From the NCBI GenBank assembly GCA_026162565.1, contig JAOEIQ010000006.1:1-64000 (forward strand): a DNA stretch of 64,000 bases, written 5' to 3'. Positions 1 through 64,000 of the stretch are shown here, piece after piece. Numbering within the stretch: position 1 is the stretch's first letter; every line of letters starts with the position of its first letter. Source of the stretch: Flavobacteriaceae bacterium NBU2973. Lineage in GTDB: Bacteria; Bacteroidota; Bacteroidia; Flavobacteriales; Flavobacteriaceae. The notes beneath the pieces were generated by a model. It searched no databases. It saw nothing but the letters and a program-made list of their open reading frames with translations, and had not been told where the DNA came from. A program made the position numbers and the translations under genes.

Positions 1-19
1 TTTGAGAAATGTACATCAT

Positions 20-287
20 CGCTGGGCTATGCCAGTTTGCATATGCAGTAGGCATTTGGTACACTGCTATAAATCACCTTTAGGCGCCATCGAGGAAAAC
101 CTGCCTACCGGCAGGCAGGCGGTACATATCAACGGCTATATGCAAAGTAGTTCGCTTTATATCTAGTGCTTAAGTGCTCATGAATCTCGCAAAGCTCGAT
201 TTGTCCACGTTTAATATGTATTTATAAAGTTAATGCAATAAATTGCTTAACTTTAAAATCCATAACGTGGCTTCACATAGCCCAGCG
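20..287. repeat. MITE-like element with 12-bp terminal inverted repeat
   Basis: CGCTGGGCTATG at 20-31 is mirrored perfectly by CATAGCCCAGCG at 276-287. A nearby GTACA lies outside each arm. Further nested dyads lie inside: CCACGTT (205-211) with AACGTGG (264-270), and a bulged hairpin at about 231-253. No reading frame fills the 317 bases before the first gene. The form suggests a non-autonomous mobile or dispersed repeat, but target-site duplications are not obvious, so the class is inferred. Confidence 0.45.
100..119. repeat. GC-rich short palindromic repeat
   Basis: CCTGCC (100-105), a TACC loop and GGCAGG (110-115) form a hairpin followed by CAGG. It is much more GC-rich than its surroundings. 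Similar CCTGCC/GGCAGG palindromes are scattered between genes in many Flavobacteriaceae. It sits inside the larger inverted-repeat element at 20-287. Confidence 0.45.
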
Positions 288-317
288 TTGTACTTCATTA
301 TAACCAACCGCTAACCA

Positions 318-1061
318 ATGATAAAATTCTTTAGGAAAATTAGACAAAACTTACTTTCAGAAGGAAAAACTGGAAAGTATTTTAAGTATGCTATTGGAGA
401 AATAGTACTTGTTGTAATTGGTATTCTAATCGCCTTACAAATTAATAATTGGAATGAGAATCGAAAAACAAATAATTTAAAGCAAATTTATTACAAGCAA
501 CTGTTGTCCGACCTTGAAGCTGACAAGAATTATGCAGATTCTACAATCTTAATATTGAATTCTCAAATAAAAAAGTATGAGGTCTATAAAAGTGCCTATG
601 AAGAGCCAAATCTCGCGATTCAAAGTACTATTGACAAAATGTTAGAATCCGCTGGCCCCACACATAATTTCAAGTTTAAAACCAGTACAATCAATTCTCT
701 AATAAATACTGGACAGATAAATTTATTGGACATTGAGATGAGAGATATGTTAGCCAAGTATGATGGTAGTAAAAATCAGACGGAAACACTTCATGCATAT
801 AACACTTCATTTGCAGGTGGGCTGTCCCAAAAAGTATTGACGACGGCAGGTGCACCAGACCTGTTAATGAGACTTCGAAATCAAAAATTATTAAGCGGAT
901 TTTTGGAACCTGTTATTAAAATAGAAGATTCATTTTTGATAATGGAAGGTTATTTATGGTTAAGAAATACAAGTAATACCACTAGCATACATTATCTAAA
1001 TGAATTGAAGAATGATGCCGATCAGATAATAACTATTCTAAATAATAAGATTAAAAAATAA
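318..1061 (+). CDS. DUF6090 family membrane-anchored protein
   Basis: The 247-residue protein has the family's signature N-terminus. A short basic segment (MIKFFRKIRQ) is followed by GEIVLVVIGILIALQINNWNE at residues 27-47, which is one transmembrane helix ending in a conserved NNWNE. The rest is a soluble, helix-rich domain of about 200 residues, probably periplasmic. The function of DUF6090 proteins is unknown. Paralogues lie at 62881-63615 and from 63775 to the window end. The gene stands alone between repeat-like intergenic sequences, which suggests a mobile or frequently duplicated gene. Family assignment is secure; role is not. Confidence 0.85.
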   Translation: MIKFFRKIRQNLLSEGKTGKYFKYAIGEIVLVVIGILIALQINNWNENRKTNNLKQIYYKQLLSDLEADKNYADSTILILNSQIKKYEVYKSAYEEPNLAIQSTIDKMLESAGPTHNFKFKTSTINSLINTGQINLLDIEMRDMLAKYDGSKNQTETLHAYNTSFAGGLSQKVLTTAGAPDLLMRLRNQKLLSGFLEPVIKIEDSFLIMEGYLWLRNTSNTTSIHYLNELKNDADQIITILNNKIKK

Positions 1062-1113
1062 CGAAAGCACAACAATGGCTATAAGTAATTGCTTGTTCTC
1101 GCCTACTTCTGAA

Positions 1114-1131
1114 TCCCAATAGCTATCGGGA
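1114..1131. repeat. Short palindromic repeat, TCCC...GGGA type
   Basis: TCCCAATAGCTATCGGGA is an 18-bp palindrome with one mismatched pair around the centre AGCT. It lies in the 129-base gap after the DUF6090 gene. The gap shows no gene, and its sequence resembles dispersed intergenic repeats of Flavobacteriaceae. Confidence 0.4.
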
Positions 1132-1190
1132 CTTGGATGTTCAGGGCATAAACCATAAACAAAACCAATGATGTACAATTAAAACTATCC

Positions 1191-2060
1191 TTGAAACAAA
1201 CACTAAAACAATATCATTTAGAAAACGACAGCCCAAAAAGTCCAGAATTTGGATTGCACCATTTTACCGAATTAGAGCAAAAGAACTTGTGTCTCGCCCA
1301 ACAGCCTCACACGCACAGTTTTTATCAAATAATATGGTTTAAAAGCGGAAGCTGTAAACATTCAATAGATTTTAAAGATTACGATATTGAGAATAATACG
1401 CTGGTTTTTGTTGCAAAAAATCAAGTGCATTTTTTTCAGCCAAATGTTGAATATAAAGGTTTCTTAATTCACTTTAACGAATCGTTTATTTTAACCAATG
1501 AGACAGATATCAATTTCTTCTTAACCTATCACATATTCAATAATACTGAAAAACCCTTTTACCAGATTCCCAACCATTTAAAATCCCAAATTACACAATA
1601 CTTTAGCCAGATAGAAGATGAACTAAATAACATAAGTGAATTTGGTAGCACAGCAATACTATCTAATTTATTAAAGTCGTTGCTTTTGGTTATCGAAAGA
1701 GAAAAAAGAAAAGAATTAGATACTATTCCGTCACACAATCAAAACGCTACATATTTAAAATTTAGAAATCTATTGGAAAATAATTTTAAAAAGGGATGGA
1801 CTGTCACTGAATATGCTAACGAGCTTAATGTTTCTCCAAAAACCCTGAATGCTCTAATAAAATCTGAAAACCGAAAAACGACATCACAAACAATACATGA
1901 GCGTGTCATTCTAGAAGCGAAAAGACAACTCACCCATACCAATGGCTATATCAACGAGATTGCTTATGATTTAGGTTTTAAAGATCCATATTACTTCATA
2001 AAGTACTTTAAAAAGCACGTGAAGTGCTCACCTTCCGAATTCCGTAAAACTATTTCCTAA
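1191..2060 (+). CDS. AraC family transcriptional regulator
   Basis: The 289-residue protein has an N-terminal cupin-like sensor domain (about 20-110; HTHSFYQIIWF starts at residue 40) and a C-terminal double helix-turn-helix AraC domain (about 190-289). The second helix-turn-helix carries the usual IAYDLGFKDPYYFIKYFKK pattern and a closing CSPSEFRK. No in-frame ATG exists near the start, so a TTG start at 1191 is used; the two ATGs at 1168 and 1171 lead to a stop in another frame. It probably senses a small ligand and controls the small exported protein just downstream, which has its own promoter. The target is an inference. Confidence 0.85.
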   Translation: MKQTLKQYHLENDSPKSPEFGLHHFTELEQKNLCLAQQPHTHSFYQIIWFKSGSCKHSIDFKDYDIENNTLVFVAKNQVHFFQPNVEYKGFLIHFNESFILTNETDINFFLTYHIFNNTEKPFYQIPNHLKSQITQYFSQIEDELNNISEFGSTAILSNLLKSLLLVIEREKRKELDTIPSHNQNATYLKFRNLLENNFKKGWTVTEYANELNVSPKTLNALIKSENRKTTSQTIHERVILEAKRQLTHTNGYINEIAYDLGFKDPYYFIKYFKKHVKCSPSEFRKTIS

Positions 2061-2092
2061 TTTTACCAATTTAAGTCGTTTTTGTCCATTTC

Positions 2093-2119
2093 TTGAGGTT
2101 CTAATTGAACATACTTTTG
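2093..2119 (+). promoter_or_regulatory. Putative flavobacterial promoter for the 2142 gene
   Basis: TTG at 2093-2095 is followed after 16 bases by TACTTTTG (2112-2119), which fits the flavobacterial -7 box TAnnTTTG; the spacing is one short of the usual 17-23. It lies between the AraC gene stop and the next ATG at 2142. The upstream stretch 2060-2095 is a natural place for the AraC protein to bind. Confidence 0.45.
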
Positions 2120-2141
2120 TTTTGAATTAAAATTTAAAACA

Positions 2142-2528
2142 ATGAAAATCACAAAAAAATTATCAGTTGGAATATTGTCTGCATTTGCAGCAATAACTTT
2201 ATTAACCTTAACATCAATGACAATGAATAAAAAAGAAACAAATGCCTATTTGGAAATTACTTTAGATATAAAATCTGAAAATCGTGGAAGTGCAGCTGGA
2301 GTATATATGAAGTATAAAGAACCGTTTTTGAAACAAATAGATGGTGCAACTTCTAAAGAGCTATTGATTAGAACGGAAGATGTACAAGTACTTCATGGCT
2401 TTGAATCAGAAGATGAAGCAAAAGCCTATTTATCAACAACACTTTTTGAAAATGATGTTGTTAGAGAACTAAAACCGTTTTTGGCAAGTAGTCCAGAAAT
2501 CAGGATTTATTCTGTTTTTAAGAATTAA
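2142..2528 (+). CDS. Small exported protein of unknown function
   Basis: The 128-residue protein starts with a signal-like segment (basic MKITKK, then a hydrophobic stretch to about residue 27). The remainder is about 100 residues with alternating strands and a segment with repeated E/A (DVQVLHGFESEDEAKAYLST). This pattern resembles the dimeric alpha+beta barrel (ABM/ferredoxin-like) fold, but no family is certain. It follows the AraC regulator by 81 bases and has its own candidate promoter, so it may be that regulator's target. Confidence 0.65.
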   Translation: MKITKKLSVGILSAFAAITLLTLTSMTMNKKETNAYLEITLDIKSENRGSAAGVYMKYKEPFLKQIDGATSKELLIRTEDVQVLHGFESEDEAKAYLSTTLFENDVVRELKPFLASSPEIRIYSVFKN

Positions 2529-2636
2529 ACTTAATTGGCACAGTGAGGTAAAAATTACTGTGCCTAGTTTTGAGATATCCTTTGTTAAAATTTTAGGAAA
2601 AAGCAGGGTGAAGTTGTTATATAATAAAGACCTATT

Positions 2637-4553
2637 ATGAAAAAACCATCTTACCTAGTCTTCATTTTAGCACTTACTCTTACTACTTTAGTTTTAGAAG
2701 CTCAAAATACACCAGAAATGGGTGATAGATTTGCGTTTACATCTATATTTGCACTACCTGCAAATGATAATGCTTTTGGTGGTGGATTCTCCATCTATTC
2801 CAGTGTTTGGCCTCTTTTTGAAACCTACCCTAAAACAGAGCATTTTCAAACAGGTCTTATTAGTGCCTGGATGAGTCCTCAACCTACAGGTAGTGAACCT
2901 ACCGACGAATTCTTTTACAACACTATCGAAGGCGGATTAGGTTGGTGGACCGATTTGCGTTTTGGGCATGAAGTTCCAAAGTTTACAATGGGAGGCGTTT
3001 CTAATGGGTTTTACTCTTGGGCAAATGGTCCAGGAGCAGGTCAGGCTGAACTTGTAGATGATCATAGAGATTGGTCACAACCAAATGGTATGCTGGGTAT
3101 AGCGCAACTTTCAAACAACTTGCTTTGGCCACCAGATGGTTTAAATATGGCTACGAGTAATAATGGTGAATTTTTAGGATATGGTTACATTCCTCTTCCG
3201 TTTACCGAGGAAATGCCAACAACTAATGGTGTTAACATTACAACAGGCAACCAATCTTGGACGCTTTTTTTGAATACAGAAAACTTTAAAGGTCCAGTAG
3301 CCTTTTTTCTACCAACATTTTGGACCAAACCAGTTTTAGAAGATCCATCACTCGAGGGCTTATTTTTAGACACTCGACCTTCAGAACCTTTAAGCTCTTT
3401 CGGATTTGAAACTGCTACACTTCCTGTGGTAAATTCGATTGCCAATGATGGAACGAGATATTCTAAAGCACTACCTACGCGCTATCCTATTACTGAAGCA
3501 AATGAGTCCGTATTATTAAATAGACCTATGGTGTACTCAAAAGATGCGATGTGGACTAATGTAGAATCTTGGTTTAATGGAGGTCCAGTGGCGCCAACAG
3601 CATTTGCAACAGAAGGTCAATTAGAAATTCTTTTTGATACTGAAGACTCACAAGGTTCTGCTTTTTTTGAATCTAAAATAAAACTAGAACCTGGAGGAGA
3701 TGATGAAGATGACGAGTATGATATTGAAACAACTTACATACAACCTTTTGTAAAAGACAGTCAATCGTGGGGATTCCAAATGGACATGAGTATGGTAGAA
3801 GATGATAATGGCATTTTTAAAACACCTACCTATTTTGAACTTAATGATGCTCTTTTAGAAGGTAATCCTATTGAATTGTCTGAAGTTCCTACAGAAACAG
3901 GTTTAGTGCCTTATGAATTTGAGACTAATACTGAAGCACCATTGCCTTATCTTACACCTTTGGAAACGGATTGCCCATGGCACGACCCGAATGGTGTTTG
4001 GCTAAATCCTGGTCCAGTTGCTGGCCCTTTTGAAGCTGATTTGGAGGATGGTAGTACAATTACCTATTATTGGTATAGGTTTATAGATCAACCTGCTGTT
4101 TTAGCAGCAAATCTTCCCAATGATCAAAGAACACTTTTACAACAAAGAGTAGAAATGATTCATGCAAATTGGCAAAAAACTGACACCTATTTACCGAGTC
4201 AAACCAGAGGAAATTTAGCCAATTTAGATAATAATCTAATTATTGAGCCACCTTCAGGCTTTGAAATAGGTTATGTCCCTATTGTAACGCGCCAAGAAAA
4301 ATCTACTACCTTGAGTATTGTGGATACTAATTTAGATGATGTATTTACAATATATCCAAATCCTACAAGTTCAAATTTATACTTCACAAAACCCATACAA
4401 TCCGTAGATGTCTACTCAATAAATGGCAGCAAAATACTATCTAGAAATTCCGTTTCAGAAATTAATGTATCTACTTTAAGTCGAGGATTGTATATTCTGA
4501 AAATTTATTTACCAAATGGAAGTCTAATCGTGAATAAATTAATCAAAAAATAG
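2637..4553 (+). CDS. Secreted protein with type IX secretion C-terminal sorting domain
   Basis: The 638-residue protein has a Sec signal peptide (1-22). From about residue 567 it carries a type A T9SS sorting domain: FTIYPNPTSSNLYF, then VDVYSINGSKIL, STLSRGLYILKIYLPNG and a closing KLIKK. Such domains send the protein through the type IX system to the cell surface, where the domain is cleaved and the cargo is usually anchored to A-LPS. The large middle part is rich in W, G and P, with an acidic run GGDDEDDEYD near residue 353. It matches no catalytic family I recognise. It is probably a surface protein of unknown activity. Confidence 0.8.
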   Translation: MKKPSYLVFILALTLTTLVLEAQNTPEMGDRFAFTSIFALPANDNAFGGGFSIYSSVWPLFETYPKTEHFQTGLISAWMSPQPTGSEPTDEFFYNTIEGGLGWWTDLRFGHEVPKFTMGGVSNGFYSWANGPGAGQAELVDDHRDWSQPNGMLGIAQLSNNLLWPPDGLNMATSNNGEFLGYGYIPLPFTEEMPTTNGVNITTGNQSWTLFLNTENFKGPVAFFLPTFWTKPVLEDPSLEGLFLDTRPSEPLSSFGFETATLPVVNSIANDGTRYSKALPTRYPITEANESVLLNRPMVYSKDAMWTNVESWFNGGPVAPTAFATEGQLEILFDTEDSQGSAFFESKIKLEPGGDDEDDEYDIETTYIQPFVKDSQSWGFQMDMSMVEDDNGIFKTPTYFELNDALLEGNPIELSEVPTETGLVPYEFETNTEAPLPYLTPLETDCPWHDPNGVWLNPGPVAGPFEADLEDGSTITYYWYRFIDQPAVLAANLPNDQRTLLQQRVEMIHANWQKTDTYLPSQTRGNLANLDNNLIIEPPSGFEIGYVPIVTRQEKSTTLSIVDTNLDDVFTIYPNPTSSNLYFTKPIQSVDVYSINGSKILSRNSVSEINVSTLSRGLYILKIYLPNGSLIVNKLIKK

Positions 4554-4604
4554 ACATAATTACTATTAGTAATTTTCAGTCTTAAAAATAAGTTTTATTT
4601 AGAG

Positions 4605-4612
4605 TATATTTG
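4605..4612 (+). promoter_or_regulatory. Candidate -7 box for the helicase gene
   Basis: TATATTTG fits the TAnnTTTG box and lies 16 bases before the ATG at 4629. No convincing TTG is found at the right distance upstream, so only half of the promoter is visible. Confidence 0.35.
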
Positions 4613-4628
4613 GTATAAACCTCGATTA

Positions 4629-5870
4629 ATGTCCTTTAAAGACTTGCAACTTCATAAAATACTTTTAAGAGCTATTGCAGAAACTGGTTATGATGAGCCA
4701 ACAAAAGTACAACAACAAACAATTCCTGTTGTATTAAATAAAAAAGATGTTATAGTATCTGCTCAAACCGGTACTGGTAAAACCGCTGCTTTTGCTTTAC
4801 CTATTTTACAATTGTTACTTGATAAGCAAGATACACCAAAAAGAAGCAAGAAAATAAGAGCATTAATTGTGAGTCCTACTAGAGAATTAGCCTCACAAAT
4901 AGGACAGAATTTTAAAACTTATGGTAAACATACTAATCTGCGTTCTACCGTAATATTTGGAGGTACAAGCATAGAACCACAAAAAGATGTTTTAAAAAAA
5001 GGCGTTGATATTCTAGTTGCTACTCCAGGAAGGCTTCTCGATTTACATAAACAAGATCTACTAAATTTAGATTACATAGAGACTTTAGTTCTTGATGAAG
5101 CAGACCTCATGCTAGATATGGGTTTTATAGATGACGTTAAAAAAATTGAGCGTCTGTGCCCTAAAGAAAAACAAACACTCTTGTTTTCTGCAACTATACC
5201 TTTTAAAGTGGAGCAATTAGCAAATACCATTTTAAAATCTCCAGAGCGTATACAGATTCATGCAACCTCATCTGCTACAAAATCTGTTGAGCAATTAGTG
5301 TATTATGTACCAAAGCGTAACAAAATAGAATTGTGTTTACATCTATTACGTAATACCATTAAAGGAAATATCCTGATCTTTAGACGCACTAAATTTGGAG
5401 TAGATAAACTTGAAAAAACCTTACTCAAAAACGGCTATTCTGCTAATAGTATTCATGGAGATAAATCGCAAAGTGAACGGCAAACAGCTTTAAATAAATT
5501 TAAAACAGGTTACATTAAAATTCTCATTGCAACAGATGTTGCTGCTCGTGGTATTGATATTAATGAATTAGATGCTGTTATTAATTTCGACCTACCAAAT
5601 ATTCCTGAAACGTATGTTCACAGAATTGGTAGAACAGGACGTGCTGGAAAAACAGGCAACTCCTACTCTTTTTGTAGTGCTGATGAGAAAAATTATGTAA
5701 AGAGTATTCAGCAATTAATTGGCAAGCAAATTCCTATTGAAGAAGATCATCCTTATCCTCTTGATCCAAAAGCGAAACCAATTATTCATAAGTCTAAAAC
5801 ACCAAAAAGCAAACATAAAAAAGGGAGAAAAAGTAAAAACTCCAAAAAGAAAAAGAAGCGTTGGTATTAA
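4629..5870 (+). CDS. DEAD-box ATP-dependent RNA helicase, RhlE-like
   Basis: The 413-residue protein has all core motifs: the Q motif region (about 27-36), AQTGTGKT (45-52, ATP binding), PTREL (83-87), TPGR (132-135), DEAD (156-159, ATP hydrolysis), SAT (187-189), ATDVAARGIDI and HRIGRTGRAG in the second RecA domain. A lysine-rich tail of about 45 residues ends the protein and should bind RNA. It unwinds short RNA duplexes, with likely roles in ribosome assembly or RNA decay, especially in the cold. The gene is monocistronic, bounded by a terminator at 5881-5909. Which of several flavobacterial RhlE-like paralogues it matches cannot be told. Confidence 0.95.
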   Translation: MSFKDLQLHKILLRAIAETGYDEPTKVQQQTIPVVLNKKDVIVSAQTGTGKTAAFALPILQLLLDKQDTPKRSKKIRALIVSPTRELASQIGQNFKTYGKHTNLRSTVIFGGTSIEPQKDVLKKGVDILVATPGRLLDLHKQDLLNLDYIETLVLDEADLMLDMGFIDDVKKIERLCPKEKQTLLFSATIPFKVEQLANTILKSPERIQIHATSSATKSVEQLVYYVPKRNKIELCLHLLRNTIKGNILIFRRTKFGVDKLEKTLLKNGYSANSIHGDKSQSERQTALNKFKTGYIKILIATDVAARGIDINELDAVINFDLPNIPETYVHRIGRTGRAGKTGNSYSFCSADEKNYVKSIQQLIGKQIPIEEDHPYPLDPKAKPIIHKSKTPKSKHKKGRKSKNSKKKKKRWY

Positions 5871-5880
5871 TCATAAACAA

Positions 5881-5909
5881 AAAAGCCACAATTAAATATT
5901 ATGGCTTTT
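5881..5909. terminator. Bidirectional terminator between helicase and haloperoxidase genes
   Basis: AAAAGCCA (5881-5888) pairs with TGGCTTTT (5902-5909), followed by a T-rich run on the plus strand and preceded by A-runs that serve the minus strand. It lies between two convergent genes. Confidence 0.7.
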
Positions 5910-5930
5910 GTTTTATTATATAGCTTCTTT

Positions 5931-7316
5931 TTAATTTACCGTTAAGTCTAAATCATTTACAGCATCAGATATTTCATATCCTAAACGTAAACCTTCAGTA
6001 CAATCCATTCTAATATGAACTCCAAGTGGAACTCTAGAAAACGCATTTTCTTCTGCCATTTCAGATAATGAACCAAATTCTCTTGGTGTTCCCCTAAATT
6101 CTGTTCTACCTTCATGTGATCTATCAGTAAAATCTATATTATCACCAAATTGATTTATGAAAATTCCTGCAGCTGCAGATGCAAAACAGGAATGACCAGA
6201 GGGATATCCTGGAAAGGATGGATTAGGCCAAAAAATAAAACGATACAAATTAGTTTCAAAATCAGCATCCATATGATCTTGTATATAGACGCTTGGTCGC
6301 ATAACCATATATTCATATTTATCTGCCCAAGTGGATACAGCTGCATCGTTTAATGAGAAACCTAATTTAACAAATAAAGAAATAGCTAAATCATAATCTA
6401 AATCATAGTTTTCAATTAATTGTATAGCAATAGAAATTTGTCTTCCAGGTGGACTCATCATTAAACCTTCTACATCATCAGACCAAAATTCTGCAATCCA
6501 TAAATCTTCATTATCCTCTTCTTTAGCTGTATTATTCATTTCATACACTTCATGCATTTCAGCATAATAATCACTACTCGTATCTTCACTATATGATATT
6601 GGAGGAGGAATTGTTGTTGTTTCTTGCGGAGAAATAACAAATGTTCTTACAGATTCCCAATAAGGAAACAAAGCTCTTTCTGGATCTGCACTATATGTCC
6701 AATAACCCTCTCCAACTGGAGGTTCATAAGATAATGGTTGTGGTTCTAGTATTTGCTGTTCAGCTTCAGTATCTGTTTGACTATAAGCAATTATCCTTTC
6801 TGCAATATAATTTCCCCACTCTTTAGAATCTTCTACAATTTGATTAGAAACGCCTTCAGATAATTCTGCTTCTTTTTCAGTTTCAAAAACGCCAATTTGG
6901 GCTTTTACTTCTGATGAGGTACCATACATAAAATGATTAAATACTTCTGAATAACAACTATTAAGAGCTAAAGTCAAATTAATTTCACTAGGACGTTGAC
7001 TTGAATCTATATTAATTTCAGGTAATCTAGTCATATTTGAAATATAACCATCCATATCATCAACAACTGTTTCATAAGCAGCTAAATGAATATATGCAAG
7101 CGCTCTTGCAGTTGCATTTGGACGCATTCCTGTTGCATATCTATCTAACTCAAGCCACAAATTATTCCAGTCAATAACTAATTGAGTCTTTATATCAGAT
7201 ACAGTTAGTCCAGGATCTACAATTTGACTATTAGAGTCATCATCCTGATTACAGGATTGAAAAAGAAATAGAGCTAAAAGAATGTAATTTAAATACTTAA
7301 ACTTTACAGTTTTCAT
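5931..7316 (-). CDS. Vanadium-dependent haloperoxidase-like lipoprotein (PAP2 superfamily)
   Basis: The 461-residue protein has a lipoprotein signal (LFQSC near residue 22). It carries the full vanadate/phosphate pocket: K333-x6-R340-P341, PSGH at 372-375 and S427-R428-x5-H434-x3-D438. The spacing equals that of fungal vanadium chloroperoxidase (K353, R360, S402-G403-H404, R490, H496). Such enzymes oxidise halides with hydrogen peroxide; related acid phosphatases share the pocket. H375 would be the acid/base residue and H434 the vanadate ligand. Halide preference cannot be read. It is probably anchored in the outer membrane and is a single gene transcribed away from its neighbours. Confidence 0.88.
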   Translation of the reverse strand: MKTVKFKYLNYILLALFLFQSCNQDDDSNSQIVDPGLTVSDIKTQLVIDWNNLWLELDRYATGMRPNATARALAYIHLAAYETVVDDMDGYISNMTRLPEINIDSSQRPSEINLTLALNSCYSEVFNHFMYGTSSEVKAQIGVFETEKEAELSEGVSNQIVEDSKEWGNYIAERIIAYSQTDTEAEQQILEPQPLSYEPPVGEGYWTYSADPERALFPYWESVRTFVISPQETTTIPPPISYSEDTSSDYYAEMHEVYEMNNTAKEEDNEDLWIAEFWSDDVEGLMMSPPGRQISIAIQLIENYDLDYDLAISLFVKLGFSLNDAAVSTWADKYEYMVMRPSVYIQDHMDADFETNLYRFIFWPNPSFPGYPSGHSCFASAAAGIFINQFGDNIDFTDRSHEGRTEFRGTPREFGSLSEMAEENAFSRVPLGVHIRMDCTEGLRLGYEISDAVNDLDLTVN

Positions 7317-7570
7317 AAAATGAAATTTTAGTTAAACAAAGTAGGTGATTTAACAAAGTGATAATTTCTTTCTTAAATTAAATCGACCGCCAAACAATGT
7401 TAAAAAACGTAATAGTTTAATCATAAAATTTAAGTTTTAGTAGTTAGTTTTTATCAAAAGAAACATTTTTTAATACTTCTCAAATATTTAGTAGCCAAAA
7501 GGAAAAAAAACTTGTGTAAAATGCATTTTATATTAAAAGTCAGTATATTTAAATCGCTAAAACCAACCTA

Positions 7571-8899
7571 ATGAGTCAAGATTATAATAATCCTGCTTTT
7601 AAAAAATTACTAGAAAAACTTCAAGAAGAGAGTTGGCAATTAGAATTACTAATTTCTGGATTTGCAATTTTTGGTCTTTTTACTGCTTACGAGCCCATAA
7701 ATTTTTATTTAGAGGAAGCTTTAGCTACTGGACAAGACTACAAGAGAGCCATATTTACAGTAGCAAAAATATCATGTATAATTTTGATTTTCAGCCTTTT
7801 AATACATGTTTTATTGCGTGGTCTATGGATTGGTGCTTTAGGCTTACGATATGTATCTGGCGATATTGATTATGAAGAATTAAACTATGGAGAAAAGTTT
7901 ACCAAATATCTAAAAAAACGTGTTGGCTCGTTTGATAAGTATATTGCAACATTAGAGAATTACTGTAGTATTATTTTTGCAGCCTCTTTTTTACTTATCT
8001 TCTATGTATTGGCTATGACTTTTATAATCATAACTATAGCATTTATAGCAAATAATATTCTTGATAACGATTTAGTACCTGATTGGTTAAAAATGACGCT
8101 TGGTATACCTATGATGCTGTTTATTGTTATTGGTATGTTTTTAACTTTTATTGATTTTATTACCCAAGGGTTTTTAAAGAAAAAGAAATGGCTTTCAAAA
8201 ATTTACTTTCCTTTTTATTGGGTTTTCAGTTTTATTACACTATCATTTTTATACAGACCATTAGTCTATAATTTTTTAGATAATAAATTTGGTAGACGTT
8301 TTAGTTTTATTTTATTCCCTCTTTTCATAGTAATATTTGTATCATTTTCTCTAGACTATAATTTTTCAAATTATTTTAGTTTAGATAATAACTCTAATGA
8401 TTATATCTCTAATAGAGAAAACTATGAAGATTTACTAGATGAAAAAACTGGATTTGTAGATAATGTTATCATACAATCTAAAGTTATTAAAGACAACTAT
8501 ATTAAGGTATTTTTGCCATATTCGCAACGAGTTGAAGATCGAGTATTCAGATTGAATAAAGGTCTAAAACCTGAAGATGATATAAGAGGAATAAAATCTG
8601 ATATCGTTGTTTTTGGAAATAATAATATTAATTTTTCCAAAAGAGATAGTTTGAGGAGAGAATATATTAAAACATTCAATACAATTTATTACGCCAAAAT
8701 AGATACTACTGTAGTTGAAACAAGTTTTATAGTAAGTCAAACTAAAAAAGGAACACTTGGTTTTGAAACCTACTTACCAACCAAAAATCTGTCAACTGGT
8801 AAACATATATTAGAATTTAAAAGAAAAGCCCTGAATAAAGAAAAAGATACTGTTTACTATAGTATTACTAAAATCCCTTTTTGGTATTATCCTGATTAA
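7571..8899 (+). CDS. Multi-pass membrane protein of unknown function
   Basis: The 442-residue protein has about six hydrophobic segments (roughly 27-46, 65-90, 130-165, 176-198, 213-232, 246-262). A hydrophilic C-terminal domain of about 175 residues (265-442) looks rich in beta strands and is probably outside the cytoplasm. I recognise no family. It starts 254 bases after the divergent haloperoxidase gene; that gap is AT-rich and shows no other gene. Its stop overlaps, by four bases, the stop of the convergent gene at 8896-9300. Confidence 0.75.
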   Translation: MSQDYNNPAFKKLLEKLQEESWQLELLISGFAIFGLFTAYEPINFYLEEALATGQDYKRAIFTVAKISCIILIFSLLIHVLLRGLWIGALGLRYVSGDIDYEELNYGEKFTKYLKKRVGSFDKYIATLENYCSIIFAASFLLIFYVLAMTFIIITIAFIANNILDNDLVPDWLKMTLGIPMMLFIVIGMFLTFIDFITQGFLKKKKWLSKIYFPFYWVFSFITLSFLYRPLVYNFLDNKFGRRFSFILFPLFIVIFVSFSLDYNFSNYFSLDNNSNDYISNRENYEDLLDEKTGFVDNVIIQSKVIKDNYIKVFLPYSQRVEDRVFRLNKGLKPEDDIRGIKSDIVVFGNNNINFSKRDSLRREYIKTFNTIYYAKIDTTVVETSFIVSQTKKGTLGFETYLPTKNLSTGKHILEFKRKALNKEKDTVYYSITKIPFWYYPD

Positions 8900-9300
8900 A
8901 ACTGTAAATCTTTTTTATTAATGTACTTAAAATAAGGTATCTGCAATAAAATAAAAATCGCTAAAAATACCACACTGTATAAATAGGTTTTAGGTATTTC
9001 TAAATTAGGGATTAAAGAATCTAATGAATAACTAAATCGCTCCTTTATACTAATTACATCTAACCATTCTGGTCTTGCTAATTCACTATTAAAATTAAAA
9101 ATAACAGCTAAAGCAATACAAGCAGCTACAAGTGTCCAAACCTTTTTTGATATCAAAGGTTTATAAGTAATAGTCTTTTCTTGCAATTGAGACATAATAT
9201 TAGCTGTAAAGTTAGCAGAAGGAGATTCTAGACTAGTCTCCTGCATAATCTTTTCTGATAACTTCTCAATTCGTTTTTCTGTAGTATTCATCTTTTTCAA
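8896..9300 (-). CDS. Small two-helix membrane protein, putative anti-sigma partner
   Basis: The 134-residue protein has a charged N-terminal part (1-48) and two hydrophobic segments (about 50-66 and 106-124). It follows the ECF sigma gene by 22 bases on the same strand, so the two are very likely one operon. That position and the cytoplasmic-domain-plus-membrane layout fit an anti-sigma factor. However, no zinc-binding HxxxCxxC motif or known anti-sigma domain is visible, so the role is inferred from context. A second possible start is Met4. Confidence 0.7.
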   Translation of the reverse strand: MKKMNTTEKRIEKLSEKIMQETSLESPSANFTANIMSQLQEKTITYKPLISKKVWTLVAACIALAVIFNFNSELARPEWLDVISIKERFSYSLDSLIPNLEIPKTYLYSVVFLAIFILLQIPYFKYINKKDLQF

Positions 9301-9322
9301 ATTTAATAAACTCCAAATAAAC

Positions 9323-9913
9323 TTAATTAGTATGAGTTGTATAATAACTAATAATATCTGGTTGTAATTGCTGCTCCATAATTTTGGCTAACTTTTTTCT
9401 ACTTCTAAATAATTTTACTTTAACATTATTAGCTGTTAAGCCTATTATTTCGGCAATTTCTTCAAGTGACTGTTCTTCAAAATAAAATAAGGTTAATAAA
9501 AATGCATCATCACTTGGTAACAGCTCTAAACATTGTTTTATGGCTTTACTTTTTTCAGCTTTTTCTATAATATCTAAAACTGTTTCAACCGTTTTTAAAT
9601 GCCTTTCAGTAAACTCATCTATCGGAATAGATAAGTGTTCCTTTTTATATTTTTTAATTCTATCGAGACACGTATTGTAGGCGACTTTATAAATCCAAGT
9701 TGAAAATTTTGAATCACCCTTAAACTTACTCAATGACTTATAAACCTTAATAAACGTATCTTGAGATACCTCTTCTGCCTCTTCTCTATTTTTAACCATT
9801 CGCAATGCCAAAGTATATACCAAATCCTTATAGCGATCAACTAAAACCGAGTAGGAATTAGTATCACCATTTATAATTTTTTCTATTATATATTGGTCGT
9901 TGTTGGTGGTCAT
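9323..9913 (-). CDS. ECF RNA polymerase sigma factor (sigma-70 family)
   Basis: The 196-residue protein has sigma region 2 (about 22-88, with YKDLVYTLALRMVKN, AEEVSQDTFIKVYKSL and FSTWIYKVAYNTCLDRIKK) and region 4 (about 125-178, with SLEEIAEIIGLTANNVKVKLFRSRKKL). It lacks regions 1 and 3, as ECF sigmas do. It directs core polymerase to a stress or envelope regulon. The divergent intergenic region holds two mirrored GTAACC boxes at a fixed distance from CGTC/AGTC, which suggests that the factor activates itself and the DUF6249 gene opposite. Confidence 0.95.
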   Translation of the reverse strand: MTTNNDQYIIEKIINGDTNSYSVLVDRYKDLVYTLALRMVKNREEAEEVSQDTFIKVYKSLSKFKGDSKFSTWIYKVAYNTCLDRIKKYKKEHLSIPIDEFTERHLKTVETVLDIIEKAEKSKAIKQCLELLPSDDAFLLTLFYFEEQSLEEIAEIIGLTANNVKVKLFRSRKKLAKIMEQQLQPDIISYYTTHTN

Positions 9914-9924
9914 TTATAGGTAAG

Positions 9925-10009
9925 ACTATATAATGGTAATTTAGGTTACACAAATTGTCAAAAAAATATTTTTAAAAAAAGTGTAACCTCTTTTACAAAC
10001 TTGTCGTCA
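9925..10009. promoter_or_regulatory. Mirrored ECF-type promoters between sigma and DUF6249 genes
   Basis: GTGTAACCT at 9982-9990 (plus) is mirrored exactly by AGGTTACAC at 9944-9952. On the plus strand GTAACC is followed after 16 bases by CGTC (10006-10009). On the minus strand GTAACC is followed after 16 bases by AGTC (9928-9925). The layout matches ECF -35/-10 elements facing both ways. The minus-strand -10 lies only about 11 bases from the sigma ATG, implying a very short leader. Confidence 0.6.
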
Positions 10010-10055
10010 TAAGCTATGTAACAAATTAAAATTAATCAATTAAAAACAAACAATT

Positions 10056-10394
10056 ATGGAAGGAGAAATATTAATACCAATAGCATTTTTTGCAGCACTT
10101 TTCGGGATATTTTATTTATACATATCAAGTAGAAATCGAGAAAGGTTAGCTCTAATAGAAAAAGGTGCAGATGCCACTATTTTTAGTGGAAAACGAGGTT
10201 CTACATGGAAAGTTATTACACTTAACCTAGCCTTTTTACTAATGGGAATTGGAGTTGGTGTACTAATCGCTAATATTTTAGACACCTATTCAGGTCTTGA
10301 TGAGGATGCAATATATCCAGCACTAATTTTCTTAATGGCAGGTGTTGGCTTATATGTTGGTTTTACTCAAGCTAGAAAATTTGAAGACAGCTAG
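10056..10394 (+). CDS. DUF6249 family membrane protein
   Basis: The 112-residue protein has three hydrophobic segments: 5-25, about 50-70 and 85-103. Between the first two is RNRERLALIEKGADATIF, the arrangement typical of DUF6249 proteins. The function is unknown. Its position opposite the ECF sigma gene, with a matching ECF-like promoter, suggests that it belongs to that sigma factor's regulon. A terminator at 10423-10454 ends the transcript. Confidence 0.85.
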   Translation: MEGEILIPIAFFAALFGIFYLYISSRNRERLALIEKGADATIFSGKRGSTWKVITLNLAFLLMGIGVGVLIANILDTYSGLDEDAIYPALIFLMAGVGLYVGFTQARKFEDS

Positions 10395-10422
10395 TAATTA
10401 TAATACCTAATTAACCAATTCA

Positions 10423-10454
10423 AGTCACTCATCTAATAATGAGTGGCTTTTTTA
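10423..10454 (+). terminator. Terminator after the DUF6249 gene
   Basis: AGTCACTCAT (10423-10432) pairs with ATGAGTGGCT (10439-10448), with one G-U pair, and is followed by a run of T. Confidence 0.85.
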
Positions 10455-10464
10455 TTAAAATAAT

Positions 10465-11022
10465 ATGAAATCAATTAATTTTAAAAGCAGTATTGAGCTG
10501 GCTGCTCGCATTTATGTATTCACTTTTCTTAACATTTATGGTCTAGGAAAAATTCTTGGAGGTCAATTTTATCGCCGTGGGAAATTACCTGAAGAAGTAG
10601 CCATACAAACATTAGCTGATGCTAATGCCTTTGATTTAGCCTGGTCATTTATGGGTTACTCTCAAGCATATATAACTTTTATCGGCATCTCTCAAATTAT
10701 AGGAGCGTTTTTACTTTTATTTAATCGAACAAAATTTTTAGGAATTATAATATTAATACCTATTCTATTAAATATTATAGTTTTTGATATTATTTTCTTA
10801 CCAGACCATGGAGCACTATCTAGTGCTATTTTATACTTTTCGCTACTATTGTTAGTAATTTATTTTAATAAGAATAAACTCATTGAAGCATTAAAAAAAC
10901 TAATAAAGGTCTCTGCTAATGAAGCAAAATTAAATTCTTTTAAAACAGCTTTAGTCATTAGTGTTATTTTTGGATTATTTTTTATAATCCAACAAGGCCT
11001 AATTTATGTATTAGATAAATAA
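10465..11022 (+). CDS. DoxX-like membrane protein
   Basis: The 185-residue protein has four to five hydrophobic segments and the general layout of small DoxX/DoxD-type membrane proteins: a first helix with YGLGKILGG, a polar loop, then SQIIGAFLLLFNRTKFLGIIILIP. A last helix (162-181) extends past the core. Members are integral membrane proteins, some tied to thiol or quinone redox chemistry; the substrate is unknown here. It lies 46 bases before the DUF885 peptidase gene and may be cotranscribed with it. Confidence 0.65.
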   Translation: MKSINFKSSIELAARIYVFTFLNIYGLGKILGGQFYRRGKLPEEVAIQTLADANAFDLAWSFMGYSQAYITFIGISQIIGAFLLLFNRTKFLGIIILIPILLNIIVFDIIFLPDHGALSSAILYFSLLLLVIYFNKNKLIEALKKLIKVSANEAKLNSFKTALVISVIFGLFFIIQQGLIYVLDK

Positions 11023-11068
11023 ACAAGAAGAATCAGTATATTTAGGCTTATAAATTAAACTTAAAAAA

Positions 11069-12853
11069 ATGAAAAAATTAATACCCTTCATTTGTTTAGC
11101 ATTTTTGCTATCATCCTGTAAAAATGATACAAAAGAAACTAACAAAGACCAAGCAAATGTTACTGTAGAATTCAATTCTATGCTAGAGAATTATTATGAA
11201 GATGGTTTAAAACTAAATCCACTAAATGCAACCTTTGCTGGTGATAATCGTTTTAATGACCAATTACCAAATACATTATCAGATGAGCATGTAGCTAATG
11301 TAAAAGCCTATTACAATTTATATAATGATACACTAAAAACTTTTAATGATGATGACTTATCAGATAGTGAAAAAATGACCAAAGCTATTTTACAATGGGA
11401 ATGCGATATCAATCTAGAGGCATTTAATTTTAGAGCCGATTTAAGACCGATAGATCAAATGTGGTCGCCACACTTAATGGTTGGTCAGTTAGCAAGTGGA
11501 GCAAGTGCACAGCCTTTTAAAACAGTTGAAGATTATAATAACTGGCTTAAACGATTAGACGGTTATGTGGATTGGTTGCATTCTGCAGAAGCTAAAATGA
11601 AGGAAGGTATTGAATTAGGTCACGTATTACCAAAATCATTAATAGTTAAAGTATTACCGCAATTAGAGTCTGGGACTATTGACGATTTAGATCAACATTT
11701 ATTCTTCTCACCAATAAAAAATTTACCTGAAGACTTCTCTGATGACGATAAAAAAGCCTTAACTGAAGCTTACACTAAAAAGCTAACTGAAAAAGTAATT
11801 CCTGCTTATAAAAGTTTACACAAGTTTATGAGTACTGATTATCTAGCTGCTGGTCGTGAAAGTTCTGGAATTGATGCTATTCCAGATGGTAAAAACTTAT
11901 ATAACTACATGATTAAGTTATTTACTACTACTAACATGAATGCCGACGAAATTCATGAATTAGGTTTAAAAGAAGTAGCAAGAATACGATCTGAAATGGA
12001 AAAAATTAAAGACCAAGTTGGCTTTAAAGGATCGTTAATGGAATTTTTCGATTATGTAAGAAACAATAAAGAATTAATGCCTTACACAGATCCACAACAA
12101 GTTATAGATAATTTTAATGCCATTCACGAGAGAATGAAACCTCAAATTGAAAAGTTATTTGATTTAAAACCAAAAACTGCTTTTGAGGTAAGACGAACAG
12201 AAGCTTTTAGAGAAAACTCAGCAAGTGCAGAATACAATCCCGGAAGTAAGGATGGTACAAGACCAGGGATTTTTTATACGCCAATTCCAGATGTCACAAA
12301 ATATAATGTTCATCAAGACGAAACCTTATTTTTGCATGAAGCTATTCCAGGGCATCACTACCAAATATCGTTAACTCAGGAAAGTGACGAACTACCAGAA
12401 TTTAGAAAAACATTATGGTATAGTGGTTATGGAGAAGGTTGGGCTTTATACTGTGAATCGCTTGGTAAAGAACTAGGTTTATATACAGATCCTTATCAAT
12501 ACTTCGGAACATTAGCTGCAGAAATGCACAGAGCAATTCGATTGGTAGTAGATACAGGAATGCATGCAAAAGGTTGGACTCGCGAGCAAGCTATTCAATA
12601 CTCTTTAGAAAATGAGTCTGAAAGTGAAGAGGGTATTATTTCGGAAATTGAACGTTATATGGCAATGCCTGGACAAGCTTTATCATACAAAATTGGTCAA
12701 TTAAAAATTCGTGAACTTCGGGAAAAAGCTAAAAATGTATTAGGTGATAAATTTGATATTCGTGAGTATCATAACCAAGTTTTAGAAACTGGCTGTGTAC
12801 CATTAGCGCTTTTAGAGAATAAGATTAATAATTGGATAGAGGCAAGTAAATAA
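11069..12853 (+). CDS. DUF885 family metallopeptidase-like lipoprotein
   Basis: The 594-residue protein has a lipoprotein signal with cysteine 17 (FLLSSC). The DUF885 hallmark HEAIPGHHYQ is at 423-432, with the HExxPGHH zinc-type motif, followed by EGWALYCE at 456-463, which supplies a likely third metal ligand. The length is normal for the family. DUF885 proteins are regarded as M2/M3-like zinc peptidases; the substrate is unknown. It is exported and lipid-anchored in the periplasm or outer membrane. A terminator follows at 12876-12905. Confidence 0.9.
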   Translation: MKKLIPFICLAFLLSSCKNDTKETNKDQANVTVEFNSMLENYYEDGLKLNPLNATFAGDNRFNDQLPNTLSDEHVANVKAYYNLYNDTLKTFNDDDLSDSEKMTKAILQWECDINLEAFNFRADLRPIDQMWSPHLMVGQLASGASAQPFKTVEDYNNWLKRLDGYVDWLHSAEAKMKEGIELGHVLPKSLIVKVLPQLESGTIDDLDQHLFFSPIKNLPEDFSDDDKKALTEAYTKKLTEKVIPAYKSLHKFMSTDYLAAGRESSGIDAIPDGKNLYNYMIKLFTTTNMNADEIHELGLKEVARIRSEMEKIKDQVGFKGSLMEFFDYVRNNKELMPYTDPQQVIDNFNAIHERMKPQIEKLFDLKPKTAFEVRRTEAFRENSASAEYNPGSKDGTRPGIFYTPIPDVTKYNVHQDETLFLHEAIPGHHYQISLTQESDELPEFRKTLWYSGYGEGWALYCESLGKELGLYTDPYQYFGTLAAEMHRAIRLVVDTGMHAKGWTREQAIQYSLENESESEEGIISEIERYMAMPGQALSYKIGQLKIRELREKAKNVLGDKFDIREYHNQVLETGCVPLALLENKINNWIEASK

Positions 12854-12875
12854 AGCATACTAATCAAAAAAATAG

Positions 12876-12905
12876 AAAGCTACTCACAGGAGTGGCTTTT
12901 TTTAT
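12876..12905. terminator. Bidirectional terminator
   Basis: AAAGCTACTC (12876-12885) pairs with GAGTGGCTTT (12890-12899), followed by T7 on the plus strand. It lies between convergent genes and overlaps the stop of the VanX-like gene. Confidence 0.8.
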
Positions 12906-13567
12906 TCCACTGGAAAATCAAAATAAGTATTTGGAAAAGGTTCCCATCTTAGCGTGAAATGCCACCACTCTTTTGGGTAATTTCTAAAATTATGCTTTAA
13001 CATTAATCTTTGCAATAACTGTCTATTATCTTGTTGTTCTTTAGTTATTGTGATATCATTTACCCAAGATACCTCACCAAAAAAATCATACGGACTTCCC
13101 ATATCTAACTCCTTACCAGTTTCAAGGTTAACAATAGTTAAATCAACTGTACTACCTCTACTATGCCCAGATCTTGAAGCAATATATTCTAATTTAAACA
13201 AGTTTTGTTTTTTAATATCAGGATAAAAATCCTGTTTCATGAGCGTATCATTAACATTCTTAGCCCATTTCATAAAATGATTTACAGCTTGTTGTGGTCT
13301 GTAAGCATCAAATATTTTTAACGATTTATTTTGTTGTCGTAATTCATCTTGCACTTTTTTTAAAGCTTCAGAAGCTTGTTGAGTCATGATACAGACTTCA
13401 GCATTATATCCATCTACTGGCTTACCAACAAAATTGTAATGAGAGCAATAACGCAAATCCAATTTAATGTCTGGTATAACATCTGTTACATAAACAAAGC
13501 CTTTAGGCAATTGTGCAGTAACAAGTGAAACGGATAATGTGAATAACAAAATTAAAATATGCTTCAT
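12902..13567 (-). CDS. D-alanyl-D-alanine dipeptidase (VanX-like, M15 family)
   Basis: The 221-residue protein has a signal peptide (1-19) and the M15D catalytic set at VanX spacing: R90 (DAYRP), H135 in SGHSRG, D142, E200 and H203 (EWWHF). In VanX these are R71, H116, D123, E181 and H184. It hydrolyses D-Ala-D-Ala, releasing D-alanine. The export signal points to periplasmic recycling of peptidoglycan fragments rather than vancomycin resistance, and no vanH/vanA genes lie nearby. It diverges from the AlkB-like gene, with 39 bases between the starts. Confidence 0.92.
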   Translation of the reverse strand: MKHILILLFTLSVSLVTAQLPKGFVYVTDVIPDIKLDLRYCSHYNFVGKPVDGYNAEVCIMTQQASEALKKVQDELRQQNKSLKIFDAYRPQQAVNHFMKWAKNVNDTLMKQDFYPDIKKQNLFKLEYIASRSGHSRGSTVDLTIVNLETGKELDMGSPYDFFGEVSWVNDITITKEQQDNRQLLQRLMLKHNFRNYPKEWWHFTLRWEPFPNTYFDFPVE

Positions 13568-13606
13568 TGTATTTTAGTATTGGTTAAATTTAATCAATTT
13601 TTTAGG

Positions 13607-14209
13607 ATGAATCTTTTTAAACATACAGAACCTATTTGCTTTAATTTAAAAGATGCAGATATACTGTATTATCCAGATTTTTTCACACCAGAGGAAAGTG
13701 AATTTTATTTTAAAACACTACTAGAAAATACTAATTGGCGAGAAGATGATATTACAGTTTTCGGAAAGACTTATAAACAGCCTAGACTTACAGCATTATT
13801 TGCGGATAATAACAAATCGTATAGCTATTCTAACATAACAATGCATCCTGAAGTATTTTCTAAAGAGTTAAAAACGATTAAGCAAAAAATTGAAACTCAA
13901 ATTGAGAAACAGTTTACAACTTGCCTAGTAAATTTATATCGAAATGGTCAGGATAGTAATGGCTGGCATGCTGATGATGAAAAAGAATTAGGTCTCAATC
14001 CAGTAATTGCATCAATAAGTTTTGGATCTACTAGAAGATTTAAATTAAAACACAAAACAGACTCATCCCAAAAATTAACTATAGACTTAAAATCTGGCAG
14101 TCTATTAGTTATGCAAGGTACAACTCAACACTTTTGGAAACATCAAATACCTAAAACAAAAAAAATAGTAAGTGAGCGAATTAATCTAACTTTTAGATAT
14201 ATAAAATAA
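13607..14209 (+). CDS. alkB: AlkB-like 2-oxoglutarate/Fe(II) dioxygenase
   Basis: With the ATG at 13607 the protein is 200 residues. An upstream in-frame ATG at 13559 would overlap the divergent gene and add a non-conserved stretch, so it is not used. Residues for iron binding are H121, D123 (GWHADDE) and H179 (WKHQIPK). R191 and R197 in RINLTFR bind 2-oxoglutarate. The LYRNGQDSNGWHADDE region is close to ALKBH2/3-type proteins. The enzyme should remove alkyl groups from DNA or RNA bases. A strong terminator follows at once. Confidence 0.93.
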   Translation: MNLFKHTEPICFNLKDADILYYPDFFTPEESEFYFKTLLENTNWREDDITVFGKTYKQPRLTALFADNNKSYSYSNITMHPEVFSKELKTIKQKIETQIEKQFTTCLVNLYRNGQDSNGWHADDEKELGLNPVIASISFGSTRRFKLKHKTDSSQKLTIDLKSGSLLVMQGTTQHFWKHQIPKTKKIVSERINLTFRYIK

Positions 14210-14240
14210 AAAACCAAGGCCCCTCAACCTTGGTTTTTCT
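14210..14240 (+). terminator. Terminator after the AlkB-like gene
   Basis: AAAACCAAGG (14210-14219) pairs with CCTTGGTTTT (14228-14237), with a T-rich tail. Confidence 0.9.
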
Positions 14241-14669
14241 TTTTATTTGCTTATATATTACATGTTAGATTTAGGGTCTCTATATCAACAGCGTAATGCA
14301 AATATTAATTAATTAATCCATTGTACTAAAAAGTACATTTCAAATGTAGAATTATTCTTTTATTAAATCAGCTTAAAAACATATAAAATCGATGAAATGC
14401 ACTTTTTTTTAACATTTATAGATGAAAAAATACAAATAATCGATGAAATGCATAGTTTTTACAGTCTTAATATCATAAAAAAAGCATCTTTTCTAGAACG
14501 AAAAAATGCTTTTTTACTAACCAACCAAAAAATTGTAATACTGTATTAAAGTAATTACATTTAGTATTAAGCAAGCATCGTGCCAAAAAATATTTTACTA
14601 ATATATTTTGAAGATTAATTTCTTTTTATATATTTTTCGGAATTATATATTTCTTTACACTGAATAAAC
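14241..14669. other. Non-coding stretch with repeat pair and orphan hairpin
   Basis: No gene is visible here. ATCGATGAAATGCA occurs twice, at 14388-14401 and 14439-14452. A strong hairpin at 14478-14515 has the stem AAAAAAGCAT with ATGCTTTTTT, extended inward by five more pairs after one mismatch, with A/T runs on both sides. The AlkB gene already has its own terminator, so this hairpin may end an unannotated small RNA. A weak promoter (TTG 14247-14249, 16 bases, TAGATTTA 14266-14273) precedes it. Confidence 0.5.
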
Positions 14670-14700
14670 TTGTATTAGTGTAATTAACTTCTTATATTTG
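14670..14700 (+). promoter_or_regulatory. Flavobacterial promoter of the transposase gene
   Basis: TTG at 14670-14672, 20 bases of spacer and TATATTTG at 14693-14700 match the TTG-N17-23-TAnnTTTG consensus. The ATG follows 20 bases later. GTGTAATTAA and GTGTAACTAA lie near the -7 box. Confidence 0.7.
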
Positions 14701-14720
14701 TGTAACTAATTGAAAAAGTT

Positions 14721-15641
14721 ATGTTTAACAAAGAAGTAAAATCAATAATAGACTTAATTCAAGCCTTCCCTACTGAAGAATCATGTATTGAACATTTAGA
14801 AACACTACGTTGGAACGGTAATGTAGTAAGTCCTTTTGATGCAGAATCAAAAGTATATACTTGTAAAGGCAATAAGTACAAGTGTAAGAATACAGGAAAA
14901 TACTTCAATGTAAAGACCAATACTATATTTGACAACACTAAAATCGACTTATTAAAGTGGTTTATGGGTATTTGGCTTGTAACTTCACATAAAAAAGGCA
15001 TTTCATCAATTCAATTAGGTAAAGATTTAGGAATCACGCAAAAAAGCGCGTGGTTTATGTTGCAACGTATAAGAAACTGCTTTGGTTTAGATAACGACGA
15101 CCAGTTAAGCGGAGAAGTTGAGATTGACGAAACTTACGTTGGCGGCAAGGCTAAAAATCGTCGTAAGATGATTAGAAAAGATAAAAGTTTTGAAACAAAA
15201 GACCGTTTTAGAAAATCTACTGTACTAGGTATGATTGAGCGTGATGGAGAATTAAGAGCTATGCATGTAGGTAACTCTACAGAACATTCCTTATTACCTC
15301 CTATTGTAAATAACATAGAAAAAGGTTCTACACTATATACAGATGAATTAAGAGCTTATAATAAGCTAGAAAGGGTTTACGACCACCAAACAGTAAAACA
15401 TAACAAAGGCGAATACGTGAGAGGTCTAGTAACTACTAATACAATAGAGAGCTTTTGGGCTATATTAAAAAGAGGTATTTATGGTATTTACCATTTTACA
15501 AGTAGAAAGCATTTACATTTTTACGTTGACGAGTTTGTGTTTAGATACAATACTAGAAAAATTACAGAATCTCAAAGATTTAATCTAATTTTGAGTAATA
15601 CAGAAAATAGAATAACATATACAGAATTGATTTATGGCTAA
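14721..15641 (+). CDS. IS1595 family transposase (ISXO2-like)
   Basis: The 306-residue protein has an N-terminal region with a degenerate zinc-ribbon (cysteines near 48 and 55), a helix-turn-helix-like segment (about 94-118) and an ISXO2-type catalytic domain. That domain has EIDETYVGGK (D136), LYTDEL (D208) and N240-TIESF (N240/E243). The C-terminal YHFTSRKHLHFYVDEFVFRYN is typical of the family. All catalytic positions are intact. The stop overlaps the start of the P63C gene by eight bases, which suggests translational coupling. No clear IS1595 terminal repeats with target duplications are visible, so this may be an immobile or unusual element. Confidence 0.92.
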   Translation: MFNKEVKSIIDLIQAFPTEESCIEHLETLRWNGNVVSPFDAESKVYTCKGNKYKCKNTGKYFNVKTNTIFDNTKIDLLKWFMGIWLVTSHKKGISSIQLGKDLGITQKSAWFMLQRIRNCFGLDNDDQLSGEVEIDETYVGGKAKNRRKMIRKDKSFETKDRFRKSTVLGMIERDGELRAMHVGNSTEHSLLPPIVNNIEKGSTLYTDELRAYNKLERVYDHQTVKHNKGEYVRGLVTTNTIESFWAILKRGIYGIYHFTSRKHLHFYVDEFVFRYNTRKITESQRFNLILSNTENRITYTELIYG

Positions 15642-16614
15642 AAAGCAACTAAAAGCACTTTATGATGGCCCTTTAGAAATTGGAGAAAACTATATAATTG
15701 ATAGTGCTGTTTTAGACGATGATAAAAGAACTCGTGTTTTAAGTCAAACAGAAATAGTGAAGGCATTAGGTAGGTCTCAAGGAGGTTCAAAAAGAGGTAC
15801 GGCCAAATTACCTAGGTGGATAAGCGCACAAAACCTAACTCCTTATATATCAAGTGATTTACGTAAGGCCATTCTAAACCCTATAGTATATAAAACAACC
15901 AATGGAAGTACGGCTCATGGTATTGAAGCGACTAAACTTGTAGATATTTGTGAAGTATGGCTTGACCTAGAAAAAAGTGGGAATATTCACGAAAGCCAAA
16001 AAGAAGCTGCTAGAAGAGCTTATATATTAATTAAGAGTTTAGCAAAAACAAGTATTATTGCTTTAGTAGATGAAGCAACAGGTTATCAATTTGCTAAAGA
16101 GAGGGCTAAAGATACCTTACAACAGTTTTTAAAACGTGCTTTACAAGAAGAAGCTGTTAAATGGGTAAAAACTTTTCAAGATGAATTTTTTGAAATGATT
16201 TTTAAGATGAAAGGTTGGACATGGGGAAGCACTACTAAAAAACCTGGAGTTGTAGGCCATTATATAAATGATTTAGTGTATTCTCGCATATCTCCAAGTT
16301 TAGTTGAAGAATTAAGAGCTAAAAACCCAAAAATAGACGGCAATAGAAAAAAGAAACATCATCAATATTTAACTAGAGACTTCGGACATCCTATATTAAA
16401 AGAGCATTTGGCTGCATTAGTTGCTTTAGGAAGAGCAAGCGGTTTTGATTGGGATATATTTAAAAAATTAGTAGACAAAGCTTACCCAGTTTACGGTAAA
16501 ACAATACAATTAAACTTTCCAGAAACTTTAGAAGAGTTAAGTACTAGACATGACTTAAGTGAGTTTAATGAAAATTTAAAAAAGGGATTAGGATTTAATC
16601 CGAAAAGTAATTAA
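15634..16614 (+). CDS. P63C domain-containing protein
   Basis: The 326-residue protein matches the P63C pattern: SQTEIVKALGRSQGGSKRGT near the N-terminus, IEATKLVDICEVWLDLEKSG, and the C-terminal FEMIFKMKGWTW...GVVGHYINDLVYSRISP region with a closing Y-P-xxx. P63C proteins occur in phages, plasmids and genomic islands, and their function is not known; the N-terminus resembles antirepressor/phage regulatory folds. The ATG lies inside the transposase stop region (ATGGCTAA overlap). Its stop shares the bases TTAA with the stop of the convergent HicA-like gene. This packing suggests that the genes travel together. Confidence 0.75.
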   Translation: MAKKQLKALYDGPLEIGENYIIDSAVLDDDKRTRVLSQTEIVKALGRSQGGSKRGTAKLPRWISAQNLTPYISSDLRKAILNPIVYKTTNGSTAHGIEATKLVDICEVWLDLEKSGNIHESQKEAARRAYILIKSLAKTSIIALVDEATGYQFAKERAKDTLQQFLKRALQEEAVKWVKTFQDEFFEMIFKMKGWTWGSTTKKPGVVGHYINDLVYSRISPSLVEELRAKNPKIDGNRKKKHHQYLTRDFGHPILKEHLAALVALGRASGFDWDIFKKLVDKAYPVYGKTIQLNFPETLEELSTRHDLSEFNENLKKGLGFNPKSN

Positions 16615-16850
16615 TCTAAACCTTTTCTGAAGGTTTCGTAAACGTGAATAAAATCTTCTAAACTATGCGGAACAGCTATCTTTAATTCGTAAAAATAATT
16701 CGCAAGAGTTGGTGTTGTGTAAAAAGTAAGTTCTTCTATATAACAACAATGAGCATTAATAACATTTTTAACTAAAAAAACACCTTCAAATATTTCTTCG
16801 AAGGTGCATCCTTGATCCTCTATATATTTTCTTAATTCAGCAAAACTCAT
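16611..16850 (-). CDS. Divergent HicA-like toxin candidate
   Basis: The 79-residue protein follows the HicA plan: FAELRKYIEDQGCTFEEIFEG matches the family's N-terminal helix and first strands, a His (H34, in NAHC) stands where HicA has its catalytic GSH histidine, and AVPHS matches the later VPHP segment. The G-S of the GSH motif is replaced by N-A. HicA proteins are RNases that cut mRNA. The start overlaps the stop of the upstream HicB-like gene (TAATG), typical of a toxin-antitoxin pair. Activity is uncertain because of the divergence. Confidence 0.55.
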   Translation of the reverse strand: MSFAELRKYIEDQGCTFEEIFEGVFLVKNVINAHCCYIEELTFYTTPTLANYFYELKIAVPHSLEDFIHVYETFRKGLD

Positions 16851-17050
16851 TAAAACGAATAGACTTCTTCTGAATTAGTTATAGTACTATTTTCAGCATT
16901 GTATTTAAACCAATGCTTTAGATATTTATCAAGATTAGCTAATAAACTATCTATATTATCCGATTGAGAACATACTCCTGGATATTTTTTTACAAAGCCA
17001 GTAAAAAGCCCAGTGCCTTTATCTCTTATAATAACAGCATCTATTTTCAT
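16850..17050 (-). CDS. HicB-like antitoxin candidate
   Basis: The 66-residue protein has the HicB partial RNase-H-like fold pattern: an AVIIRDKGTGLFTGFVKKYPGV strand pair, then SQSDNIDSLLANLDKYLKHWF, a helix with the usual spaced hydrophobics. It lacks the C-terminal ribbon-helix-helix or HTH domain found in longer HicB proteins, so it may neutralise the toxin without binding DNA itself. It is the first gene of a two-gene minus-strand operon, with a promoter-like box and a palindrome upstream. Confidence 0.6.
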   Translation of the reverse strand: MKIDAVIIRDKGTGLFTGFVKKYPGVCSQSDNIDSLLANLDKYLKHWFKYNAENSTITNSEEVYSF

Positions 17051-17115
17051 AATAACTGGTTTTAGATTAATAATTTAATACTCTTTTTTGAGCTAATTTT
17101 TATTTATTATACTAA

Positions 17116-17160
17116 CAAAAGTATAAAATATACATCTAAAGTTACGACATAATGTCGTAA
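17116..17160 (-). promoter_or_regulatory. hicBA-like promoter box and 19-bp operator palindrome
   Basis: On the minus strand TACTTTTG (17123-17116) fits the -7 box TAnnTTTG. At 17142-17160 lies a perfect dyad, TTACGACAT-A-ATGTCGTAA. The dyad covers the place where the -33 element should be, so a bound protein would block the promoter. The ATG is at 17050. Confidence 0.55.
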
Positions 17161-17395
17161 TCAATTCTTATTTATAAACGGTCTAAATAACCGTTAAACT
17201 GCTCAATCCTTTACTATTAGACGTATAACTAGCTTATAAGTTACAAAATATGTGCCATTTAACAAAACGAATAGATTGATATTTTATTACTTGAATATCA
17301 GTTAATTACAAAATATTTTAAAAAAATAGTGTAAAGTACTATATAAATCCCATATTTTTATGATATCAATTTAATATCATTATAAATTTAAAATT
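17161..17395. other. Intergenic region with further dyads
   Basis: With 17051-17160 this forms a 345-base gap without genes. AACGGT (17177-17182) mirrors ACCGTT (17190-17195). ATGATAT (17360-17366) mirrors ATATCAT (17374-17380), 16 bases before the SPFH gene. AGTGTAAAG at 17328-17336 is the exact inverse of CTTTACACT at 14653-14661 on the other side of the islet. Confidence 0.5.
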
Positions 17396-18256
17396 ATGAA
17401 AGAAGAGAAAATTATTGTCCCAGCAAATGGTTATGTTATGCTACTGGTTTTTCTAATATTATTTATAGGAAGCATAGCAGCAATTATATCATTTAGAACG
17501 CCTTGGTTTGGTATTACATTATTTTTAGGTATTGTAACTATGTTTGGTTTTTTAATGGTTCAGCCAAACAATTCTAGAGTGCTTCTTTTATTCGGTAAAT
17601 ATGTAGGCACAGTGAAGAAAAATGGCTTTTATTGGGTAAACCCATTTTATACAAAAAAGAAAATATCGTTACGCGCAAGCAATTTTGATAGTGAACGTTT
17701 AAAAGTAAATGATAAGTTGGGTAATCCAATTATGATTAGTACTATACTTGTTTGGAGAGTTTTAGACACCTACAAAGCGGCTTTTGACGTCGATAATTTT
17801 GAGAACTTTGTTCGTGTGCAAACTGATGCAGCTGTGCGCAAATTAGCAAGTATGTATCCTTACGACAATTTTGCAGACGAAGGTCATGATGAAGACATCA
17901 CACTCCGTTCTAGTGTAAACGAGGTTAGTAATGCATTAGAAAAAGAAATTGACGAGCGTTTATCTATAGCAGGAATTGAAGTATTAGAAGCGCGAATAGG
18001 CTATTTAGCTTATGCTCAAGAAATTGCGAATGCCATGTTAAAACGTCAGCAAGCTACAGCTATAGTCGCTGCGAGACATAAAATTGTTGAAGGTGCTGTA
18101 AGCATGGTAGAAATGGCTTTAGAAGAATTAGGTAAAAAACAAATTGTTGATTTAGATGAAGAACGTAAAGCCGCAATGGTTAGTAACCTGATGGTAATTT
18201 TATGTGGTGATAAGGATGCCTCTCCTGTTTTAAATACCGGAACTTTAAATCAATAA
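17396..18256 (+). CDS. SPFH (band 7) domain membrane protein
   Basis: The 286-residue protein has two N-terminal hydrophobic segments (about 14-36 and 38-57). The SPFH domain follows from about residue 60, with NSRVLLLFGKYVGTVKKNGFYWVNP, ISTILVWRVLDTYKAAFDV and a helical region rich in A and E (206-260). SPFH proteins form oligomeric rings in membranes and organise proteases or lipid microdomains. This is the first gene of a tightly packed set of six (17396-20217). It ends two bases before the next ATG. Confidence 0.9.
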   Translation: MKEEKIIVPANGYVMLLVFLILFIGSIAAIISFRTPWFGITLFLGIVTMFGFLMVQPNNSRVLLLFGKYVGTVKKNGFYWVNPFYTKKKISLRASNFDSERLKVNDKLGNPIMISTILVWRVLDTYKAAFDVDNFENFVRVQTDAAVRKLASMYPYDNFADEGHDEDITLRSSVNEVSNALEKEIDERLSIAGIEVLEARIGYLAYAQEIANAMLKRQQATAIVAARHKIVEGAVSMVEMALEELGKKQIVDLDEERKAAMVSNLMVILCGDKDASPVLNTGTLNQ

Positions 18257-18258
18257 TT

Positions 18259-18432
18259 ATGACAAAAAATCAAATATATAGTGTAGCAATTGGTACTGCT
18301 GGTGGCACAAGTATTGGCACAACCATTGGAGCTGTAATTGGTAACGTTGTTATGGGAACAATTTATGGTTCTCTTGTTGGAATTTGTATTGGAGTCCTAA
18401 TTGCATATATATTTTTAAAAGAAGAAAAATGA
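18259..18432 (+). CDS. Tiny glycine-rich membrane protein
   Basis: The 57-residue protein starts MTKNQIYSVAIGTAGG and is nearly all hydrophobic, with repeated G-x-x-x-G spacing (GTTIGAVIGNVVMGTIYGSL), then GVLIAYIFLKEEK. It is probably two closely packed helices. It starts two bases after the SPFH stop and its TGA overlaps the ATG of the next gene (ATGA), so its place in the operon supports it as real. The function is unknown; it may be a small subunit of the SPFH complex. Confidence 0.65.
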   Translation: MTKNQIYSVAIGTAGGTSIGTTIGAVIGNVVMGTIYGSLVGICIGVLIAYIFLKEEK

Positions 18433-18590
18433 AGGAATATAAAGCATTAGCACCATCATTAGGTTGGAAAAACAGAGTTCAAAATCTTGAAGATATACTC
18501 AATAGTTATGCTAGAGAAGGATGGACAGTAAAAGAAATTACCGTCGTTAATAAGGTATTAATCATTTTTGAGCGCGATAAAAATAGATAA
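18429..18590 (+). CDS. DUF4177-like small protein
   Basis: The 53-residue protein uses the ATG at 18429, which overlaps the previous stop by four bases; an upstream in-frame ATG at 18384 lies inside the preceding gene and is rejected. MKEYKALAP, then LEDILNSYAREGWTVKEI and VLIIFERDK match the DUF4177 pattern (strand, helix with GW, strand ending in ER). The function is unknown; it is cytosolic. Confidence 0.7.
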   Translation: MKEYKALAPSLGWKNRVQNLEDILNSYAREGWTVKEITVVNKVLIIFERDKNR

Positions 18591-18591
18591 G

Positions 18592-19095
18592 ATGAATGAT
18601 AGACCGAAACTAAAAATTCCACTAGAAACTCACGATTTGATTTTAGAAATCACCAACATTACTTTATTAGTAGGTATTTGGCTATATGTTATTAGTAACT
18701 ATTCTAATTTACCAGAAACTATTCCTACTCATTTTAATGCAAAAGGAGAACCAGATGATACAGGAAGTAAAATACTATTGTGGATTTTACCAATAATTTC
18801 TCTTGTTACTTTTGGTCTTATATATTTTATTTCTAAAAAACCACATATACACAATTATATGGTTAATATTAACGAAGAAAATGCGTTTAAAAACTATAAG
18901 TTAAGTAGTCGTTTTTTAAGATATACTAATCTGTTTTGTCTGTTTTTATTTTCAGCTATTGTTTATCAAACAGTTGAATTAGCAAAAGGACATAACCCAA
19001 ATATTTTAGGAACACCTTTCTTAATTTTCACATTAGTGTTTCCTTTTATTGGAATTGCTATAATATTCTATTATCAGAAAAAAATAAATAGTTAA
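18592..19095 (+). CDS. DUF1648 domain membrane protein
   Basis: The 167-residue protein starts at 18592, one base after the previous stop. Four hydrophobic helices are visible. The first loop carries YSNLPETIPTHFNAKGEPD, the hallmark of DUF1648. Such domains occur in SdpI-like immunity and other small membrane proteins; no SdpI-specific partner is seen, so the role is open. It lies in the middle of the SPFH operon. Confidence 0.85.
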   Translation: MNDRPKLKIPLETHDLILEITNITLLVGIWLYVISNYSNLPETIPTHFNAKGEPDDTGSKILLWILPIISLVTFGLIYFISKKPHIHNYMVNINEENAFKNYKLSSRFLRYTNLFCLFLFSAIVYQTVELAKGHNPNILGTPFLIFTLVFPFIGIAIIFYYQKKINS

Positions 19096-19097
19096 TT

Positions 19098-20036
19098 ATG
19101 AAAACTCTTGTTCAATTCTTCATTCTAATATTTATAACTATAGTTTCAGGGCAATCTGACATTACCTCTGAAGAAATAACTCTTAAAAATGATAGTATCA
19201 TTCTTCCAGGAACACTTACCTATAACAAATCATTAGAAAGTCAACCTTTAGTGATTTTTGTTCATGGTTCTGGGAATATTGACAGAAACGGTAATCAATC
19301 TGGAGGTATTTACGCAAACTACATTAAACAATTGGCGGATTCACTCAATCAAAAAAATATAGCTTTTTACAGGTATGACAAACGAACAGCAACCATAGCT
19401 AATTATAAAATAAAATCAATGAGAGCAACATCTTTTGATTCGTTTATAGAAGATGTTACAATAGCCATAAATAATTTTAAAGATGACAATCGTTTCTCAT
19501 CCATAACATTAATTGGCCACAGTCAAGGCTCGACTGTAGCAATGTTAGCTGCTCAAAATGGAACCGTAAATAAATACATTTCATTAGCAGGTTTAGGGAG
19601 AAAATTCGAGAATTTTATAATAGATGAGTTTACAAAAGCTAGTCCTGAATTTGGTGATATTGCTACAAATCATTTTAAAGAATTACATGCTACTGGAGAA
19701 ATTAAAAATGTACATCCGCAATTAGCACATATTTTTGTAAAACAAAATATAGCTTTTTTAAAAAGTTGGATGAAATACGATCCATCAGAAGAAATTAAAA
19801 AACTCAATACACCAATATTACTTGTAAATGGCACAAAAGACATTCAAGTATTTCCATTAGATGCACAAAAACTACATGAAGCCAATCCTAATTCAGAATT
19901 AGTAATCATAAAAGATATGAATCATGTACTAAAACATATTGTTTCACAAGAAGATCAGCATAATTCCTATTCATCTCCAGATTTTCCTTTATCTCAAGAA
20001 CTCATTACCACAATAACAAAGTTTATTAAAAAATAA
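19098..20036 (+). CDS. Exported alpha/beta hydrolase
   Basis: The 312-residue protein has a signal peptide (1-18), the oxyanion loop HGSG (56-59), the nucleophile elbow GHSQGS with S142, the acid D248 in NGTKD and H276 in MNH. All three triad members are present. The family includes esterases and acyl-peptide hydrolases; the substrate is not predictable. It sits two bases after the DUF1648 gene and one base before the ribbon-helix-helix gene, so all are one transcript. Confidence 0.9.
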   Translation: MKTLVQFFILIFITIVSGQSDITSEEITLKNDSIILPGTLTYNKSLESQPLVIFVHGSGNIDRNGNQSGGIYANYIKQLADSLNQKNIAFYRYDKRTATIANYKIKSMRATSFDSFIEDVTIAINNFKDDNRFSSITLIGHSQGSTVAMLAAQNGTVNKYISLAGLGRKFENFIIDEFTKASPEFGDIATNHFKELHATGEIKNVHPQLAHIFVKQNIAFLKSWMKYDPSEEIKKLNTPILLVNGTKDIQVFPLDAQKLHEANPNSELVIIKDMNHVLKHIVSQEDQHNSYSSPDFPLSQELITTITKFIKK

Positions 20037-20037
20037 A

Positions 20038-20217
20038 ATGGCAAAGAAAAAAGCTTTTGCATTGCGAATCAATGAAGATATGCTCAAGGCTATTGAAAAA
20101 TGGGCTGCAGATGAATTTCGCAGTACTAATGGTCAATTAGAGTGGATGCTCATGCAAAGTCTTAAAAAAGCAAAACGAGAGCCAAAACCTAAAACCGATT
20201 CCTCAAAAGAACGTTAA
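20038..20217 (+). CDS. Arc-like ribbon-helix-helix DNA-binding protein
   Basis: The 59-residue protein has KKAFALRINEDMLKAIEKWA and then STNGQLEWMLMQSLKKAKRE, which is the strand-helix-helix layout of Arc/MetJ-type repressors (strand FALRI, helix A 13-24, turn with STN, helix B 31-44), and a basic tail. It is the last gene of the SPFH operon, beginning one base after the hydrolase stop. It may regulate the operon; the dyad at 17360-17380 is a candidate site. Confidence 0.75.
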   Translation: MAKKKAFALRINEDMLKAIEKWAADEFRSTNGQLEWMLMQSLKKAKREPKPKTDSSKER

Positions 20218-20251
20218 AATATTCTACAGCTTATTATAATACCGTATTTTT

Positions 20252-22465
20252 ATGCGTGTTAATAAAAGCAAATTGAAAAGAAAACTAACCATCCTTCTTA
20301 TTCTTTGCATGAGCTTGGGTTTTTCGCAAACCAAATCCTTTCATGTTAAATACATTACAGAAACCATTACTTTAGATGGCATACTAAACGAACCTGCATG
20401 GAGTCAAGCAGAATCTGCAACCAATTTCTGGCAGTACTTCCCAACAGATTCTATTCAAGCAAAACAACAAGCAGATATAAAAATGCTTTTTGATGATACA
20501 AATCTGTATGTTGGTATGAAAGTGAATGCTTCAAGCGATAATTTTGTAGTGCCTTCATTAAGACGTGACTTTAGAGCTGGTGGAAGTGATAATATTACCC
20601 TAATGTTCGACACTTTTAATGATGGTACAAATGCTATTATCTTTGGAACAAATCCCGAAGGCGTAAAGCGTGAAATGCTCCTTTCTGGAGGAGGAAATGA
20701 ATTACGAGGATTTAATGGCGCTTGGGACACCAAATGGAGAAGTAAAACTATCAAACATAAGGATCACTATATTGTTGAATGGATTATACCTTTTTCTGCC
20801 TTTAAATATCGTGAAGGTGAAACTAAATGGCGTTTTAATAGTTACCACTTTGATACTCAAGACAACGAGCGTAATACTTGGATTAACATTCCTCAAAATC
20901 AATTCATCTTTAACCTGGCATTTATGGGCGATATGATTTTTGAGAAACCTTTAGGCAAATCGAAATCTCCTATCTCTCTCATTCCTTATGTAAATGGGTT
21001 AGTTGGTAAAGATTATGAAACAAACGAGGAAACTTCAGATTTTAAATTTGGAGGAGATGCGAGAATGACTGTAGGTAATAGTATGAATCTGGATCTAACT
21101 ATCAATCCAGATTTTTCTCAAGTAGAAGTTGACCAACAAGTAACGAACCTAACACGTTTTGAAATAGGTTTACCAGAGCGTCGTCAATTTTTTATTGAAA
21201 ATGCTGATCTTTTTGATGACTTTGGCAATAACAGAGATTCTAATCCATTTTTTTCTCGTCGCATAGGAATTGCCCAAGATATAAATGGTAATACTATTGA
21301 AAACGATATTATAGCAGGGGTAAGATTAAGTGGAAAGCTCACAAATAATACACGTATTGGTTTACTAAATATGCAAACTACAGATGATGTAGCTAACGAA
21401 ATTGCCACTACAAATAATGCCGTTGTAACGCTTCAACAAAAAGTGTTTAGTCGTTCTAACTTTAGTGTCATGTTTATCAATAAACAAGCGACTAAAGATT
21501 ATGATTTTTTAGAAGAAGATGAAAACTATAATCGAGTTATAGGAATTGATTACAGATTAGCTTCTGAAGATAATACTTGGAGTGGTAAATATTTTTTACA
21601 TAAATCATTTACTCCTAATACGGAAGGTAATGATTTTTCTTATGGTGCGCGTACAGAATTTAACTCTAGAAATTATAACGTGCGCTTAAGTGGTGTATTT
21701 GTTGGTGAGAGTTTTAATTCGGCTTTAGGTTTTATTAGACGAAAAGATATTTTTAAAATAGATCCAAGTTTTCAACGTAATATTTGGCCTAAAGGAGATA
21801 GTAAAATTGTAAAACATGAACTGTCTGTTACTCCAATATTTATTTGGCGACCAGAATTAAATTTCGAAAATTCAGATTATACTATTTTTACTCGTTGGGA
21901 AGCGCAATTTAAAAACAACTCTAGTATTAATGCTTCTATGGCAAATAGATTTGTTAGACTTTATAGTCCTTTTGATCCAACTGGTACAGATGGAGCTATA
22001 GAACTTCCAGAAGGTGATTATTATTATTCAAGTTTTGGCGCTCAATTTAGATCTGACCAGCGCAAATTATTTTCCTACAGTATAGAACCTAGAATTGGGA
22101 AATTCTTTAATGGAGATATTTTTACTTTTGAAGGCTCTGTCAATTATCGTATTCAACCTTATTTCACTGGATCACTCCAATTACGGTATGACAGCATTAA
22201 CCTTCCAAATCCTTATACAAGTGCTAATTTATGGTTAATAGGACCTAGATTAGATGTAACATTTAACAAAAGTTTGTTTTGGGCAACCTTTATACAATAC
22301 AGCACACAACAAGAAAATTTTAGTTTAAACACAAGATTACAATGGCGATTTGCTCCGTTATCAGATTTATTTGTAGTTTACAACGATAATTATTTTACAG
22401 ATAATGTATTTGCTCCTAGAGTCAGATCGTTAAATGTAAAACTCACTTATTGGTTAAATATTTAA
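20252..22465 (+). CDS. DUF5916 outer-membrane protein with CBM9-like domain
   Basis: The 737-residue protein has a signal peptide (to about residue 25) and an N-terminal carbohydrate-binding family 9-like domain (about 30-220, starting ITLDGILNEPAWSQAE). The DUF5916 part (about 230-737) is rich in amphipathic strands and ends in an aromatic-rich C-terminus (LTYWLNI), typical of an outer-membrane barrel. Members are common in Bacteroidota and their function is not established; carbohydrate contact is suggested by the first domain only. It starts 34 bases after the ribbon-helix-helix gene and lies four bases before the DUF819 gene. Confidence 0.85.
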   Translation: MRVNKSKLKRKLTILLILCMSLGFSQTKSFHVKYITETITLDGILNEPAWSQAESATNFWQYFPTDSIQAKQQADIKMLFDDTNLYVGMKVNASSDNFVVPSLRRDFRAGGSDNITLMFDTFNDGTNAIIFGTNPEGVKREMLLSGGGNELRGFNGAWDTKWRSKTIKHKDHYIVEWIIPFSAFKYREGETKWRFNSYHFDTQDNERNTWINIPQNQFIFNLAFMGDMIFEKPLGKSKSPISLIPYVNGLVGKDYETNEETSDFKFGGDARMTVGNSMNLDLTINPDFSQVEVDQQVTNLTRFEIGLPERRQFFIENADLFDDFGNNRDSNPFFSRRIGIAQDINGNTIENDIIAGVRLSGKLTNNTRIGLLNMQTTDDVANEIATTNNAVVTLQQKVFSRSNFSVMFINKQATKDYDFLEEDENYNRVIGIDYRLASEDNTWSGKYFLHKSFTPNTEGNDFSYGARTEFNSRNYNVRLSGVFVGESFNSALGFIRRKDIFKIDPSFQRNIWPKGDSKIVKHELSVTPIFIWRPELNFENSDYTIFTRWEAQFKNNSSINASMANRFVRLYSPFDPTGTDGAIELPEGDYYYSSFGAQFRSDQRKLFSYSIEPRIGKFFNGDIFTFEGSVNYRIQPYFTGSLQLRYDSINLPNPYTSANLWLIGPRLDVTFNKSLFWATFIQYSTQQENFSLNTRLQWRFAPLSDLFVVYNDNYFTDNVFAPRVRSLNVKLTYWLNI

Positions 22466-22469
22466 AAAC

Positions 22470-23735
22470 ATGGAAAATCAACCTATTTTTACAAACGATG
22501 CAATAGTTTTCGGTCTGCTAATGTTAGCTCTAGGCTTTGTATTCTTCACTGAATCAAAAAAAAATGGCTTTTGGCCTAAATTTTACAAATATGTTCCAGG
22601 ATTATTAATGTGTTATTTAATTCCAGCCATTTTTAGTTCTTTAAATTTAATTTCACCTGAAATTTCCCAAACATATTATATCGCTAGTCGCTATTTATTA
22701 CCTGCTTCCCTAGTACTTCTTACTTTAAGTATCGATTTAAAAGCCGTTTTTAATTTAGGTTGGAAAGCACTAGCAATATTTTTCACTGGAACAATTGGGA
22801 TAATTATTGGTGGTCCAATAGCCATTTTAATCGTTTCTACTTTTGCTCCTGAAGCTGTTGGTGGAGTTGGTCCAGATGCTGTATGGAGAGGGTTATCAAC
22901 TCTAGCAGGAAGTTGGATTGGTGGTGGAGCTAATCAAGCAGCAATGTTAGAAATTTACGAATATAATCCTGCAAAATATGGAAACATGGTTATTGTTGAT
23001 ATAGTAGTTGCAAATATTTGGATGGCTTTATTACTTTTAGGAATAGGAAAAAAAGTTAAAATTGACAAATGGTTGAATGCTGATAATTCGGCAATAGACC
23101 ATTTACAAGAAAAGGTTCAAAACTTTCAAGAAAAAGTTGTTAGAAATCCGTCACTAACAGATTTAATGGTAATTCTTACTTTCGCATTTGTTGCTGTTGG
23201 CATTGCGCATTTTGGTTCAGAAAACATATCAACTTACCTTAAAGAAAACTTTCAATCAGTGAGTAATCCGAAAAGTGCTCTTTCTTCATTTGGAAGTGGT
23301 TTCTTTTGGCTAATTACTATAGCTACATGTATTGGAATTTTATTATCATTTACAAAAGCTAAAAATTATGAAGGCGCTGGAGCGAGTAAAATTGGGAGTG
23401 TCTTCATTTATATTCTTGTTGCTACTATAGGAATGAAAATGGATTTGTCTGGAATACTAGACAATCCTTGGCTAATAGTGATTGGCTTGATTTGGATGAG
23501 TATTCATGCTGGATTATTAGTTTTAGTTGCTAAACTTATAAAAGCACCATTTTTCTTTTTAGCTGTCGGAAGTCAGGCAAATGTAGGAGGTGCTGCCTCT
23601 GCTCCAGTTGTAGCAGCTGCATTTCATCCTTCTTTAGCTACAGTAGGAGCACTACTAGCTGTATTTGGTTATGTTGTTGGAACTTATGGTGCAATAATTT
23701 GTGCAGAATTAATGAAAATAGCATCTGGAGGATAA
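22470..23735 (+). CDS. DUF819 family membrane transporter
   Basis: The 421-residue protein has about ten hydrophobic helices and the conserved glycine-rich stretches of DUF819 (YjcL-like), including TLAGSWIGGGANQAAMLEI and GSQANVGGAASAPVVAAAFH. These two repeat-like segments suggest two inverted halves, as in sodium-coupled carriers. The substrate is unknown. It starts four bases after the DUF5916 stop, so the two are cotranscribed. Confidence 0.88.
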   Translation: MENQPIFTNDAIVFGLLMLALGFVFFTESKKNGFWPKFYKYVPGLLMCYLIPAIFSSLNLISPEISQTYYIASRYLLPASLVLLTLSIDLKAVFNLGWKALAIFFTGTIGIIIGGPIAILIVSTFAPEAVGGVGPDAVWRGLSTLAGSWIGGGANQAAMLEIYEYNPAKYGNMVIVDIVVANIWMALLLLGIGKKVKIDKWLNADNSAIDHLQEKVQNFQEKVVRNPSLTDLMVILTFAFVAVGIAHFGSENISTYLKENFQSVSNPKSALSSFGSGFFWLITIATCIGILLSFTKAKNYEGAGASKIGSVFIYILVATIGMKMDLSGILDNPWLIVIGLIWMSIHAGLLVLVAKLIKAPFFFLAVGSQANVGGAASAPVVAAAFHPSLATVGALLAVFGYVVGTYGAIICAELMKIASGG

Positions 23736-23790
23736 TCTATTTCGAAAAAATATAAGATATTTGCGAATCGTAAAATTAACGTATTCTCCT

Positions 23791-24492
23791 ATGAAGAAAA
23801 TTGCTTTATTAGCTTTTATATCTATATCAGTAGCTTGTTCTAAACAAACTAAAAACACTCAAATAACTGGTCTAGTTAAAGACTTAAAAAAAGGGACTTT
23901 ATATTTAGAGCAAGTAAAAGACACTACAGTTATTGTTGTAGATTCCTTTATTGTCTCTGCTGAAGAACCTTTTTTATTAGAAGTTGAATTAGATGAACCA
24001 GAAGTGCTTTCTTTACGTTTAGATAAAAACTCAAATGAAGAAGACAAAATAATTTTCTTCGCTGAAACTGGCACCACAGATATTCAAACTACACTTAAAA
24101 ACTTTTCGTTTGATGCAAAAGTAACAGGAGGTAATTTACAAGATAAATTTGCAGAATATAAAAGTTACATTAATAAATTTAATGATCAAGGTTTAAATTT
24201 AATTAAAACAAATTTAGAATCTCTAGCAACCAATAATAAAGATAGTATTGCTGCAATTCAAAAAAGAAATAATAATTATTTAAAACGCAAGTATCTTTTT
24301 GCAACAAATTTTGCCATCAACAATGGCGATTTAGAATTAGCACCTTATATAGCTATTTCAGAATTATATGATGCCAAAATAAGTTTATTAGATACCATAA
24401 ATAAATCGCTTACTCCTGAAGTAAAGGCTTCAAAATATGGTAAGCAACTTCAAGATTTTATTAATACTATAAAAAAAGATAGCCTGTATTAA
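23791..24492 (+). CDS. DUF4369 domain lipoprotein
   Basis: With the ATG at 23791 the protein is 233 residues and begins with a lipoprotein signal (ISVAC, cysteine 16). A TTG ten codons upstream would hide the signal and is not used. The N-terminal part (about 20-125) fits DUF4369: TGLVKDLKKGTLYLEQVKD, then EVELDEPEVLSLRLDK. This domain often precedes a thioredoxin domain in Bacteroidota, but none is present here; a helical C-terminal region follows. The function is unknown. It is probably periplasmic and ends at the terminator at 24517. Confidence 0.75.
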   Translation: MKKIALLAFISISVACSKQTKNTQITGLVKDLKKGTLYLEQVKDTTVIVVDSFIVSAEEPFLLEVELDEPEVLSLRLDKNSNEEDKIIFFAETGTTDIQTTLKNFSFDAKVTGGNLQDKFAEYKSYINKFNDQGLNLIKTNLESLATNNKDSIAAIQKRNNNYLKRKYLFATNFAINNGDLELAPYIAISELYDAKISLLDTINKSLTPEVKASKYGKQLQDFINTIKKDSLY

Positions 24493-24516
24493 ATTTAAGT
24501 ACTTAATACATAAAAT

Positions 24517-24546
24517 AAAAAAGCTTCTCAACATGAGAAGCTTTTT
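24517..24546. terminator. Bidirectional terminator
   Basis: AAAAGCTTCTC pairs with GAGAAGCTTTT around a short loop, with A/T runs on both sides. It separates the DUF4369 gene from the minus-strand tRNA. Confidence 0.85.
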
Positions 24547-24554
24547 GCTTTTAG

Positions 24555-24628
24555 AGCCGATAGAGGGACTCGAACCCACGACCTGCTGATTACAAATCAG
24601 CTGCTCTAGCCAGCTGAGCTATATCGGC
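24555..24628 (-). tRNA. tRNA-Thr (anticodon TGT)
   Basis: The minus strand folds into a full cloverleaf: acceptor GCCGATA/TATCGGC, D arm GCTC/GAGC, anticodon stem GCTGA/TCAGC with loop TTTGTAA, and a T arm with TTCGAGT. CCA is not encoded. The tRNA body is identical to that at 42635-42708. Confidence 0.95.
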
Positions 24629-24684
24629 GAAACGGTTGCAAATATAATTTTTGAATTACTATTTACAAATATTTTTTTTCGAAT

Positions 24685-24954
24685 TTATCCTAGCTTATTA
24701 ATCTTTTCGATTAAAGCACGTCCTCTATCTTCTAATTCTTGATTCACACCTTTAAGATGCTTTTTTCTGTTATCTACAGACTTATCATTTACTTTAGCAA
24801 TAAGGTCGTCAAAAGTATCTATAGCTTCATCTATAATAGCTCCGCTCTTTTGAATATCTTTATCTGGATTAGATAACTCCCAAATATAAACTGCTTCAAT
24901 AATGTCGCCTAAAACGTAATTAATATCTTTTTTAAGGTCTCTTAAACTTGCCAT
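24685..24954 (-). CDS. Small helical protein of unknown function
   Basis: The 89-residue protein is mostly helical and highly charged (MASLRDLKKDINYVLGDIIE...). There is no signal or membrane segment. Similar short proteins occur in Flavobacteriaceae without a known role. It lies 29 bases after the manA stop on the same strand and is probably the last gene of the idi-PTPS-manA operon. Confidence 0.7.
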   Translation of the reverse strand: MASLRDLKKDINYVLGDIIEAVYIWELSNPDKDIQKSGAIIDEAIDTFDDLIAKVNDKSVDNRKKHLKGVNQELEDRGRALIEKINKLG

Positions 24955-24983
24955 AATATTCTTAAATTTTTAATTGTACAAAA

Positions 24984-25955
24984 CTACACATAAACTTGTA
25001 ATAGATGTGCATTTTCTGAAGTTATTTGATACGTTTTTAATGCTGCTGGCATTAAAATTGTTTCACCTTTTTTTATAGTTTCTGAAAAGCTTTCAGATTG
25101 GATTGTTGCCTCTCCTTCTACGCACATGTAAATAAAAAATGAGTCTTTATCATTTAGCATAGAAATTGTTTCTGTTATATGCATAAAACTCGTAGTAAAA
25201 TAAGGACAGCTTACCATTTTATTTGATTGGTTTTGTATTTTAGAATAAGAAACTCTAAAATCATCTTTCATATCAAAATCAATAGCATCTATAGCTAAAT
25301 CGTTATGCAACTCTCTTTCATTACCTTGATCGTCTACTCGGTCCCAATCGTAAACTCTATAAGTTATATCACTTGTTTGTTGAATTTCGGCTAACAAAAC
25401 TCCAGCACCTATTGCATGTACACGTCCCACTTCAATAAAGTAAGTATCACCAGTTTTTACCTTATCAAAGTTTAAAATCTCTGTGAGAGTCTTATCTTCA
25501 AGATGTTTTAAATATTTTTCCGGTGTTACTTTTTGATTAAATCCAACTATTAAATTGGCATCATCATCTGCTTGCATAACATACCACATTTCGGTTTTTC
25601 CAAATGAATTATGACGTTTAGCAGCCAATTCATCGTTTGGATGTAATTGAATAGATAAATCTTGCTTGGCATCAATAAACTTGATTAGTAACGGAAATTT
25701 ATCACCAAAAACTTCATAGTTTTTCTCACCAATTAATTGATGTTTGTAATCTTTTTGAAGCTCTTTGAGTGAAGTCCCTTTTAAACTACCGTTAGTAATT
25801 ATTGAAGTATCACCTTCAACATCGCTAATCTCCCAACTTTCACCTACATTTTCAGCTAATGAAGATTTATTAAGTACTTTATTAAGCTTTTGACCTCCCC
25901 AAATTTTTTCTTTTAAAATTGGTTTAAACCTTATTGGATATAATTGCTTGTTCAT
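24984..25955 (-). CDS. manA: Mannose-6-phosphate isomerase, type I
   Basis: The 323-residue protein has the metal ligands of type I phosphomannose isomerase: Q103 and H105 in IQLHPND, E122 in KTEMWY and H180 in GRVHAIG, all in a cupin fold. It interconverts mannose-6-phosphate and fructose-6-phosphate in the cytoplasm, feeding surface polysaccharide or using mannose. The short form without extra domains is usual for Bacteroidota and Firmicutes. It starts three bases after the PTPS-like gene. Confidence 0.95.
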   Translation of the reverse strand: MNKQLYPIRFKPILKEKIWGGQKLNKVLNKSSLAENVGESWEISDVEGDTSIITNGSLKGTSLKELQKDYKHQLIGEKNYEVFGDKFPLLIKFIDAKQDLSIQLHPNDELAAKRHNSFGKTEMWYVMQADDDANLIVGFNQKVTPEKYLKHLEDKTLTEILNFDKVKTGDTYFIEVGRVHAIGAGVLLAEIQQTSDITYRVYDWDRVDDQGNERELHNDLAIDAIDFDMKDDFRVSYSKIQNQSNKMVSCPYFTTSFMHITETISMLNDKDSFFIYMCVEGEATIQSESFSETIKKGETILMPAALKTYQITSENAHLLQVYV

Positions 25956-25958
25956 ATA

Positions 25959-26369
25959 TTACTCTCCAGAATAGCTAACAAAATTTCTAGGTGTCTCGTA
26001 CAACGTTACTTCTAAATCTAAATGTGACTCTAGCTTTGCTTTCATTTTATTGTAAATAACAACAACAATATTCTCTGCGGTCGGATTTAAATTTTCAAAC
26101 TCTTTAACATCAATATTGAGGTTTTTATGATCGAAAGCATCTTCAACTTCTTCTTTAATTATATCCTTGAGAATTTTCATGTCAATTACATAACCAGTTT
26201 CTGGATCAATGTCTCCAGTAACGCTTGCGATTAACTCATAGTTATGACCATGAAAATTTGGGTTGTTACATTTACCAAAAACAGCATTGTTTTTTTCATC
26301 TGTCCAATCCTTTCGGTATAATCTATGAGCTGCATTAAAATGAGCTCTTCTACTAACTGTTACTCTCAT
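25959..26369 (-). CDS. queD: 6-pyruvoyl/6-carboxy-tetrahydropterin synthase family protein
   Basis: The 136-residue protein has zinc ligands H15, H40 and H42 and the catalytic cysteine C34 in CNNPNFHGHNY, plus DHKNLN and the terminal ETPRN segment. The C-x5-HGH spacing is that of eukaryotic PTPS rather than the C-x3-HGH spacing of E. coli QueD. It may make carboxytetrahydropterin for queuosine or act on pterins. The gene symbol is therefore provisional. The start overlaps the idi stop by four bases. Confidence 0.85.
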   Translation of the reverse strand: MRVTVSRRAHFNAAHRLYRKDWTDEKNNAVFGKCNNPNFHGHNYELIASVTGDIDPETGYVIDMKILKDIIKEEVEDAFDHKNLNIDVKEFENLNPTAENIVVVIYNKMKAKLESHLDLEVTLYETPRNFVSYSGE

Positions 26370-26890
26370 TTAGTGATGTTTATATAATCGTAGAATTTAC
26401 TAAAAATTATTTTAAACCACTCTGTATAATTTTCAGGATGTAAAGAGATATCAACTTTTACTTCTTCTAGAGACATCCATTTCCAATCTGCAGCTTCTTC
26501 TAGATTAATTTTAGGTTCGTCATTGTAATATCCAACTAAAACGTGATCGTATTCATGTTCTGTTAATCCATTATCAAAAGGTGCTTTGTATATAAATGAA
26601 GTCGTTTCTTTAAGGTCTGTAACAAACCCCATTTCTTCTTGTAATCGTCTTTTACCTGCTTCGATATTTGCTTCGCCATCTCTTTGGTGGCTACAGCAGG
26701 TATTAGTCCATAATCCTGGAGAGTGATACTTATCAAAAGCTCGCTGTTGAAGCATCAACTCATTGTTATCATTAAAAATAAAAACGGAGAATGCACGATG
26801 TAAAAGTGCTTTTTCGTGAGCTTCCATTTTTGGCATTAAACCAATTTGCTCATCTAGTTCATTAACTAGAATTACTTTTTCTTCAATCAT
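26366..26890 (-). CDS. idi: Isopentenyl-diphosphate delta-isomerase, type I
   Basis: The 174-residue Nudix protein has HRAFSVFIFN, the catalytic cysteine region WTNTCCSHQRDGE (C65/C66, H68), RRLQEEMG (Nudix box) and EHEYDHV with the acidic pair E111/E113. It converts IPP to DMAPP for isoprenoid synthesis. It is the first gene of the operon. CAAAAATA at 26895-26902 reads as TATTTTTG on the minus strand and may be its -7 box, which would make the mRNA nearly leaderless. Confidence 0.95.
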   Translation of the reverse strand: MIEEKVILVNELDEQIGLMPKMEAHEKALLHRAFSVFIFNDNNELMLQQRAFDKYHSPGLWTNTCCSHQRDGEANIEAGKRRLQEEMGFVTDLKETTSFIYKAPFDNGLTEHEYDHVLVGYYNDEPKINLEEAADWKWMSLEEVKVDISLHPENYTEWFKIIFSKFYDYINITK

Positions 26891-26985
26891 GAAACAAAAA
26901 TACCAACTAATCCTATAAAATTAGTAAAGGTTTTCATAAAATTAAAATGCTATAATTCAACCAATGTTTTTGCTACGAATAATAG

Positions 26986-26993
26986 TATATTTG
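26986..26993 (+). promoter_or_regulatory. Candidate -7 box of prfC
   Basis: TATATTTG matches TAnnTTTG and lies 21 bases before the ATG. The nearest TTG (26970-26972) is only 13 bases upstream, so the -33 element is unclear. Confidence 0.4.
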
Positions 26994-27014
26994 CCACCTA
27001 TTTATAGATAATTC

Positions 27015-28601
27015 ATGAGTTTTAAAGAGGAAATTGCTAGACGAAGAACATTTGGTATTATATCACATCCTGACGCAGGTAAAACTACGCTTACAGAAAA
27101 ATTATTACTCTTTGGTGGTGCTATACAAGAAGCTGGAGCTGTTAAAAGTAATAAAATTAAAAAAGGTGCTACCAGTGATTTTATGGAGATTGAGCGTCAA
27201 CGTGGTATCTCTGTTGCAACCTCTGTCCTAGCATTTGAATACAACAATATAAAAATTAATATTCTTGATACACCTGGTCACAAAGACTTTGCTGAAGATA
27301 CATTTAGAACTTTAACAGCAGTTGATAGTGTAATTGTAGTAATAGATGTTGCTAAAGGTGTTGAAGAACAAACTGAAAAACTAGTAGAAGTTTGTAGAAT
27401 GCGAAATATCCCAATGATTGTTTTTATCAATAAAATGGACCGTGAAGGTAAAGATGCTTTTGATTTACTGGATGAAATAGAAACAAAATTAGGATTACGA
27501 GTAACGCCTTTAAGTTTTCCAATAGGAATGGGTTACGATTTTAAGGGAATCTATAATATTTGGGAGAAGAATGTTAATATATTCACTGGAGATAGTAGAA
27601 AAGATATTGAAGATACTATCGAGATTTCTAATTTAAGCGACTCTAAATTAGATGAATTAGTTGGAAAAAATTCAGCTAATACACTTCGTGAAGAAATAGA
27701 ACTTGTTGATGGTATATATCCTGAATTTGATAAGCAGGAGTATTTAGATGGAAAACTACAACCCGTATTTTTTGGGTCTGCTTTAAATAATTTTGGTGTT
27801 AGAGAACTCTTAGATTGTTTTATAGAGATTGCTCCCAAACCTCGACCAAAAAATAGTGAAGAGCGGCTAGTTAAACCTGAAGAAGATAAATTCTCTGGCT
27901 TTGTTTTTAAAATTCATGCCAATATGGATCCAAACCACAGAAACCGATTAGCTTTTGTAAAAATCGTTTCTGGAGAGTTTAAACGTAATACGCCTTATTT
28001 GCATGTAAGACACAATAAGAAATTAAAATTCTCTAGTCCAAATGCTTTTTTTGCTGAAAAGAAGGAAATAGTCGACATATCCTATCCTGGAGATATTGTT
28101 GGCTTGCAAGACACTGGTAATTTCAAAATTGGTGATACATTAACTGAAGGAGAAATATTAAACTATAAGGGTATTCCTAGCTTTTCTCCAGAACATTTTA
28201 GATATATCAATAATGCAGATCCATTAAAATCTAAACAATTATATAAAGGAATCGATCAGTTAATGGATGAAGGTGTTGCGCAATTATTCACTTTAGATAT
28301 GAATGGAAGAAAAGTAATTGGAACTGTTGGAGCGCTTCAATATGAAGTTATTCAATATCGATTAGAGCATGAATATGGAGCTAAATGTACTTATGAGAAC
28401 TTAAATGTACATAAAGCCTGTTGGGTAGATCCTGAAGATCCTAAAAATGATGAATACAAAGAATTTTTAAGAGTAAAGCAACGTTTTTTGGCTAGAGATA
28501 AGCAAAATCAATTGGTGTTTTTGTCAGATTCTTCTTTCTCATTACAGATGACGCAACAGAAGTATCCAAGCGTAAAATTTCATTTTACCTCTGAATTTTA
28601 A
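27015..28601 (+). CDS. prfC: Peptide chain release factor 3
   Basis: The 528-residue GTPase has G1 SHPDAGKTT (17-25), G3 DTPGHKDF and G4 NKMD, followed by the beta-barrel domain and the RF3 C-terminal domain. The length is normal. It removes RF1/RF2 from the ribosome after termination. It is a single gene, divergent from idi. Confidence 0.97.
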   Translation: MSFKEEIARRRTFGIISHPDAGKTTLTEKLLLFGGAIQEAGAVKSNKIKKGATSDFMEIERQRGISVATSVLAFEYNNIKINILDTPGHKDFAEDTFRTLTAVDSVIVVIDVAKGVEEQTEKLVEVCRMRNIPMIVFINKMDREGKDAFDLLDEIETKLGLRVTPLSFPIGMGYDFKGIYNIWEKNVNIFTGDSRKDIEDTIEISNLSDSKLDELVGKNSANTLREEIELVDGIYPEFDKQEYLDGKLQPVFFGSALNNFGVRELLDCFIEIAPKPRPKNSEERLVKPEEDKFSGFVFKIHANMDPNHRNRLAFVKIVSGEFKRNTPYLHVRHNKKLKFSSPNAFFAEKKEIVDISYPGDIVGLQDTGNFKIGDTLTEGEILNYKGIPSFSPEHFRYINNADPLKSKQLYKGIDQLMDEGVAQLFTLDMNGRKVIGTVGALQYEVIQYRLEHEYGAKCTYENLNVHKACWVDPEDPKNDEYKEFLRVKQRFLARDKQNQLVFLSDSSFSLQMTQQKYPSVKFHFTSEF

Positions 28602-28715
28602 CAAAATATCGATTTTTTTGTTTATAATTGAAGTGAATTTTTACATTTAATTCAATCTAAAAGCTATCCCTCTCCGCATTTAGTACGATTATTAACCCCA
28701 AATTATGATCTACTT

Positions 28716-28964
28716 ATGGAAATTCAACCTAACATTTTTAGTAATAGTGATATTACTGTAACGTATGAACCAAAACTGTGTATCAACGCAGAACGATGTG
28801 CAAGAGAATTGTCTGAAGTTTTTAGAACATCTGTAATTCCTTGGATTAAATTGGATGGAACAAATGACACTAAAAAAATTATAAATCAGTGTAAGCGTTG
28901 CCCTTCTGGTGCGTTACAATGCACTATAAAAAACAAAGCAGCTATCAATAAGATTGCTTCATAG
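28716..28964 (+). CDS. Small divergent ferredoxin-like (mono 4Fe-4S) protein
   Basis: The 82-residue protein has cysteines C22, C28, C59, C62 and C69 in LCINAERCARE and CKRCPSGALQC, the pattern of divergent single-cluster 4Fe-4S proteins (Fer4_19). It would carry electrons or sense redox state. Partners of this family are often acetyltransferases, but none lies next to it here. It is a single gene ended by the hairpin at 28991-29020. Confidence 0.85.
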   Translation: MEIQPNIFSNSDITVTYEPKLCINAERCARELSEVFRTSVIPWIKLDGTNDTKKIINQCKRCPSGALQCTIKNKAAINKIAS

Positions 28965-28990
28965 GACTTTTTTACATTACCCAATTAAAA

Positions 28991-29020
28991 AGCCTTTAAT
29001 TAAAAATTAAAGGCTTCTTT
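28991..29020. terminator. Bidirectional terminator
   Basis: AGCCTTTAATT (28991-29001) pairs with AATTAAAGGCT (29005-29015); T-rich tracts follow on both strands. It serves the ferredoxin gene and the minus-strand DUF3467 transcript. Confidence 0.85.
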
Positions 29021-29027
29021 TATATTT

Positions 29028-29235
29028 AAGCTTGACCTGTTGATCCAAAGTTTAAAGGAATTGGTGGTTGCTACATGAAAATATGTCGAGCAACCTTAAT
29101 TCTAAAAAGAATTATGCTTGTCCTGTTGGTCCAAAGTTTAAAGGAATTGGTGGTTGCTAAATGAAAACATGTCGAGCAACCTAATTTCAAAAAAAATTAT
29201 GCTTGTCCTGTTGGTCCGAAGTTTAAAGGAATTGG
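29028..29235. repeat. Three tandem copies of the 3' end of the DUF3467 gene
   Basis: Copies lie with a period of 85-86 bases: the shared core begins at about 29045, 29131 and 29216. The minus strand of each copy encodes IPLNFGPTGQA and a stop; the outermost copy has one change, P to S. Between copies a hairpin with arms GGTTGCT and AGCAACC can form. Only the innermost copy is joined to the reading frame, so the others are untranslated tail. Confidence 0.85.
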
Positions 29236-29514
29236 TGGTTGCTCGTAATCTTTGATTTCACCATGAGCATTTTCAAATCTAGTTACATTATCACCTAAAG
29301 CTTTTAATAAGCGTTTCGCATGCTGTGGTGTTAATATAATACGTGATTTCACTTTGCTCTTAGGTGTTCCTGGCATTATACTAACAAAGTCTACTACAAA
29401 TTCTGAAACCGAGTGATTTATAATTGCCAAGTTAGAATAAGTTCCTTCTGCAACCTTTTCATCTAACTCAATATTTATTTGTCCTTTTTGAGCTTTTTTC
29501 TTTTCATCAGCCAT
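29197..29514 (-). CDS. DUF3467 family protein
   Basis: The 105-residue protein has NLAIINHSVSEFVVDFVSIM, a K-V-K-SRIILTPQHAKRLLKAL core and a PPIPLNFG tail, typical of DUF3467. The fold is compact and cytosolic, and the function is unknown. It regularly follows rpoC in Bacteroidota, as here (55 bases after the rpoC stop, across a terminator). Its last 12 codons are repeated twice more downstream. Confidence 0.88.
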   Translation of the reverse strand: MADEKKKAQKGQINIELDEKVAEGTYSNLAIINHSVSEFVVDFVSIMPGTPKSKVKSRIILTPQHAKRLLKALGDNVTRFENAHGEIKDYEQPPIPLNFGPTGQA

Positions 29515-29533
29515 ATTAAAAAAGTGTTTAAAA

Positions 29534-29562
29534 AAAGATTCCTGCTAGAAGCAGGAATCTTT
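29534..29562 (-). terminator. Terminator of the rpoBC operon
   Basis: AAAGATTCCTGC and GCAGGAATCTTT form a perfect 12-bp stem with a five-base loop; a T run follows on the minus strand. It lies between rpoC and the DUF3467 gene. Confidence 0.9.
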
Positions 29563-29569
29563 TATCTAA

Positions 29570-32500
29570 TTAATTATAATTTAGTTGCTCTTTAGCTTGC
29601 ATCATCTCGTCAAACTCTTGTTTAGATCCAACGATGATGTTATCGTAACGTCTCATACCAGTACCAGCTGGAATTTTATGACCCACGATTACATTCTCTT
29701 TTAAGCCTTCTAGTTCATCAATTTTACCATTAACTGCTGCTTCATTTAATACTTTAGTAGTTTCCTGGAAGGAAGCTGCAGATATAAATGATTTAGTTTG
29801 TAATGATGCTCTGGTAATACCTTGTAATATTGGTGTAGCAGTTGCTGGTTGAGCATCTCTTGCTACTACAAGGTTTTTATCTCCTCTTCTTAAAATTGAA
29901 TTCTCATCGCGTAATTCTCTTGGCGAAATCATTTGCCCAGCTTTTAAGTTTTCTGAATCACCAGCATCTTCAATTACTTTCATTCCAAAGATTTCGTCGT
30001 TTTCTTCTATAAAATCTGATTTATGAATTAACTGATTTTCTAGGAATATAGTATCTCCAGAATCTGTAATTCTAACTTTACGCATCATTTGTCTTACGAC
30101 AACTTCAAAATGCTTATCGTTAATTTTTACACCTTGTAAACGGTATACTTCTTGTACTTCATTAACAAGATATTGCTGAACTGCAGATGGGCCTTTAATA
30201 TTTAATATATCGTCAGGAGTTATTGATCCATCAGATAAAGGCATACCAGCTTTTACATAATCGTTTTCTTGAACCAGAACTTGATTAGATAATTTTACTA
30301 AATATTTTCTAACGTCACCTAATTTAGATTCAATAATAATTTCACGATTACCACGCTTTATCTTACCGAAAGATACAACACCATCAATTTCACTAACAAC
30401 TGCTGGGTTAGAAGGATTTCGAGCTTCAAATAACTCTGTAACTCGAGGTAAACCTCCTGTAATATCTCCAGATTTTGCAGATTTTCGTGGAATCTTAACC
30501 AAAATCTTACCTACATTAATCTTATCGCCATCGTCAATCATTAAGTGGGCTCCAACTGGTAAGTTGTAAGACCTCATGATTTCTCCTTTGGCACCTTCAA
30601 TATGAAGTGTAGGAATTAATTTTTTATTTCTAGATTCTGAAATCACTTTTTCTTGGAATCCTGTTTGCTCATCTATCTCAACTTGATACGTAACACCTTG
30701 TTCGATATTTTCATACTTAACTTTTCCAGAAAATTCAGATATAATAACACCATTGTAAGGATCCCATTGACAAACCAGATCGCCTTTTTTAATTGACTGA
30801 CCATCTTTTATGTATATACTTGAACCATAAGGAATGTTGTTAGTACTTAAAATAATTCCTGTTTTCTTATCTATTAATTTAAGTTCAGATGTACGAGAAA
30901 TTACAATATCTACTTCATTACCTTCATTATCTTCTCCTTTAACCGTTTTAAGGTCTTCAATTTCAGCCACACCATCAAACTTTGCAGCTAACTTATTTTC
31001 TTCAGAAATATTTCCTGCAATACCTCCAACATGGAAGGTACGTAGTGTTAATTGAGTTCCTGGTTCACCAATTGATTGAGCAGCAACAACACCAACAGCT
31101 TCACCCATTTGCACCATTTTGCCGGTAGCCAAATTACGCCCATAACATTTAGCACAAATTCCTTTTTTAGCCTCACAAGATAAAGGTGATCTAACATCTA
31201 CAGTCTCTACTGCAGAGTCTCCAATCTTCTTTGCAATAACATTATCTATATGCTCTCCAGAAGCTACTAATAATTCTTCAGATAAAGGATCGTAAACATC
31301 ATTTAATGAAGTACGACCAACGATTCTATCTTCTAAAGATTCAATAATCTCTTCGTTCTTTTTTAATGCAGTTACAGCAACACCTCTTAACGTACCACAA
31401 TCATGTTCATTTACAATAACATCTTGTGAGACATCAACTAAACGGCGTGTTAAATAACCAGCATCTGCAGTTTTTAATGCTGTATCGGCTAGACCTTTAC
31501 GTGCACCATGTGTAGAAATGAAGTATTCTAGAATAGATAACCCTTCTTTAAAGTTTGAAAGAATAGGGTTTTCAATAATCTCGCCTCCTCCTGCAGTAGA
31601 TTTTTTAGGTTTTGCCATTAATCCACGCATTCCTGTTAACTGACGAATCTGTTCTTTAGATCCACGAGCTCCAGAATCAAGCATCATAAATACCGAATTA
31701 AAACCTTGTTTATCTTCTGAAATATTTCTCATAGATAACTCTGTTAATTCAGCATTAGTTGATGTCCAGATATCAATAACTTGGTTATAACGCTCATTAT
31801 TTGTTATAAGTCCCATGTTATAGTTACCCATTATACCATCGACCTTTTTATTAGCATCATCAATCATGGATTGTTTTTCATCAGGGATAATAATATCTCC
31901 TAAACTAAATGATAATCCACCCTTGAATGCAAAATTATAACCCAATCCTTTAATTTCGTCAAGAAAAGCAGCTGTTTCAGGCACACTTGTTTTTTTAAGG
32001 ATACCATGAATAATATCTCTTAAAGCCTTTTTAGTTAATACCTGATTAATATATCCAGCAGCTTCAGGAACTTTCTCATTAAATAATACACGACCAACAG
32101 TCGTTTCTATTATTTGCATAGTTAGTTCTCCTGCTTCGTTAAAATCTTTAGTTCTAACTTTTATTCCAGCATTTAAATCTACACGACCTTCATTGTAAGC
32201 AATAGTTACTTCTTCTGCAGAGTAGAATGTTAATCCTTCTCCTTTAACAATTTCAGTATTTGTAGATTTTCTGTGTTTAGTCATATAGTATAAACCAAGT
32301 ACCATATCTTGAGAAGGTACAGCAATTGGAGAACCATTTGCAGGATTCAAGATGTTGTGAGATGCTAACATTAATAATTGCGCCTCAAGTATAGCCTCTG
32401 GTCCTAATGGTAAATGCACAGCCATTTGGTCACCATCGAAATCGGCATTAAATGCCGTACATACTAATGGATGTAATTGGATCGCTTTACCTTCAATAAG

Positions 32501-33871
32501 TTTAGGTTGGAACGCTTGTATTCCTAATCTGTGAAGTGTAGGAGCACGATTTAAAAGAACTGGATGTCCTTTTAAAACATTCTCTAATATATCCCAAACT
32601 ACTGGTTCTTTTTTATCTATAATCTTTTTAGCAGATTTTACAGTTTTTACAATTCCTCTTTCAATTAATTTTCTGATAATGAAAGGTTTGTAAAGCTCTG
32701 CTGCCATATTTTTAGGAAGACCACATTCGTATAACTTTAATTCTGGTCCTACAACAATTACAGAACGAGCAGAATAATCAACACGCTTACCAAGTAAGTT
32801 TTGACGGAAACGTCCTTGCTTACCTTTTAACGAATCTGATAATGATTTTAATGGTCTGTTAGAATCTGTTTTTACAGCAGAAGATTTACGTGTGTTATCG
32901 AATAACGAATCTACAGATTCTTGTAACATACGCTTTTCATTACGTAAAATAACTTCTGGTGCTTTTATCTCAACTAATCTTTTTAGACGATTATTACGAA
33001 TGATTACACGACGGTATAAATCATTTAAATCTGATGTTGCGAAACGACCTCCATCTAATGGTACTAATGGACGTAATTCTGGTGGAATTACAGGAATGGC
33101 TTTCATGATCATCCATTCTGGTCTGTTCTCTCTGTTTTTATTAGACTCTCTTAATGCTTCAACTACTTGAAGACGTTTAAGAGCTTCTGTTTTACGTTGT
33201 TTAGACGTTTCCGTATTAGCTTTATGTCTTAATTCAAACGATAATCCATCTAAATCAATTCTAGCTAATAAATCGATTAAACATTCAGCTCCCATTTTAG
33301 CGATAAACTTGTTAGGATCTGAATCGTCTAGATATTGGTTTTCTTGTGGAAGAGTTTCAGCAATATTTAAATATTCTTCTTCTGTTAAGAAATCCATTTT
33401 TTGAAGCGGTTCGCCTTCTTCGTTTTTAGCTATACCTGGTTGAATTACTACGTAACGTTCGTAGTAAATAATCATATCAAGCTTTTTAGATGGTAAGCCT
33501 AATAAGTAACCTATTTTATTAGGTAATGAACGAAAATACCAAATATGAGCTACAGGAACTACTAAATTAATATGACCAACACGATCACGTCTTACTTTCT
33601 TTTCAGTAACTTCTACACCACATCTATCACAAACAATCCCTTTATATCTTATACGCTTGTACTTACCACAGGCACACTCGTAATCTTTTACAGGACCAAA
33701 AATACGTTCACAGAATAATCCGTCACGTTCAGGTTTGTGTGTACGATAATTAATTGTTTCAGGTTTTAAAACTTCACCACGAGAAGCTGCTAAAATAGAT
33801 TCTGGTGATGCTAAACCAATTGAGATTTTATTAAATCTCTGTATTGTATTGTTATCTTGCTTTCTAGCCAT
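29570..33871 (-). CDS. rpoC: DNA-directed RNA polymerase subunit beta'
   Basis: The 1433-residue protein has the N-terminal zinc site ([20 protein letters not shown]), the catalytic NADFDGDQM (three Asp bind magnesium), the second zinc site ([13 protein letters not shown]), the trigger loop region and [18 protein letters not shown] of the bridge helix area. The length is usual for Bacteroidota, which carry a lineage insert in the trigger-loop/C-terminal region. It forms the catalytic core with RpoB. It starts 37 bases after the rpoB stop. Confidence 0.99.
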
Positions 33872-33908
33872 AATATATGGTTGATAATGTAATTATCTGT
33901 AAAAATTA

Positions 33909-36900
33909 TTATTCTTCTAATCTAATATCTAGCCCTAAACCTTTTAATTCATGCATAAGTACATTAAAAGATTCTGGTAGTCCTGGTTCTGGCATTGGCT
34001 CACCTTTTACTATAGCCTCGTACGTTTTTGCTCTACCAATAACGTCATCAGATTTTACTGTTAGTATTTCACGTAATGTACTAGATGCTCCATAAGCTTC
34101 TAATGCCCAAACTTCCATCTCACCAAAACGCTGACCACCAAATTGAGCTTTACCTCCAAGAGGTTGTTGCGTAATTAACGAGTAAGGTCCTATTGAACGA
34201 GCATGCATTTTATCGTCAATCATATGACCTAATTTAATCATATAAATAACTCCGACCGTTGCTGCTTGGTCAAAACGTTGTCCTGTTCCACCATCATAAA
34301 GATATGTGTGTCCAAATCTCGGAATTCCAGCTTCATCCGTAAATCCATTAATCTGATCAAGGGTTGCTCCATCAAAAATTGGTGTTGCAAAAGTACGACC
34401 TAAGTCTTGTCCTGCCCAACCAAGAACTGTTTCATAAATTTGACCAATGTTCATACGAGATGGTACACCAAGTGGATTTAATACTATATCTACTGGAGTT
34501 CCATCTTCAAGGAAAGGCATATCTTCTTGACGAACAATACGAGCAACAATACCTTTATTACCGTGACGTCCTGCCATTTTATCTCCTACCTTGAGTTTAC
34601 GTTTTTTAGCAATGTAAACTTTAGCTAGTTGAATAATTCCTGCTGGCAACTCGTCACCTACAGAAATCGTAAACTTCTCACGACGTAATGACCCTTGTAG
34701 ATCGTTTTCTTTAATCTTGTAATTATGAATAAGATCTGCAACTAGTTTATTAGTATCGTCATCTGTTGTCCATTTTCCAGACACTAAATGAGTATAGTCA
34801 TCAACTGAATTTAACATTTTAAGTGTGAACTTTTTACCTTTTGGTAAGACTTCTTCACCTAAATCATTATATACACCTTGAGCTGTTTTACCATTTACAA
34901 TAGCAAATAGTTTTTCTATAAGTTTGTCTTGTAACTCATCGAACTTTTTGAAGTAAACAGACTCTAATTGAGCAATGTCTTCTTTATCTTTAGCACGCTT
35001 ACGTTTGTCTTTTATTGCACGAGCAAATAATTTTTTATCGATAACAACTCCTTGTAAAGAAGGGGACGCTTTTAAAGAAGCATCTTTAACATCTCCTGCT
35101 TTATCTCCGAAGATTGCTCTTAAAAGTTTTTCTTCAGGTGTAGGATCGCTTTCTCCTTTTGGAGTAATTTTACCAATTAAGATATCTCCAGGCTTGATTT
35201 CTGCACCAATACGAATCATTCCATTCTCATCAAGATCTTTAGTAGCTTCTTCAGATACATTAGGTATATCATTAGTTAACTCTTCGTTACCTAATTTTGT
35301 ATCTCTAACATCAAGAGAATACTCATCTATATGAATAGAGGTAAAAATATCATCTCTTACCACTTTTTCAGATATTACAATTGCATCCTCAAAGTTATAT
35401 CCTTTCCATGGCATAAAGGCCACTTTCATATTTCTACCTAAAGCAAGCTCTCCATTTTGAGTAGCATAACCTTCACAAAGTACTTGACCTTTTGTTACCT
35501 TGTCACCTTTTTTAACAATTGGTTTAAGATTTATAGAAGTACCTTGATTCGTTTTTCTAAATTTAACTAATGGATACGTCTTGATATTACTATCGAAACT
35601 TACCATTGCTTCTTCTTCTGTACGATCGTATTTTATAACAATCTCATTAGCATCAACGTATTCTACTACACCAGTTCCTTCAGCATTTACAAGAACTCTA
35701 GAATCTGAAGCAACTTGACGCTCAAGACCTGTTCCAACTATAGGAGCCTCTGGTCTTAAAAGTGGTACAGCTTGACGCATCATGTTAGATCCCATTAATG
35801 CACGGTTTGCATCATCATGCTCTAAAAATGGAATTAAAGATGCAGAAATAGATGTAATTTGATTAGGAGCAACATCTGTGTAATCAACTTTAGTTGGTTC
35901 AATTACTGGGAAATCACCCTCCATTCTTGCAATTACCTTATCATGAAGAATTTTACCATTATCATCTACTTCTACTGTAGCTTGAGCAATTAGTTTTTCT
36001 TCTTCTTCCTCTGCACTTAAATAGGTTGGAGCATTTTTAATATCAACAACACCATCTGTTACTTTTCTGTAAGGTGTTTCTAAAAAACCTAATTGATTTA
36101 CTTTAGAATACACTGATAACGAAGATATTAAACCAATATTCGGACCTTCAGGTGTTTCAATTGGACATAATCTTCCGTAATGCGTATAGTGTACATCACG
36201 TACCTCAAAACCTGCTCTTTCTCTGGATAATCCACCAGGCCCTAAAGCTGATAGACGACGCTTATGAGTTATCTCTGCTAATGGATTTGTTTGATCCATG
36301 AATTGAGATAACTGGTTAGTTCCAAAAAACGAATTAATAACAGACGATAATGTCTTTGCATTAATTAAGTCAATTGGAGTAAACACCTCGTTATCACGAA
36401 CGTTCATACGCTCACGAATTGTACGAGCCATACGCGCTAAACCAACTCCAAATTGAGATGATAATTGTTCTCCAACAGTACGAACACGACGGTTAGATAA
36501 GTGATCAATATCATCTATTTCAGCTTTAGAGTTAATAAGCTCAATTAAATATTTAATAATAGTTATAATATCTTCTTTGGTAAGCACTTGCTTATCCATT
36601 CCGATATCAAGACCTAATTTTTTATTCATTCTGTAACGACCAACTTCACCTAATGAGTATCGTTGATCAGAGAAAAATAACTTGTCAATTATTCCTCTTG
36701 CTGTTTCCTCATCTGGTGGTTCTGCGTTACGTAATTGTCTGTAAATATGTTCTACTGCTTCTTTTTCAGAATTAGTAGGATCTTTTTGAAGTGTATTATG
36801 AATTATTGCATAATCACCTGATTGATTTTCTTCTTTATGAAGTAAAATAGTTTTCACTTCAGCTTCAAGAATTTCTTCTACGTTTTCTTTATCGAGAATT

Positions 36901-37730
36901 GTATCTCTGTCTAGAACGATTTCGTTACGTTCAATAGAAACAACTTCACCTGTATCTTCATCAACAAAATCTTCATGCCACGTATTTAACACACGAGCGG
37001 CTAATTTTCTACCTAAAACCTTTTTAAGTCCAGATTTAGAAACTTTAACTTCTTCAGCTAAATCAAATATTTCAAGAATATCTTTATCTCTTTCAAATCC
37101 AATTGCTCTGAACAATGTTGTTACAGGTAATTTTTTCTTTCTATCAATGTAGGCATACATTACCTGATTAATATCAGTAGCAAATTCTATCCAAGATCCT
37201 TTGAATGGAATTACCCTTGCAGAATATAATTTTGTTCCGTTTGCATGAAAAGACTGACTGAAGAAAACTCCTGGTGAGCGGTGTAATTGAGATACAACTA
37301 CTCGTTCTGCACCATTAATACAAAATGTTCCACTTGGTGTCATGTAAGGTATAGTACCTAAATACACATCCTGAACAATGGTCTCAAAATCTTCATGTTC
37401 AGGATCAGTACAGTACAATTTTAACCTAGCTTTTAAAGGAACACTGTAAGTTAATCCTCTCTCTATACACTCTTCAATAGTATACCTAGGAGGATCAATA
37501 AAATAATCTAAAAACTCAAGAACAAACTGGTTGCGAGTATCTGTAATAGGAAAGTTTTCCATGAAGGTGTTATAGAGTCCTTCATTACCTCTTTCTTCTG
37601 ATTTCGTTTCTAATTGGAAAAAATCCTGAAAGGATTTAATTTGAATATCCAAGAAATCTGGATATTCTGTTCTATTAACAATAGATGAGAAATTTAATCT
37701 TTCGGCTTGTGTTGCTGACATCGAATTCAC
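33909..37730 (-). CDS. rpoB: DNA-directed RNA polymerase subunit beta
   Basis: The 1273-residue protein contains the rifampicin region ([17 protein letters not shown] with [13 protein letters not shown]), [27 protein letters not shown] and the C-terminal [23 protein letters not shown] split across the clamp contact. No classical resistance change is evident in the region I can read. Two close starts (Met1 and Met4) are possible. It is preceded by two hairpins in the rplL-rpoB gap. Confidence 0.99.
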
Positions 37731-37757
37731 GAAATTTAGATTAAAAAATAATTAAAA

Positions 37758-37821
37758 CGTATATAACCTCTATATACGCAAAATGGTCTAGGCCTTAGAG
37801 TGTATTCTCCAGGCCTAAACC
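37758..37821 (-). promoter_or_regulatory. Two hairpins in the rplL-rpoB spacer (attenuator/processing candidate)
   Basis: In transcription order, the first hairpin has 11-base arms at 37821-37811 and 37795-37785, with one mismatch, around a 15-base loop. The second has perfect 8-base arms CGTATATA/TATATACG at 37778-37771 and 37765-37758 and is followed by a T-rich stretch. Both lie between the rplL stop and the rpoB start. In E. coli the same gap holds an attenuator and an RNase III site. Confidence 0.6.
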
Positions 37822-37843
37822 GAAATGTTTTTTTAAGCTTAAA

Positions 37844-38221
37844 TTACTTAAGCTCAACTTCTGCTCCTGCTTCTTCTAATGAAGATTTTAAACCTTCAGC
37901 TTCGTCTTTAGAAACACCTTCTTTGATTGCACTTGGTGCATCATCAACTAATCCTTTAGCTTCTTTTAATCCTAAACCAGTTAATTCTTTAACTAATTTT
38001 ACAACTGCTAATTTAGAAGCACCTGCGGCTTTAAGGATTACATCAAATTCAGTTTGCTCTTCTGCAGCGTCTCCACCAGCAGCAGCTCCACCAGCAGCAA
38101 CAGCAACAGCTGCAGCAGCAGGCTCAATACCATATTCATCTTTTAATATAGTAGCTAATTCATTAACTTCTTTTACTGTTAAGTTAACTAATTGTTCTGC
38201 GAAATCTTTTAAATCTGCCAT
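37844..38221 (-). CDS. rplL: 50S ribosomal protein L7/L12
   Basis: The 125-residue protein has the N-terminal dimer domain ([19 protein letters not shown]), a hinge rich in A and G (about 35-50) and the C-terminal factor-binding domain ([18 protein letters not shown]). It forms the stalk that recruits elongation factors. It follows rplJ by 62 bases. Confidence 0.99.
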
Positions 38222-38283
38222 TTTCTATCGTTTTAATAAATTTTTAATTTTAATATAATTGTAAATAAGTGCGTACTTGTTTT

Positions 38284-38805
38284 TTATCCTTCTTTTTCGG
38301 ATAATGTTTTGATAATACCAGCTATTGTTCCACCACCTGATTTAAGTGCTGAAATAACATTTTTAGCAGGAGATTGAAGTAATGTTACAATCTCACCAAT
38401 CAATTCTTCTTTAGACTTGATATCTACTAGCATATCTAATTGCTCATCACCAATGTAAATCGCTTCTTCAATAAACGCACCTTTTAATAAAGGTTTGTTT
38501 GATTTTTTCCTGAAAGCTTTAATTACTTTAGCTGGAGCATTACCAGTTTCAGAATACATTATGGATGTGTTACCTTTTAATGTTGTTGGTAATTCTCCAA
38601 AATCTTTTTCTGATGCTTCCATTGCTTTTGCAAGCAATGTGTTTTTTACAACTGCTAAACTCACATTTGCTTTAAAACAAGCACGACGTAAGTCTGAAGT
38701 AGTTCCTGCGTTTAACCCAGAAATATCTGCTAAATAAATATTAGCATTATCGGCTAATTGTCCCGTTAACTCTTCAATTACTTGTGATTTTTCTTCTCTT
38801 GTCAT
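38284..38805 (-). CDS. rplJ: 50S ribosomal protein L10
   Basis: The 173-residue protein has the L10 N-terminal rRNA-binding part (TREEKSQVIEELTGQLADN, then VVKNTLLAKA) and a C-terminal helix for L7/L12 dimers. Only 19 bases separate it from rplA, so the long L10 leader known from E. coli is absent here. Confidence 0.99.
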   Translation of the reverse strand: MTREEKSQVIEELTGQLADNANIYLADISGLNAGTTSDLRRACFKANVSLAVVKNTLLAKAMEASEKDFGELPTTLKGNTSIMYSETGNAPAKVIKAFRKKSNKPLLKGAFIEEAIYIGDEQLDMLVDIKSKEELIGEIVTLLQSPAKNVISALKSGGGTIAGIIKTLSEKEG

Positions 38806-38824
38806 AATAAAAGTATTTAACTAA

Positions 38825-39514
38825 TTAACCAATTTTAGTATCTACAGCTATACTAGGACTCATTGTAGTAGACATAAAAATGCTTTTTACATAAGTACCT
38901 TTAGCAGCAGTTGGTTTTAATTTTAATAATGTTTGTAATAATTCGTTTGCATTACCAGCAATTTTATCAGCACTAAATGATGCTTTACCTATTGCAGCAT
39001 GTACGATACCAGTTTTATCAACTTTAAAGTCAATTTTACCAGCTTTAACTTCACTTACAGCTTTAGCAATATCCATTGTTACTGTACCAGTTTTTGGATT
39101 TGGCATAAGACCTCTTGGCCCTAGCACACGTCCTAAAGGACCTAACTTACCCATTACACTTGGCATAGTTACAATTACGTCTACATCTGTCCAACCACCT
39201 TTAATTTTATCAAGGTATTCGTCTAAACCAACATAATCTGCTCCAGCTTCTTTAGCTTCCGCTTCTTTATCTGGAGTTACTAATGCTAATACTTTCATAT
39301 CTTTACCTGTACCATGAGGAAGAGATACAACACCTCTAACCATTTGGTTAGCTTTACGAGGATCTACGCCTAAACGAACAGCTATATCAACTGACTCATC
39401 GAACTTTGCGCTAGTAATTTCTTTTAATAAAGCTGATGCTTCATTAATAGAATATAATCTACCTTTTTCTATTTTTGAAGCCGCCTCTTTTTGCTTTTTT
39501 GTTAATCTTGCCAT
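38825..39514 (-). CDS. rplA: 50S ribosomal protein L1
   Basis: The 229-residue protein has [35 protein letters not shown] and the terminal [11 protein letters not shown] typical of L1. It binds 23S rRNA at the exit-tRNA stalk, and in E. coli it represses its own operon. It follows rplK by 20 bases. Confidence 0.99.
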
Positions 39515-39534
39515 TTTTTAATGTCTTTAATAGA

Positions 39535-39972
39535 TTAATTTGGGAATTGTCCTGTGACAGTTATTCCCATAGATCTTGCAGTACCAGCAACCATTTTCAT
39601 AGCAGATTCTATAGTAAATGCATTTAAATCTGCCATTTTATCTTCTGCAATAGTTTTAATCTGATCCCAAGACACTTTAGCTACTTTTTTTCGGTTTGGT
39701 TCACCTGAACCTTTTTTCACCTTGGCCGCTTCTAATAATTGCACAGCTGCAGGAGGAGTTTTTATTACAAATTCAAATGATTTGTCTTTGTAAACAGATA
39801 TAACAACAGGTAATACTTTACCTGGTTTATCTTGAGTTCTTGCATTAAATTGCTTACAGAACTCCATAATGTTAACTCCAGCAGCTCCTAAAGCGGGTCC
39901 AACCGGTGGCGACGGATTCGCAGCACCTCCCCTTACTTGTAACTTAACTACTTTGTCTAACTCTTTTGCCAT
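39535..39972 (-). CDS. rplK: 50S ribosomal protein L11
   Basis: The 145-residue protein has [20 protein letters not shown] at its start (proline-rich factor-binding loop) and the C-terminal rRNA-binding domain ending in SMGITVTG. It supports GTPase factor binding and the stringent response. It lies 68 bases after nusG. Confidence 0.99.
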
Positions 39973-40040
39973 TTTAAATAATTTAGTTTGATAGAACTTA
40001 AAGTTGGAAGCATAAGCACTATCTATTCTTGTAACAATTA

Positions 40041-40595
40041 TTATATTTTATCGACTTGCATGTAACTTAATTCTAGTGGTGTTTTACGACCAAAGATTTT
40101 AACCATTACTTCAAGTTTACGTTTTTCTTCATTTATTTTTTCAATGGTACCATCAAAACCATTAAATGGTCCATCGATAACTTTTACAGTTTCACCAACT
40201 GTATAAGGAATGTGTACATTAGCATCAGATTCTATAGATAGCTCATCAACTTTACCTAGCATTCTATTAACTTCAGACATTCTTAATGGTACAGGGTCTC
40301 CACCTTTTGTTTCCCCTAAAAAACCTATAACATTGGTAATAGACTTAATAATATGAGGAACTTCACCACTTAAATTTGCATGAATCATAATATAACCAGG
40401 GAAATAAACTTTCTCTTTGTTTATTTTTTTGCCATTACGAATCTGAACTACTTTTTCAGTTGGAACTAAAACCTGCTCTACATAGTCTTCTAAACCAAGA
40501 CGAGAAATTTCATTCTCTATGTAAGCTTTAATTTTGTTTTCTTGCCCACTTACAGCTCTAACTACATACCATTTTTTTTCACTCACTTCTGCCAT
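40041..40595 (-). CDS. nusG: Transcription termination/antitermination protein NusG
   Basis: The 184-residue protein has the NGN domain ([20 protein letters not shown], then [11 protein letters not shown]) and the C-terminal KOW domain ([19 protein letters not shown]). It binds RNA polymerase and couples it to Rho or the ribosome. It starts 11 bases after secE. Confidence 0.99.
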
Positions 40596-40606
40596 GTCTA
40601 TAAGTT

Positions 40607-40795
40607 TTAACCTTTAATCCAATCGAAATAAAAACCAACAACTTTACTGAAAACAGTATCCACTCCCCAAATAGCTAAAGAAAATATAATAGAAAACACA
40701 GCAACTAAAACAGTTAAGCTTTGCGCTTCTGCCCAAGTTGGCCAGCTTACATTATTCTTAAGCTCTTCAAAAGATTCTTTTATATAATTAATCAT
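40607..40795 (-). CDS. secE: Preprotein translocase subunit SecE
   Basis: The 62-residue protein has the short amphipathic helix (YIKESFEELKNNVSWPTWAEA) and one membrane helix (about 28-50). This is the short single-helix form. It clamps SecY in the inner membrane. Confidence 0.97.
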   Translation of the reverse strand: MINYIKESFEELKNNVSWPTWAEAQSLTVLVAVFSIIFSLAIWGVDTVFSKVVGFYFDWIKG

Positions 40796-40808
40796 TTTTA
40801 GCTATTTA

Positions 40809-40896
40809 TTAATTTGCACGGGTTGAGAGACTTCCTTCGACTTCGCTCAGGATAAACTTCTCGTCTCGCTTTTTAATTAGCACGGGTTGAGAGACT
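40809..40896. repeat. Duplicated 3' end of tRNA-Trp around a 40-base insert
   Basis: The 24 bases at 40809-40832 and 40873-40896 are identical except for one position. The second copy is the 3' part of the tRNA-Trp gene with its flank. The 40 bases between them (40833-40872) contain CTTCGACTTCGCTCAGG, a sequence type that is dispersed in Bacteroidota genomes. Confidence 0.8.
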
Positions 40897-40953
40897 CGAA
40901 CTCCCGACACCTGGTTTTGGAGACCAGTGCTCTACCAACTGAGCTAAACCCGT
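40881..40953 (-). tRNA. tRNA-Trp (anticodon CCA)
   Basis: The minus strand gives acceptor ACGGGTT/AACCCGT, D arm GCTC/GAGC, anticodon stem CTGGT/ACCAG with loop CTCCAAA, a T loop TTCGAGT and discriminator G. It sits between tuf and secE, as usual in Bacteroidota. Confidence 0.96.
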
Positions 40954-40964
40954 AAATACAAGTC

Positions 40965-40994
40965 AAGGTATTTTGGAAAAATCCAAAATACCTT
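40965..40994 (-). other. Perfect 12-bp stem-loop between tuf and tRNA-Trp
   Basis: AAGGTATTTTGG (40965-40976) pairs perfectly with CCAAAATACCTT (40983-40994) around six bases. No T run follows on the minus strand, so it looks more like an RNA processing or stabilising hairpin than a terminator. Confidence 0.6.
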
Positions 40995-41016
40995 AACATT
41001 ATACTTATAGATGTTA

Positions 41017-42204
41017 TTAATCTAAAATTTCAGTTACCTGACCAGCACCAACTGTTCTACCACCTTCACGGATAGCGAAACGTAAACCTACGTTCATTGC
41101 AATTGGTTGGATAAGCTCAACAGTAATTGTTAAGTTATCTCCTGGCATAACCATCTCAACACCATCAGGAAGCGCAATGTTTCCAGTTACATCAGTTGTA
41201 CGAACGTAAAACTGTGGACGGTAGTTATTATGGAATGGTGTATGACGTCCACCTTCTTCTTTTTTAAGGATATAAACCTCTGCCTTAAACTTTTTGTGTG
41301 GAGTTACAGATCCTGGCTTTGTAATTACCATACCTCTTGAGATTTGAGTTTTCTCAATACCTCTTAATAAGATACCTGCATTATCTCCAGCTTCACCTCT
41401 ATTAAGGATTTGACGGAACATCTCGATACCAGTAATAGTAGATGTTAATTTTTCAGCTCCCATACCAATAATCTCAACTGGATCTCCTGTATTAGCAATA
41501 CCTGTTTCGATACGACCTGTAGCAACAGTTCCACGACCAGTAATAGAGAATACATCTTCGATTGGCATTAAGAAAGGCTTATCAACTTCTCTTAATGGCT
41601 CTTCAATCCAGTTATCAACAGCTTCCATTAACTCAAGTACTGTATCAACCCATTTTTGCTCACCATTTAAAGCTCCTAAAGCCGAACCAGCAATAACAGG
41701 ACCATTATCTCCATCGTACTCATAGAAAGATAATAAATCTCTTACTTCCATTTCTACTAACTCAAGTAACTCTTCATCATCAACCATATCCACTTTATTC
41801 ATGAATACAACTATACGAGGAATACCTACTTGACGTCCTAAAAGGATGTGCTCACGAGTTTGTGGCATTGGACCATCTGTTGCAGCAACAACAAGAATAG
41901 CTCCATCCATTTGAGCAGCACCAGTTACCATGTTTTTTACATAATCGGCGTGACCTGGACAGTCAACGTGTGCATAGTGACGATTTGACGTAGCATATTC
42001 TACGTGAGATGTATTAATTGTGATTCCTCTTTCTTTTTCTTCTGGAGCGTTATCAATTTGATCAAAAGATTTAGCTTCTGAATAACCTGCATCAGCTAAT
42101 ACTTTAGTAATAGCAGCAGTTAAAGTTGTTTTACCGTGATCTACGTGTCCAATAGTACCAATATTTAAGTGTGGTTTTGAACGATCGAAAGTTGCCTTTG
42201 CCAT
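41017..42204 (-). CDS. tuf: Elongation factor Tu
   Basis: The 395-residue GTPase has [21 protein letters not shown] and NKVDM in domain 1, then the two beta-barrel domains ending in [13 protein letters not shown]. It brings aminoacyl-tRNA to the ribosome. It lies in a tRNA-tuf-tRNA-secE order and is probably transcribed from the promoter at 42760-42788. Confidence 0.99.
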
Positions 42205-42266
42205 GTTTTAAAATTTAATCTTAGTTATATAATATATTAGTGTAATCTTTTTTCTTCTATTTAAAG

Positions 42267-42338
42267 AGCCAATGACGGGATTTGAACCCGTGACCTCTTC
42301 CTTACCAAGGAAACGCTCTACCCCTGAGCTACACCGGC
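42267..42338 (-). tRNA. tRNA-Thr (anticodon GGT)
   Basis: The cloverleaf has acceptor GCCGGTG/CATTGGC (two G-U pairs), D arm GCTC/GAGC, anticodon stem TTTCC/GGAAG with loop TTGGTAA, and T stem ACGGG/CCCGT. It is the tRNA nearest tuf. Confidence 0.95.
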
Positions 42339-42347
42339 TTTAAAAAG

Positions 42348-42420
42348 AGCGGGAGACCGGGTTCGAACCGGCGACATTCAGCTTGGAAGGCTGACGCTCT
42401 ACCAACTGAGCTACTCCCGC
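42348..42420 (-). tRNA. tRNA-Gly (anticodon TCC)
   Basis: The cloverleaf has acceptor GCGGGAG/CTCCCGC, D arm GCTC/GAGC, anticodon stem TCAGC/GCTGA with loop CTTCCAA, and T stem GCCGG/CCGGT-type pairing. Nine bases separate it from tRNA-Thr(GGT). Confidence 0.95.
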
Positions 42421-42491
42421 AATTATTTAAAAAATCCTGAATTTAAATCTCATTAAGGATTACCTCGTTTCACTAGGTCATCCAAAAAAAG

Positions 42492-42574
42492 TGGGGAGAG
42501 CAGGATTCGAACCTGCGAAGGTAAAAACCAACAGATTTACAGTCTGTCCTCGTTGGCCGCTTGAGTATCTCCCC
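42492..42574 (-). tRNA. tRNA-Tyr (anticodon GTA)
   Basis: The 83-base gene has acceptor GGGGAGA/TCTCCCC, anticodon stem ACAGA/TCTGT with loop CTGTAAA, and a long variable arm as expected for bacterial tRNA-Tyr. The discriminator is A. Confidence 0.95.
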
Positions 42575-42634
42575 ATTAATAAATTTTCACTCTTTAAAAG
42601 AACTTAATAAAAGTAATTTTTTATTACTTTTTTG

Positions 42635-42708
42635 AGCCGATAGAGGGACTCGAACCCACGACCTGCTGATTACAAATCAGCTGCTCTAGCCAGCTGAGCT
42701 ATATCGGC
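42635..42708 (-). tRNA. tRNA-Thr (anticodon TGT), second copy
   Basis: The 74-base sequence equals the tRNA-Thr at 24555-24628. It is the first gene of the tRNA-tuf transcript, about 45 bases downstream of the predicted start site. Confidence 0.95.
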
Positions 42709-42736
42709 TTTTTTTTAACTTTTTTCACATAAAAAA

Positions 42737-42757
42737 AGTCCGCTATTTCTAACGGAC
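42737..42757 (-). terminator. Hairpin with T run after hpf
   Basis: AGTCCGCTA (42737-42745) and TAACGGACT (42749-42757) pair with one wobble, and T7 follows on the minus strand. It can end the hpf transcript. It also overlaps the expected start site of the tRNA-tuf promoter just upstream. Confidence 0.7.
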
Positions 42758-42759
42758 TG

Positions 42760-42788
42760 CAAATGTATATATTTATTTTTTTATTCAA
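42760..42788 (-). promoter_or_regulatory. Promoter of the tRNA-tuf operon
   Basis: On the minus strand TTG (42788-42786), 18 bases and TACATTTG (42767-42760) fit the TTG-N17-23-TAnnTTTG consensus. A GC-rich CAGTCCG follows at the expected start point, as in growth-rate-controlled stable RNA promoters. Confidence 0.65.
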
Positions 42789-42810
42789 AACATTTTTTGG
42801 AAAATATTTA

Positions 42811-43113
42811 TCATAAATACGTTCTTAATTTTTCTTTTCGCTTTTTTAATTGTCTTTCTAAAGATGATACTGCGGCATCTGCACCTTCTTCAAATGATTT
42901 ACATTGTTTTTTTACCACAAAACTATCTCCAGGAACACTAACTCTAGCTTCGAAAATTTTATTTTCTTTCTCACTAGTATTTTCAACTTTTAAAAATACA
43001 TCAGATTTAATAACCTTATCATAAAACAAATCTAGTTTATCCATACGTTTTTGAATAAAGTCAATTAATTTTTTGTCTGCATTGAAGTTTACTGACTGTG
43101 TGTTTACTTTCAT
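42811..43113 (-). CDS. hpf: Ribosome hibernation promoting factor, short form
   Basis: The 100-residue protein has the RaiA/HPF fold pattern: MKVNTQSVNFNADKKLIDFI, then RVSVPGD and a C-terminal FEEGADAAVSSLERQLKKRKEKL helix. It lacks the dimerising C-terminal domain of long HPF. It binds the 30S decoding region in stationary phase. It follows xerC by 31 bases. Confidence 0.93.
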   Translation of the reverse strand: MKVNTQSVNFNADKKLIDFIQKRMDKLDLFYDKVIKSDVFLKVENTSEKENKIFEARVSVPGDSFVVKKQCKSFEEGADAAVSSLERQLKKRKEKLRTYL

Positions 43114-43144
43114 ACTCCTAATATTTTTTAGTTAGACAATTATT

Positions 43145-44041
43145 CTAGCTGTTCGTATTTCTTGGGTGCGCTTTTGCGTGATTCTTTTTTAATTCTGCGA
43201 TACTTGAATGTGTGTATATTTGTGTGGCAGCTAAACTAGAATGTCCAAGAAGTTCTTTTACAGCATTTAAATCGGCACCTTTGTTTAATAAATGAGTTGC
43301 AAAAGAGTGTCTTAAAACATGTGGACTCTTTTTTAATTTAGAAGATGCTACACTAAAATACTTATTTATTATTCTATAAACAAGAGTTTCATAAATTTTA
43401 ACTCCTTTTTTGGTTAAAAATAAATAGTTTGAATCGTTAATATTTTCAAGTTTATTTCTTCTAGTTAAGTAAGTATTCAAACTAACTATCAGACTTTCTA
43501 ATAATGGAATATATCGTTGTTTATTTCTCTTACCAACGACCTTTAATACTTTGTTTTGAAAATCTATATCATTTAGTTTAAGCTCTATAAGTTCTGATCG
43601 CCTTATACCTGTCGAGTAAAATAGCTCCATTATAGATTGATCTCTAACACCTTCATAATCATTAGAAAATTCTACATCATTTAAAACAATATTAACTTCT
43701 GATTCTGAAAAGGGAACTTGAACTTTTTTACTAACCTTTAATGCTTTATGCCTCGCTAAAGGGTTAACCTGAATTGTTTCTGTTTTTATTAAAAATTTAT
43801 AATAGGAATTTAAAGATGATACCTTTCTATTGATGCTTCTATTTGAGATGTCTTTATTTACCAAATCAACTATCCAACTTCTAATTTGAGAATATTGAGA
43901 ATCAGCGATTAAATCACCATGAAACTCTTGATCTAGATAATTTTGAAAACTTTTTAAATCATTTATATAAGCCGTAACAGTATTATTAGAATAGTTTTTT
44001 TCTAATAACAGATAATCATGAAAAGCTTTAAAATGAATCAA
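43145..44041 (-). CDS. xerC: Tyrosine recombinase XerC/XerD
   Basis: The 298-residue protein has an N-terminal SAM-like domain and the catalytic set R147 (GIRRSEL), K171, H241, R244 (HVLRHSFATH), H267 (LLGHSS) and Y276 (IYTH). Its place beside rpsU and hpf is conserved in Flavobacteriia, which marks it as the chromosomal dimer-resolution recombinase rather than a phage integrase. Whether it is the C or D partner cannot be decided. Confidence 0.92.
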   Translation of the reverse strand: MIHFKAFHDYLLLEKNYSNNTVTAYINDLKSFQNYLDQEFHGDLIADSQYSQIRSWIVDLVNKDISNRSINRKVSSLNSYYKFLIKTETIQVNPLARHKALKVSKKVQVPFSESEVNIVLNDVEFSNDYEGVRDQSIMELFYSTGIRRSELIELKLNDIDFQNKVLKVVGKRNKQRYIPLLESLIVSLNTYLTRRNKLENINDSNYLFLTKKGVKIYETLVYRIINKYFSVASSKLKKSPHVLRHSFATHLLNKGADLNAVKELLGHSSLAATQIYTHSSIAELKKNHAKAHPRNTNS

Positions 44042-44072
44042 AAGGTATTTTATTTTAAAATGAAATATAAAA

Positions 44073-44098
44073 AAAATCCTGCTAGGCGCAGGATTTTT
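44073..44098 (-). terminator. Terminator after rpsU
   Basis: AAAATCCTGC (44073-44082) pairs with GCAGGATTTT (44088-44097), and T8 follows on the minus strand, between rpsU and xerC. Confidence 0.85.
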
Positions 44099-44117
44099 AT
44101 ACTATTATAAATTGACA

Positions 44118-44312
44118 CTACATATTTTCTTGATCTTTTAGTGTCTGAACATACTGTGCTTTTTGAATTTCAGCTCTTCTAACTATTGAAGGTTTTTCAA
44201 ATTGCTTACGAGAATATAATGCGCGCTTCGTTCCTGTTTTATCAAACTTACGCTTGTAACGCTTTAAAGCTCTATCTATATTTTCTCCATCTTTAATAGG
44301 TATTCTTAACAT
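44118..44312 (-). CDS. rpsU: 30S ribosomal protein S21
   Basis: The 64-residue protein begins MLRIPIKDGENIDRALKRYK and is rich in R and K, as in bS21. It joins the 30S platform. In Flavobacterium johnsoniae bS21, with bS18 and bS6, covers the 16S anti-Shine-Dalgarno tail. The gene here has an AGGAGG ten bases before ATG, unusual for the phylum, and its own promoter and terminator, which fits autogenous control. Confidence 0.98.
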   Translation of the reverse strand: MLRIPIKDGENIDRALKRYKRKFDKTGTKRALYSRKQFEKPSIVRRAEIQKAQYVQTLKDQENM

Positions 44313-44322
44313 AATAGCTTAA

Positions 44323-44328
44323 CCTCCT
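44323..44328 (-). promoter_or_regulatory. Strong Shine-Dalgarno sequence of rpsU
   Basis: The minus strand reads AGGAGG, ten bases before the rpsU ATG at 44312. I see no similar site before tuf, secE, nusG, the rpl genes, rpoB or rpoC. Confidence 0.85.
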
Positions 44329-44350
44329 CTCTTTTAGAATTTTCAGGCTA

Positions 44351-44380
44351 CAAAAATAACAACAAATTTAAATTTTACAA
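44351..44380 (-). promoter_or_regulatory. rpsU promoter
   Basis: On the minus strand TTG (44380-44378), 19 bases and TATTTTTG (44358-44351) fit the flavobacterial consensus. A leader of about 35 bases carries the AGGAGG. Confidence 0.65.
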
Positions 44381-44389
44381 CAAAAAATG

Positions 44390-45811
44390 TTAATCTTTAA
44401 AAAGGGAGTATCTTTTAGTTAAGTCTTTGATTAGTTGCTCTTCTTCTTCGCTTTCTAAAAGTGTATTGTAGTTTTTCCAGAATGCTTTGTTATAAGGCTT
44501 GGGTGAGAAAATATCTGAATCCCAAGTATTAGATAAACTTTCAAGCACTATCTCATCATCATCAATTATTTCTGTAAATAAAATTTCTTGTATTGTTGAA
44601 TAGTAGCGCTCTTCTTTATTAACTGCAGATTCGTCTAACTCTGTTCGAGGGTCATCTTTAGCTACTCCAACATTAACTAATTTTGGTGTTTCATAATACA
44701 TGTAATTTAAATACATTTTATCTTGATACTCTTTATAAGTTATAACCAGTTTATGATTTAAATAGGTATCAAAAAGCGTCTTGCTTCTCACTCTTTGTCT
44801 TTCTGAAGCAGCATGCAGTTCATATTCTATTTTTTTAATAGCATAAGTGTCCCAATATAAATAAACAGATCCTTTAGGTTGAAACCCATCATTATAAACA
44901 CCTTTAGTGTTTAAGTCTGCATACTCTAAACTTTCTGAAATATTAATTTTATAAATTTTTCTATCGTTCTCAACTAAAACTGTATCTAATTTAAATTGGT
45001 GCGTTTTCAACATATCTTCACCAAAAAGTGCTTTCGGGCTTCCAGCGTTTCTTACTAAATTTAGTTTACCATGGAGCAACGTTTCTAAACCATTAATTCT
45101 AGTATCATTCCATTTAATGGCGTTTATTAAAGACGCTGTTTCTATTGTATCACGATTCAGGTTTTTTGATTTTAGTTTTATTCCTTTTATTTTATTTTTC
45201 AAATATGATGTATACGTTAGTAAACTATCTACATCTCTTAAGTCATAACTTTTACGAACCTGATCCACATTTACTTTTAGCTCTCCATTAGAAATAGAAT
45301 CTATCCCAGAATCGTATAAAGTTATCGCACTTTCTATAAGCCATTTAAACTCTTTTTTATTTCGTTCTTTATGACGTAGAAATCCTTTTTGTAAGTAAGC
45401 AGAATCAGGAAGATTATAGGTTAATTCTTCAATAGCACGAAGCATAATATCATTTCCTGTTTTTGGTCGAGTTTCGGCAATTAATAACACTTCATCTAGT
45501 GAGGCAACATCCGGATCTAAATACAGCTCGACTGAATCATCAAATTCATTTACAGGAATTTTGAAACTTTTAAATCCAATTGATGATACTACTAAGGTAT
45601 CAGTTTTAAACTTTTCTGGTACAACTAAAACAAACCTTCCATCAGAATTAGTGATGGTTCCAATGGTTGTTTCTTGAACATAGACACTTGCACTTTCTAG
45701 TGGTAAAAATGTCTCTCCATGCAGAACAATGTTCTTTAATTCAGTTTGAGAAAAAACAGTTGAAGCAATACCCAAAAACAGTATTGCAAAGTAAGTTTTA
45801 AGTAGGTTCAT
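44390..45811 (-). CDS. Carboxypeptidase-like regulatory domain protein
   Basis: The 473-residue protein has a signal peptide (1-21) and an N-terminal CarboxypepD_reg-like beta-sandwich (about 25-105: LHGETFLPLESASVYVQETT, then GTITNSDGRFVLVVP). A large domain follows that resembles the outer-membrane-associated region found after this domain in Bacteroidota, without a TonB-dependent barrel. The function is unknown; it is exported. It starts seven bases after the acyl-CoA dehydrogenase stop and is likely cotranscribed. Confidence 0.8.
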   Translation of the reverse strand: MNLLKTYFAILFLGIASTVFSQTELKNIVLHGETFLPLESASVYVQETTIGTITNSDGRFVLVVPEKFKTDTLVVSSIGFKSFKIPVNEFDDSVELYLDPDVASLDEVLLIAETRPKTGNDIMLRAIEELTYNLPDSAYLQKGFLRHKERNKKEFKWLIESAITLYDSGIDSISNGELKVNVDQVRKSYDLRDVDSLLTYTSYLKNKIKGIKLKSKNLNRDTIETASLINAIKWNDTRINGLETLLHGKLNLVRNAGSPKALFGEDMLKTHQFKLDTVLVENDRKIYKINISESLEYADLNTKGVYNDGFQPKGSVYLYWDTYAIKKIEYELHAASERQRVRSKTLFDTYLNHKLVITYKEYQDKMYLNYMYYETPKLVNVGVAKDDPRTELDESAVNKEERYYSTIQEILFTEIIDDDEIVLESLSNTWDSDIFSPKPYNKAFWKNYNTLLESEEEEQLIKDLTKRYSLFKD

Positions 45812-45818
45812 TTTAAGT

Positions 45819-46988
45819 TTATTTGGTAGCTGGTTTATAATCTCTTCCGTCGAGTGTCATTTTTGATATAATTTCACGAAGTATTTCACTTGTACCACCT
45901 CCTATTGGACCAAGTCTACTATCACGTAACATACGAGCTAAAGGGTATTCTTCCATATAACCATAACCTCCTAAATACTGCAAACATTGGTAAATAACTT
46001 CGTCAGCCATTTTAGTTGACTGTAGTTTTGCAATTGTTGCTTCTTTTACAACATACTCACCTTTATCTAATCGATAAGTCATTGCATAGTTAAATTCTTT
46101 ATTAACTAACATTTGAGCATACATATCTGCATACGAATGTCGTAGTGCTTGAAACTTATCTATTGTTTTACCAAAGGCTTGTCGCTCACTCATATATTGT
46201 TTAGCATATTCTAGTGCATATTCTGCACGAGCATGAGCATTGATTGCCATTATTAAGCGCTCTAAAGCAAAATGCTGCATAATGTAAGGGAAGCCTTTTC
46301 CTTCTTCTCCCATTAAATTACTTGCTGGAATTACTACATTATCAAACGCAATTTCTCCAGTATCTGATGCTCTCCAACCCAACTTATCTAATTTAGTTGC
46401 AGATACTCCAGGCGTATCTCTATCTATTATAAAAATACTAATACCTTTATTACCAAGCTCTGGACTTGTTTTAGCAGCAACTACTAAATAATCGCTATAA
46501 ACACCATTTGTAATAAATGTTTTAGAGCCATTAATTACATAAGTTTCTCCTTGCTTAACTGCTGTAGTTCTCATACCCGCAACATCACTTCCTCCAAATG
46601 GTTCTGTAATACACAAACAACCTATTTTTTCTCCAGTAATACTTACTGTTAAATATTTTTCTTTAATGGCATGATCTCCTTCTTTATTAACATGTGTCAT
46701 TGCTAAATAGACATGTGCCCAAATAGCTGCTGCAAAACCACCAGAATTTATTTTTTGTAACTCTTCTAATAAAATAACTGTGTAAAATAAGTCTAAATCT
46801 AAACCTCCATATTCTTCAGGATAGTTTAAACCAAAAAAGCCCATTTCCCCAAACTTCTCCCAAATAAAACGGTCGATAATTCCGGTTTCTTCCCATTTAT
46901 CAATATGAGGGACGACTTCCTTTTGTAAGAAATCCTGTAAACTTTTTCTAAATAATTCATGTTCTTCAGTGAAGTACATACTATTCAT
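45819..46988 (-). CDS. Acyl-CoA dehydrogenase
   Basis: The 389-residue flavoenzyme has the family pattern: CITEPFGGSDVAGMRTTA (FAD and substrate region), DKLGWRASDTGEIAFDNV, ERQAFGKTIDKFQALRH and the C-terminal QYLGGYGYMEEYP with RDSRLGPIGGGTSEI. It oxidises acyl-CoA to enoyl-CoA, passing electrons to ETF. Chain length is not predictable. Met4 is an alternative start. Confidence 0.94.
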   Translation of the reverse strand: MNSMYFTEEHELFRKSLQDFLQKEVVPHIDKWEETGIIDRFIWEKFGEMGFFGLNYPEEYGGLDLDLFYTVILLEELQKINSGGFAAAIWAHVYLAMTHVNKEGDHAIKEKYLTVSITGEKIGCLCITEPFGGSDVAGMRTTAVKQGETYVINGSKTFITNGVYSDYLVVAAKTSPELGNKGISIFIIDRDTPGVSATKLDKLGWRASDTGEIAFDNVVIPASNLMGEEGKGFPYIMQHFALERLIMAINAHARAEYALEYAKQYMSERQAFGKTIDKFQALRHSYADMYAQMLVNKEFNYAMTYRLDKGEYVVKEATIAKLQSTKMADEVIYQCLQYLGGYGYMEEYPLARMLRDSRLGPIGGGTSEILREIISKMTLDGRDYKPATK

Positions 46989-47000
46989 AAATCTGTCATT

Positions 47001-47882
47001 TTAATTGAGCTTCAAATATAATTTAATTATCTCGATTTTAGCTGCTGGGAATTGGTCAATTTTAAGCAACTCATCGAAACTCTGATAACCCTCTCTTAAA
47101 GTTCGTTGTTCAACAATTTGGTTTGCAAGATCGTAATCTATATGCTGAATCGTTACTAATTGTTCAACGGTTACTGTATTTAAATCAAACTTTTGAATAG
47201 CTCTAGGTGTTTTAACTGTAAATTGTTGTTTTACTCGCTCTATAACTTCTGGTGATAATCCATAAACATCCATCAATTGAATATCTGCGATAAAACCACC
47301 TTTAAATTTACTTCTAAATCTAATAATGCGTTCTGATAGTTTTTCTCCAATACCATTAACTTTTTGCAACTGGATTGCTGTAGCCAGATTTAAATCTATT
47401 TTTTCTGAAAATGATTTAGGTTTATTATAATTATTATATGAATTGAAATTTGGTTTAGGTTTTGGATTTGTAACCCAATCAGGAAATTTAAAATAAGGAG
47501 ATATGCTATTTAACAGCGAATCGGAAACTTTTGTTACTTGTTGAAATTGTTTTATAGAGTTTATCCATTTATTCTCCTCTCTAAATTTTAAAAGTCTATC
47601 TATTTCATCATTAGACATTCCTAAAGTATAGCCTTTATAGTCCGTTATGAAGTTTGGATTAAAAGGATAGATTTTAGGTTTGCGCTTTTCAACTTCTACT
47701 AATTTAAGGGAATCTATTTCTTTTTGGAAAGCGATAAATTGATCTTCGTCGTAGCTAATTTCTTTTTGAGGTATATCTATAAAAAAATACAAACACAATA
47801 GAGTAAGTATAAGTAGTAATAATGCAAAAATCCCATTTTGTTGCTTTTTTGTAAACACAAAATGGGATTTAAGATGTTTCAT
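47001..47882 (-). CDS. ComEA-like helix-hairpin-helix protein
   Basis: The 293-residue protein has one membrane helix (about 17-35) and repeated helix-hairpin-helix units: NPNFITDYKGYTLGMSNDEID, IDLNLATAIQLQKVNGIGEKLSERI and FDLNTVTVEQLVTIQHIDYDLA. Such motifs bind DNA; ComEA anchors incoming DNA in transformation. It has more HhH units than classical ComEA, as is usual for Bacteroidota. Other competence genes are absent from the window. Confidence 0.85.
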   Translation of the reverse strand: MKHLKSHFVFTKKQQNGIFALLLLILTLLCLYFFIDIPQKEISYDEDQFIAFQKEIDSLKLVEVEKRKPKIYPFNPNFITDYKGYTLGMSNDEIDRLLKFREENKWINSIKQFQQVTKVSDSLLNSISPYFKFPDWVTNPKPKPNFNSYNNYNKPKSFSEKIDLNLATAIQLQKVNGIGEKLSERIIRFRSKFKGGFIADIQLMDVYGLSPEVIERVKQQFTVKTPRAIQKFDLNTVTVEQLVTIQHIDYDLANQIVEQRTLREGYQSFDELLKIDQFPAAKIEIIKLYLKLN

Positions 47883-47918
47883 ATCTAATTAATTAGACAT
47901 GAATTTACAAAATTTATT

Positions 47919-49496
47919 TTATTCGCCTTTAATAGCCTTCATGTATTTTGTTAGTTCTTCCTTTACTTTTGGTGCTAAAATTATAAGACCAACCATGTTT
48001 GGTACCATCATTGCAAAAATCATAGCATCAGAGAAACCTATAACAGAATTTAAACTTGCTGCTGCACCAACAATCACAAATAAACAGAAGATAGTTTTAT
48101 ATAGATATTCCATTTTTTTAGATCTTCCAAATAAATAAGCCCAACCTTGAAAACCATAGTAAGACCATGATATCATAGTACTAAATGCAAATAATATTAC
48201 AGCAACAGTTAAGACATAAGGAAACCAACTAATAGCGCTACCAAAAGCTCCAGACGTCATTAATATGGCTTCTGCATCGTTTGCTGGTCCAACTCCAGTT
48301 AATGACCCTGTGATTATTAGTACTAGAGCTGTCATTGTACAAACAACAACTGTATCGATAAAAGGCTCCAACAAAGCAACCATACCTTCTGAAGCTGCAT
48401 ATTTTGTTTTAACAGCCGAGTGTGCAATAGATGAGGATCCTATTCCAGCTTCATTTGAAAAGGCTGCTCTTCTAAATCCTTGAATTAATACTCCAACTGC
48501 TCCACCAGCAATTCCTTCAGGACTGAAAGCTCCATTAAAAATTTGAGCAAAAGCATCACCAATCATATTAAAGTTAGCAAAAATTACAAATAGAGATGCA
48601 GCCACATAGATAGCTACCATAAAAGGCACAATTTTGTCTGTAACTTTTGCAATTTTCTTTATTCCTCCAATAATGACAATAGCAACTAGAACTGCCATTA
48701 CTAAACCAAATACCCAACGGTAACCAAATATAAAAGATTCCTGTCCTCCAGTCATATGTTCAAACAATTGAACAGCTTGGTTTACTTGAAACATGTTTCC
48801 ACCTCCAAAAGATCCACCTATGACAAATATGGCAAATAAGGTCGCTAAAACTTTACCTAAAGTTTTATTTTTTAACCCTTTAGTTAAATAGTACATTGGT
48901 CCTCCATAAACGGTTCCGTCTTCTGCAATATCTCTGTATTTAACACCAAGTGTACACTCTACAAATTTTGAAGCCATTCCTAATAACCCTGCAATTATCA
49001 TCCAAAAAGTTGCTCCTGCTCCACCAATTGAAACTGCAATTGCTACACCTGCAATATTTCCTAATCCAACAGTAGCGGATAACGCTGCTGTAAGTGCTTG
49101 AAAATGGGATACTTCGCCATCATGCCCTTCTACTCTTATTGTATCTGGATTGTCAGGCTCGTCAGTAAATGAAGATTTTCCAGCCTCCACCTTATGATTT
49201 TCACGACCTTCTAAACCATCATATTTACCTCTCACAATATTTACCGAAGTTAAAAAACCACTAAAGTTTATGAAGTTGAAATAAATAGTAAAATAGATTG
49301 CTCCTATTATTAGTGGGAATAGCACCCAGTAGACGCTTATCGTGTCTGTAAAAGGTATTTGATAAAAAATAAAGTTTACGAACCAACCAGTAGCATCGCC
49401 AAAGGCTTGATCGATTTTTTGATCTATTCCGACTTCTTGAGCAAAGGTTAAAATTGGTAATATTAAAGTAAAAATTGAAAGAAGACGTTTCTTCAT
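47919..49496 (-). CDS. Alanine/sodium symporter family protein (AGCS)
   Basis: The 525-residue protein has about eleven membrane helices and family motifs: SATVGLGNIAGVAIAVSIGG, GPMYYLTKGLKNK, RRAAFSNEAGIGSSSIAHSA and FSTMISWSYYGFQGWAYLFG. It starts with a signal-like segment. It imports alanine or glycine with sodium. Confidence 0.94.
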   Translation of the reverse strand: MKKRLLSIFTLILPILTFAQEVGIDQKIDQAFGDATGWFVNFIFYQIPFTDTISVYWVLFPLIIGAIYFTIYFNFINFSGFLTSVNIVRGKYDGLEGRENHKVEAGKSSFTDEPDNPDTIRVEGHDGEVSHFQALTAALSATVGLGNIAGVAIAVSIGGAGATFWMIIAGLLGMASKFVECTLGVKYRDIAEDGTVYGGPMYYLTKGLKNKTLGKVLATLFAIFVIGGSFGGGNMFQVNQAVQLFEHMTGGQESFIFGYRWVFGLVMAVLVAIVIIGGIKKIAKVTDKIVPFMVAIYVAASLFVIFANFNMIGDAFAQIFNGAFSPEGIAGGAVGVLIQGFRRAAFSNEAGIGSSSIAHSAVKTKYAASEGMVALLEPFIDTVVVCTMTALVLIITGSLTGVGPANDAEAILMTSGAFGSAISWFPYVLTVAVILFAFSTMISWSYYGFQGWAYLFGRSKKMEYLYKTIFCLFVIVGAAASLNSVIGFSDAMIFAMMVPNMVGLIILAPKVKEELTKYMKAIKGE

Positions 49497-49601
49497 AATT
49501 ATAGAAATTAGTTAGTATTTTATATTGACTAGTTAGTTAAGTCAGCAAGATGCTAAAAAAAAATGAGTTTTTAAAATAGGTTCTGTTAAATGCCCTAGAA
49601 T

Positions 49602-50627
49602 TTAATCTAAATTGTAAACTGAATTTAATTTTTCAATTTGTTCTGGTCTACCTAAAACAATAATTTTAGAATTTGATACCAATTCTACATTTGCTTCAGG
49701 ATTTACTATGTACTCTCCACTACCATCTTTAAATCCAATAACTGTACAGCCTGTTTTTTTACGTAAGTCTAAATCTCTGATTGTTTTAATAGTATTTGAG
49801 GTATTGTATAATTTTTCAACCTCTACTTCTTCTATATTAATGTTAGACTCTCCTACAATAGATAAATTATCAATAAATTCTATTAAATCTGGAACCACCA
49901 CTAAAGAAGCCATGTGATCACCTCCTATTATATCTGGTAGAATTACATTATTAGCTCCAGCTAATTTTAGCTTATTATAGGATGTTTCTTGTGATGCTCT
50001 GCTTATTATTTGCAATTCTTTATTTATTTGTCTCGCCGATAAAACAACAAATAGATTATCTGCATCATTTGGCAAGGCAGCGATTAAAGTACTAGCCCTT
50101 TCTATTCCGGCTTGAATTAAAACCTCATCTTCATTAGCATTACCATAAACAAAAGGTACTAAGGTACTCTGAAACTTATCAATTATATCCTTATTTCTCT
50201 CTATAACCACAAATGGTTGCTTGTGAGCCATTAATTTTTTTGCAGCTTGTTTTCCATTTCTTCCATAACCGCAAATAATAATATGGTTTTTAAGTGCATC
50301 TATTTGTTTCTGCATTTTTTTTTGTTTTAACTCTTCGTAATTATTTCTTGATAAAATATATTCTGTAATAACACTAATAGCATAACCAACAATAATAACA
50401 CTAGCTAGTATTAAAAATACTGTAAATATTTTAGATACATCATCCAAAGGCTGTACTTCTCCAAAACCTACAGTTGTTATGGTTATTACAGTCATGTAAA
50501 GTGCATCTATCCACGAATAATGCGACATCAATTTAAAACCTAGTACACCAATAAACAGTAATACAACTAATAATACTATAGCAGTATAAATTTTAGATCT
50601 AAATAATTTTAAGAGTGGGTTTGCCAT
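49602..50627 (-). CDS. Two-helix potassium channel with RCK (TrkA-N) domain
   Basis: The 341-residue protein has two membrane helices (about 14-32 and 71-90) around the filter TTVGFGEVQP, then the NAD/ligand-binding Rossmann domain (HIIICGYGRNGKQAAKKL) and a TrkA-C-like domain at about 255-341. It resembles MthK/Kch-type channels gated by cytosolic ligands. It starts three bases after the PspC gene. Confidence 0.93.
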   Translation of the reverse strand: MANPLLKLFRSKIYTAIVLLVVLLFIGVLGFKLMSHYSWIDALYMTVITITTVGFGEVQPLDDVSKIFTVFLILASVIIVGYAISVITEYILSRNNYEELKQKKMQKQIDALKNHIIICGYGRNGKQAAKKLMAHKQPFVVIERNKDIIDKFQSTLVPFVYGNANEDEVLIQAGIERASTLIAALPNDADNLFVVLSARQINKELQIISRASQETSYNKLKLAGANNVILPDIIGGDHMASLVVVPDLIEFIDNLSIVGESNINIEEVEVEKLYNTSNTIKTIRDLDLRKKTGCTVIGFKDGSGEYIVNPEANVELVSNSKIIVLGRPEQIEKLNSVYNLD

Positions 50628-50630
50628 AGT

Positions 50631-50858
50631 TTAGAGATCGAAAACTGAAGTACGTTTGGTATATAATCTGTCTTTAATACCAATCCAAAATGCTAAAAAC
50701 AAGTACAATGCAAAACCAAAACCCAGTGTTACAAATGTTAAGTACATAAACGACGTTCTTACCACTTTAGCTCTAATACCTAATCTATCTGCAATACGTT
50801 GACAAACATAGTAACCATGTTTCTGAAAAAAGAGTAAGGTTTTATAAAATGGATTCAT
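50631..50858 (-). CDS. PspC domain protein
   Basis: The 75-residue protein fits a PspC domain: GYYVCQRIADRLGIRAKVVRTSF, then one membrane helix (about 39-61). PspC proteins sense membrane stress in other bacteria. Here it is paired with a potassium channel, which suggests a shared membrane-related role. Confidence 0.85.
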   Translation of the reverse strand: MNPFYKTLLFFQKHGYYVCQRIADRLGIRAKVVRTSFMYLTFVTLGFGFALYLFLAFWIGIKDRLYTKRTSVFDL

Positions 50859-50894
50859 ACAAACAAAGATGATGAAATTTTACTACAAAAAAAA

Positions 50895-50917
50895 CCTTCT
50901 TAAATTAATTAAGAAGG
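50895..50917 (-). terminator. Terminator after the HEIGH metalloprotease gene
   Basis: CCTTCTTAA (50895-50903) pairs with TTAAGAAGG (50909-50917), and a T8 run follows on the minus strand. Confidence 0.85.
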
Positions 50918-50943
50918 CTTTAAAGAACTTTTAATAACTTTTA

Positions 50944-51783
50944 TTAATACATGTCTAATAAAGCAATTTTATCATTATTATTTAAAGTCTGAGCTGGACC
51001 ACATGCTTGCATTAAAGAAGATGGATCTGAACCAGTAGGAGTTCCATCGACATAAACAGCTCCAACTCCAGCTGAACCTTCATTAATATTTTGTCCACAA
51101 CTTTCACGAGTTTGATAATCTGTATGACGGAAACCAATACAGTGACCAATTTCATGAGCCATTGTTCCTGCTACTTCCCCTTGAGAAGGGTTTAATAAAT
51201 CGAACCAAACAGTATTAATTCCGAAGCTTTTTGCAGGGTCTCCTTTTCTACTAGGGAAACCTGCAGCAATACCAAGAGTTATAAAACCTCCGGAAGGTTG
51301 TTCTGAAAAAGCAGTAACTTCAATATTAGCTTTCTTTTTTCCTTTTAATCCAAATGCAACCCTTTCAAAAGTGATTAAAGAACCTACATTATTATACATA
51401 TCTATTGCATCATCCAATGCATTAGATCCCAAGGTACCTAAATCAGGTGAGACTGCAATAGTAATTACTCTAGGTAATCTCTTTACTAGATTTACGGTAT
51501 GATATTGTCTAGTTTGATTATCATTGTAAGATTCTATTAATTCATCAATCTGTTCTTCTGTTAAAAATAGATCTTCAACTCTAACTCCTTCTTCTCCGAA
51601 CATCGTAGCCATTTTAGCATTTGAAATATCAAAATGTAAACCTGCTAATTTTGATAATAAATCTCCTGATAAGGACTCTTCTTCTATGTTCTGAAGACTT
51701 TCTCCTTCTGATTGACATGAATTAAAACCTATTAAGATAAGTAGACTTAATAGAGCTAATTTGAAAATTGGTTTTTTAATCAT
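50944..51783 (-). CDS. M57-type HEIGH metalloprotease lipoprotein
   Basis: The 279-residue protein has a lipoprotein signal (FNSC, cysteine 23) and the zinc motif HEIGHCIGFRH at 210-220 (H210, E211, H214, H220), matching HExxHxxGxxH. SSLMQ further on may be the Met-turn. M57 proteases are found in Bacteroidota; the substrate is unknown. It is a single gene with its own terminator, after an AT-rich gap with no gene at 51784-51951. Confidence 0.9.
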   Translation of the reverse strand: MIKKPIFKLALLSLLILIGFNSCQSEGESLQNIEEESLSGDLLSKLAGLHFDISNAKMATMFGEEGVRVEDLFLTEEQIDELIESYNDNQTRQYHTVNLVKRLPRVITIAVSPDLGTLGSNALDDAIDMYNNVGSLITFERVAFGLKGKKKANIEVTAFSEQPSGGFITLGIAAGFPSRKGDPAKSFGINTVWFDLLNPSQGEVAGTMAHEIGHCIGFRHTDYQTRESCGQNINEGSAGVGAVYVDGTPTGSDPSSLMQACGPAQTLNNNDKIALLDMY

Positions 51784-51951
51784 TTTTAATGGTTTAATTG
51801 TTAATTATTGTTAAAATTTTGATGAATATATAATTTTTTTAAAAAAAGAATGATGGAATATTAATTTATTCGACAAAAAACATAATTCGAGATAAATCAA
51901 TCTTAAATGGCATCACTCTAAATTCAAATTAAACTTTAACTATAATTAAAA

Positions 51952-53226
51952 TCATGATCCGGATAAAAGCGAATTTCCAACAGCGCAATCTAAACATTTA
52001 TTTTTATCGCAATAGCTATTTTTTAATTGAATAATTGCTTGAGAATTCATTGCGGATGTTGCGATTGGTTTTAAACTTTGAAATTTTGAAACAATAGTGT
52101 TATTTTCTGGTTTGAGTTCTTTAATTAAATTTAAAACTTCTTCATTTACATCTTTCCCTAATTGTTTTGCATAGGCAAATTTTAAGGGAATAATTGTATT
52201 GATAAGTAATAAATCTATAAATGCTTTTGAAAGTTTTTTAGTAATAACCTTTGAAGTTTTTGTAAACGTATAATGTGATTTCCAAAATTCTGAAGTAGAT
52301 ACATTAAATAGTTTATAAAACTCTTCTTTACTCCTTGCCTCTATGACTTGAGAAAATACATTTTGATGGGCAACATATAAACTAGCTAATTGAGATAATC
52401 GTATTGTTGGAAAGTTTGGTGGACGCAACCTAAAAAACTGAATTGGAAGTACTCCTTCATTCTGCAATTGAAATTTCTGTTTTAAAAAACCGTACTCTTT
52501 TTGAAGGTCTTTATAATAAGTCACTTCTACATCATCATTAATTAAATCTGACTGTCCAAATAATAATGCTTCTAATTGTAGATTGTTAGATTGTACTTTT
52601 CTAATCACAGAAAAATCAATAGAATTTGCTAGGCTTAAAAAAGCTTCACCATTTACTTTAAGTCCAAAGCTTTTAGCAAGCATTTTAAATAGTACTGCTT
52701 CCCAATCATTTTTAGAACTCATTAAAAAGTTATTAATAGTCTCTGCCTTTTGTTCCAGTCGTTCTAAATACAATCGCTCTAGCCAATTGTTAATTGTAAA
52801 ATCATCAACACTAGAAAAATCAGTTTCACAATTGATCCATTTTTGTTGTTTATTAAAAAGCTTTTGATATTTGTCTAGTAGTTCTTTATCAACATAGTTT
52901 TTAAGTTCTAAAGTAGGAATTCTGGATTGATCTTTTCTAAATATTTCGGTATCGTCTTCCCAAACAACATGTAGAATAACGTTATCATAAGCCTTATCTT
53001 TTTCATGATTATGTAAAAACCAATCGCTAGATTTTAAATGGATTTCAATAGTTCCTGCCCAAAGTTGACCATCAATTTCTATTTGTGCATTAAAAAAATC
53101 TGGTCCAGAATTGAAATTATGTTCTCCTACAGATTTAATAAGCACTGTTTCATTACTAGAAGTTTTCAAGTTTAAAAACTGAAATTTTTTATATTTCCAG
53201 ATATAATGTAAAAAATCCTCTTGCAT
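51952..53226 (-). CDS. DUF2851 family protein
   Basis: The 424-residue protein begins MQEDFLHYIWKYKKFQ and has GPDFFNAQIEIDGQLWAGTIEIHLKSSDW, the DUF2851 hallmark that recalls PD-(D/E)XK-like nuclease folds, and a C-terminal cysteine cluster YCDKNKCLDCAVG that may bind zinc. Family function is unknown. The nuclease idea is inference from the GPDF...E.H pattern. Confidence 0.88.
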   Translation of the reverse strand: MQEDFLHYIWKYKKFQFLNLKTSSNETVLIKSVGEHNFNSGPDFFNAQIEIDGQLWAGTIEIHLKSSDWFLHNHEKDKAYDNVILHVVWEDDTEIFRKDQSRIPTLELKNYVDKELLDKYQKLFNKQQKWINCETDFSSVDDFTINNWLERLYLERLEQKAETINNFLMSSKNDWEAVLFKMLAKSFGLKVNGEAFLSLANSIDFSVIRKVQSNNLQLEALLFGQSDLINDDVEVTYYKDLQKEYGFLKQKFQLQNEGVLPIQFFRLRPPNFPTIRLSQLASLYVAHQNVFSQVIEARSKEEFYKLFNVSTSEFWKSHYTFTKTSKVITKKLSKAFIDLLLINTIIPLKFAYAKQLGKDVNEEVLNLIKELKPENNTIVSKFQSLKPIATSAMNSQAIIQLKNSYCDKNKCLDCAVGNSLLSGS

Positions 53227-53365
53227 CTTACTAATTTATAATTACTTAAAACTATTTGCAAGTTAACTTGTCTTTATCTAAAAAATCTACGAACTTCGTT
53301 AGAGCTGATAGGGTTTTTACATCTATTGAATTCAAAGCCCTTTCAAATTCTAATTATCTTCAAAA

Positions 53366-54136
53366 ATGCTCATACTGTTTGCCAAAGCATCATTAATTAT
53401 ATTTATCCTAGTAACCTTGTTATGGCTTTGGAGTATAATCATTACAAATGTTAGTATAGTCGATATTTTTTGGGGTTTAGGGTTTATTATCGTCAATACT
53501 TTTTATTTTTTTAAGTCAGAAAATCCTACTACGCGACACTATATAGTTTTAACTCTCGTAGCAATTTGGGGATTACGATTGGCTGGTTATTTAGCTTGGA
53601 GAAATATTGGCAAAGGTGAAGATTATAGATACCAAGAGTTTAGAAAAAATTATGGTTCTAAACGCTATTGGTGGATAAGTTATTTTCAAACCTTTTTATT
53701 ACAAGGTGCTTTACTCTTGATAATCTCACTACCGTTATTAGCAATTAACGTAAGTAACTACGAACTAAATTACCTTGATTATATAGCGATACTTATTTGG
53801 TGTGTTGGCTTTACTTTTGAAGCTGGAGGTGATTATCAATTAGCTAGATTCAAAAAAAATCCAGAAAATAAAGGCAAGGTCCTTAACACAGGATTTTGGA
53901 AGTATACTAGGCATCCTAATTATTTTGGAGATGCTACTATATGGATTGCTTATGCTCTATTTTGCATAGCTTCAGGAAATTATTGGCAAGTTATTGGAAC
54001 GGTTATTATGATTTTCTTTTTAATTAAAGTATCAGGAGTTGCCTTATTAGAAAAAACATTAAAAACTACAAAACCACAGTATAGAGAGTACATTGAAAAA
54101 ACCAATGCTTTTTTTCCTTGGTTTCCTAAAAAATAA
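53366..54136 (+). CDS. DUF1295 (steroid 5-alpha-reductase-like) membrane protein
   Basis: The 256-residue protein has about six membrane helices. The conserved C-terminal signature begins FKKNPENKGKVLNTGFWKYT, followed by RHPNYFGD and later EYIEKTNAFFPWFPKK, as in DUF1295 proteins. They resemble NADPH-dependent sterol reductases; the bacterial substrate is unknown. The next gene begins at the base after its stop. Confidence 0.92.
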   Translation: MLILFAKASLIIFILVTLLWLWSIIITNVSIVDIFWGLGFIIVNTFYFFKSENPTTRHYIVLTLVAIWGLRLAGYLAWRNIGKGEDYRYQEFRKNYGSKRYWWISYFQTFLLQGALLLIISLPLLAINVSNYELNYLDYIAILIWCVGFTFEAGGDYQLARFKKNPENKGKVLNTGFWKYTRHPNYFGDATIWIAYALFCIASGNYWQVIGTVIMIFFLIKVSGVALLEKTLKTTKPQYREYIEKTNAFFPWFPKK

Positions 54137-54406
54137 ATGAACTTTATAAAACAACATTTCTGGCTAATACTATTTATAGTTTGGGGATTACCTATGACTT
54201 ATTATAGAAGTAAGTTCAGGAAAATTGTATACCAAACAGATAGTTGGCTAATTAATATAAAACCATTATTTGTAAAAGAATTGAAAGCATTATTTGGAAC
54301 CATCTATCCAGAAAATAAAGACTCTATTAAGTTCAGAAATTTTTATAGGTTTTATCTTTTAATCTATTTAATACTATTTGTTGTTTACTATTTTCAAAAA
54401 AAATAA
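54137..54406 (+). CDS. Small membrane-associated protein of unknown function
   Basis: The 89-residue protein has hydrophobic ends (about 7-22 and 68-86) and a basic middle (RSKFRKIVYQTDSWLINIKP). It starts immediately after the DUF1295 stop, which supports it as a real gene of the same transcript. I recognise no family. Confidence 0.65.
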   Translation: MNFIKQHFWLILFIVWGLPMTYYRSKFRKIVYQTDSWLINIKPLFVKELKALFGTIYPENKDSIKFRNFYRFYLLIYLILFVVYYFQKK

Positions 54407-54471
54407 GCTTACTTTTCAGGAGATTTTAAATTCCAATTGTTATATAAGTAAATCTCAAATAATTTACTTAA

Positions 54472-55227
54472 ATGAAACATTTACTTACAACATTTACCTG
54501 TCTAATATTTACAATACTTTTTACTAGCTGCTCAAATAATGACGACACAAACACAACTCCTCCAGAAGATGTAGCCGAAACAGTTACAGATGCTGATGGT
54601 AATGTTTATAATACCATAAAAATTGGTAATCAAACTTGGATGTTAGAGAATTTAAAAACTACTAAATTCAATGACGGCACACCAATTACTGAATACACCT
54701 TTGAAACTTTTGGCAATAATTGGGGAAGTTTAATCGATCAAATAGCGCTTTATCAGTGGGCAGATACCAGTGATTTAAATAATGTTGTAGATGAGGAGAT
54801 ACCATTCGATTTTTATGGTGCCATGTACAATCATTTTGCAATAGAATCAGGTAAGCTTGCTCCTGAAGGTTGGAGAATACCTTCTCTTCAAGATTTTATA
54901 GAATTAGAAAATTATTTAGCAAATAATGGAGAATCTGGTAATGAAGCTACTGCTTTAAAATCTATTACAGGATGGTTACCGTCAAGTGGAAATGGAACAA
55001 ACTCAATTGGCTTTAATGGCTTGCCTAATGGCTATATAAACGGATTAGGAGGCCCAACTTTAGGAAACGGAATTTGCTCATGGGCAACATCTACTGTTGA
55101 GAATGGTGAGATAAACTCATCCTTAAAAAGAAAATGGGTACAGTTATTCGATGAACCAACAATATTATACACAGATACTTCAATTACTTTAGGCGCAGCA
55201 ATTAGATGTATTAAAATAGAGGATTAA
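54472..55227 (+). CDS. FISUMP domain lipoprotein
   Basis: The 251-residue protein has a lipoprotein signal (LFTSC, cysteine 20) and the Fibrobacter succinogenes major paralogous domain: TDADGNVYNTIKIGNQTWML, then YNHFAIESGKLAPEGWRIPS, GFNGLPNGYING and a closing AAIRCIK. FISUMP lipoproteins are surface proteins of unknown function in Bacteroidota. It stands 65 bases after the preceding gene. Confidence 0.9.
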   Translation: MKHLLTTFTCLIFTILFTSCSNNDDTNTTPPEDVAETVTDADGNVYNTIKIGNQTWMLENLKTTKFNDGTPITEYTFETFGNNWGSLIDQIALYQWADTSDLNNVVDEEIPFDFYGAMYNHFAIESGKLAPEGWRIPSLQDFIELENYLANNGESGNEATALKSITGWLPSSGNGTNSIGFNGLPNGYINGLGGPTLGNGICSWATSTVENGEINSSLKRKWVQLFDEPTILYTDTSITLGAAIRCIKIED

Positions 55228-55232
55228 ATACT

Positions 55233-55313
55233 ATGTTAGATATGTATCTATTCATTTTAATAGAAGTAAGCTTAATTGGTGTTTACTTAAGATTTCTTGT
55301 TAAAAAGCAATGA
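55233..55313 (+). CDS. Possible 26-residue membrane peptide
   Basis: A short frame encodes MLDMYLFILIEVSLIGVYLR plus FLVKKQ. It begins five bases after the FISUMP stop and ends just before a terminator. The hydrophobic core with basic end looks like a one-helix peptide, but such short frames arise by chance in AT-rich DNA. Confidence 0.25.
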   Translation: MLDMYLFILIEVSLIGVYLRFLVKKQ

Positions 55314-55314
55314 G

Positions 55315-55345
55315 AAAAGCCTGAAGATTTACTTCAGGCTTTTTT
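55315..55345 (+). terminator. Terminator after the FISUMP gene
   Basis: AAAAGCCTGAAG pairs with CTTCAGGCTTTT as a perfect 12-bp stem with a five-base loop and T tail. Confidence 0.9.
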
Positions 55346-55406
55346 AATTTATTACAGATTGAGACATCTCCAAACGTTGACAGTTTGAATCCTACCAATA
55401 ACAGTA

Positions 55407-56387
55407 TTATTCTATATAACCCATTTGCTTCATCCAATCATCATTAAACATTTTGCCTACATAACGACTTCCATGGTCATGAAATAATACCACAACCACA
55501 TCATTTTTAGTAAAATGTTCTTTAAGTTGTAACAATCCTTTAATAGCTGCTCCAGCAGAATTACCTAAAAACATACCCTCTTGTTTGGCTAGTTCTTGTG
55601 TATAAACTGCGGCATCTTTATCTGTTACTTTTGTAAATCCATCAATAATTGAAAAATCAACATTTTTTGGTAGAATATCTTCACCAATACCTTCGGTTAC
55701 ATAAGGGTAAATTTCGTTTTCATCAAATATTCCTGTTTCATGGTATTTTTTAAAAACGCTACCATAGGTATCTATTCCCCAAACCTTAACATTTGGATTC
55801 TGTTCTTTTAAATATTTACCCACTCCAGAAATCGTTCCGCCAGTTCCTACTCCAACAATAAAATGCGTAATTTTTCCTTCGGTTTGTTTCCAAATTTCTG
55901 GTCCTGTACTCTCGTAATGTGCTTTGGCATTACTCGGATTATCATATTGATTTACATACCAAGAGTTTGGTGTTTCGTCTCCTAAACGTTTAGAGACCGA
56001 ATAATAACTTCTGGGATCATCCGGCTCTACATCTGTTGGACAAACAACAACCTCTGCTCCTACTGCACGAAGAATATCCATTTTTTCTTTGGATTGTTTA
56101 TCAGAAATAACAAAAATACATTTGTACCCTTTTACAATTGCTGCTAAAGCCAATCCCATTCCTGTATTTCCAGAGGTACCTTCTATGATTGTTCCTCCTG
56201 GTTTTAAACGTCCATCAGCTTCCGCATCTTCAATCATTTTTAAAGCCATTCTGTCCTTTACAGAATTTCCAGGATTGAATGTTTCGTATTTAGCTAATAC
56301 CAAACATGGTAAATCTTTAGTAATTTTATTAATCTTTACTAAAGGCGTATTGCCAATAGTTCCTAATATATTTTCTGCGTAATCCAT
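55407..56387 (-). CDS. Cysteine synthase-like PLP enzyme (CBS/CysM type)
   Basis: The 326-residue protein has the PLP lysine K44 in NPGNSVKDRMA, the substrate loop TSGNTG (71-76) and GTGGTISGVGKYL for phosphate binding. ESTGPEIW and a WKQTEG region, with the insertion CPTDVEPDDPRSYYS, resemble the catalytic core of cystathionine beta-synthase more than CysK; the regulatory CBS domains are absent. It makes cysteine from O-acetylserine or condenses serine with homocysteine. Confidence 0.88.
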   Translation of the reverse strand: MDYAENILGTIGNTPLVKINKITKDLPCLVLAKYETFNPGNSVKDRMALKMIEDAEADGRLKPGGTIIEGTSGNTGMGLALAAIVKGYKCIFVISDKQSKEKMDILRAVGAEVVVCPTDVEPDDPRSYYSVSKRLGDETPNSWYVNQYDNPSNAKAHYESTGPEIWKQTEGKITHFIVGVGTGGTISGVGKYLKEQNPNVKVWGIDTYGSVFKKYHETGIFDENEIYPYVTEGIGEDILPKNVDFSIIDGFTKVTDKDAAVYTQELAKQEGMFLGNSAGAAIKGLLQLKEHFTKNDVVVVLFHDHGSRYVGKMFNDDWMKQMGYIE

Positions 56388-56446
56388 AGTGTAAATTTGC
56401 GCTGCAAATTTAAGTTAAAAGTTATAAGTTATGAGTTTAAGTTGTG

Positions 56447-56530
56447 GTTTTTTTGCGTTAAGGATTGTAGCGACATCCTTTTGCTTGCAAAAGATACAGC
56501 GAAAAGCCTGACCCAGTCTTTTAAGACTTG
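56447..56530. repeat. Dispersed-type intergenic element
   Basis: This stretch lies between two minus-strand genes in a 162-base gap. It is less AT-rich than the surrounding gap and contains TTGCTTGCAAAAG and a hairpin around 56513-56531 (CCAGTCTT with AAGACTTGG, one bulge). Similar sequences with GATACAGCGAAAAGCCTGA recur between genes in Flavobacteriaceae, from memory. Confidence 0.4.
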
Positions 56531-56549
56531 GTAACGCCCAAATTATTAT

Positions 56550-57785
56550 TTACTGAAACTTAATGGTTTTAACTGGCGTAATTTTAGTAATGATATACGA
56601 TGGCACTAATAGCATAACCAAACACAGAATGAAGGTTCCTATATTTAGTAGTAAAATAAATGGTAAATCTATATATACAGGAACTGACGTTACATGATAG
56701 ACATCTGGATTAAGTGGAAATAATGCAAAATATTTTTGAATAAGTAATAAGCTAAAACCTATAATATTTCCCCAAAATAAACCCACAACAATCAAGTATG
56801 CTGCATTGTACAAAAAGACTTTTCGAATGCTCCAGTTATCGCTTCCTAATGCTTTTAAAATTCCAACCATTTGCATACGCTCTAAAATCAAGACTAATAA
56901 AGCTGTTATCATATTTATACCTGCAACAAGTATCATGATACCTATAATACCATAAATATTTTTATCGAAAATAGAAATCCATTCGAAAACATATTGATAC
57001 TGATCTTTAATAGTAAGTGTATTTAGGTTTGAAGGAATTTCTTGATAAATCTCTATGGATTTCGATTGAAGCTGATTAAAATCGTCTAGAAAAACTTCAA
57101 AGTTTCCTACCTGATTTCTCTCCCATTTATTAATACGTTGAACATGTTTTAAATCACCAATCATGTAAGTTTTATCCAACTCCTGAAAGCCCGAATTGAA
57201 AATACCAACAATGTTGCATTTTAAAATTCTAGGTGCCTTTTCTAAATCGTTTTCTGCAAAATAAATTTGAAAACTATCTCCTGAACTAAACCCTAATCTA
57301 TCTGCAGTAAACTTGGAAATTAACACCTCATTACTGTAAGTATCTTTATAATTTGGTAACGTTCCTTCAACTAAAAAGTCTTTTAAATAGCTCCAATTAT
57401 AATCACTCCCAACACCTTTAAAAACAATACCTTCAAAATCGGTTTCGGTTCTAATAACACCAAATTTTGTAGCAACAGCTTGAATGTGTTTAACACCATT
57501 AACAGTAGTAAATTTTGGATAAAAATCTTGCTCTGAAGATACTGGAGTTATTGATTCTTTAGACTCATTACTATCGAAATGAGAAATGGTAACATGACCA
57601 TTAAAAGCAACCGTTTTTTCACGTATCTTTTTTTGAAGACCAGTGCCTGTAGCAGCAGCAATCATCATCACAATCATACCAATAGCAATTGCAGCAATAC
57701 CAATTTTTATTATTGGAGCTGAAACACTACTTTTATACGATTTACTACCAATTATACGTTTGGCTATAAAATATTCGAAATTCAA
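56550..57785 (-). CDS. ABC transporter permease, LolC/LolE-FtsX type
   Basis: The 411-residue protein has an N-terminal membrane helix (about 23-48), a large periplasmic MacB-like domain (50-265) and three C-terminal helices (about 275-300, 325-350, 378-405) with ERMQMVGILKALGSDNWSIRKVF, the cytoplasmic coupling region. This is the LolC/LolE plan for lipoprotein release from the inner membrane. No ATPase gene is next to it. Its start lies nine bases from the divergent DUF1343 gene, so the control regions overlap. Confidence 0.9.
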   Translation of the reverse strand: MNFEYFIAKRIIGSKSYKSSVSAPIIKIGIAAIAIGMIVMMIAAATGTGLQKKIREKTVAFNGHVTISHFDSNESKESITPVSSEQDFYPKFTTVNGVKHIQAVATKFGVIRTETDFEGIVFKGVGSDYNWSYLKDFLVEGTLPNYKDTYSNEVLISKFTADRLGFSSGDSFQIYFAENDLEKAPRILKCNIVGIFNSGFQELDKTYMIGDLKHVQRINKWERNQVGNFEVFLDDFNQLQSKSIEIYQEIPSNLNTLTIKDQYQYVFEWISIFDKNIYGIIGIMILVAGINMITALLVLILERMQMVGILKALGSDNWSIRKVFLYNAAYLIVVGLFWGNIIGFSLLLIQKYFALFPLNPDVYHVTSVPVYIDLPFILLLNIGTFILCLVMLLVPSYIITKITPVKTIKFQ

Positions 57786-57793
57786 GGAATTCT

Positions 57794-59065
57794 ATGCGTT
57801 TTAATCTTTTCAAAAATACAGTTTTATTATTGGTTTTTACAATCTGTTCTTGTGGATCGCAAACAAAAACAGAAATGGTTTCTAATACTACTATATCGCA
57901 ACAAGAGCCAGAAAATAAAAAACTAGTTATCGCTGCAAATAGAACAGATGCTTATTTACCATTATTACAAGGAAAACGCGTTGGTATTGTTGCTAATCAA
58001 ACAAGTGTAATTTTTAAAAATGAGATTGCCACGTCTCTAGACGTTAACAGCCTTGATCCTCACAATGACAACTATAGCCATCTTGTTGATTCTCTAATTT
58101 CTTTAAAAATAAATGTTGTAAAAGTATTTGCTCCAGAGCATGGTTTTAGAGGTAAAGCTGATGCTGGAGAATTGGTTAGTGATGGTGTGGATGTAAGAAC
58201 AGGATTGCCTATTATCTCTTTGCATGGAAAGAATAAAAAACCGACTCAAGAACAGTTAGCAGATCTAGACATCCTAATTTTCGACATTCAGGATGTTGGC
58301 GTACGATTTTACACTTACATTTCTACTTTGCATTATGTTATGGAAGCCTGTGCTGAAGAAACTATTCCTTTAATTATTTTAGACAGACCAAATCCTAACG
58401 GACACTATGTGGATGGACCAACTTTAGAAATAGAGCATCAAAGTTTTCTGGGTATGCATCCAATACCATTAGTTCATGGCATGACCATTGGCGAATATGC
58501 AAAAATGATAAATGGTGAAAAATGGCTAAAAAATGGGTTGCAATGTGATATTACCATTATTCCTATAAAAAATTATGCACATCAAACACCTTATAGTTTA
58601 CCAATTAGACCTTCGCCTAATTTACCAAACGACCAAGCTATAAAATTGTATCCAAGTCTTGGTTTATTTGAAGGCACTAACATAAATGCTGGCCGTGGTA
58701 CAGAGTTTCAGTTTCAAAGGTATGGAGCACCATTTCTTAATCCTGAAACAATGAACCTTACCTATACTCCAGAACCTAATTTTGGAGCCAAATACCCAAA
58801 ACATAAAGGAAAATTGTGTTATGGCGAAGATTTACGTTCTGAAAAAATACATGGTATGACTTTAGAGTGGATTATTAAAGCCTATGAAAACGCAACCGAT
58901 AAATCCTTGTTTTTTATTACTGATGGCTTCACAAAACATGCTGGAACTAAAAACTTACAGAAACAGATTGAAGAAGGTTATACCTACAAAAAAATTAAAG
59001 CTACTTGGCTTAAAGATTTAGAAGCTTTTAAAAAGACCAGAAGTCAATACTTAATCTACGACTAA
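57794..59065 (+). CDS. DUF1343 lipoprotein, NamZ-like exo-beta-N-acetylmuramidase
   Basis: The 423-residue protein has a lipoprotein signal (ICSC, cysteine 20) and the DUF1343 hallmarks: LLQGKRVGIVANQTSV, FAPEHGFRG, LDILIFDIQDVGVRFYTYIS, DRPNPNGHYVDGP and EGTNINAGRGTEFQFQ. NamZ enzymes of this family release MurNAc from peptidoglycan ends. The lipid anchor suggests a periplasmic recycling role. Confidence 0.92.
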   Translation: MRFNLFKNTVLLLVFTICSCGSQTKTEMVSNTTISQQEPENKKLVIAANRTDAYLPLLQGKRVGIVANQTSVIFKNEIATSLDVNSLDPHNDNYSHLVDSLISLKINVVKVFAPEHGFRGKADAGELVSDGVDVRTGLPIISLHGKNKKPTQEQLADLDILIFDIQDVGVRFYTYISTLHYVMEACAEETIPLIILDRPNPNGHYVDGPTLEIEHQSFLGMHPIPLVHGMTIGEYAKMINGEKWLKNGLQCDITIIPIKNYAHQTPYSLPIRPSPNLPNDQAIKLYPSLGLFEGTNINAGRGTEFQFQRYGAPFLNPETMNLTYTPEPNFGAKYPKHKGKLCYGEDLRSEKIHGMTLEWIIKAYENATDKSLFFITDGFTKHAGTKNLQKQIEEGYTYKKIKATWLKDLEAFKKTRSQYLIYD

Positions 59066-59067
59066 AT

Positions 59068-59463
59068 TTAATCTTTATTAGAAGTTACCACTTTAGTCCC
59101 TTCTGTTTTTGGTAAGATATAGTCTCGTAAAACTCTAATTACAAACACAATTTTTTTACGATTCTGTTCTACCACAAATACATGCTTACCTTTTGTTAAA
59201 TTTACCAAAGGCACGTTATAATTGTCCGCAAAAATAATTGTATCTATTTCGCGCTTAATATCTTTATTTATAGAATACACACGATCTATCCGAAAATCGC
59301 TTTTTAATAACAAAGTATCTTTACTTGTGTTAAGCTCGTGATGCAAATTTTTAACAGCAATATTTCTGTTTTTCTCTAAAACAGCATAAGGATTTTGTGC
59401 GTAAATTTTTTGGAAGAAGCTCCCAGAACAAATTACTAGAAGTAAAATGAGGTATCGTTTCAA
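59068..59463 (-). CDS. Small exported protein of unknown function
   Basis: The 131-residue protein has a signal peptide (1-22) and a mostly beta region with repeated isoleucine and valine (VYSINKDIKREIDTIIFADN, then KGKHVFVVEQNRKKIVFVIR). I recognise no family. The stop is two bases from that of the convergent DUF1343 gene. A dyad lies about 115 bases upstream of its start. Confidence 0.7.
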   Translation of the reverse strand: MKRYLILLLVICSGSFFQKIYAQNPYAVLEKNRNIAVKNLHHELNTSKDTLLLKSDFRIDRVYSINKDIKREIDTIIFADNYNVPLVNLTKGKHVFVVEQNRKKIVFVIRVLRDYILPKTEGTKVVTSNKD

Positions 59464-59578
59464 AATTAAAATGTTATTGTATTCTACAAAATTGTTGAAT
59501 GTAACAACAATTAAAATCTATAAACCCTCAAGCTAAATCTACATAGTTTTAAATTTTGATGACAAAAAAATCCCACAA

Positions 59579-59598
59579 ACTACCTAAAAATGGGTAGT
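59579..59598. promoter_or_regulatory. Dyad ACTACC-N8-GGTAGT
   Basis: ACTACC (59579-59584) mirrors GGTAGT (59593-59598) around an A-rich centre. It lies between the GDPD stop and the start of the 59068 gene, where an operator could act on the latter. No factor is assigned. Confidence 0.35.
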
Positions 59599-59610
59599 AA
59601 CTGCTTAAGT

Positions 59611-60495
59611 CTACTTTAAAAGTTCTAAAAGTCTGTCTGGATAATCGGTTATAATACCATCAACCTTATAGTTGATTAATAGCTGCATGTCTTCAATTGT
59701 GTTTACTGTCCATGGAATAATTTTATAGCCATTTTCTTGATAATTCTGAATACTTTTTTGAGACAACAATTTAAAATACGGACTAATAATTTCTGGTTTA
59801 TAACTTAATTGAGAGAGCTTGGTGTTTATGTCTTCATCTTCTTCAACTAATAAAGCTACTTCAATATTATTATTCTGTTTTTTTATTTCTTCAAGAATTC
59901 GCAAATCAAAGGATTGTAAATTTGTTTTACTTAAAACATCATGTTTTTTTAATAGCATAATTACAAGACTTACAAATTCTCTCGGTTCTGGTGTAAAAAT
60001 AGTATCGTATTCTGGTTTGGCTTTTAACTCGATATTATATTTAATGTGTTTATTCTTTTTTTCAGCACTAACAATCACGTCGCTCAATAACGGTTTGTGA
60101 GTGGCAAGTTTTTGTTGATTAGGATAGTTTGGATGATACTTGGTTCCACAGTCAAAGGTTTTAATGTATTCAAAAGACATTTTATACAAATTAAATTGCT
60201 TTTCCTCTTCTTTTGAAATCTCATCACCTGAAGGTTTTAAACAGATTACTGAATTCATATATGGTTCATGAGAAACCACAATTTCATTGTATTTAGTAAT
60301 TGCTACATCCATTTCAAGAGTGTGCACTCCCAATTCAATAGCTTTCTTAAACGCTTCAATAGTATTTTCAGGTAATAAACCACGACAACCTCGATGACCT
60401 TGCACATCTATTAATTTATTGGTGTTTTCACAACTCATTACTACAAAAAAAGAAAGAATTAGAAACTTAAATCGAGGCTTAAAACAATATCGCAT
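59611..60495 (-). CDS. Glycerophosphodiester phosphodiesterase lipoprotein
   Basis: The 294-residue protein has a lipoprotein signal (VMSC, cysteine 22) and the GDPD catalytic set: H34-R35 in GHRG, E61 and D63 in LEMDV, H76 in VSHEP. A C-terminal TIM-barrel end carries WTVNTIEDMQ and DGIITDYPDR. It splits glycerophosphodiesters into glycerol-3-phosphate and an alcohol, in the periplasm. It begins five bases after the sterol desaturase gene. Confidence 0.93.
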   Translation of the reverse strand: MRYCFKPRFKFLILSFFVVMSCENTNKLIDVQGHRGCRGLLPENTIEAFKKAIELGVHTLEMDVAITKYNEIVVSHEPYMNSVICLKPSGDEISKEEEKQFNLYKMSFEYIKTFDCGTKYHPNYPNQQKLATHKPLLSDVIVSAEKKNKHIKYNIELKAKPEYDTIFTPEPREFVSLVIMLLKKHDVLSKTNLQSFDLRILEEIKKQNNNIEVALLVEEDEDINTKLSQLSYKPEIISPYFKLLSQKSIQNYQENGYKIIPWTVNTIEDMQLLINYKVDGIITDYPDRLLELLK

Positions 60496-60500
60496 GATTT

Positions 60501-61334
60501 TTAATCAGGCTTTATAGTTGGCTTTTGGTATTTTTGAAACGGTTGTTTTAATAGCTCTTTAATACTGCTGTTTTTTGCTTCATCTGGAAATACGTCTACA
60601 CCATAAATTAATTCATCGCGATCAAACTCCATATATGTACCAAGAAGTCTATCCCAAATAGAAAAAATATTACCATAGTTAGAATCTGTATAAGGCAGTA
60701 CATAATGATGATGCACTTTATGCATATCTGGTGACACTAAAACATAACTTAAAGCTTTATCTAGCTTTTTAGGTAACCTAATATTAGCATGTGTAAATTG
60801 AGTAGCAACTAATGACATAGATTGGTACAACATCACAATAGCTATTGGAGCTCCAATAATAAACACACCAGCTAAAGTAAAGGTAAATCGAATCATACTC
60901 TCAAGAGGATGATGTCTGTTAGCCGTTGTTGTATCAACTTTATGATCGCTATGATGCACAAGATGTACCATCCACAAAGGTTTTACTTTATGTTCCACAT
61001 AGTGTGCTAAATATGCTCCAATAAAATCCATAAGTAATATTCCAACAACAACATATAACCATAATGGCATATTTGGTATCCAATTTATGATTCCAAAATC
61101 GTTAGCTACAACCCAATATGAAGTTTTTAATAGCAAAAACGCTAAAGCAAAATTTACGATGATAGTTGTTAGCGTAAAAAACAAATTTGGTAGAGCATGT
61201 TTCCATTTGTTGTATTTAAAATTGAATAAAGGAATTCCGCCTTCTATTAACCAAAAAAGTGTTAATCCACCGACTAAAATTAAACTTCTGTGTGATGATG
61301 GAATGGTTTCGAAATAGTTAAGTAATGCTTCCAA
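60501..61334 (-). CDS. Sterol desaturase/fatty acid hydroxylase family protein
   Basis: The 277-residue membrane protein has the di-iron histidine boxes: H111-x3-H115, H124-x2-H127-H128, H131, H141-H142 and H205-x2-H208-H209-H210. Helices lie near 18-35, 52-75, 90-112 and 150-172. The enzyme would hydroxylate or desaturate a lipid. The substrate is unknown, perhaps carotenoid or fatty acid. It starts five bases after the previous gene in the operon. Confidence 0.9.
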   Translation of the reverse strand: MEALLNYFETIPSSHRSLILVGGLTLFWLIEGGIPLFNFKYNKWKHALPNLFFTLTTIIVNFALAFLLLKTSYWVVANDFGIINWIPNMPLWLYVVVGILLMDFIGAYLAHYVEHKVKPLWMVHLVHHSDHKVDTTTANRHHPLESMIRFTFTLAGVFIIGAPIAIVMLYQSMSLVATQFTHANIRLPKKLDKALSYVLVSPDMHKVHHHYVLPYTDSNYGNIFSIWDRLLGTYMEFDRDELIYGVDVFPDEAKNSSIKELLKQPFQKYQKPTIKPD

Positions 61335-61339
61335 TAGTA

Positions 61340-62233
61340 TTAGTTATTATTCTTTAAAATAAACTCTGCTTTTTTAAGATCTGAAGACGATATAGCATCT
61401 TTTAAAAGGTTAGCACTATCGTCATCCTCATTGGTTTTAAAGATAATATATTTTAAGGAATTATATAAAGATGTATTAAAGTCTGCTAACGCATTCTTTT
61501 CTAGTTTTTTTAATAAACGATTTGCCTTCCGAGGTTTGTTTAAAACCAAATCCATTTTTATAGCTGTTAAATCTAAACGTTGTATATAGGCTTCTGGATT
61601 ATCTGCAGTTTCGGGAATCAATAAAGCTCTAGCATCATCTAAATAAATGGTACCTAATTTTATAACTTCTGGTCTAATTAATTTATCTGTTAAAATTGCA
61701 AAGTCACTATATTTTGTAGCTAAATTAAAGGCCGTTGTAAAATTTCTTTGTTTAGCGTAATTCACCAAATCTTGTTTTAAAAACGACGTGTTTAAAGCAT
61801 ATTTTTTTATTAACATATTTAAATTATCGTAACCATTATAATTGGGTTTTGTATTTAAAATATTGCCATTATAGTCCATAATTTTAATACTCTCATCATT
61901 GAGTTTATCTTTATAACTTAAACTCCTGTTTTTAGCTTTACTGATAAATGTGTCATACTGATCTTCAGGAAGTTTTACTGGCACAAAGTGCTCCCAAATT
62001 AATGCATCAAGTGAATCATCTACAGATAAATCGATAAAACGCCCTTTACCTTTTTCGTCTGTAAAAGCTAAAGGGTAAGCATCGTTTAAAGAGTCTTCCC
62101 AAATAACAAATAACAGTCTATTTTTAATTTTAGCAAAGCTTGTAGCAACTTCAAAAGAGGTAAACCATTCTTGTGAATACGAGGTATTTAAAGTAGATAA
62201 TAGTATTGCAGAGATAAGGACAAATTTCTTCAT
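61340..62233 (-). CDS. Exported thioredoxin-like-fold protein of unknown function
   Basis: The 297-residue protein has a signal peptide (1-20). EWFTSFEVATSFAKIKNRLL and FVIWEDS resemble the start of thioredoxin-like domains of bacterial DUF255/SoxW type, but no CxxC is present. The C-terminal half is helical, with TPR-like spacing (LIPETADNPEAYIQRLDLT, ANRLLKKLEKNALAD). It sits within the YkgJ-desaturase-GDPD operon. Confidence 0.6.
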   Translation of the reverse strand: MKKFVLISAILLSTLNTSYSQEWFTSFEVATSFAKIKNRLLFVIWEDSLNDAYPLAFTDEKGKGRFIDLSVDDSLDALIWEHFVPVKLPEDQYDTFISKAKNRSLSYKDKLNDESIKIMDYNGNILNTKPNYNGYDNLNMLIKKYALNTSFLKQDLVNYAKQRNFTTAFNLATKYSDFAILTDKLIRPEVIKLGTIYLDDARALLIPETADNPEAYIQRLDLTAIKMDLVLNKPRKANRLLKKLEKNALADFNTSLYNSLKYIIFKTNEDDDSANLLKDAISSSDLKKAEFILKNNN

Positions 62234-62234
62234 A

Positions 62235-62732
62235 TCAACCTTTTTGAATTCTTTTTTTCATGTCTTCAACAATATTAAAAGCAGCTGGACAAATAGCAAC
62301 ATTTTTAAGCGTTAAGTTAGATATCTGCTGAAACTTTTTGCGGTCAGTATGCGGAAACTCACGACACGCTTTTGGTCTAACCTCATAAATACTGCAATAA
62401 TTATCTGCGCCTAAAAATGTACAAGGTACACTCTGCAATACATAATCGTTGTCTTCATCTTGCCTCAAAAATTGTTCCGTAAATTGTTGTGCTTTCATCT
62501 TAAAATGTTTGGCTATGCGATCGATATCTTTATGAGTAAATAAAGGCCCTGTAGTTTTACAACAGTTGGCGCATTCTAAACAATCTGTACGCTCAAATTC
62601 TTGCTCATGCAGTTCTTGCATTAAATAATCTAACTGCTTTGGTGGTTTCTTTTTAAGCTTGGCAAAAAAGGCCTTGTTTTCTTTATGCTTGTCTTTAGCA
62701 AACTTCGGTAGCTTATTGATTTGGTCCTGCAT
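62235..62732 (-). CDS. YkgJ family cysteine-cluster protein
   Basis: The 165-residue protein has the CxxCxxCC cluster (DCLECANCCKTTG), FTHKDIDRIAKHF, CTFLGADNYCSIYEVRP and KACREFPH, the classic YkgJ pattern of about eight cysteines that binds a zinc or iron-sulfur site. The function is not defined. It is the first gene of the four-gene operon down to GDPD, with spacings of one to five bases. Confidence 0.93.
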   Translation of the reverse strand: MQDQINKLPKFAKDKHKENKAFFAKLKKKPPKQLDYLMQELHEQEFERTDCLECANCCKTTGPLFTHKDIDRIAKHFKMKAQQFTEQFLRQDEDNDYVLQSVPCTFLGADNYCSIYEVRPKACREFPHTDRKKFQQISNLTLKNVAICPAAFNIVEDMKKRIQKG

Positions 62733-62880
62733 ACTGTAAAAATACTAAAGTTATTATCACATTATCAAAAAAGGTTTAAGGTAGTTCTACAGTATTTTGT
62801 AACATTTCGCTATCTTGATACACAAATAAATAACCAACCTCAACTATCCATCAACCTAATTTACTTTCCAACCAAAGTAA

Positions 62881-63615
62881 ATGATTAAGTTTTTTAGGCT
62901 AATACGTCAATCTCTTCTTTCTGAAAACAAATTTTCGAAATACTTGCTCTATGCCTTTGGCGAGATTATACTTGTTGTGATTGGGATTTTGATTGCTCTA
63001 AAGATTAATAACTGGAATGAAAATAGAAAAAGCAAACAATTTGAAACTAAAATATTAAAAGAAATTAAAGCTTCTATCCAACTAGATTTAGAGCGAAATA
63101 AAGCAATTCTTGAGAAAAGAATTTTATCAAAAAAAAAGGCTCTAGAAGACTTAATTAAAAATATGCATAGTAGCCAAAAAGTGCATGACAGTATTTTAAA
63201 TAAAAATTTTGCTAATGCAAGCAGAGGTATAGTATTAACCTATGATAAAGGTGCATACGAATCTTTAAAAGCTATTGGTTTAGATAAAATTTCTCATGAT
63301 TCTTTAAGAAATAGGTTAATCCGTTTTTATGAAAATAGGTTGCCACGTGGTAGAGAGCTTCTAAAACAAGATGATGAAATTTACACTCAAAGAACTAGAT
63401 TACGAAGAAAACTTTTAAAAAGCTCTTATGTAAATGGAAAAAAGTCTTGGTATATCCAAACTGTTTTAAATACCGAAAATTTAAAAACTAATGAAGATTT
63501 ATTACACTTGTTAGATATAGAAGGAGATATTTATTGGGATAATAAAAGAGTAATTGAGCCTATTATACAAGAAGCAGAAGGCATTATTAACGTTATTGAT
63601 TCAATTCTTAAATGA
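62881..63615 (+). CDS. DUF6090 family membrane-anchored protein
   Basis: The 244-residue protein starts MIKFFRLIRQSLLSENKFSK and has the membrane signature GEIILVVIGILIALKINNWN, then a helical soluble domain of about 195 residues. It resembles the protein at 318-1061 in plan. Two bases... one base after its stop begins the remnant of another copy (63617), and a third copy starts at 63775, so this is a tandem family cluster. Confidence 0.87.
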   Translation: MIKFFRLIRQSLLSENKFSKYLLYAFGEIILVVIGILIALKINNWNENRKSKQFETKILKEIKASIQLDLERNKAILEKRILSKKKALEDLIKNMHSSQKVHDSILNKNFANASRGIVLTYDKGAYESLKAIGLDKISHDSLRNRLIRFYENRLPRGRELLKQDDEIYTQRTRLRRKLLKSSYVNGKKSWYIQTVLNTENLKTNEDLLHLLDIEGDIYWDNKRVIEPIIQEAEGIINVIDSILK

Positions 63616-63616
63616 T

Positions 63617-63669
63617 ATGCTAAAATTCTTCCGTTATATTCGTCAATCACTCATAAACCAAAACAAAAG
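63617..63669 (+). pseudogene. DUF6090 gene remnant (first 17 codons)
   Basis: The frame starts MLKFFRYIRQSLINQNK, equivalent to the start of the complete gene at 63775 (MIKFFRHIRRSLINQNK), and then breaks into an inserted palindromic repeat at 63674-63770. Nothing of the membrane helix or the rest of the domain follows. The continued frame through the repeat (to 63778) is not protein-like. It is read as a truncated copy. Confidence 0.75.
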
Positions 63670-63673
63670 GTTT

Positions 63674-63770
63674 TGTCATTCCGCACGGAGGTTGAGGCTC
63701 TCGAAACCTGATGCGGAATCTAAAATGAAGTTCCATTTAAAAATGGATTCCTGCCTGCGCAGGAATGACA
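63674..63770. repeat. 97-bp bipartite palindromic repeat element
   Basis: The ends are inverted: TGTCATTCC (63674-63682) and GGAATGACA (63762-63770). Inside are two hairpins, ATTCCGCA/TGCGGAAT (63678-63719) and ATTCCTGC/GCAGGAAT (63747-63766). It is GC-rich relative to neighbours and resembles dispersed TGTCATTCC elements of Flavobacteriaceae. Confidence 0.75.
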
Positions 63771-63774
63771 GACT

Positions 63775-64000
63775 ATGATTAAATTTTTTAGACATATACG
63801 TCGTTCACTTATTAACCAAAACAAAATGGGAAAATACTTTAAATACGCTATTGGTGAGATTATCCTAGTGATGATTGGTATTCTATTGGCTTTGCAAGTG
63901 AATACATGGAATGAAAATAATAAGAATAGAGCTTATGAAGTAAATATTCTCTCTGAAATTAGTAGTGCCTTGGACAGAGATTTAAGTCACTATCAACGAA
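63775..64000 (+). CDS. DUF6090 family protein, 3' end beyond the window
   Basis: The 75 visible residues begin MIKFFRHIRRSLINQNKMGK and contain GEIILVMIGILLALQVNTWN, the family membrane segment, then a charged helix. The frame is open to the window edge. The start is four bases after the palindromic repeat. It is the third complete-looking family member in the window. Confidence 0.85.
   Translation, partial: MIKFFRHIRRSLINQNKMGKYFKYAIGEIILVMIGILLALQVNTWNENNKNRAYEVNILSEISSALDRDLSHYQR

Follow-up and report, generated by a model that had tools for sequence, protein, structure and literature searches.

Mirrored predicted ECF promoters link a sigma factor gene to its divergent DUF6249 neighbour across much of Bacteroidota

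Introduction

What reads the two inverted copies of a short sequence that lie between an ECF sigma factor gene and a divergent DUF6249 gene in a flavobacterial genome, and which genes are reached through them? To our knowledge, Bacteroidota have very many ECF sigma factors, and the DNA code or a target has been established for only a few of them; autoregulated ECF sigma/anti-sigma operons as such are familiar from RpoE of Escherichia coli and SigW of Bacillus subtilis. The locus lies in the window (the whole stretch of 64,000 nucleotides that was analysed), which comes from a 3.05 Mb genome in 29 contigs; the relatives that we found for it are Flavobacteriaceae. The sequence-only reading of this DNA had described GTAACC in both orientations, each copy 16 bases from CGTC or AGTC and facing one of the two divergent genes, and had proposed that this is the DNA code of the sigma factor and that the DUF6249 gene is its direct target.

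Results

The mirrored pair of predicted promoters and its genes

The intergenic gap measures 142 bp, with the sigma gene (minus strand) on one side and the DUF6249 gene (plus strand) on the other. Read directly from the letters, GTGTAACCT stands in it at 9981-9989 on the plus strand and again at 9951-9943 on the minus strand. The features of the locus are as follows:

8896..9291, minus strand: putative anti-sigma factor gene in the sigma operon, 131 aa with two hydrophobic segments, ATG at 9291
9323..9913, minus strand: ECF sigma factor gene, 196 aa, ATG at 9913, sigma-70 regions 2 and 4 only
9913..9914, minus strand: predicted 5' end of the sigma mRNA, on or beside the first base of the ATG, placed by the geometry of the -10
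9924..9927, minus strand: predicted sigma promoter -10, AGTC (CGTC in nearly all orthologues)
9944..9949, minus strand: predicted sigma promoter -35, GTAACC, conserved in 80/80 loci
9983..9988, plus strand: predicted DUF6249 promoter -35, GTAACC, kept in 79/79 loci with a neighbouring DUF6249 gene
10005..10008, plus strand: predicted DUF6249 promoter -10, CGTC, read from the window and conserved in orthologues
10018..10055, plus strand: predicted DUF6249 mRNA leader of about 38 nt, placed by the same -10 rule
10056..10394, plus strand: DUF6249 (PF19762) gene, small membrane protein of 112 aa, ATG at 10056

The earlier description of the mirrored elements is exact: AGTC is on the sigma side and CGTC on the DUF6249 side, with 16 bases between -35 and -10 on both. 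Taken by itself, GTAACC occurs in the window about as often as expected (17 matches versus 16.5), and the significance of the mirrored sites comes instead from their conservation with a fixed 16-bp spacer in 80/80 orthologous loci. A chance origin of the sites, which we considered, is ruled out by this conservation and by the comparison of the phylum survey with shuffled sequences (see below). As a separate observation, the bases after the DUF6249 -10 in the window (10005-10019) read ATAAGCTATGAA; they are near-unchanged in most loci outside Flavobacterium, a predicted conserved initially transcribed stretch downstream of this -10.

The sigma factor scores above cut-off against both Pfam Sigma70_r2 (PF04542, E = 1.4e-19) and Sigma70_r4_2 (PF08281, E = 1.6e-13), and reaches 118.6 bits with the sigma70-ECF model TIGR02937 (cut-off 42.9). 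It has the size and domain content of ECF (group 4) factors, namely regions 2 and 4 within about 170-220 aa, and a predicted promoter of its own with the AAC-type -35 and GTC-type -10 of that group, the site being kept in 80/80 loci. Among solved structures, SigH/RpoE-type and SigW chains come closest to it in sequence.

A homologue of the membrane protein that follows the sigma gene is found directly after it in 80/80 loci, and this position makes it a probable anti-sigma factor. It has no Pfam match of its own; a scan with its alignment gave weak, scattered matches only, and no known anti-sigma family was among the matches listed. Zinc-binding class I anti-sigma factors (ZAS) carry an HxxxCxxC zinc motif in a known anti-sigma domain, and conserved His or Cys residues are absent from the invariant or nearly invariant columns of our alignment of 32 of 81 candidate sequences. 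Its predicted structure is poor (pLDDT 64). Beyond the family, we saw a homologue in a single distant locus (L139) by a simple search that would miss diverged copies. Because of this one distant occurrence, subject to the same caveat, DUF6249 appears to be the more constant partner of the sigma factor.

The DUF6249 protein belongs to PF19762 (E = 9.9e-14, 51.6 bits against a curated cut-off of 33). Its alignment (33 of 80 sequences) shows a mean column identity of 70%, compared to 50% for the putative anti-sigma factor, and, taken with the model, reveals an invariant ER-x-ALIEKG-x-DA stretch following the first helix. Against solved structures there was no fold match at E<=0.001 (model pLDDT 72.7) and no match by sequence.

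Conservation in Flavobacteriaceae

We assembled the best 80 of 134 confirmed relatives, with 62-72% identity over the sigma factor. In this set, GTAACC-N16-nGTC is found upstream of the sigma gene in 80/80 loci; DUF6249 adjoins it divergently in 79/80, and all 79 have the DUF6249-side site. The motif is thus present in the very intergenic regions from which it should have been missing had the sequence-only reading been wrong, and the proposal of DUF6249 as a direct target gains support from the site upstream of it in each of the 79 orthologous loci. TGTAACC and GTC show little or no variation, with a spacer whose sequence drifts but whose length is fixed: GTAACC-Nn-CGTC gives 158 matches at n=16 versus 19 at all other values of n from 8 to 24. 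The orthologues support the proposed code, which is a little broader than first put down, its -10 being nGTC. That the window's own sigma promoter has AGTC where the consensus is CGTC is a point against reading these sites as promoters of this sigma factor.

An informative exception is Flavobacterium pectinovorum (L064), in whose genome DUF6249 is situated about 34 kb from the sigma gene, among other genes. Here GTAACC-N16-CGTC lies 37 nt upstream of the ATG of the moved DUF6249, and the sigma gene retains its own site; therefore, the site belongs to each gene rather than to the intergenic region.

The two genes also tend to occur together. DUF6249 is single-copy in 29/29 genomes searched, always beside a site, and in the window's family the sigma factor (E<=1e-40) was detected in 17/17 sampled genomes with DUF6249 and 0/10 without it. 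In one genome of a neighbouring family (G123), DUF6249 is present and the sigma factor absent at E<=1e-40; there, a more distant ECF relative adjoins DUF6249, with GTAACC-N15-TGTC 9 nt before the ECF start. Ten further sigma loci all have both sites, a gap of 9 or 10 nt to the sigma start and the DUF6249 signature, these loci being only partly new, as five or more of L265-L274 have the same sites as members of the 80-locus set. Likewise, several genomes of the phylum and genus samples recur in that set (for example, L036 = G273, L068 = G053, L044 = G250), and these samples are not fully independent of it. One Flavobacterium locus, L014, in which the promoters are further apart, has between them (2877-2906) an inverted repeat resembling CTTGGTCAAAG...CTTTGGCCAAG.

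The pair across the phylum

We found DUF6249 in 71/247 of the Bacteroidota genomes sampled. Besides the window, we examined 73 places with this gene, 70 of them beside an ECF sigma gene (61 divergent and 9 tandem, with DUF6249 first); the other 3/73 have no sigma gene within the fetched stretch. The survey's 61 divergent pairs comprise 59 plus two whose DUF6249 was placed by Pfam coordinates; L117, L118, L141 and L142 were replaced by the longer L191, L192, L193 and L194, and L162 was dropped as a duplicate of the genome of L145. The strict pattern GTAACC-N15-17-NGTC matched 40/61 sigma sides and 43/61 DUF6249 sides (shuffled means 0.015 and 0.105; reversed pattern 0 and 0), and relaxed sites were recovered on 52/61 and 54/61 (shuffled means 0.3 and 1.35; reversed 1 and 2), with nothing on 9 sigma sides and 7 DUF6249 sides in the relaxed search of the 61 pairs. 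Thus, the back-to-back arrangement of sigma and DUF6249 genes with a shared predicted start signal is kept across much of Bacteroidota.

The form of the signal varies. In several lineages, the -35 reads GAAACC or the first -10 base differs, and such changes tend to be shared by both promoters of a pair. Of 59 divergent pairs, 50 have a site on either side, and the two sites agree at -35 base 2 in 50/50 (shuffled 36.6) and at -10 base 1 in 38/50 (shuffled 14.6), with a shuffle that ignores relatedness. At the last -35 base, agreement in these 50 pairs is no better than chance (45 versus 45.2 shuffled). The layout varies too: in L121, L130 and L133, from another family, the start codons are 700-900 bp apart and each gene retains its site, L121 (the one locus examined in this respect) having an extra lipoprotein-like ORF between the sigma and DUF6249 genes. 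A tandem DUF6249-sigma locus may carry a single site, e.g., L123.

Size of the predicted regulon

The genome scan for GTAACC-N16-CGTC that the sequence-only reading had proposed returned two exact matches, of which one lies within an ORF. TGTAACC-N16-NGTC has 4 matches in the 3.05 Mb genome compared to 8 for the reversed-pattern control: two are the mirrored pair, and the other two (L196, by centre position, and one on C27) are inside ORFs. All 10 matches to GTAAC-N16-18-TCGTC in the same genome, except the DUF6249 site, are also inside ORFs. With no other intergenic site found by these last two scans, the regulon in this organism looks like the sigma operon and DUF6249 only. In 28 genomes of the 80-locus set, the exact motif has 125 matches (about two in each genome belonging to the pair) versus 248 for the reversed control, and because the exact counts fall below this control, the motif alone fails to find targets genome-wide. 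We also considered a large regulon and found no support for it, given that the remaining own-genome matches lie in ORFs and that, in the 28 relatives, the reversed control is commoner than the exact motif.

A hydrolase as an additional predicted target in Flavobacterium

Among the non-pair sites, we picked the subset of 20 with a TCGTC end. While 14/20 are inside ORFs, 3 of the remaining 6 precede genes of the beta-lactamase family (PF00144) by 31-33 nt; these genes are orthologues of one another, but their neighbourhoods differ in part. The hydrolase was present at E<=1e-75 in 20 genomes examined, 18 of them with the sigma factor; counting one-base variants, its predicted promoter occurs in 13/18 genomes with the sigma factor and 0/2 without it (G389, G415). 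GTAACC-N16-CGTC is exact before the hydrolase gene in 10 genomes (G273, G053, G021, G011, G234, G027, G250, G347, G353, G361) and is a one-base variant with the 16-bp spacer in G112, G332 and G162. G131 and G254 have a GTAACT version with a 15-bp spacer, and G010, G146 and G368 have no promoter before the hydrolase despite possessing the sigma factor. Across loci of Flavobacteriaceae, PF00144 serine hydrolase genes with the promoter or a one-base variant 31-42 nt upstream are seen in L220-L225, L227, L228, L230 and L258-L261. In G332 the hydrolase gene immediately follows the sigma and anti-sigma genes, in G112 it is near sigma, and in G131 and G146 hydrolase and sigma genes are 4-5 kb apart. 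The hydrolase is not a constant companion, being found in 10/150 sampled Flavobacterium genomes (E<=1e-75). These promoter patterns identify the beta-lactamase-family hydrolase as a predicted third regulon member in Flavobacterium, outside the window's organism.

In eight Flavobacterium-type genomes (L236-L240, L242, L244, L245), a longer PF00144 subfamily of about 490 aa has GAAACC, GAAACG or GAAACT followed by N15-CGTC 57-146 nt before the chosen start. This GAAAC-type promoter is probably the code of another ECF factor.

A predicted leaderless sigma mRNA

The nGTC is separated from the in-frame sigma ATG by 9 nt (61 loci), 10 nt (16) or 11 nt (3), accounting for 80/80 loci. E. coli RpoE requires C at position -10 (PMC8103513); if the C of GTC is likewise -10, then +1 would fall on or beside the A of AUG. 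Thus, the sigma mRNA is most likely leaderless, with its predicted start at or next to the AUG. By the same rule, the DUF6249 transcript is predicted to have an ordinary leader of roughly 40 nt, as CGTC is 47 nt from the DUF6249 ATG in the window, 32-46 nt in 78/79 loci and 135 in one. Distant pairs with a -35 of GTAACC or GTAACT mostly show 8-15 nt in the sigma gap; in several GAAACC pairs the gap is longer and the start codon less certain.

An alternative is that the promoters are real but the sigma mRNA is not leaderless, either because the start lies downstream of the annotated ATG or because another upstream promoter dominates. The rarity of leaderless mRNAs in the phylum favours it, with published figures of 5.5% leaderless mRNAs in F. 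psychrophilum (PMC9723704), leaders no longer than 10 nt in about 13% of F. johnsoniae mRNAs (PMC6847099) and 3.7% of leaders under 10 nt in B. thetaiotaomicron (PMC7366714). The annotated ATG nevertheless looks real because codon differences after it are dominated by third positions (substitution 0.149, 0.042 and 0.332 at positions 1, 2 and 3, in 72 of 81 sequences aligned), and because 73/81 have no other in-frame Met before residue 31, which is already past the start of sigma region 2. With the near-constant 9-11 nt distance from nGTC to ATG, these observations make a non-leaderless sigma mRNA rather unlikely.

Discussion

We interpret the mirrored elements as back-to-back promoters read by polymerase carrying the adjacent ECF sigma factor, a reading to which we assign a probability of about 0.88. 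In its favour, comparison of the loci shows sites of constant spacing that stay with each gene, genes that occur together and paired promoters that change in concert. An opposing view would have the inverted repeat AGGTTACAC...GTGTAACCT as an operator for a dimeric transcription factor rather than as two -35 elements, as the two inverted copies of GTGTAACCT in the window might suggest. However, the 16 bp between each copy and its own nGTC are constant, but the copies themselves are separated by widely varying lengths, from about 20-23 bp (L124, L135, L141) through 33 bp in the window and hundreds in Flavobacterium to tens of kb in L064. Because the inter-copy distance is not conserved, we reject such a palindrome, and the one-site tandem locus (L123) and the single copies before hydrolase genes add to making it extremely improbable. 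It could also be that the elements are ECF promoters served, in full or in part, by a different ECF sigma factor in the cell, the adjacent one not being the main reader. Flavobacterial genomes have several ECF factors, seven in F. psychrophilum according to PMC9723704, others of the same cell could share the code, and a related code, GAAAC[CG]-N15-CGTC, exists before the other hydrolase subfamily. Against this, the DUF6249-less genomes of the family are also without the sigma factor (0/10), the hydrolase promoter is absent in both genomes that lack it, and the paired promoters, one of them being the sigma factor's own, vary together. On balance, we regard such cross-talk as very unlikely.

Under the preferred reading of promoters served by the adjacent sigma factor, that factor very probably activates DUF6249 as well as its own operon. 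The recognition code would be TGTAACC(T), 16 bp and (T)nGTC, with C strongly preferred at n; one promoter would drive the sigma/anti-sigma operon, resulting in positive autoregulation, and the other DUF6249. In the scheme that we infer for the start sites, the anti-sigma action, the signal and the role of DUF6249, the two-helix membrane protein encoded downstream presumably sequesters the sigma factor and lets it go in response to an envelope signal, whereupon the freed factor would most likely transcribe its own operon and DUF6249. For DUF6249, the likeliest roles are those of main effector or of a feedback component within the signalling complex. A more tentative proposal, which we consider doubtful as a whole, is that DUF6249 might be an ancient membrane partner and co-regulator of a phylum-wide ECF system, with the sigma factor leaderless by design so as to be translated separately from its targets, and that the Flavobacterium module might have recruited the class-C-beta-lactamase-like hydrolase, with cell-wall or beta-lactam stress as the signal.

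The module resembles the RpoE and SigW operons in its two-region sigma factor, the membrane protein in the operon, the AAC-type -35, the 16-bp spacer and the GTC-type -10, and also in positive autoregulation, predicted here from promoter sequence. It differs from them in its very small predicted regulon and divergent DUF6249 partner, in a putative anti-sigma factor without zinc motif or known domain and in its predicted leaderless sigma mRNA. The SM6 promoters of F. psychrophilum (PMC9723704) are ECF-type with a CGT box in the -10 region, and their transcripts include the ECF sigma/anti-sigma pair THC0290_1774/1773. The likeness to our promoters is one of class (ECF-type with a CGT-containing -10), and, unlike the pair described here, SM6 covers many genes, type IX secretion included, and no -35 was seen in its description. 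ECF03, as characterized in PMC7406223, is a Bacteroidetes RpoE-like group, which the window's sigma factor may resemble; that group is said there to be without a conserved anti-sigma neighbour, whereas the window's sigma factor has a conserved putative one in its family.

We found no earlier description of the motif or of the sigma/DUF6249 pair in the open-licence literature, the ECF re-classification and EcfO papers being outside this scope; DUF6249 by name came up there in one paper only, apparently on plants. Autoregulated ECF promoters are of a known kind; within the open-licence literature searched, the code, the target and the phylum-wide pair appear to be new. The predicted code, autoregulation and conserved target can be read from sequence and are directly testable in the tractable F. 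johnsoniae, a strain of which is in our set (L059). DUF6249 thereby gains a regulatory context, and the predicted co-regulation of a beta-lactamase-family hydrolase hints at the signal.

Two other genes of the window may be mentioned. Convergent to the sigma operon, positions 7571-8899 code for a 442-aa protein without a Pfam match, a homologue of which occupies the same place in L079. Further away, at 14721-15641, there is an ORF of 306 aa that we take to resemble an IS1595-type transposase.
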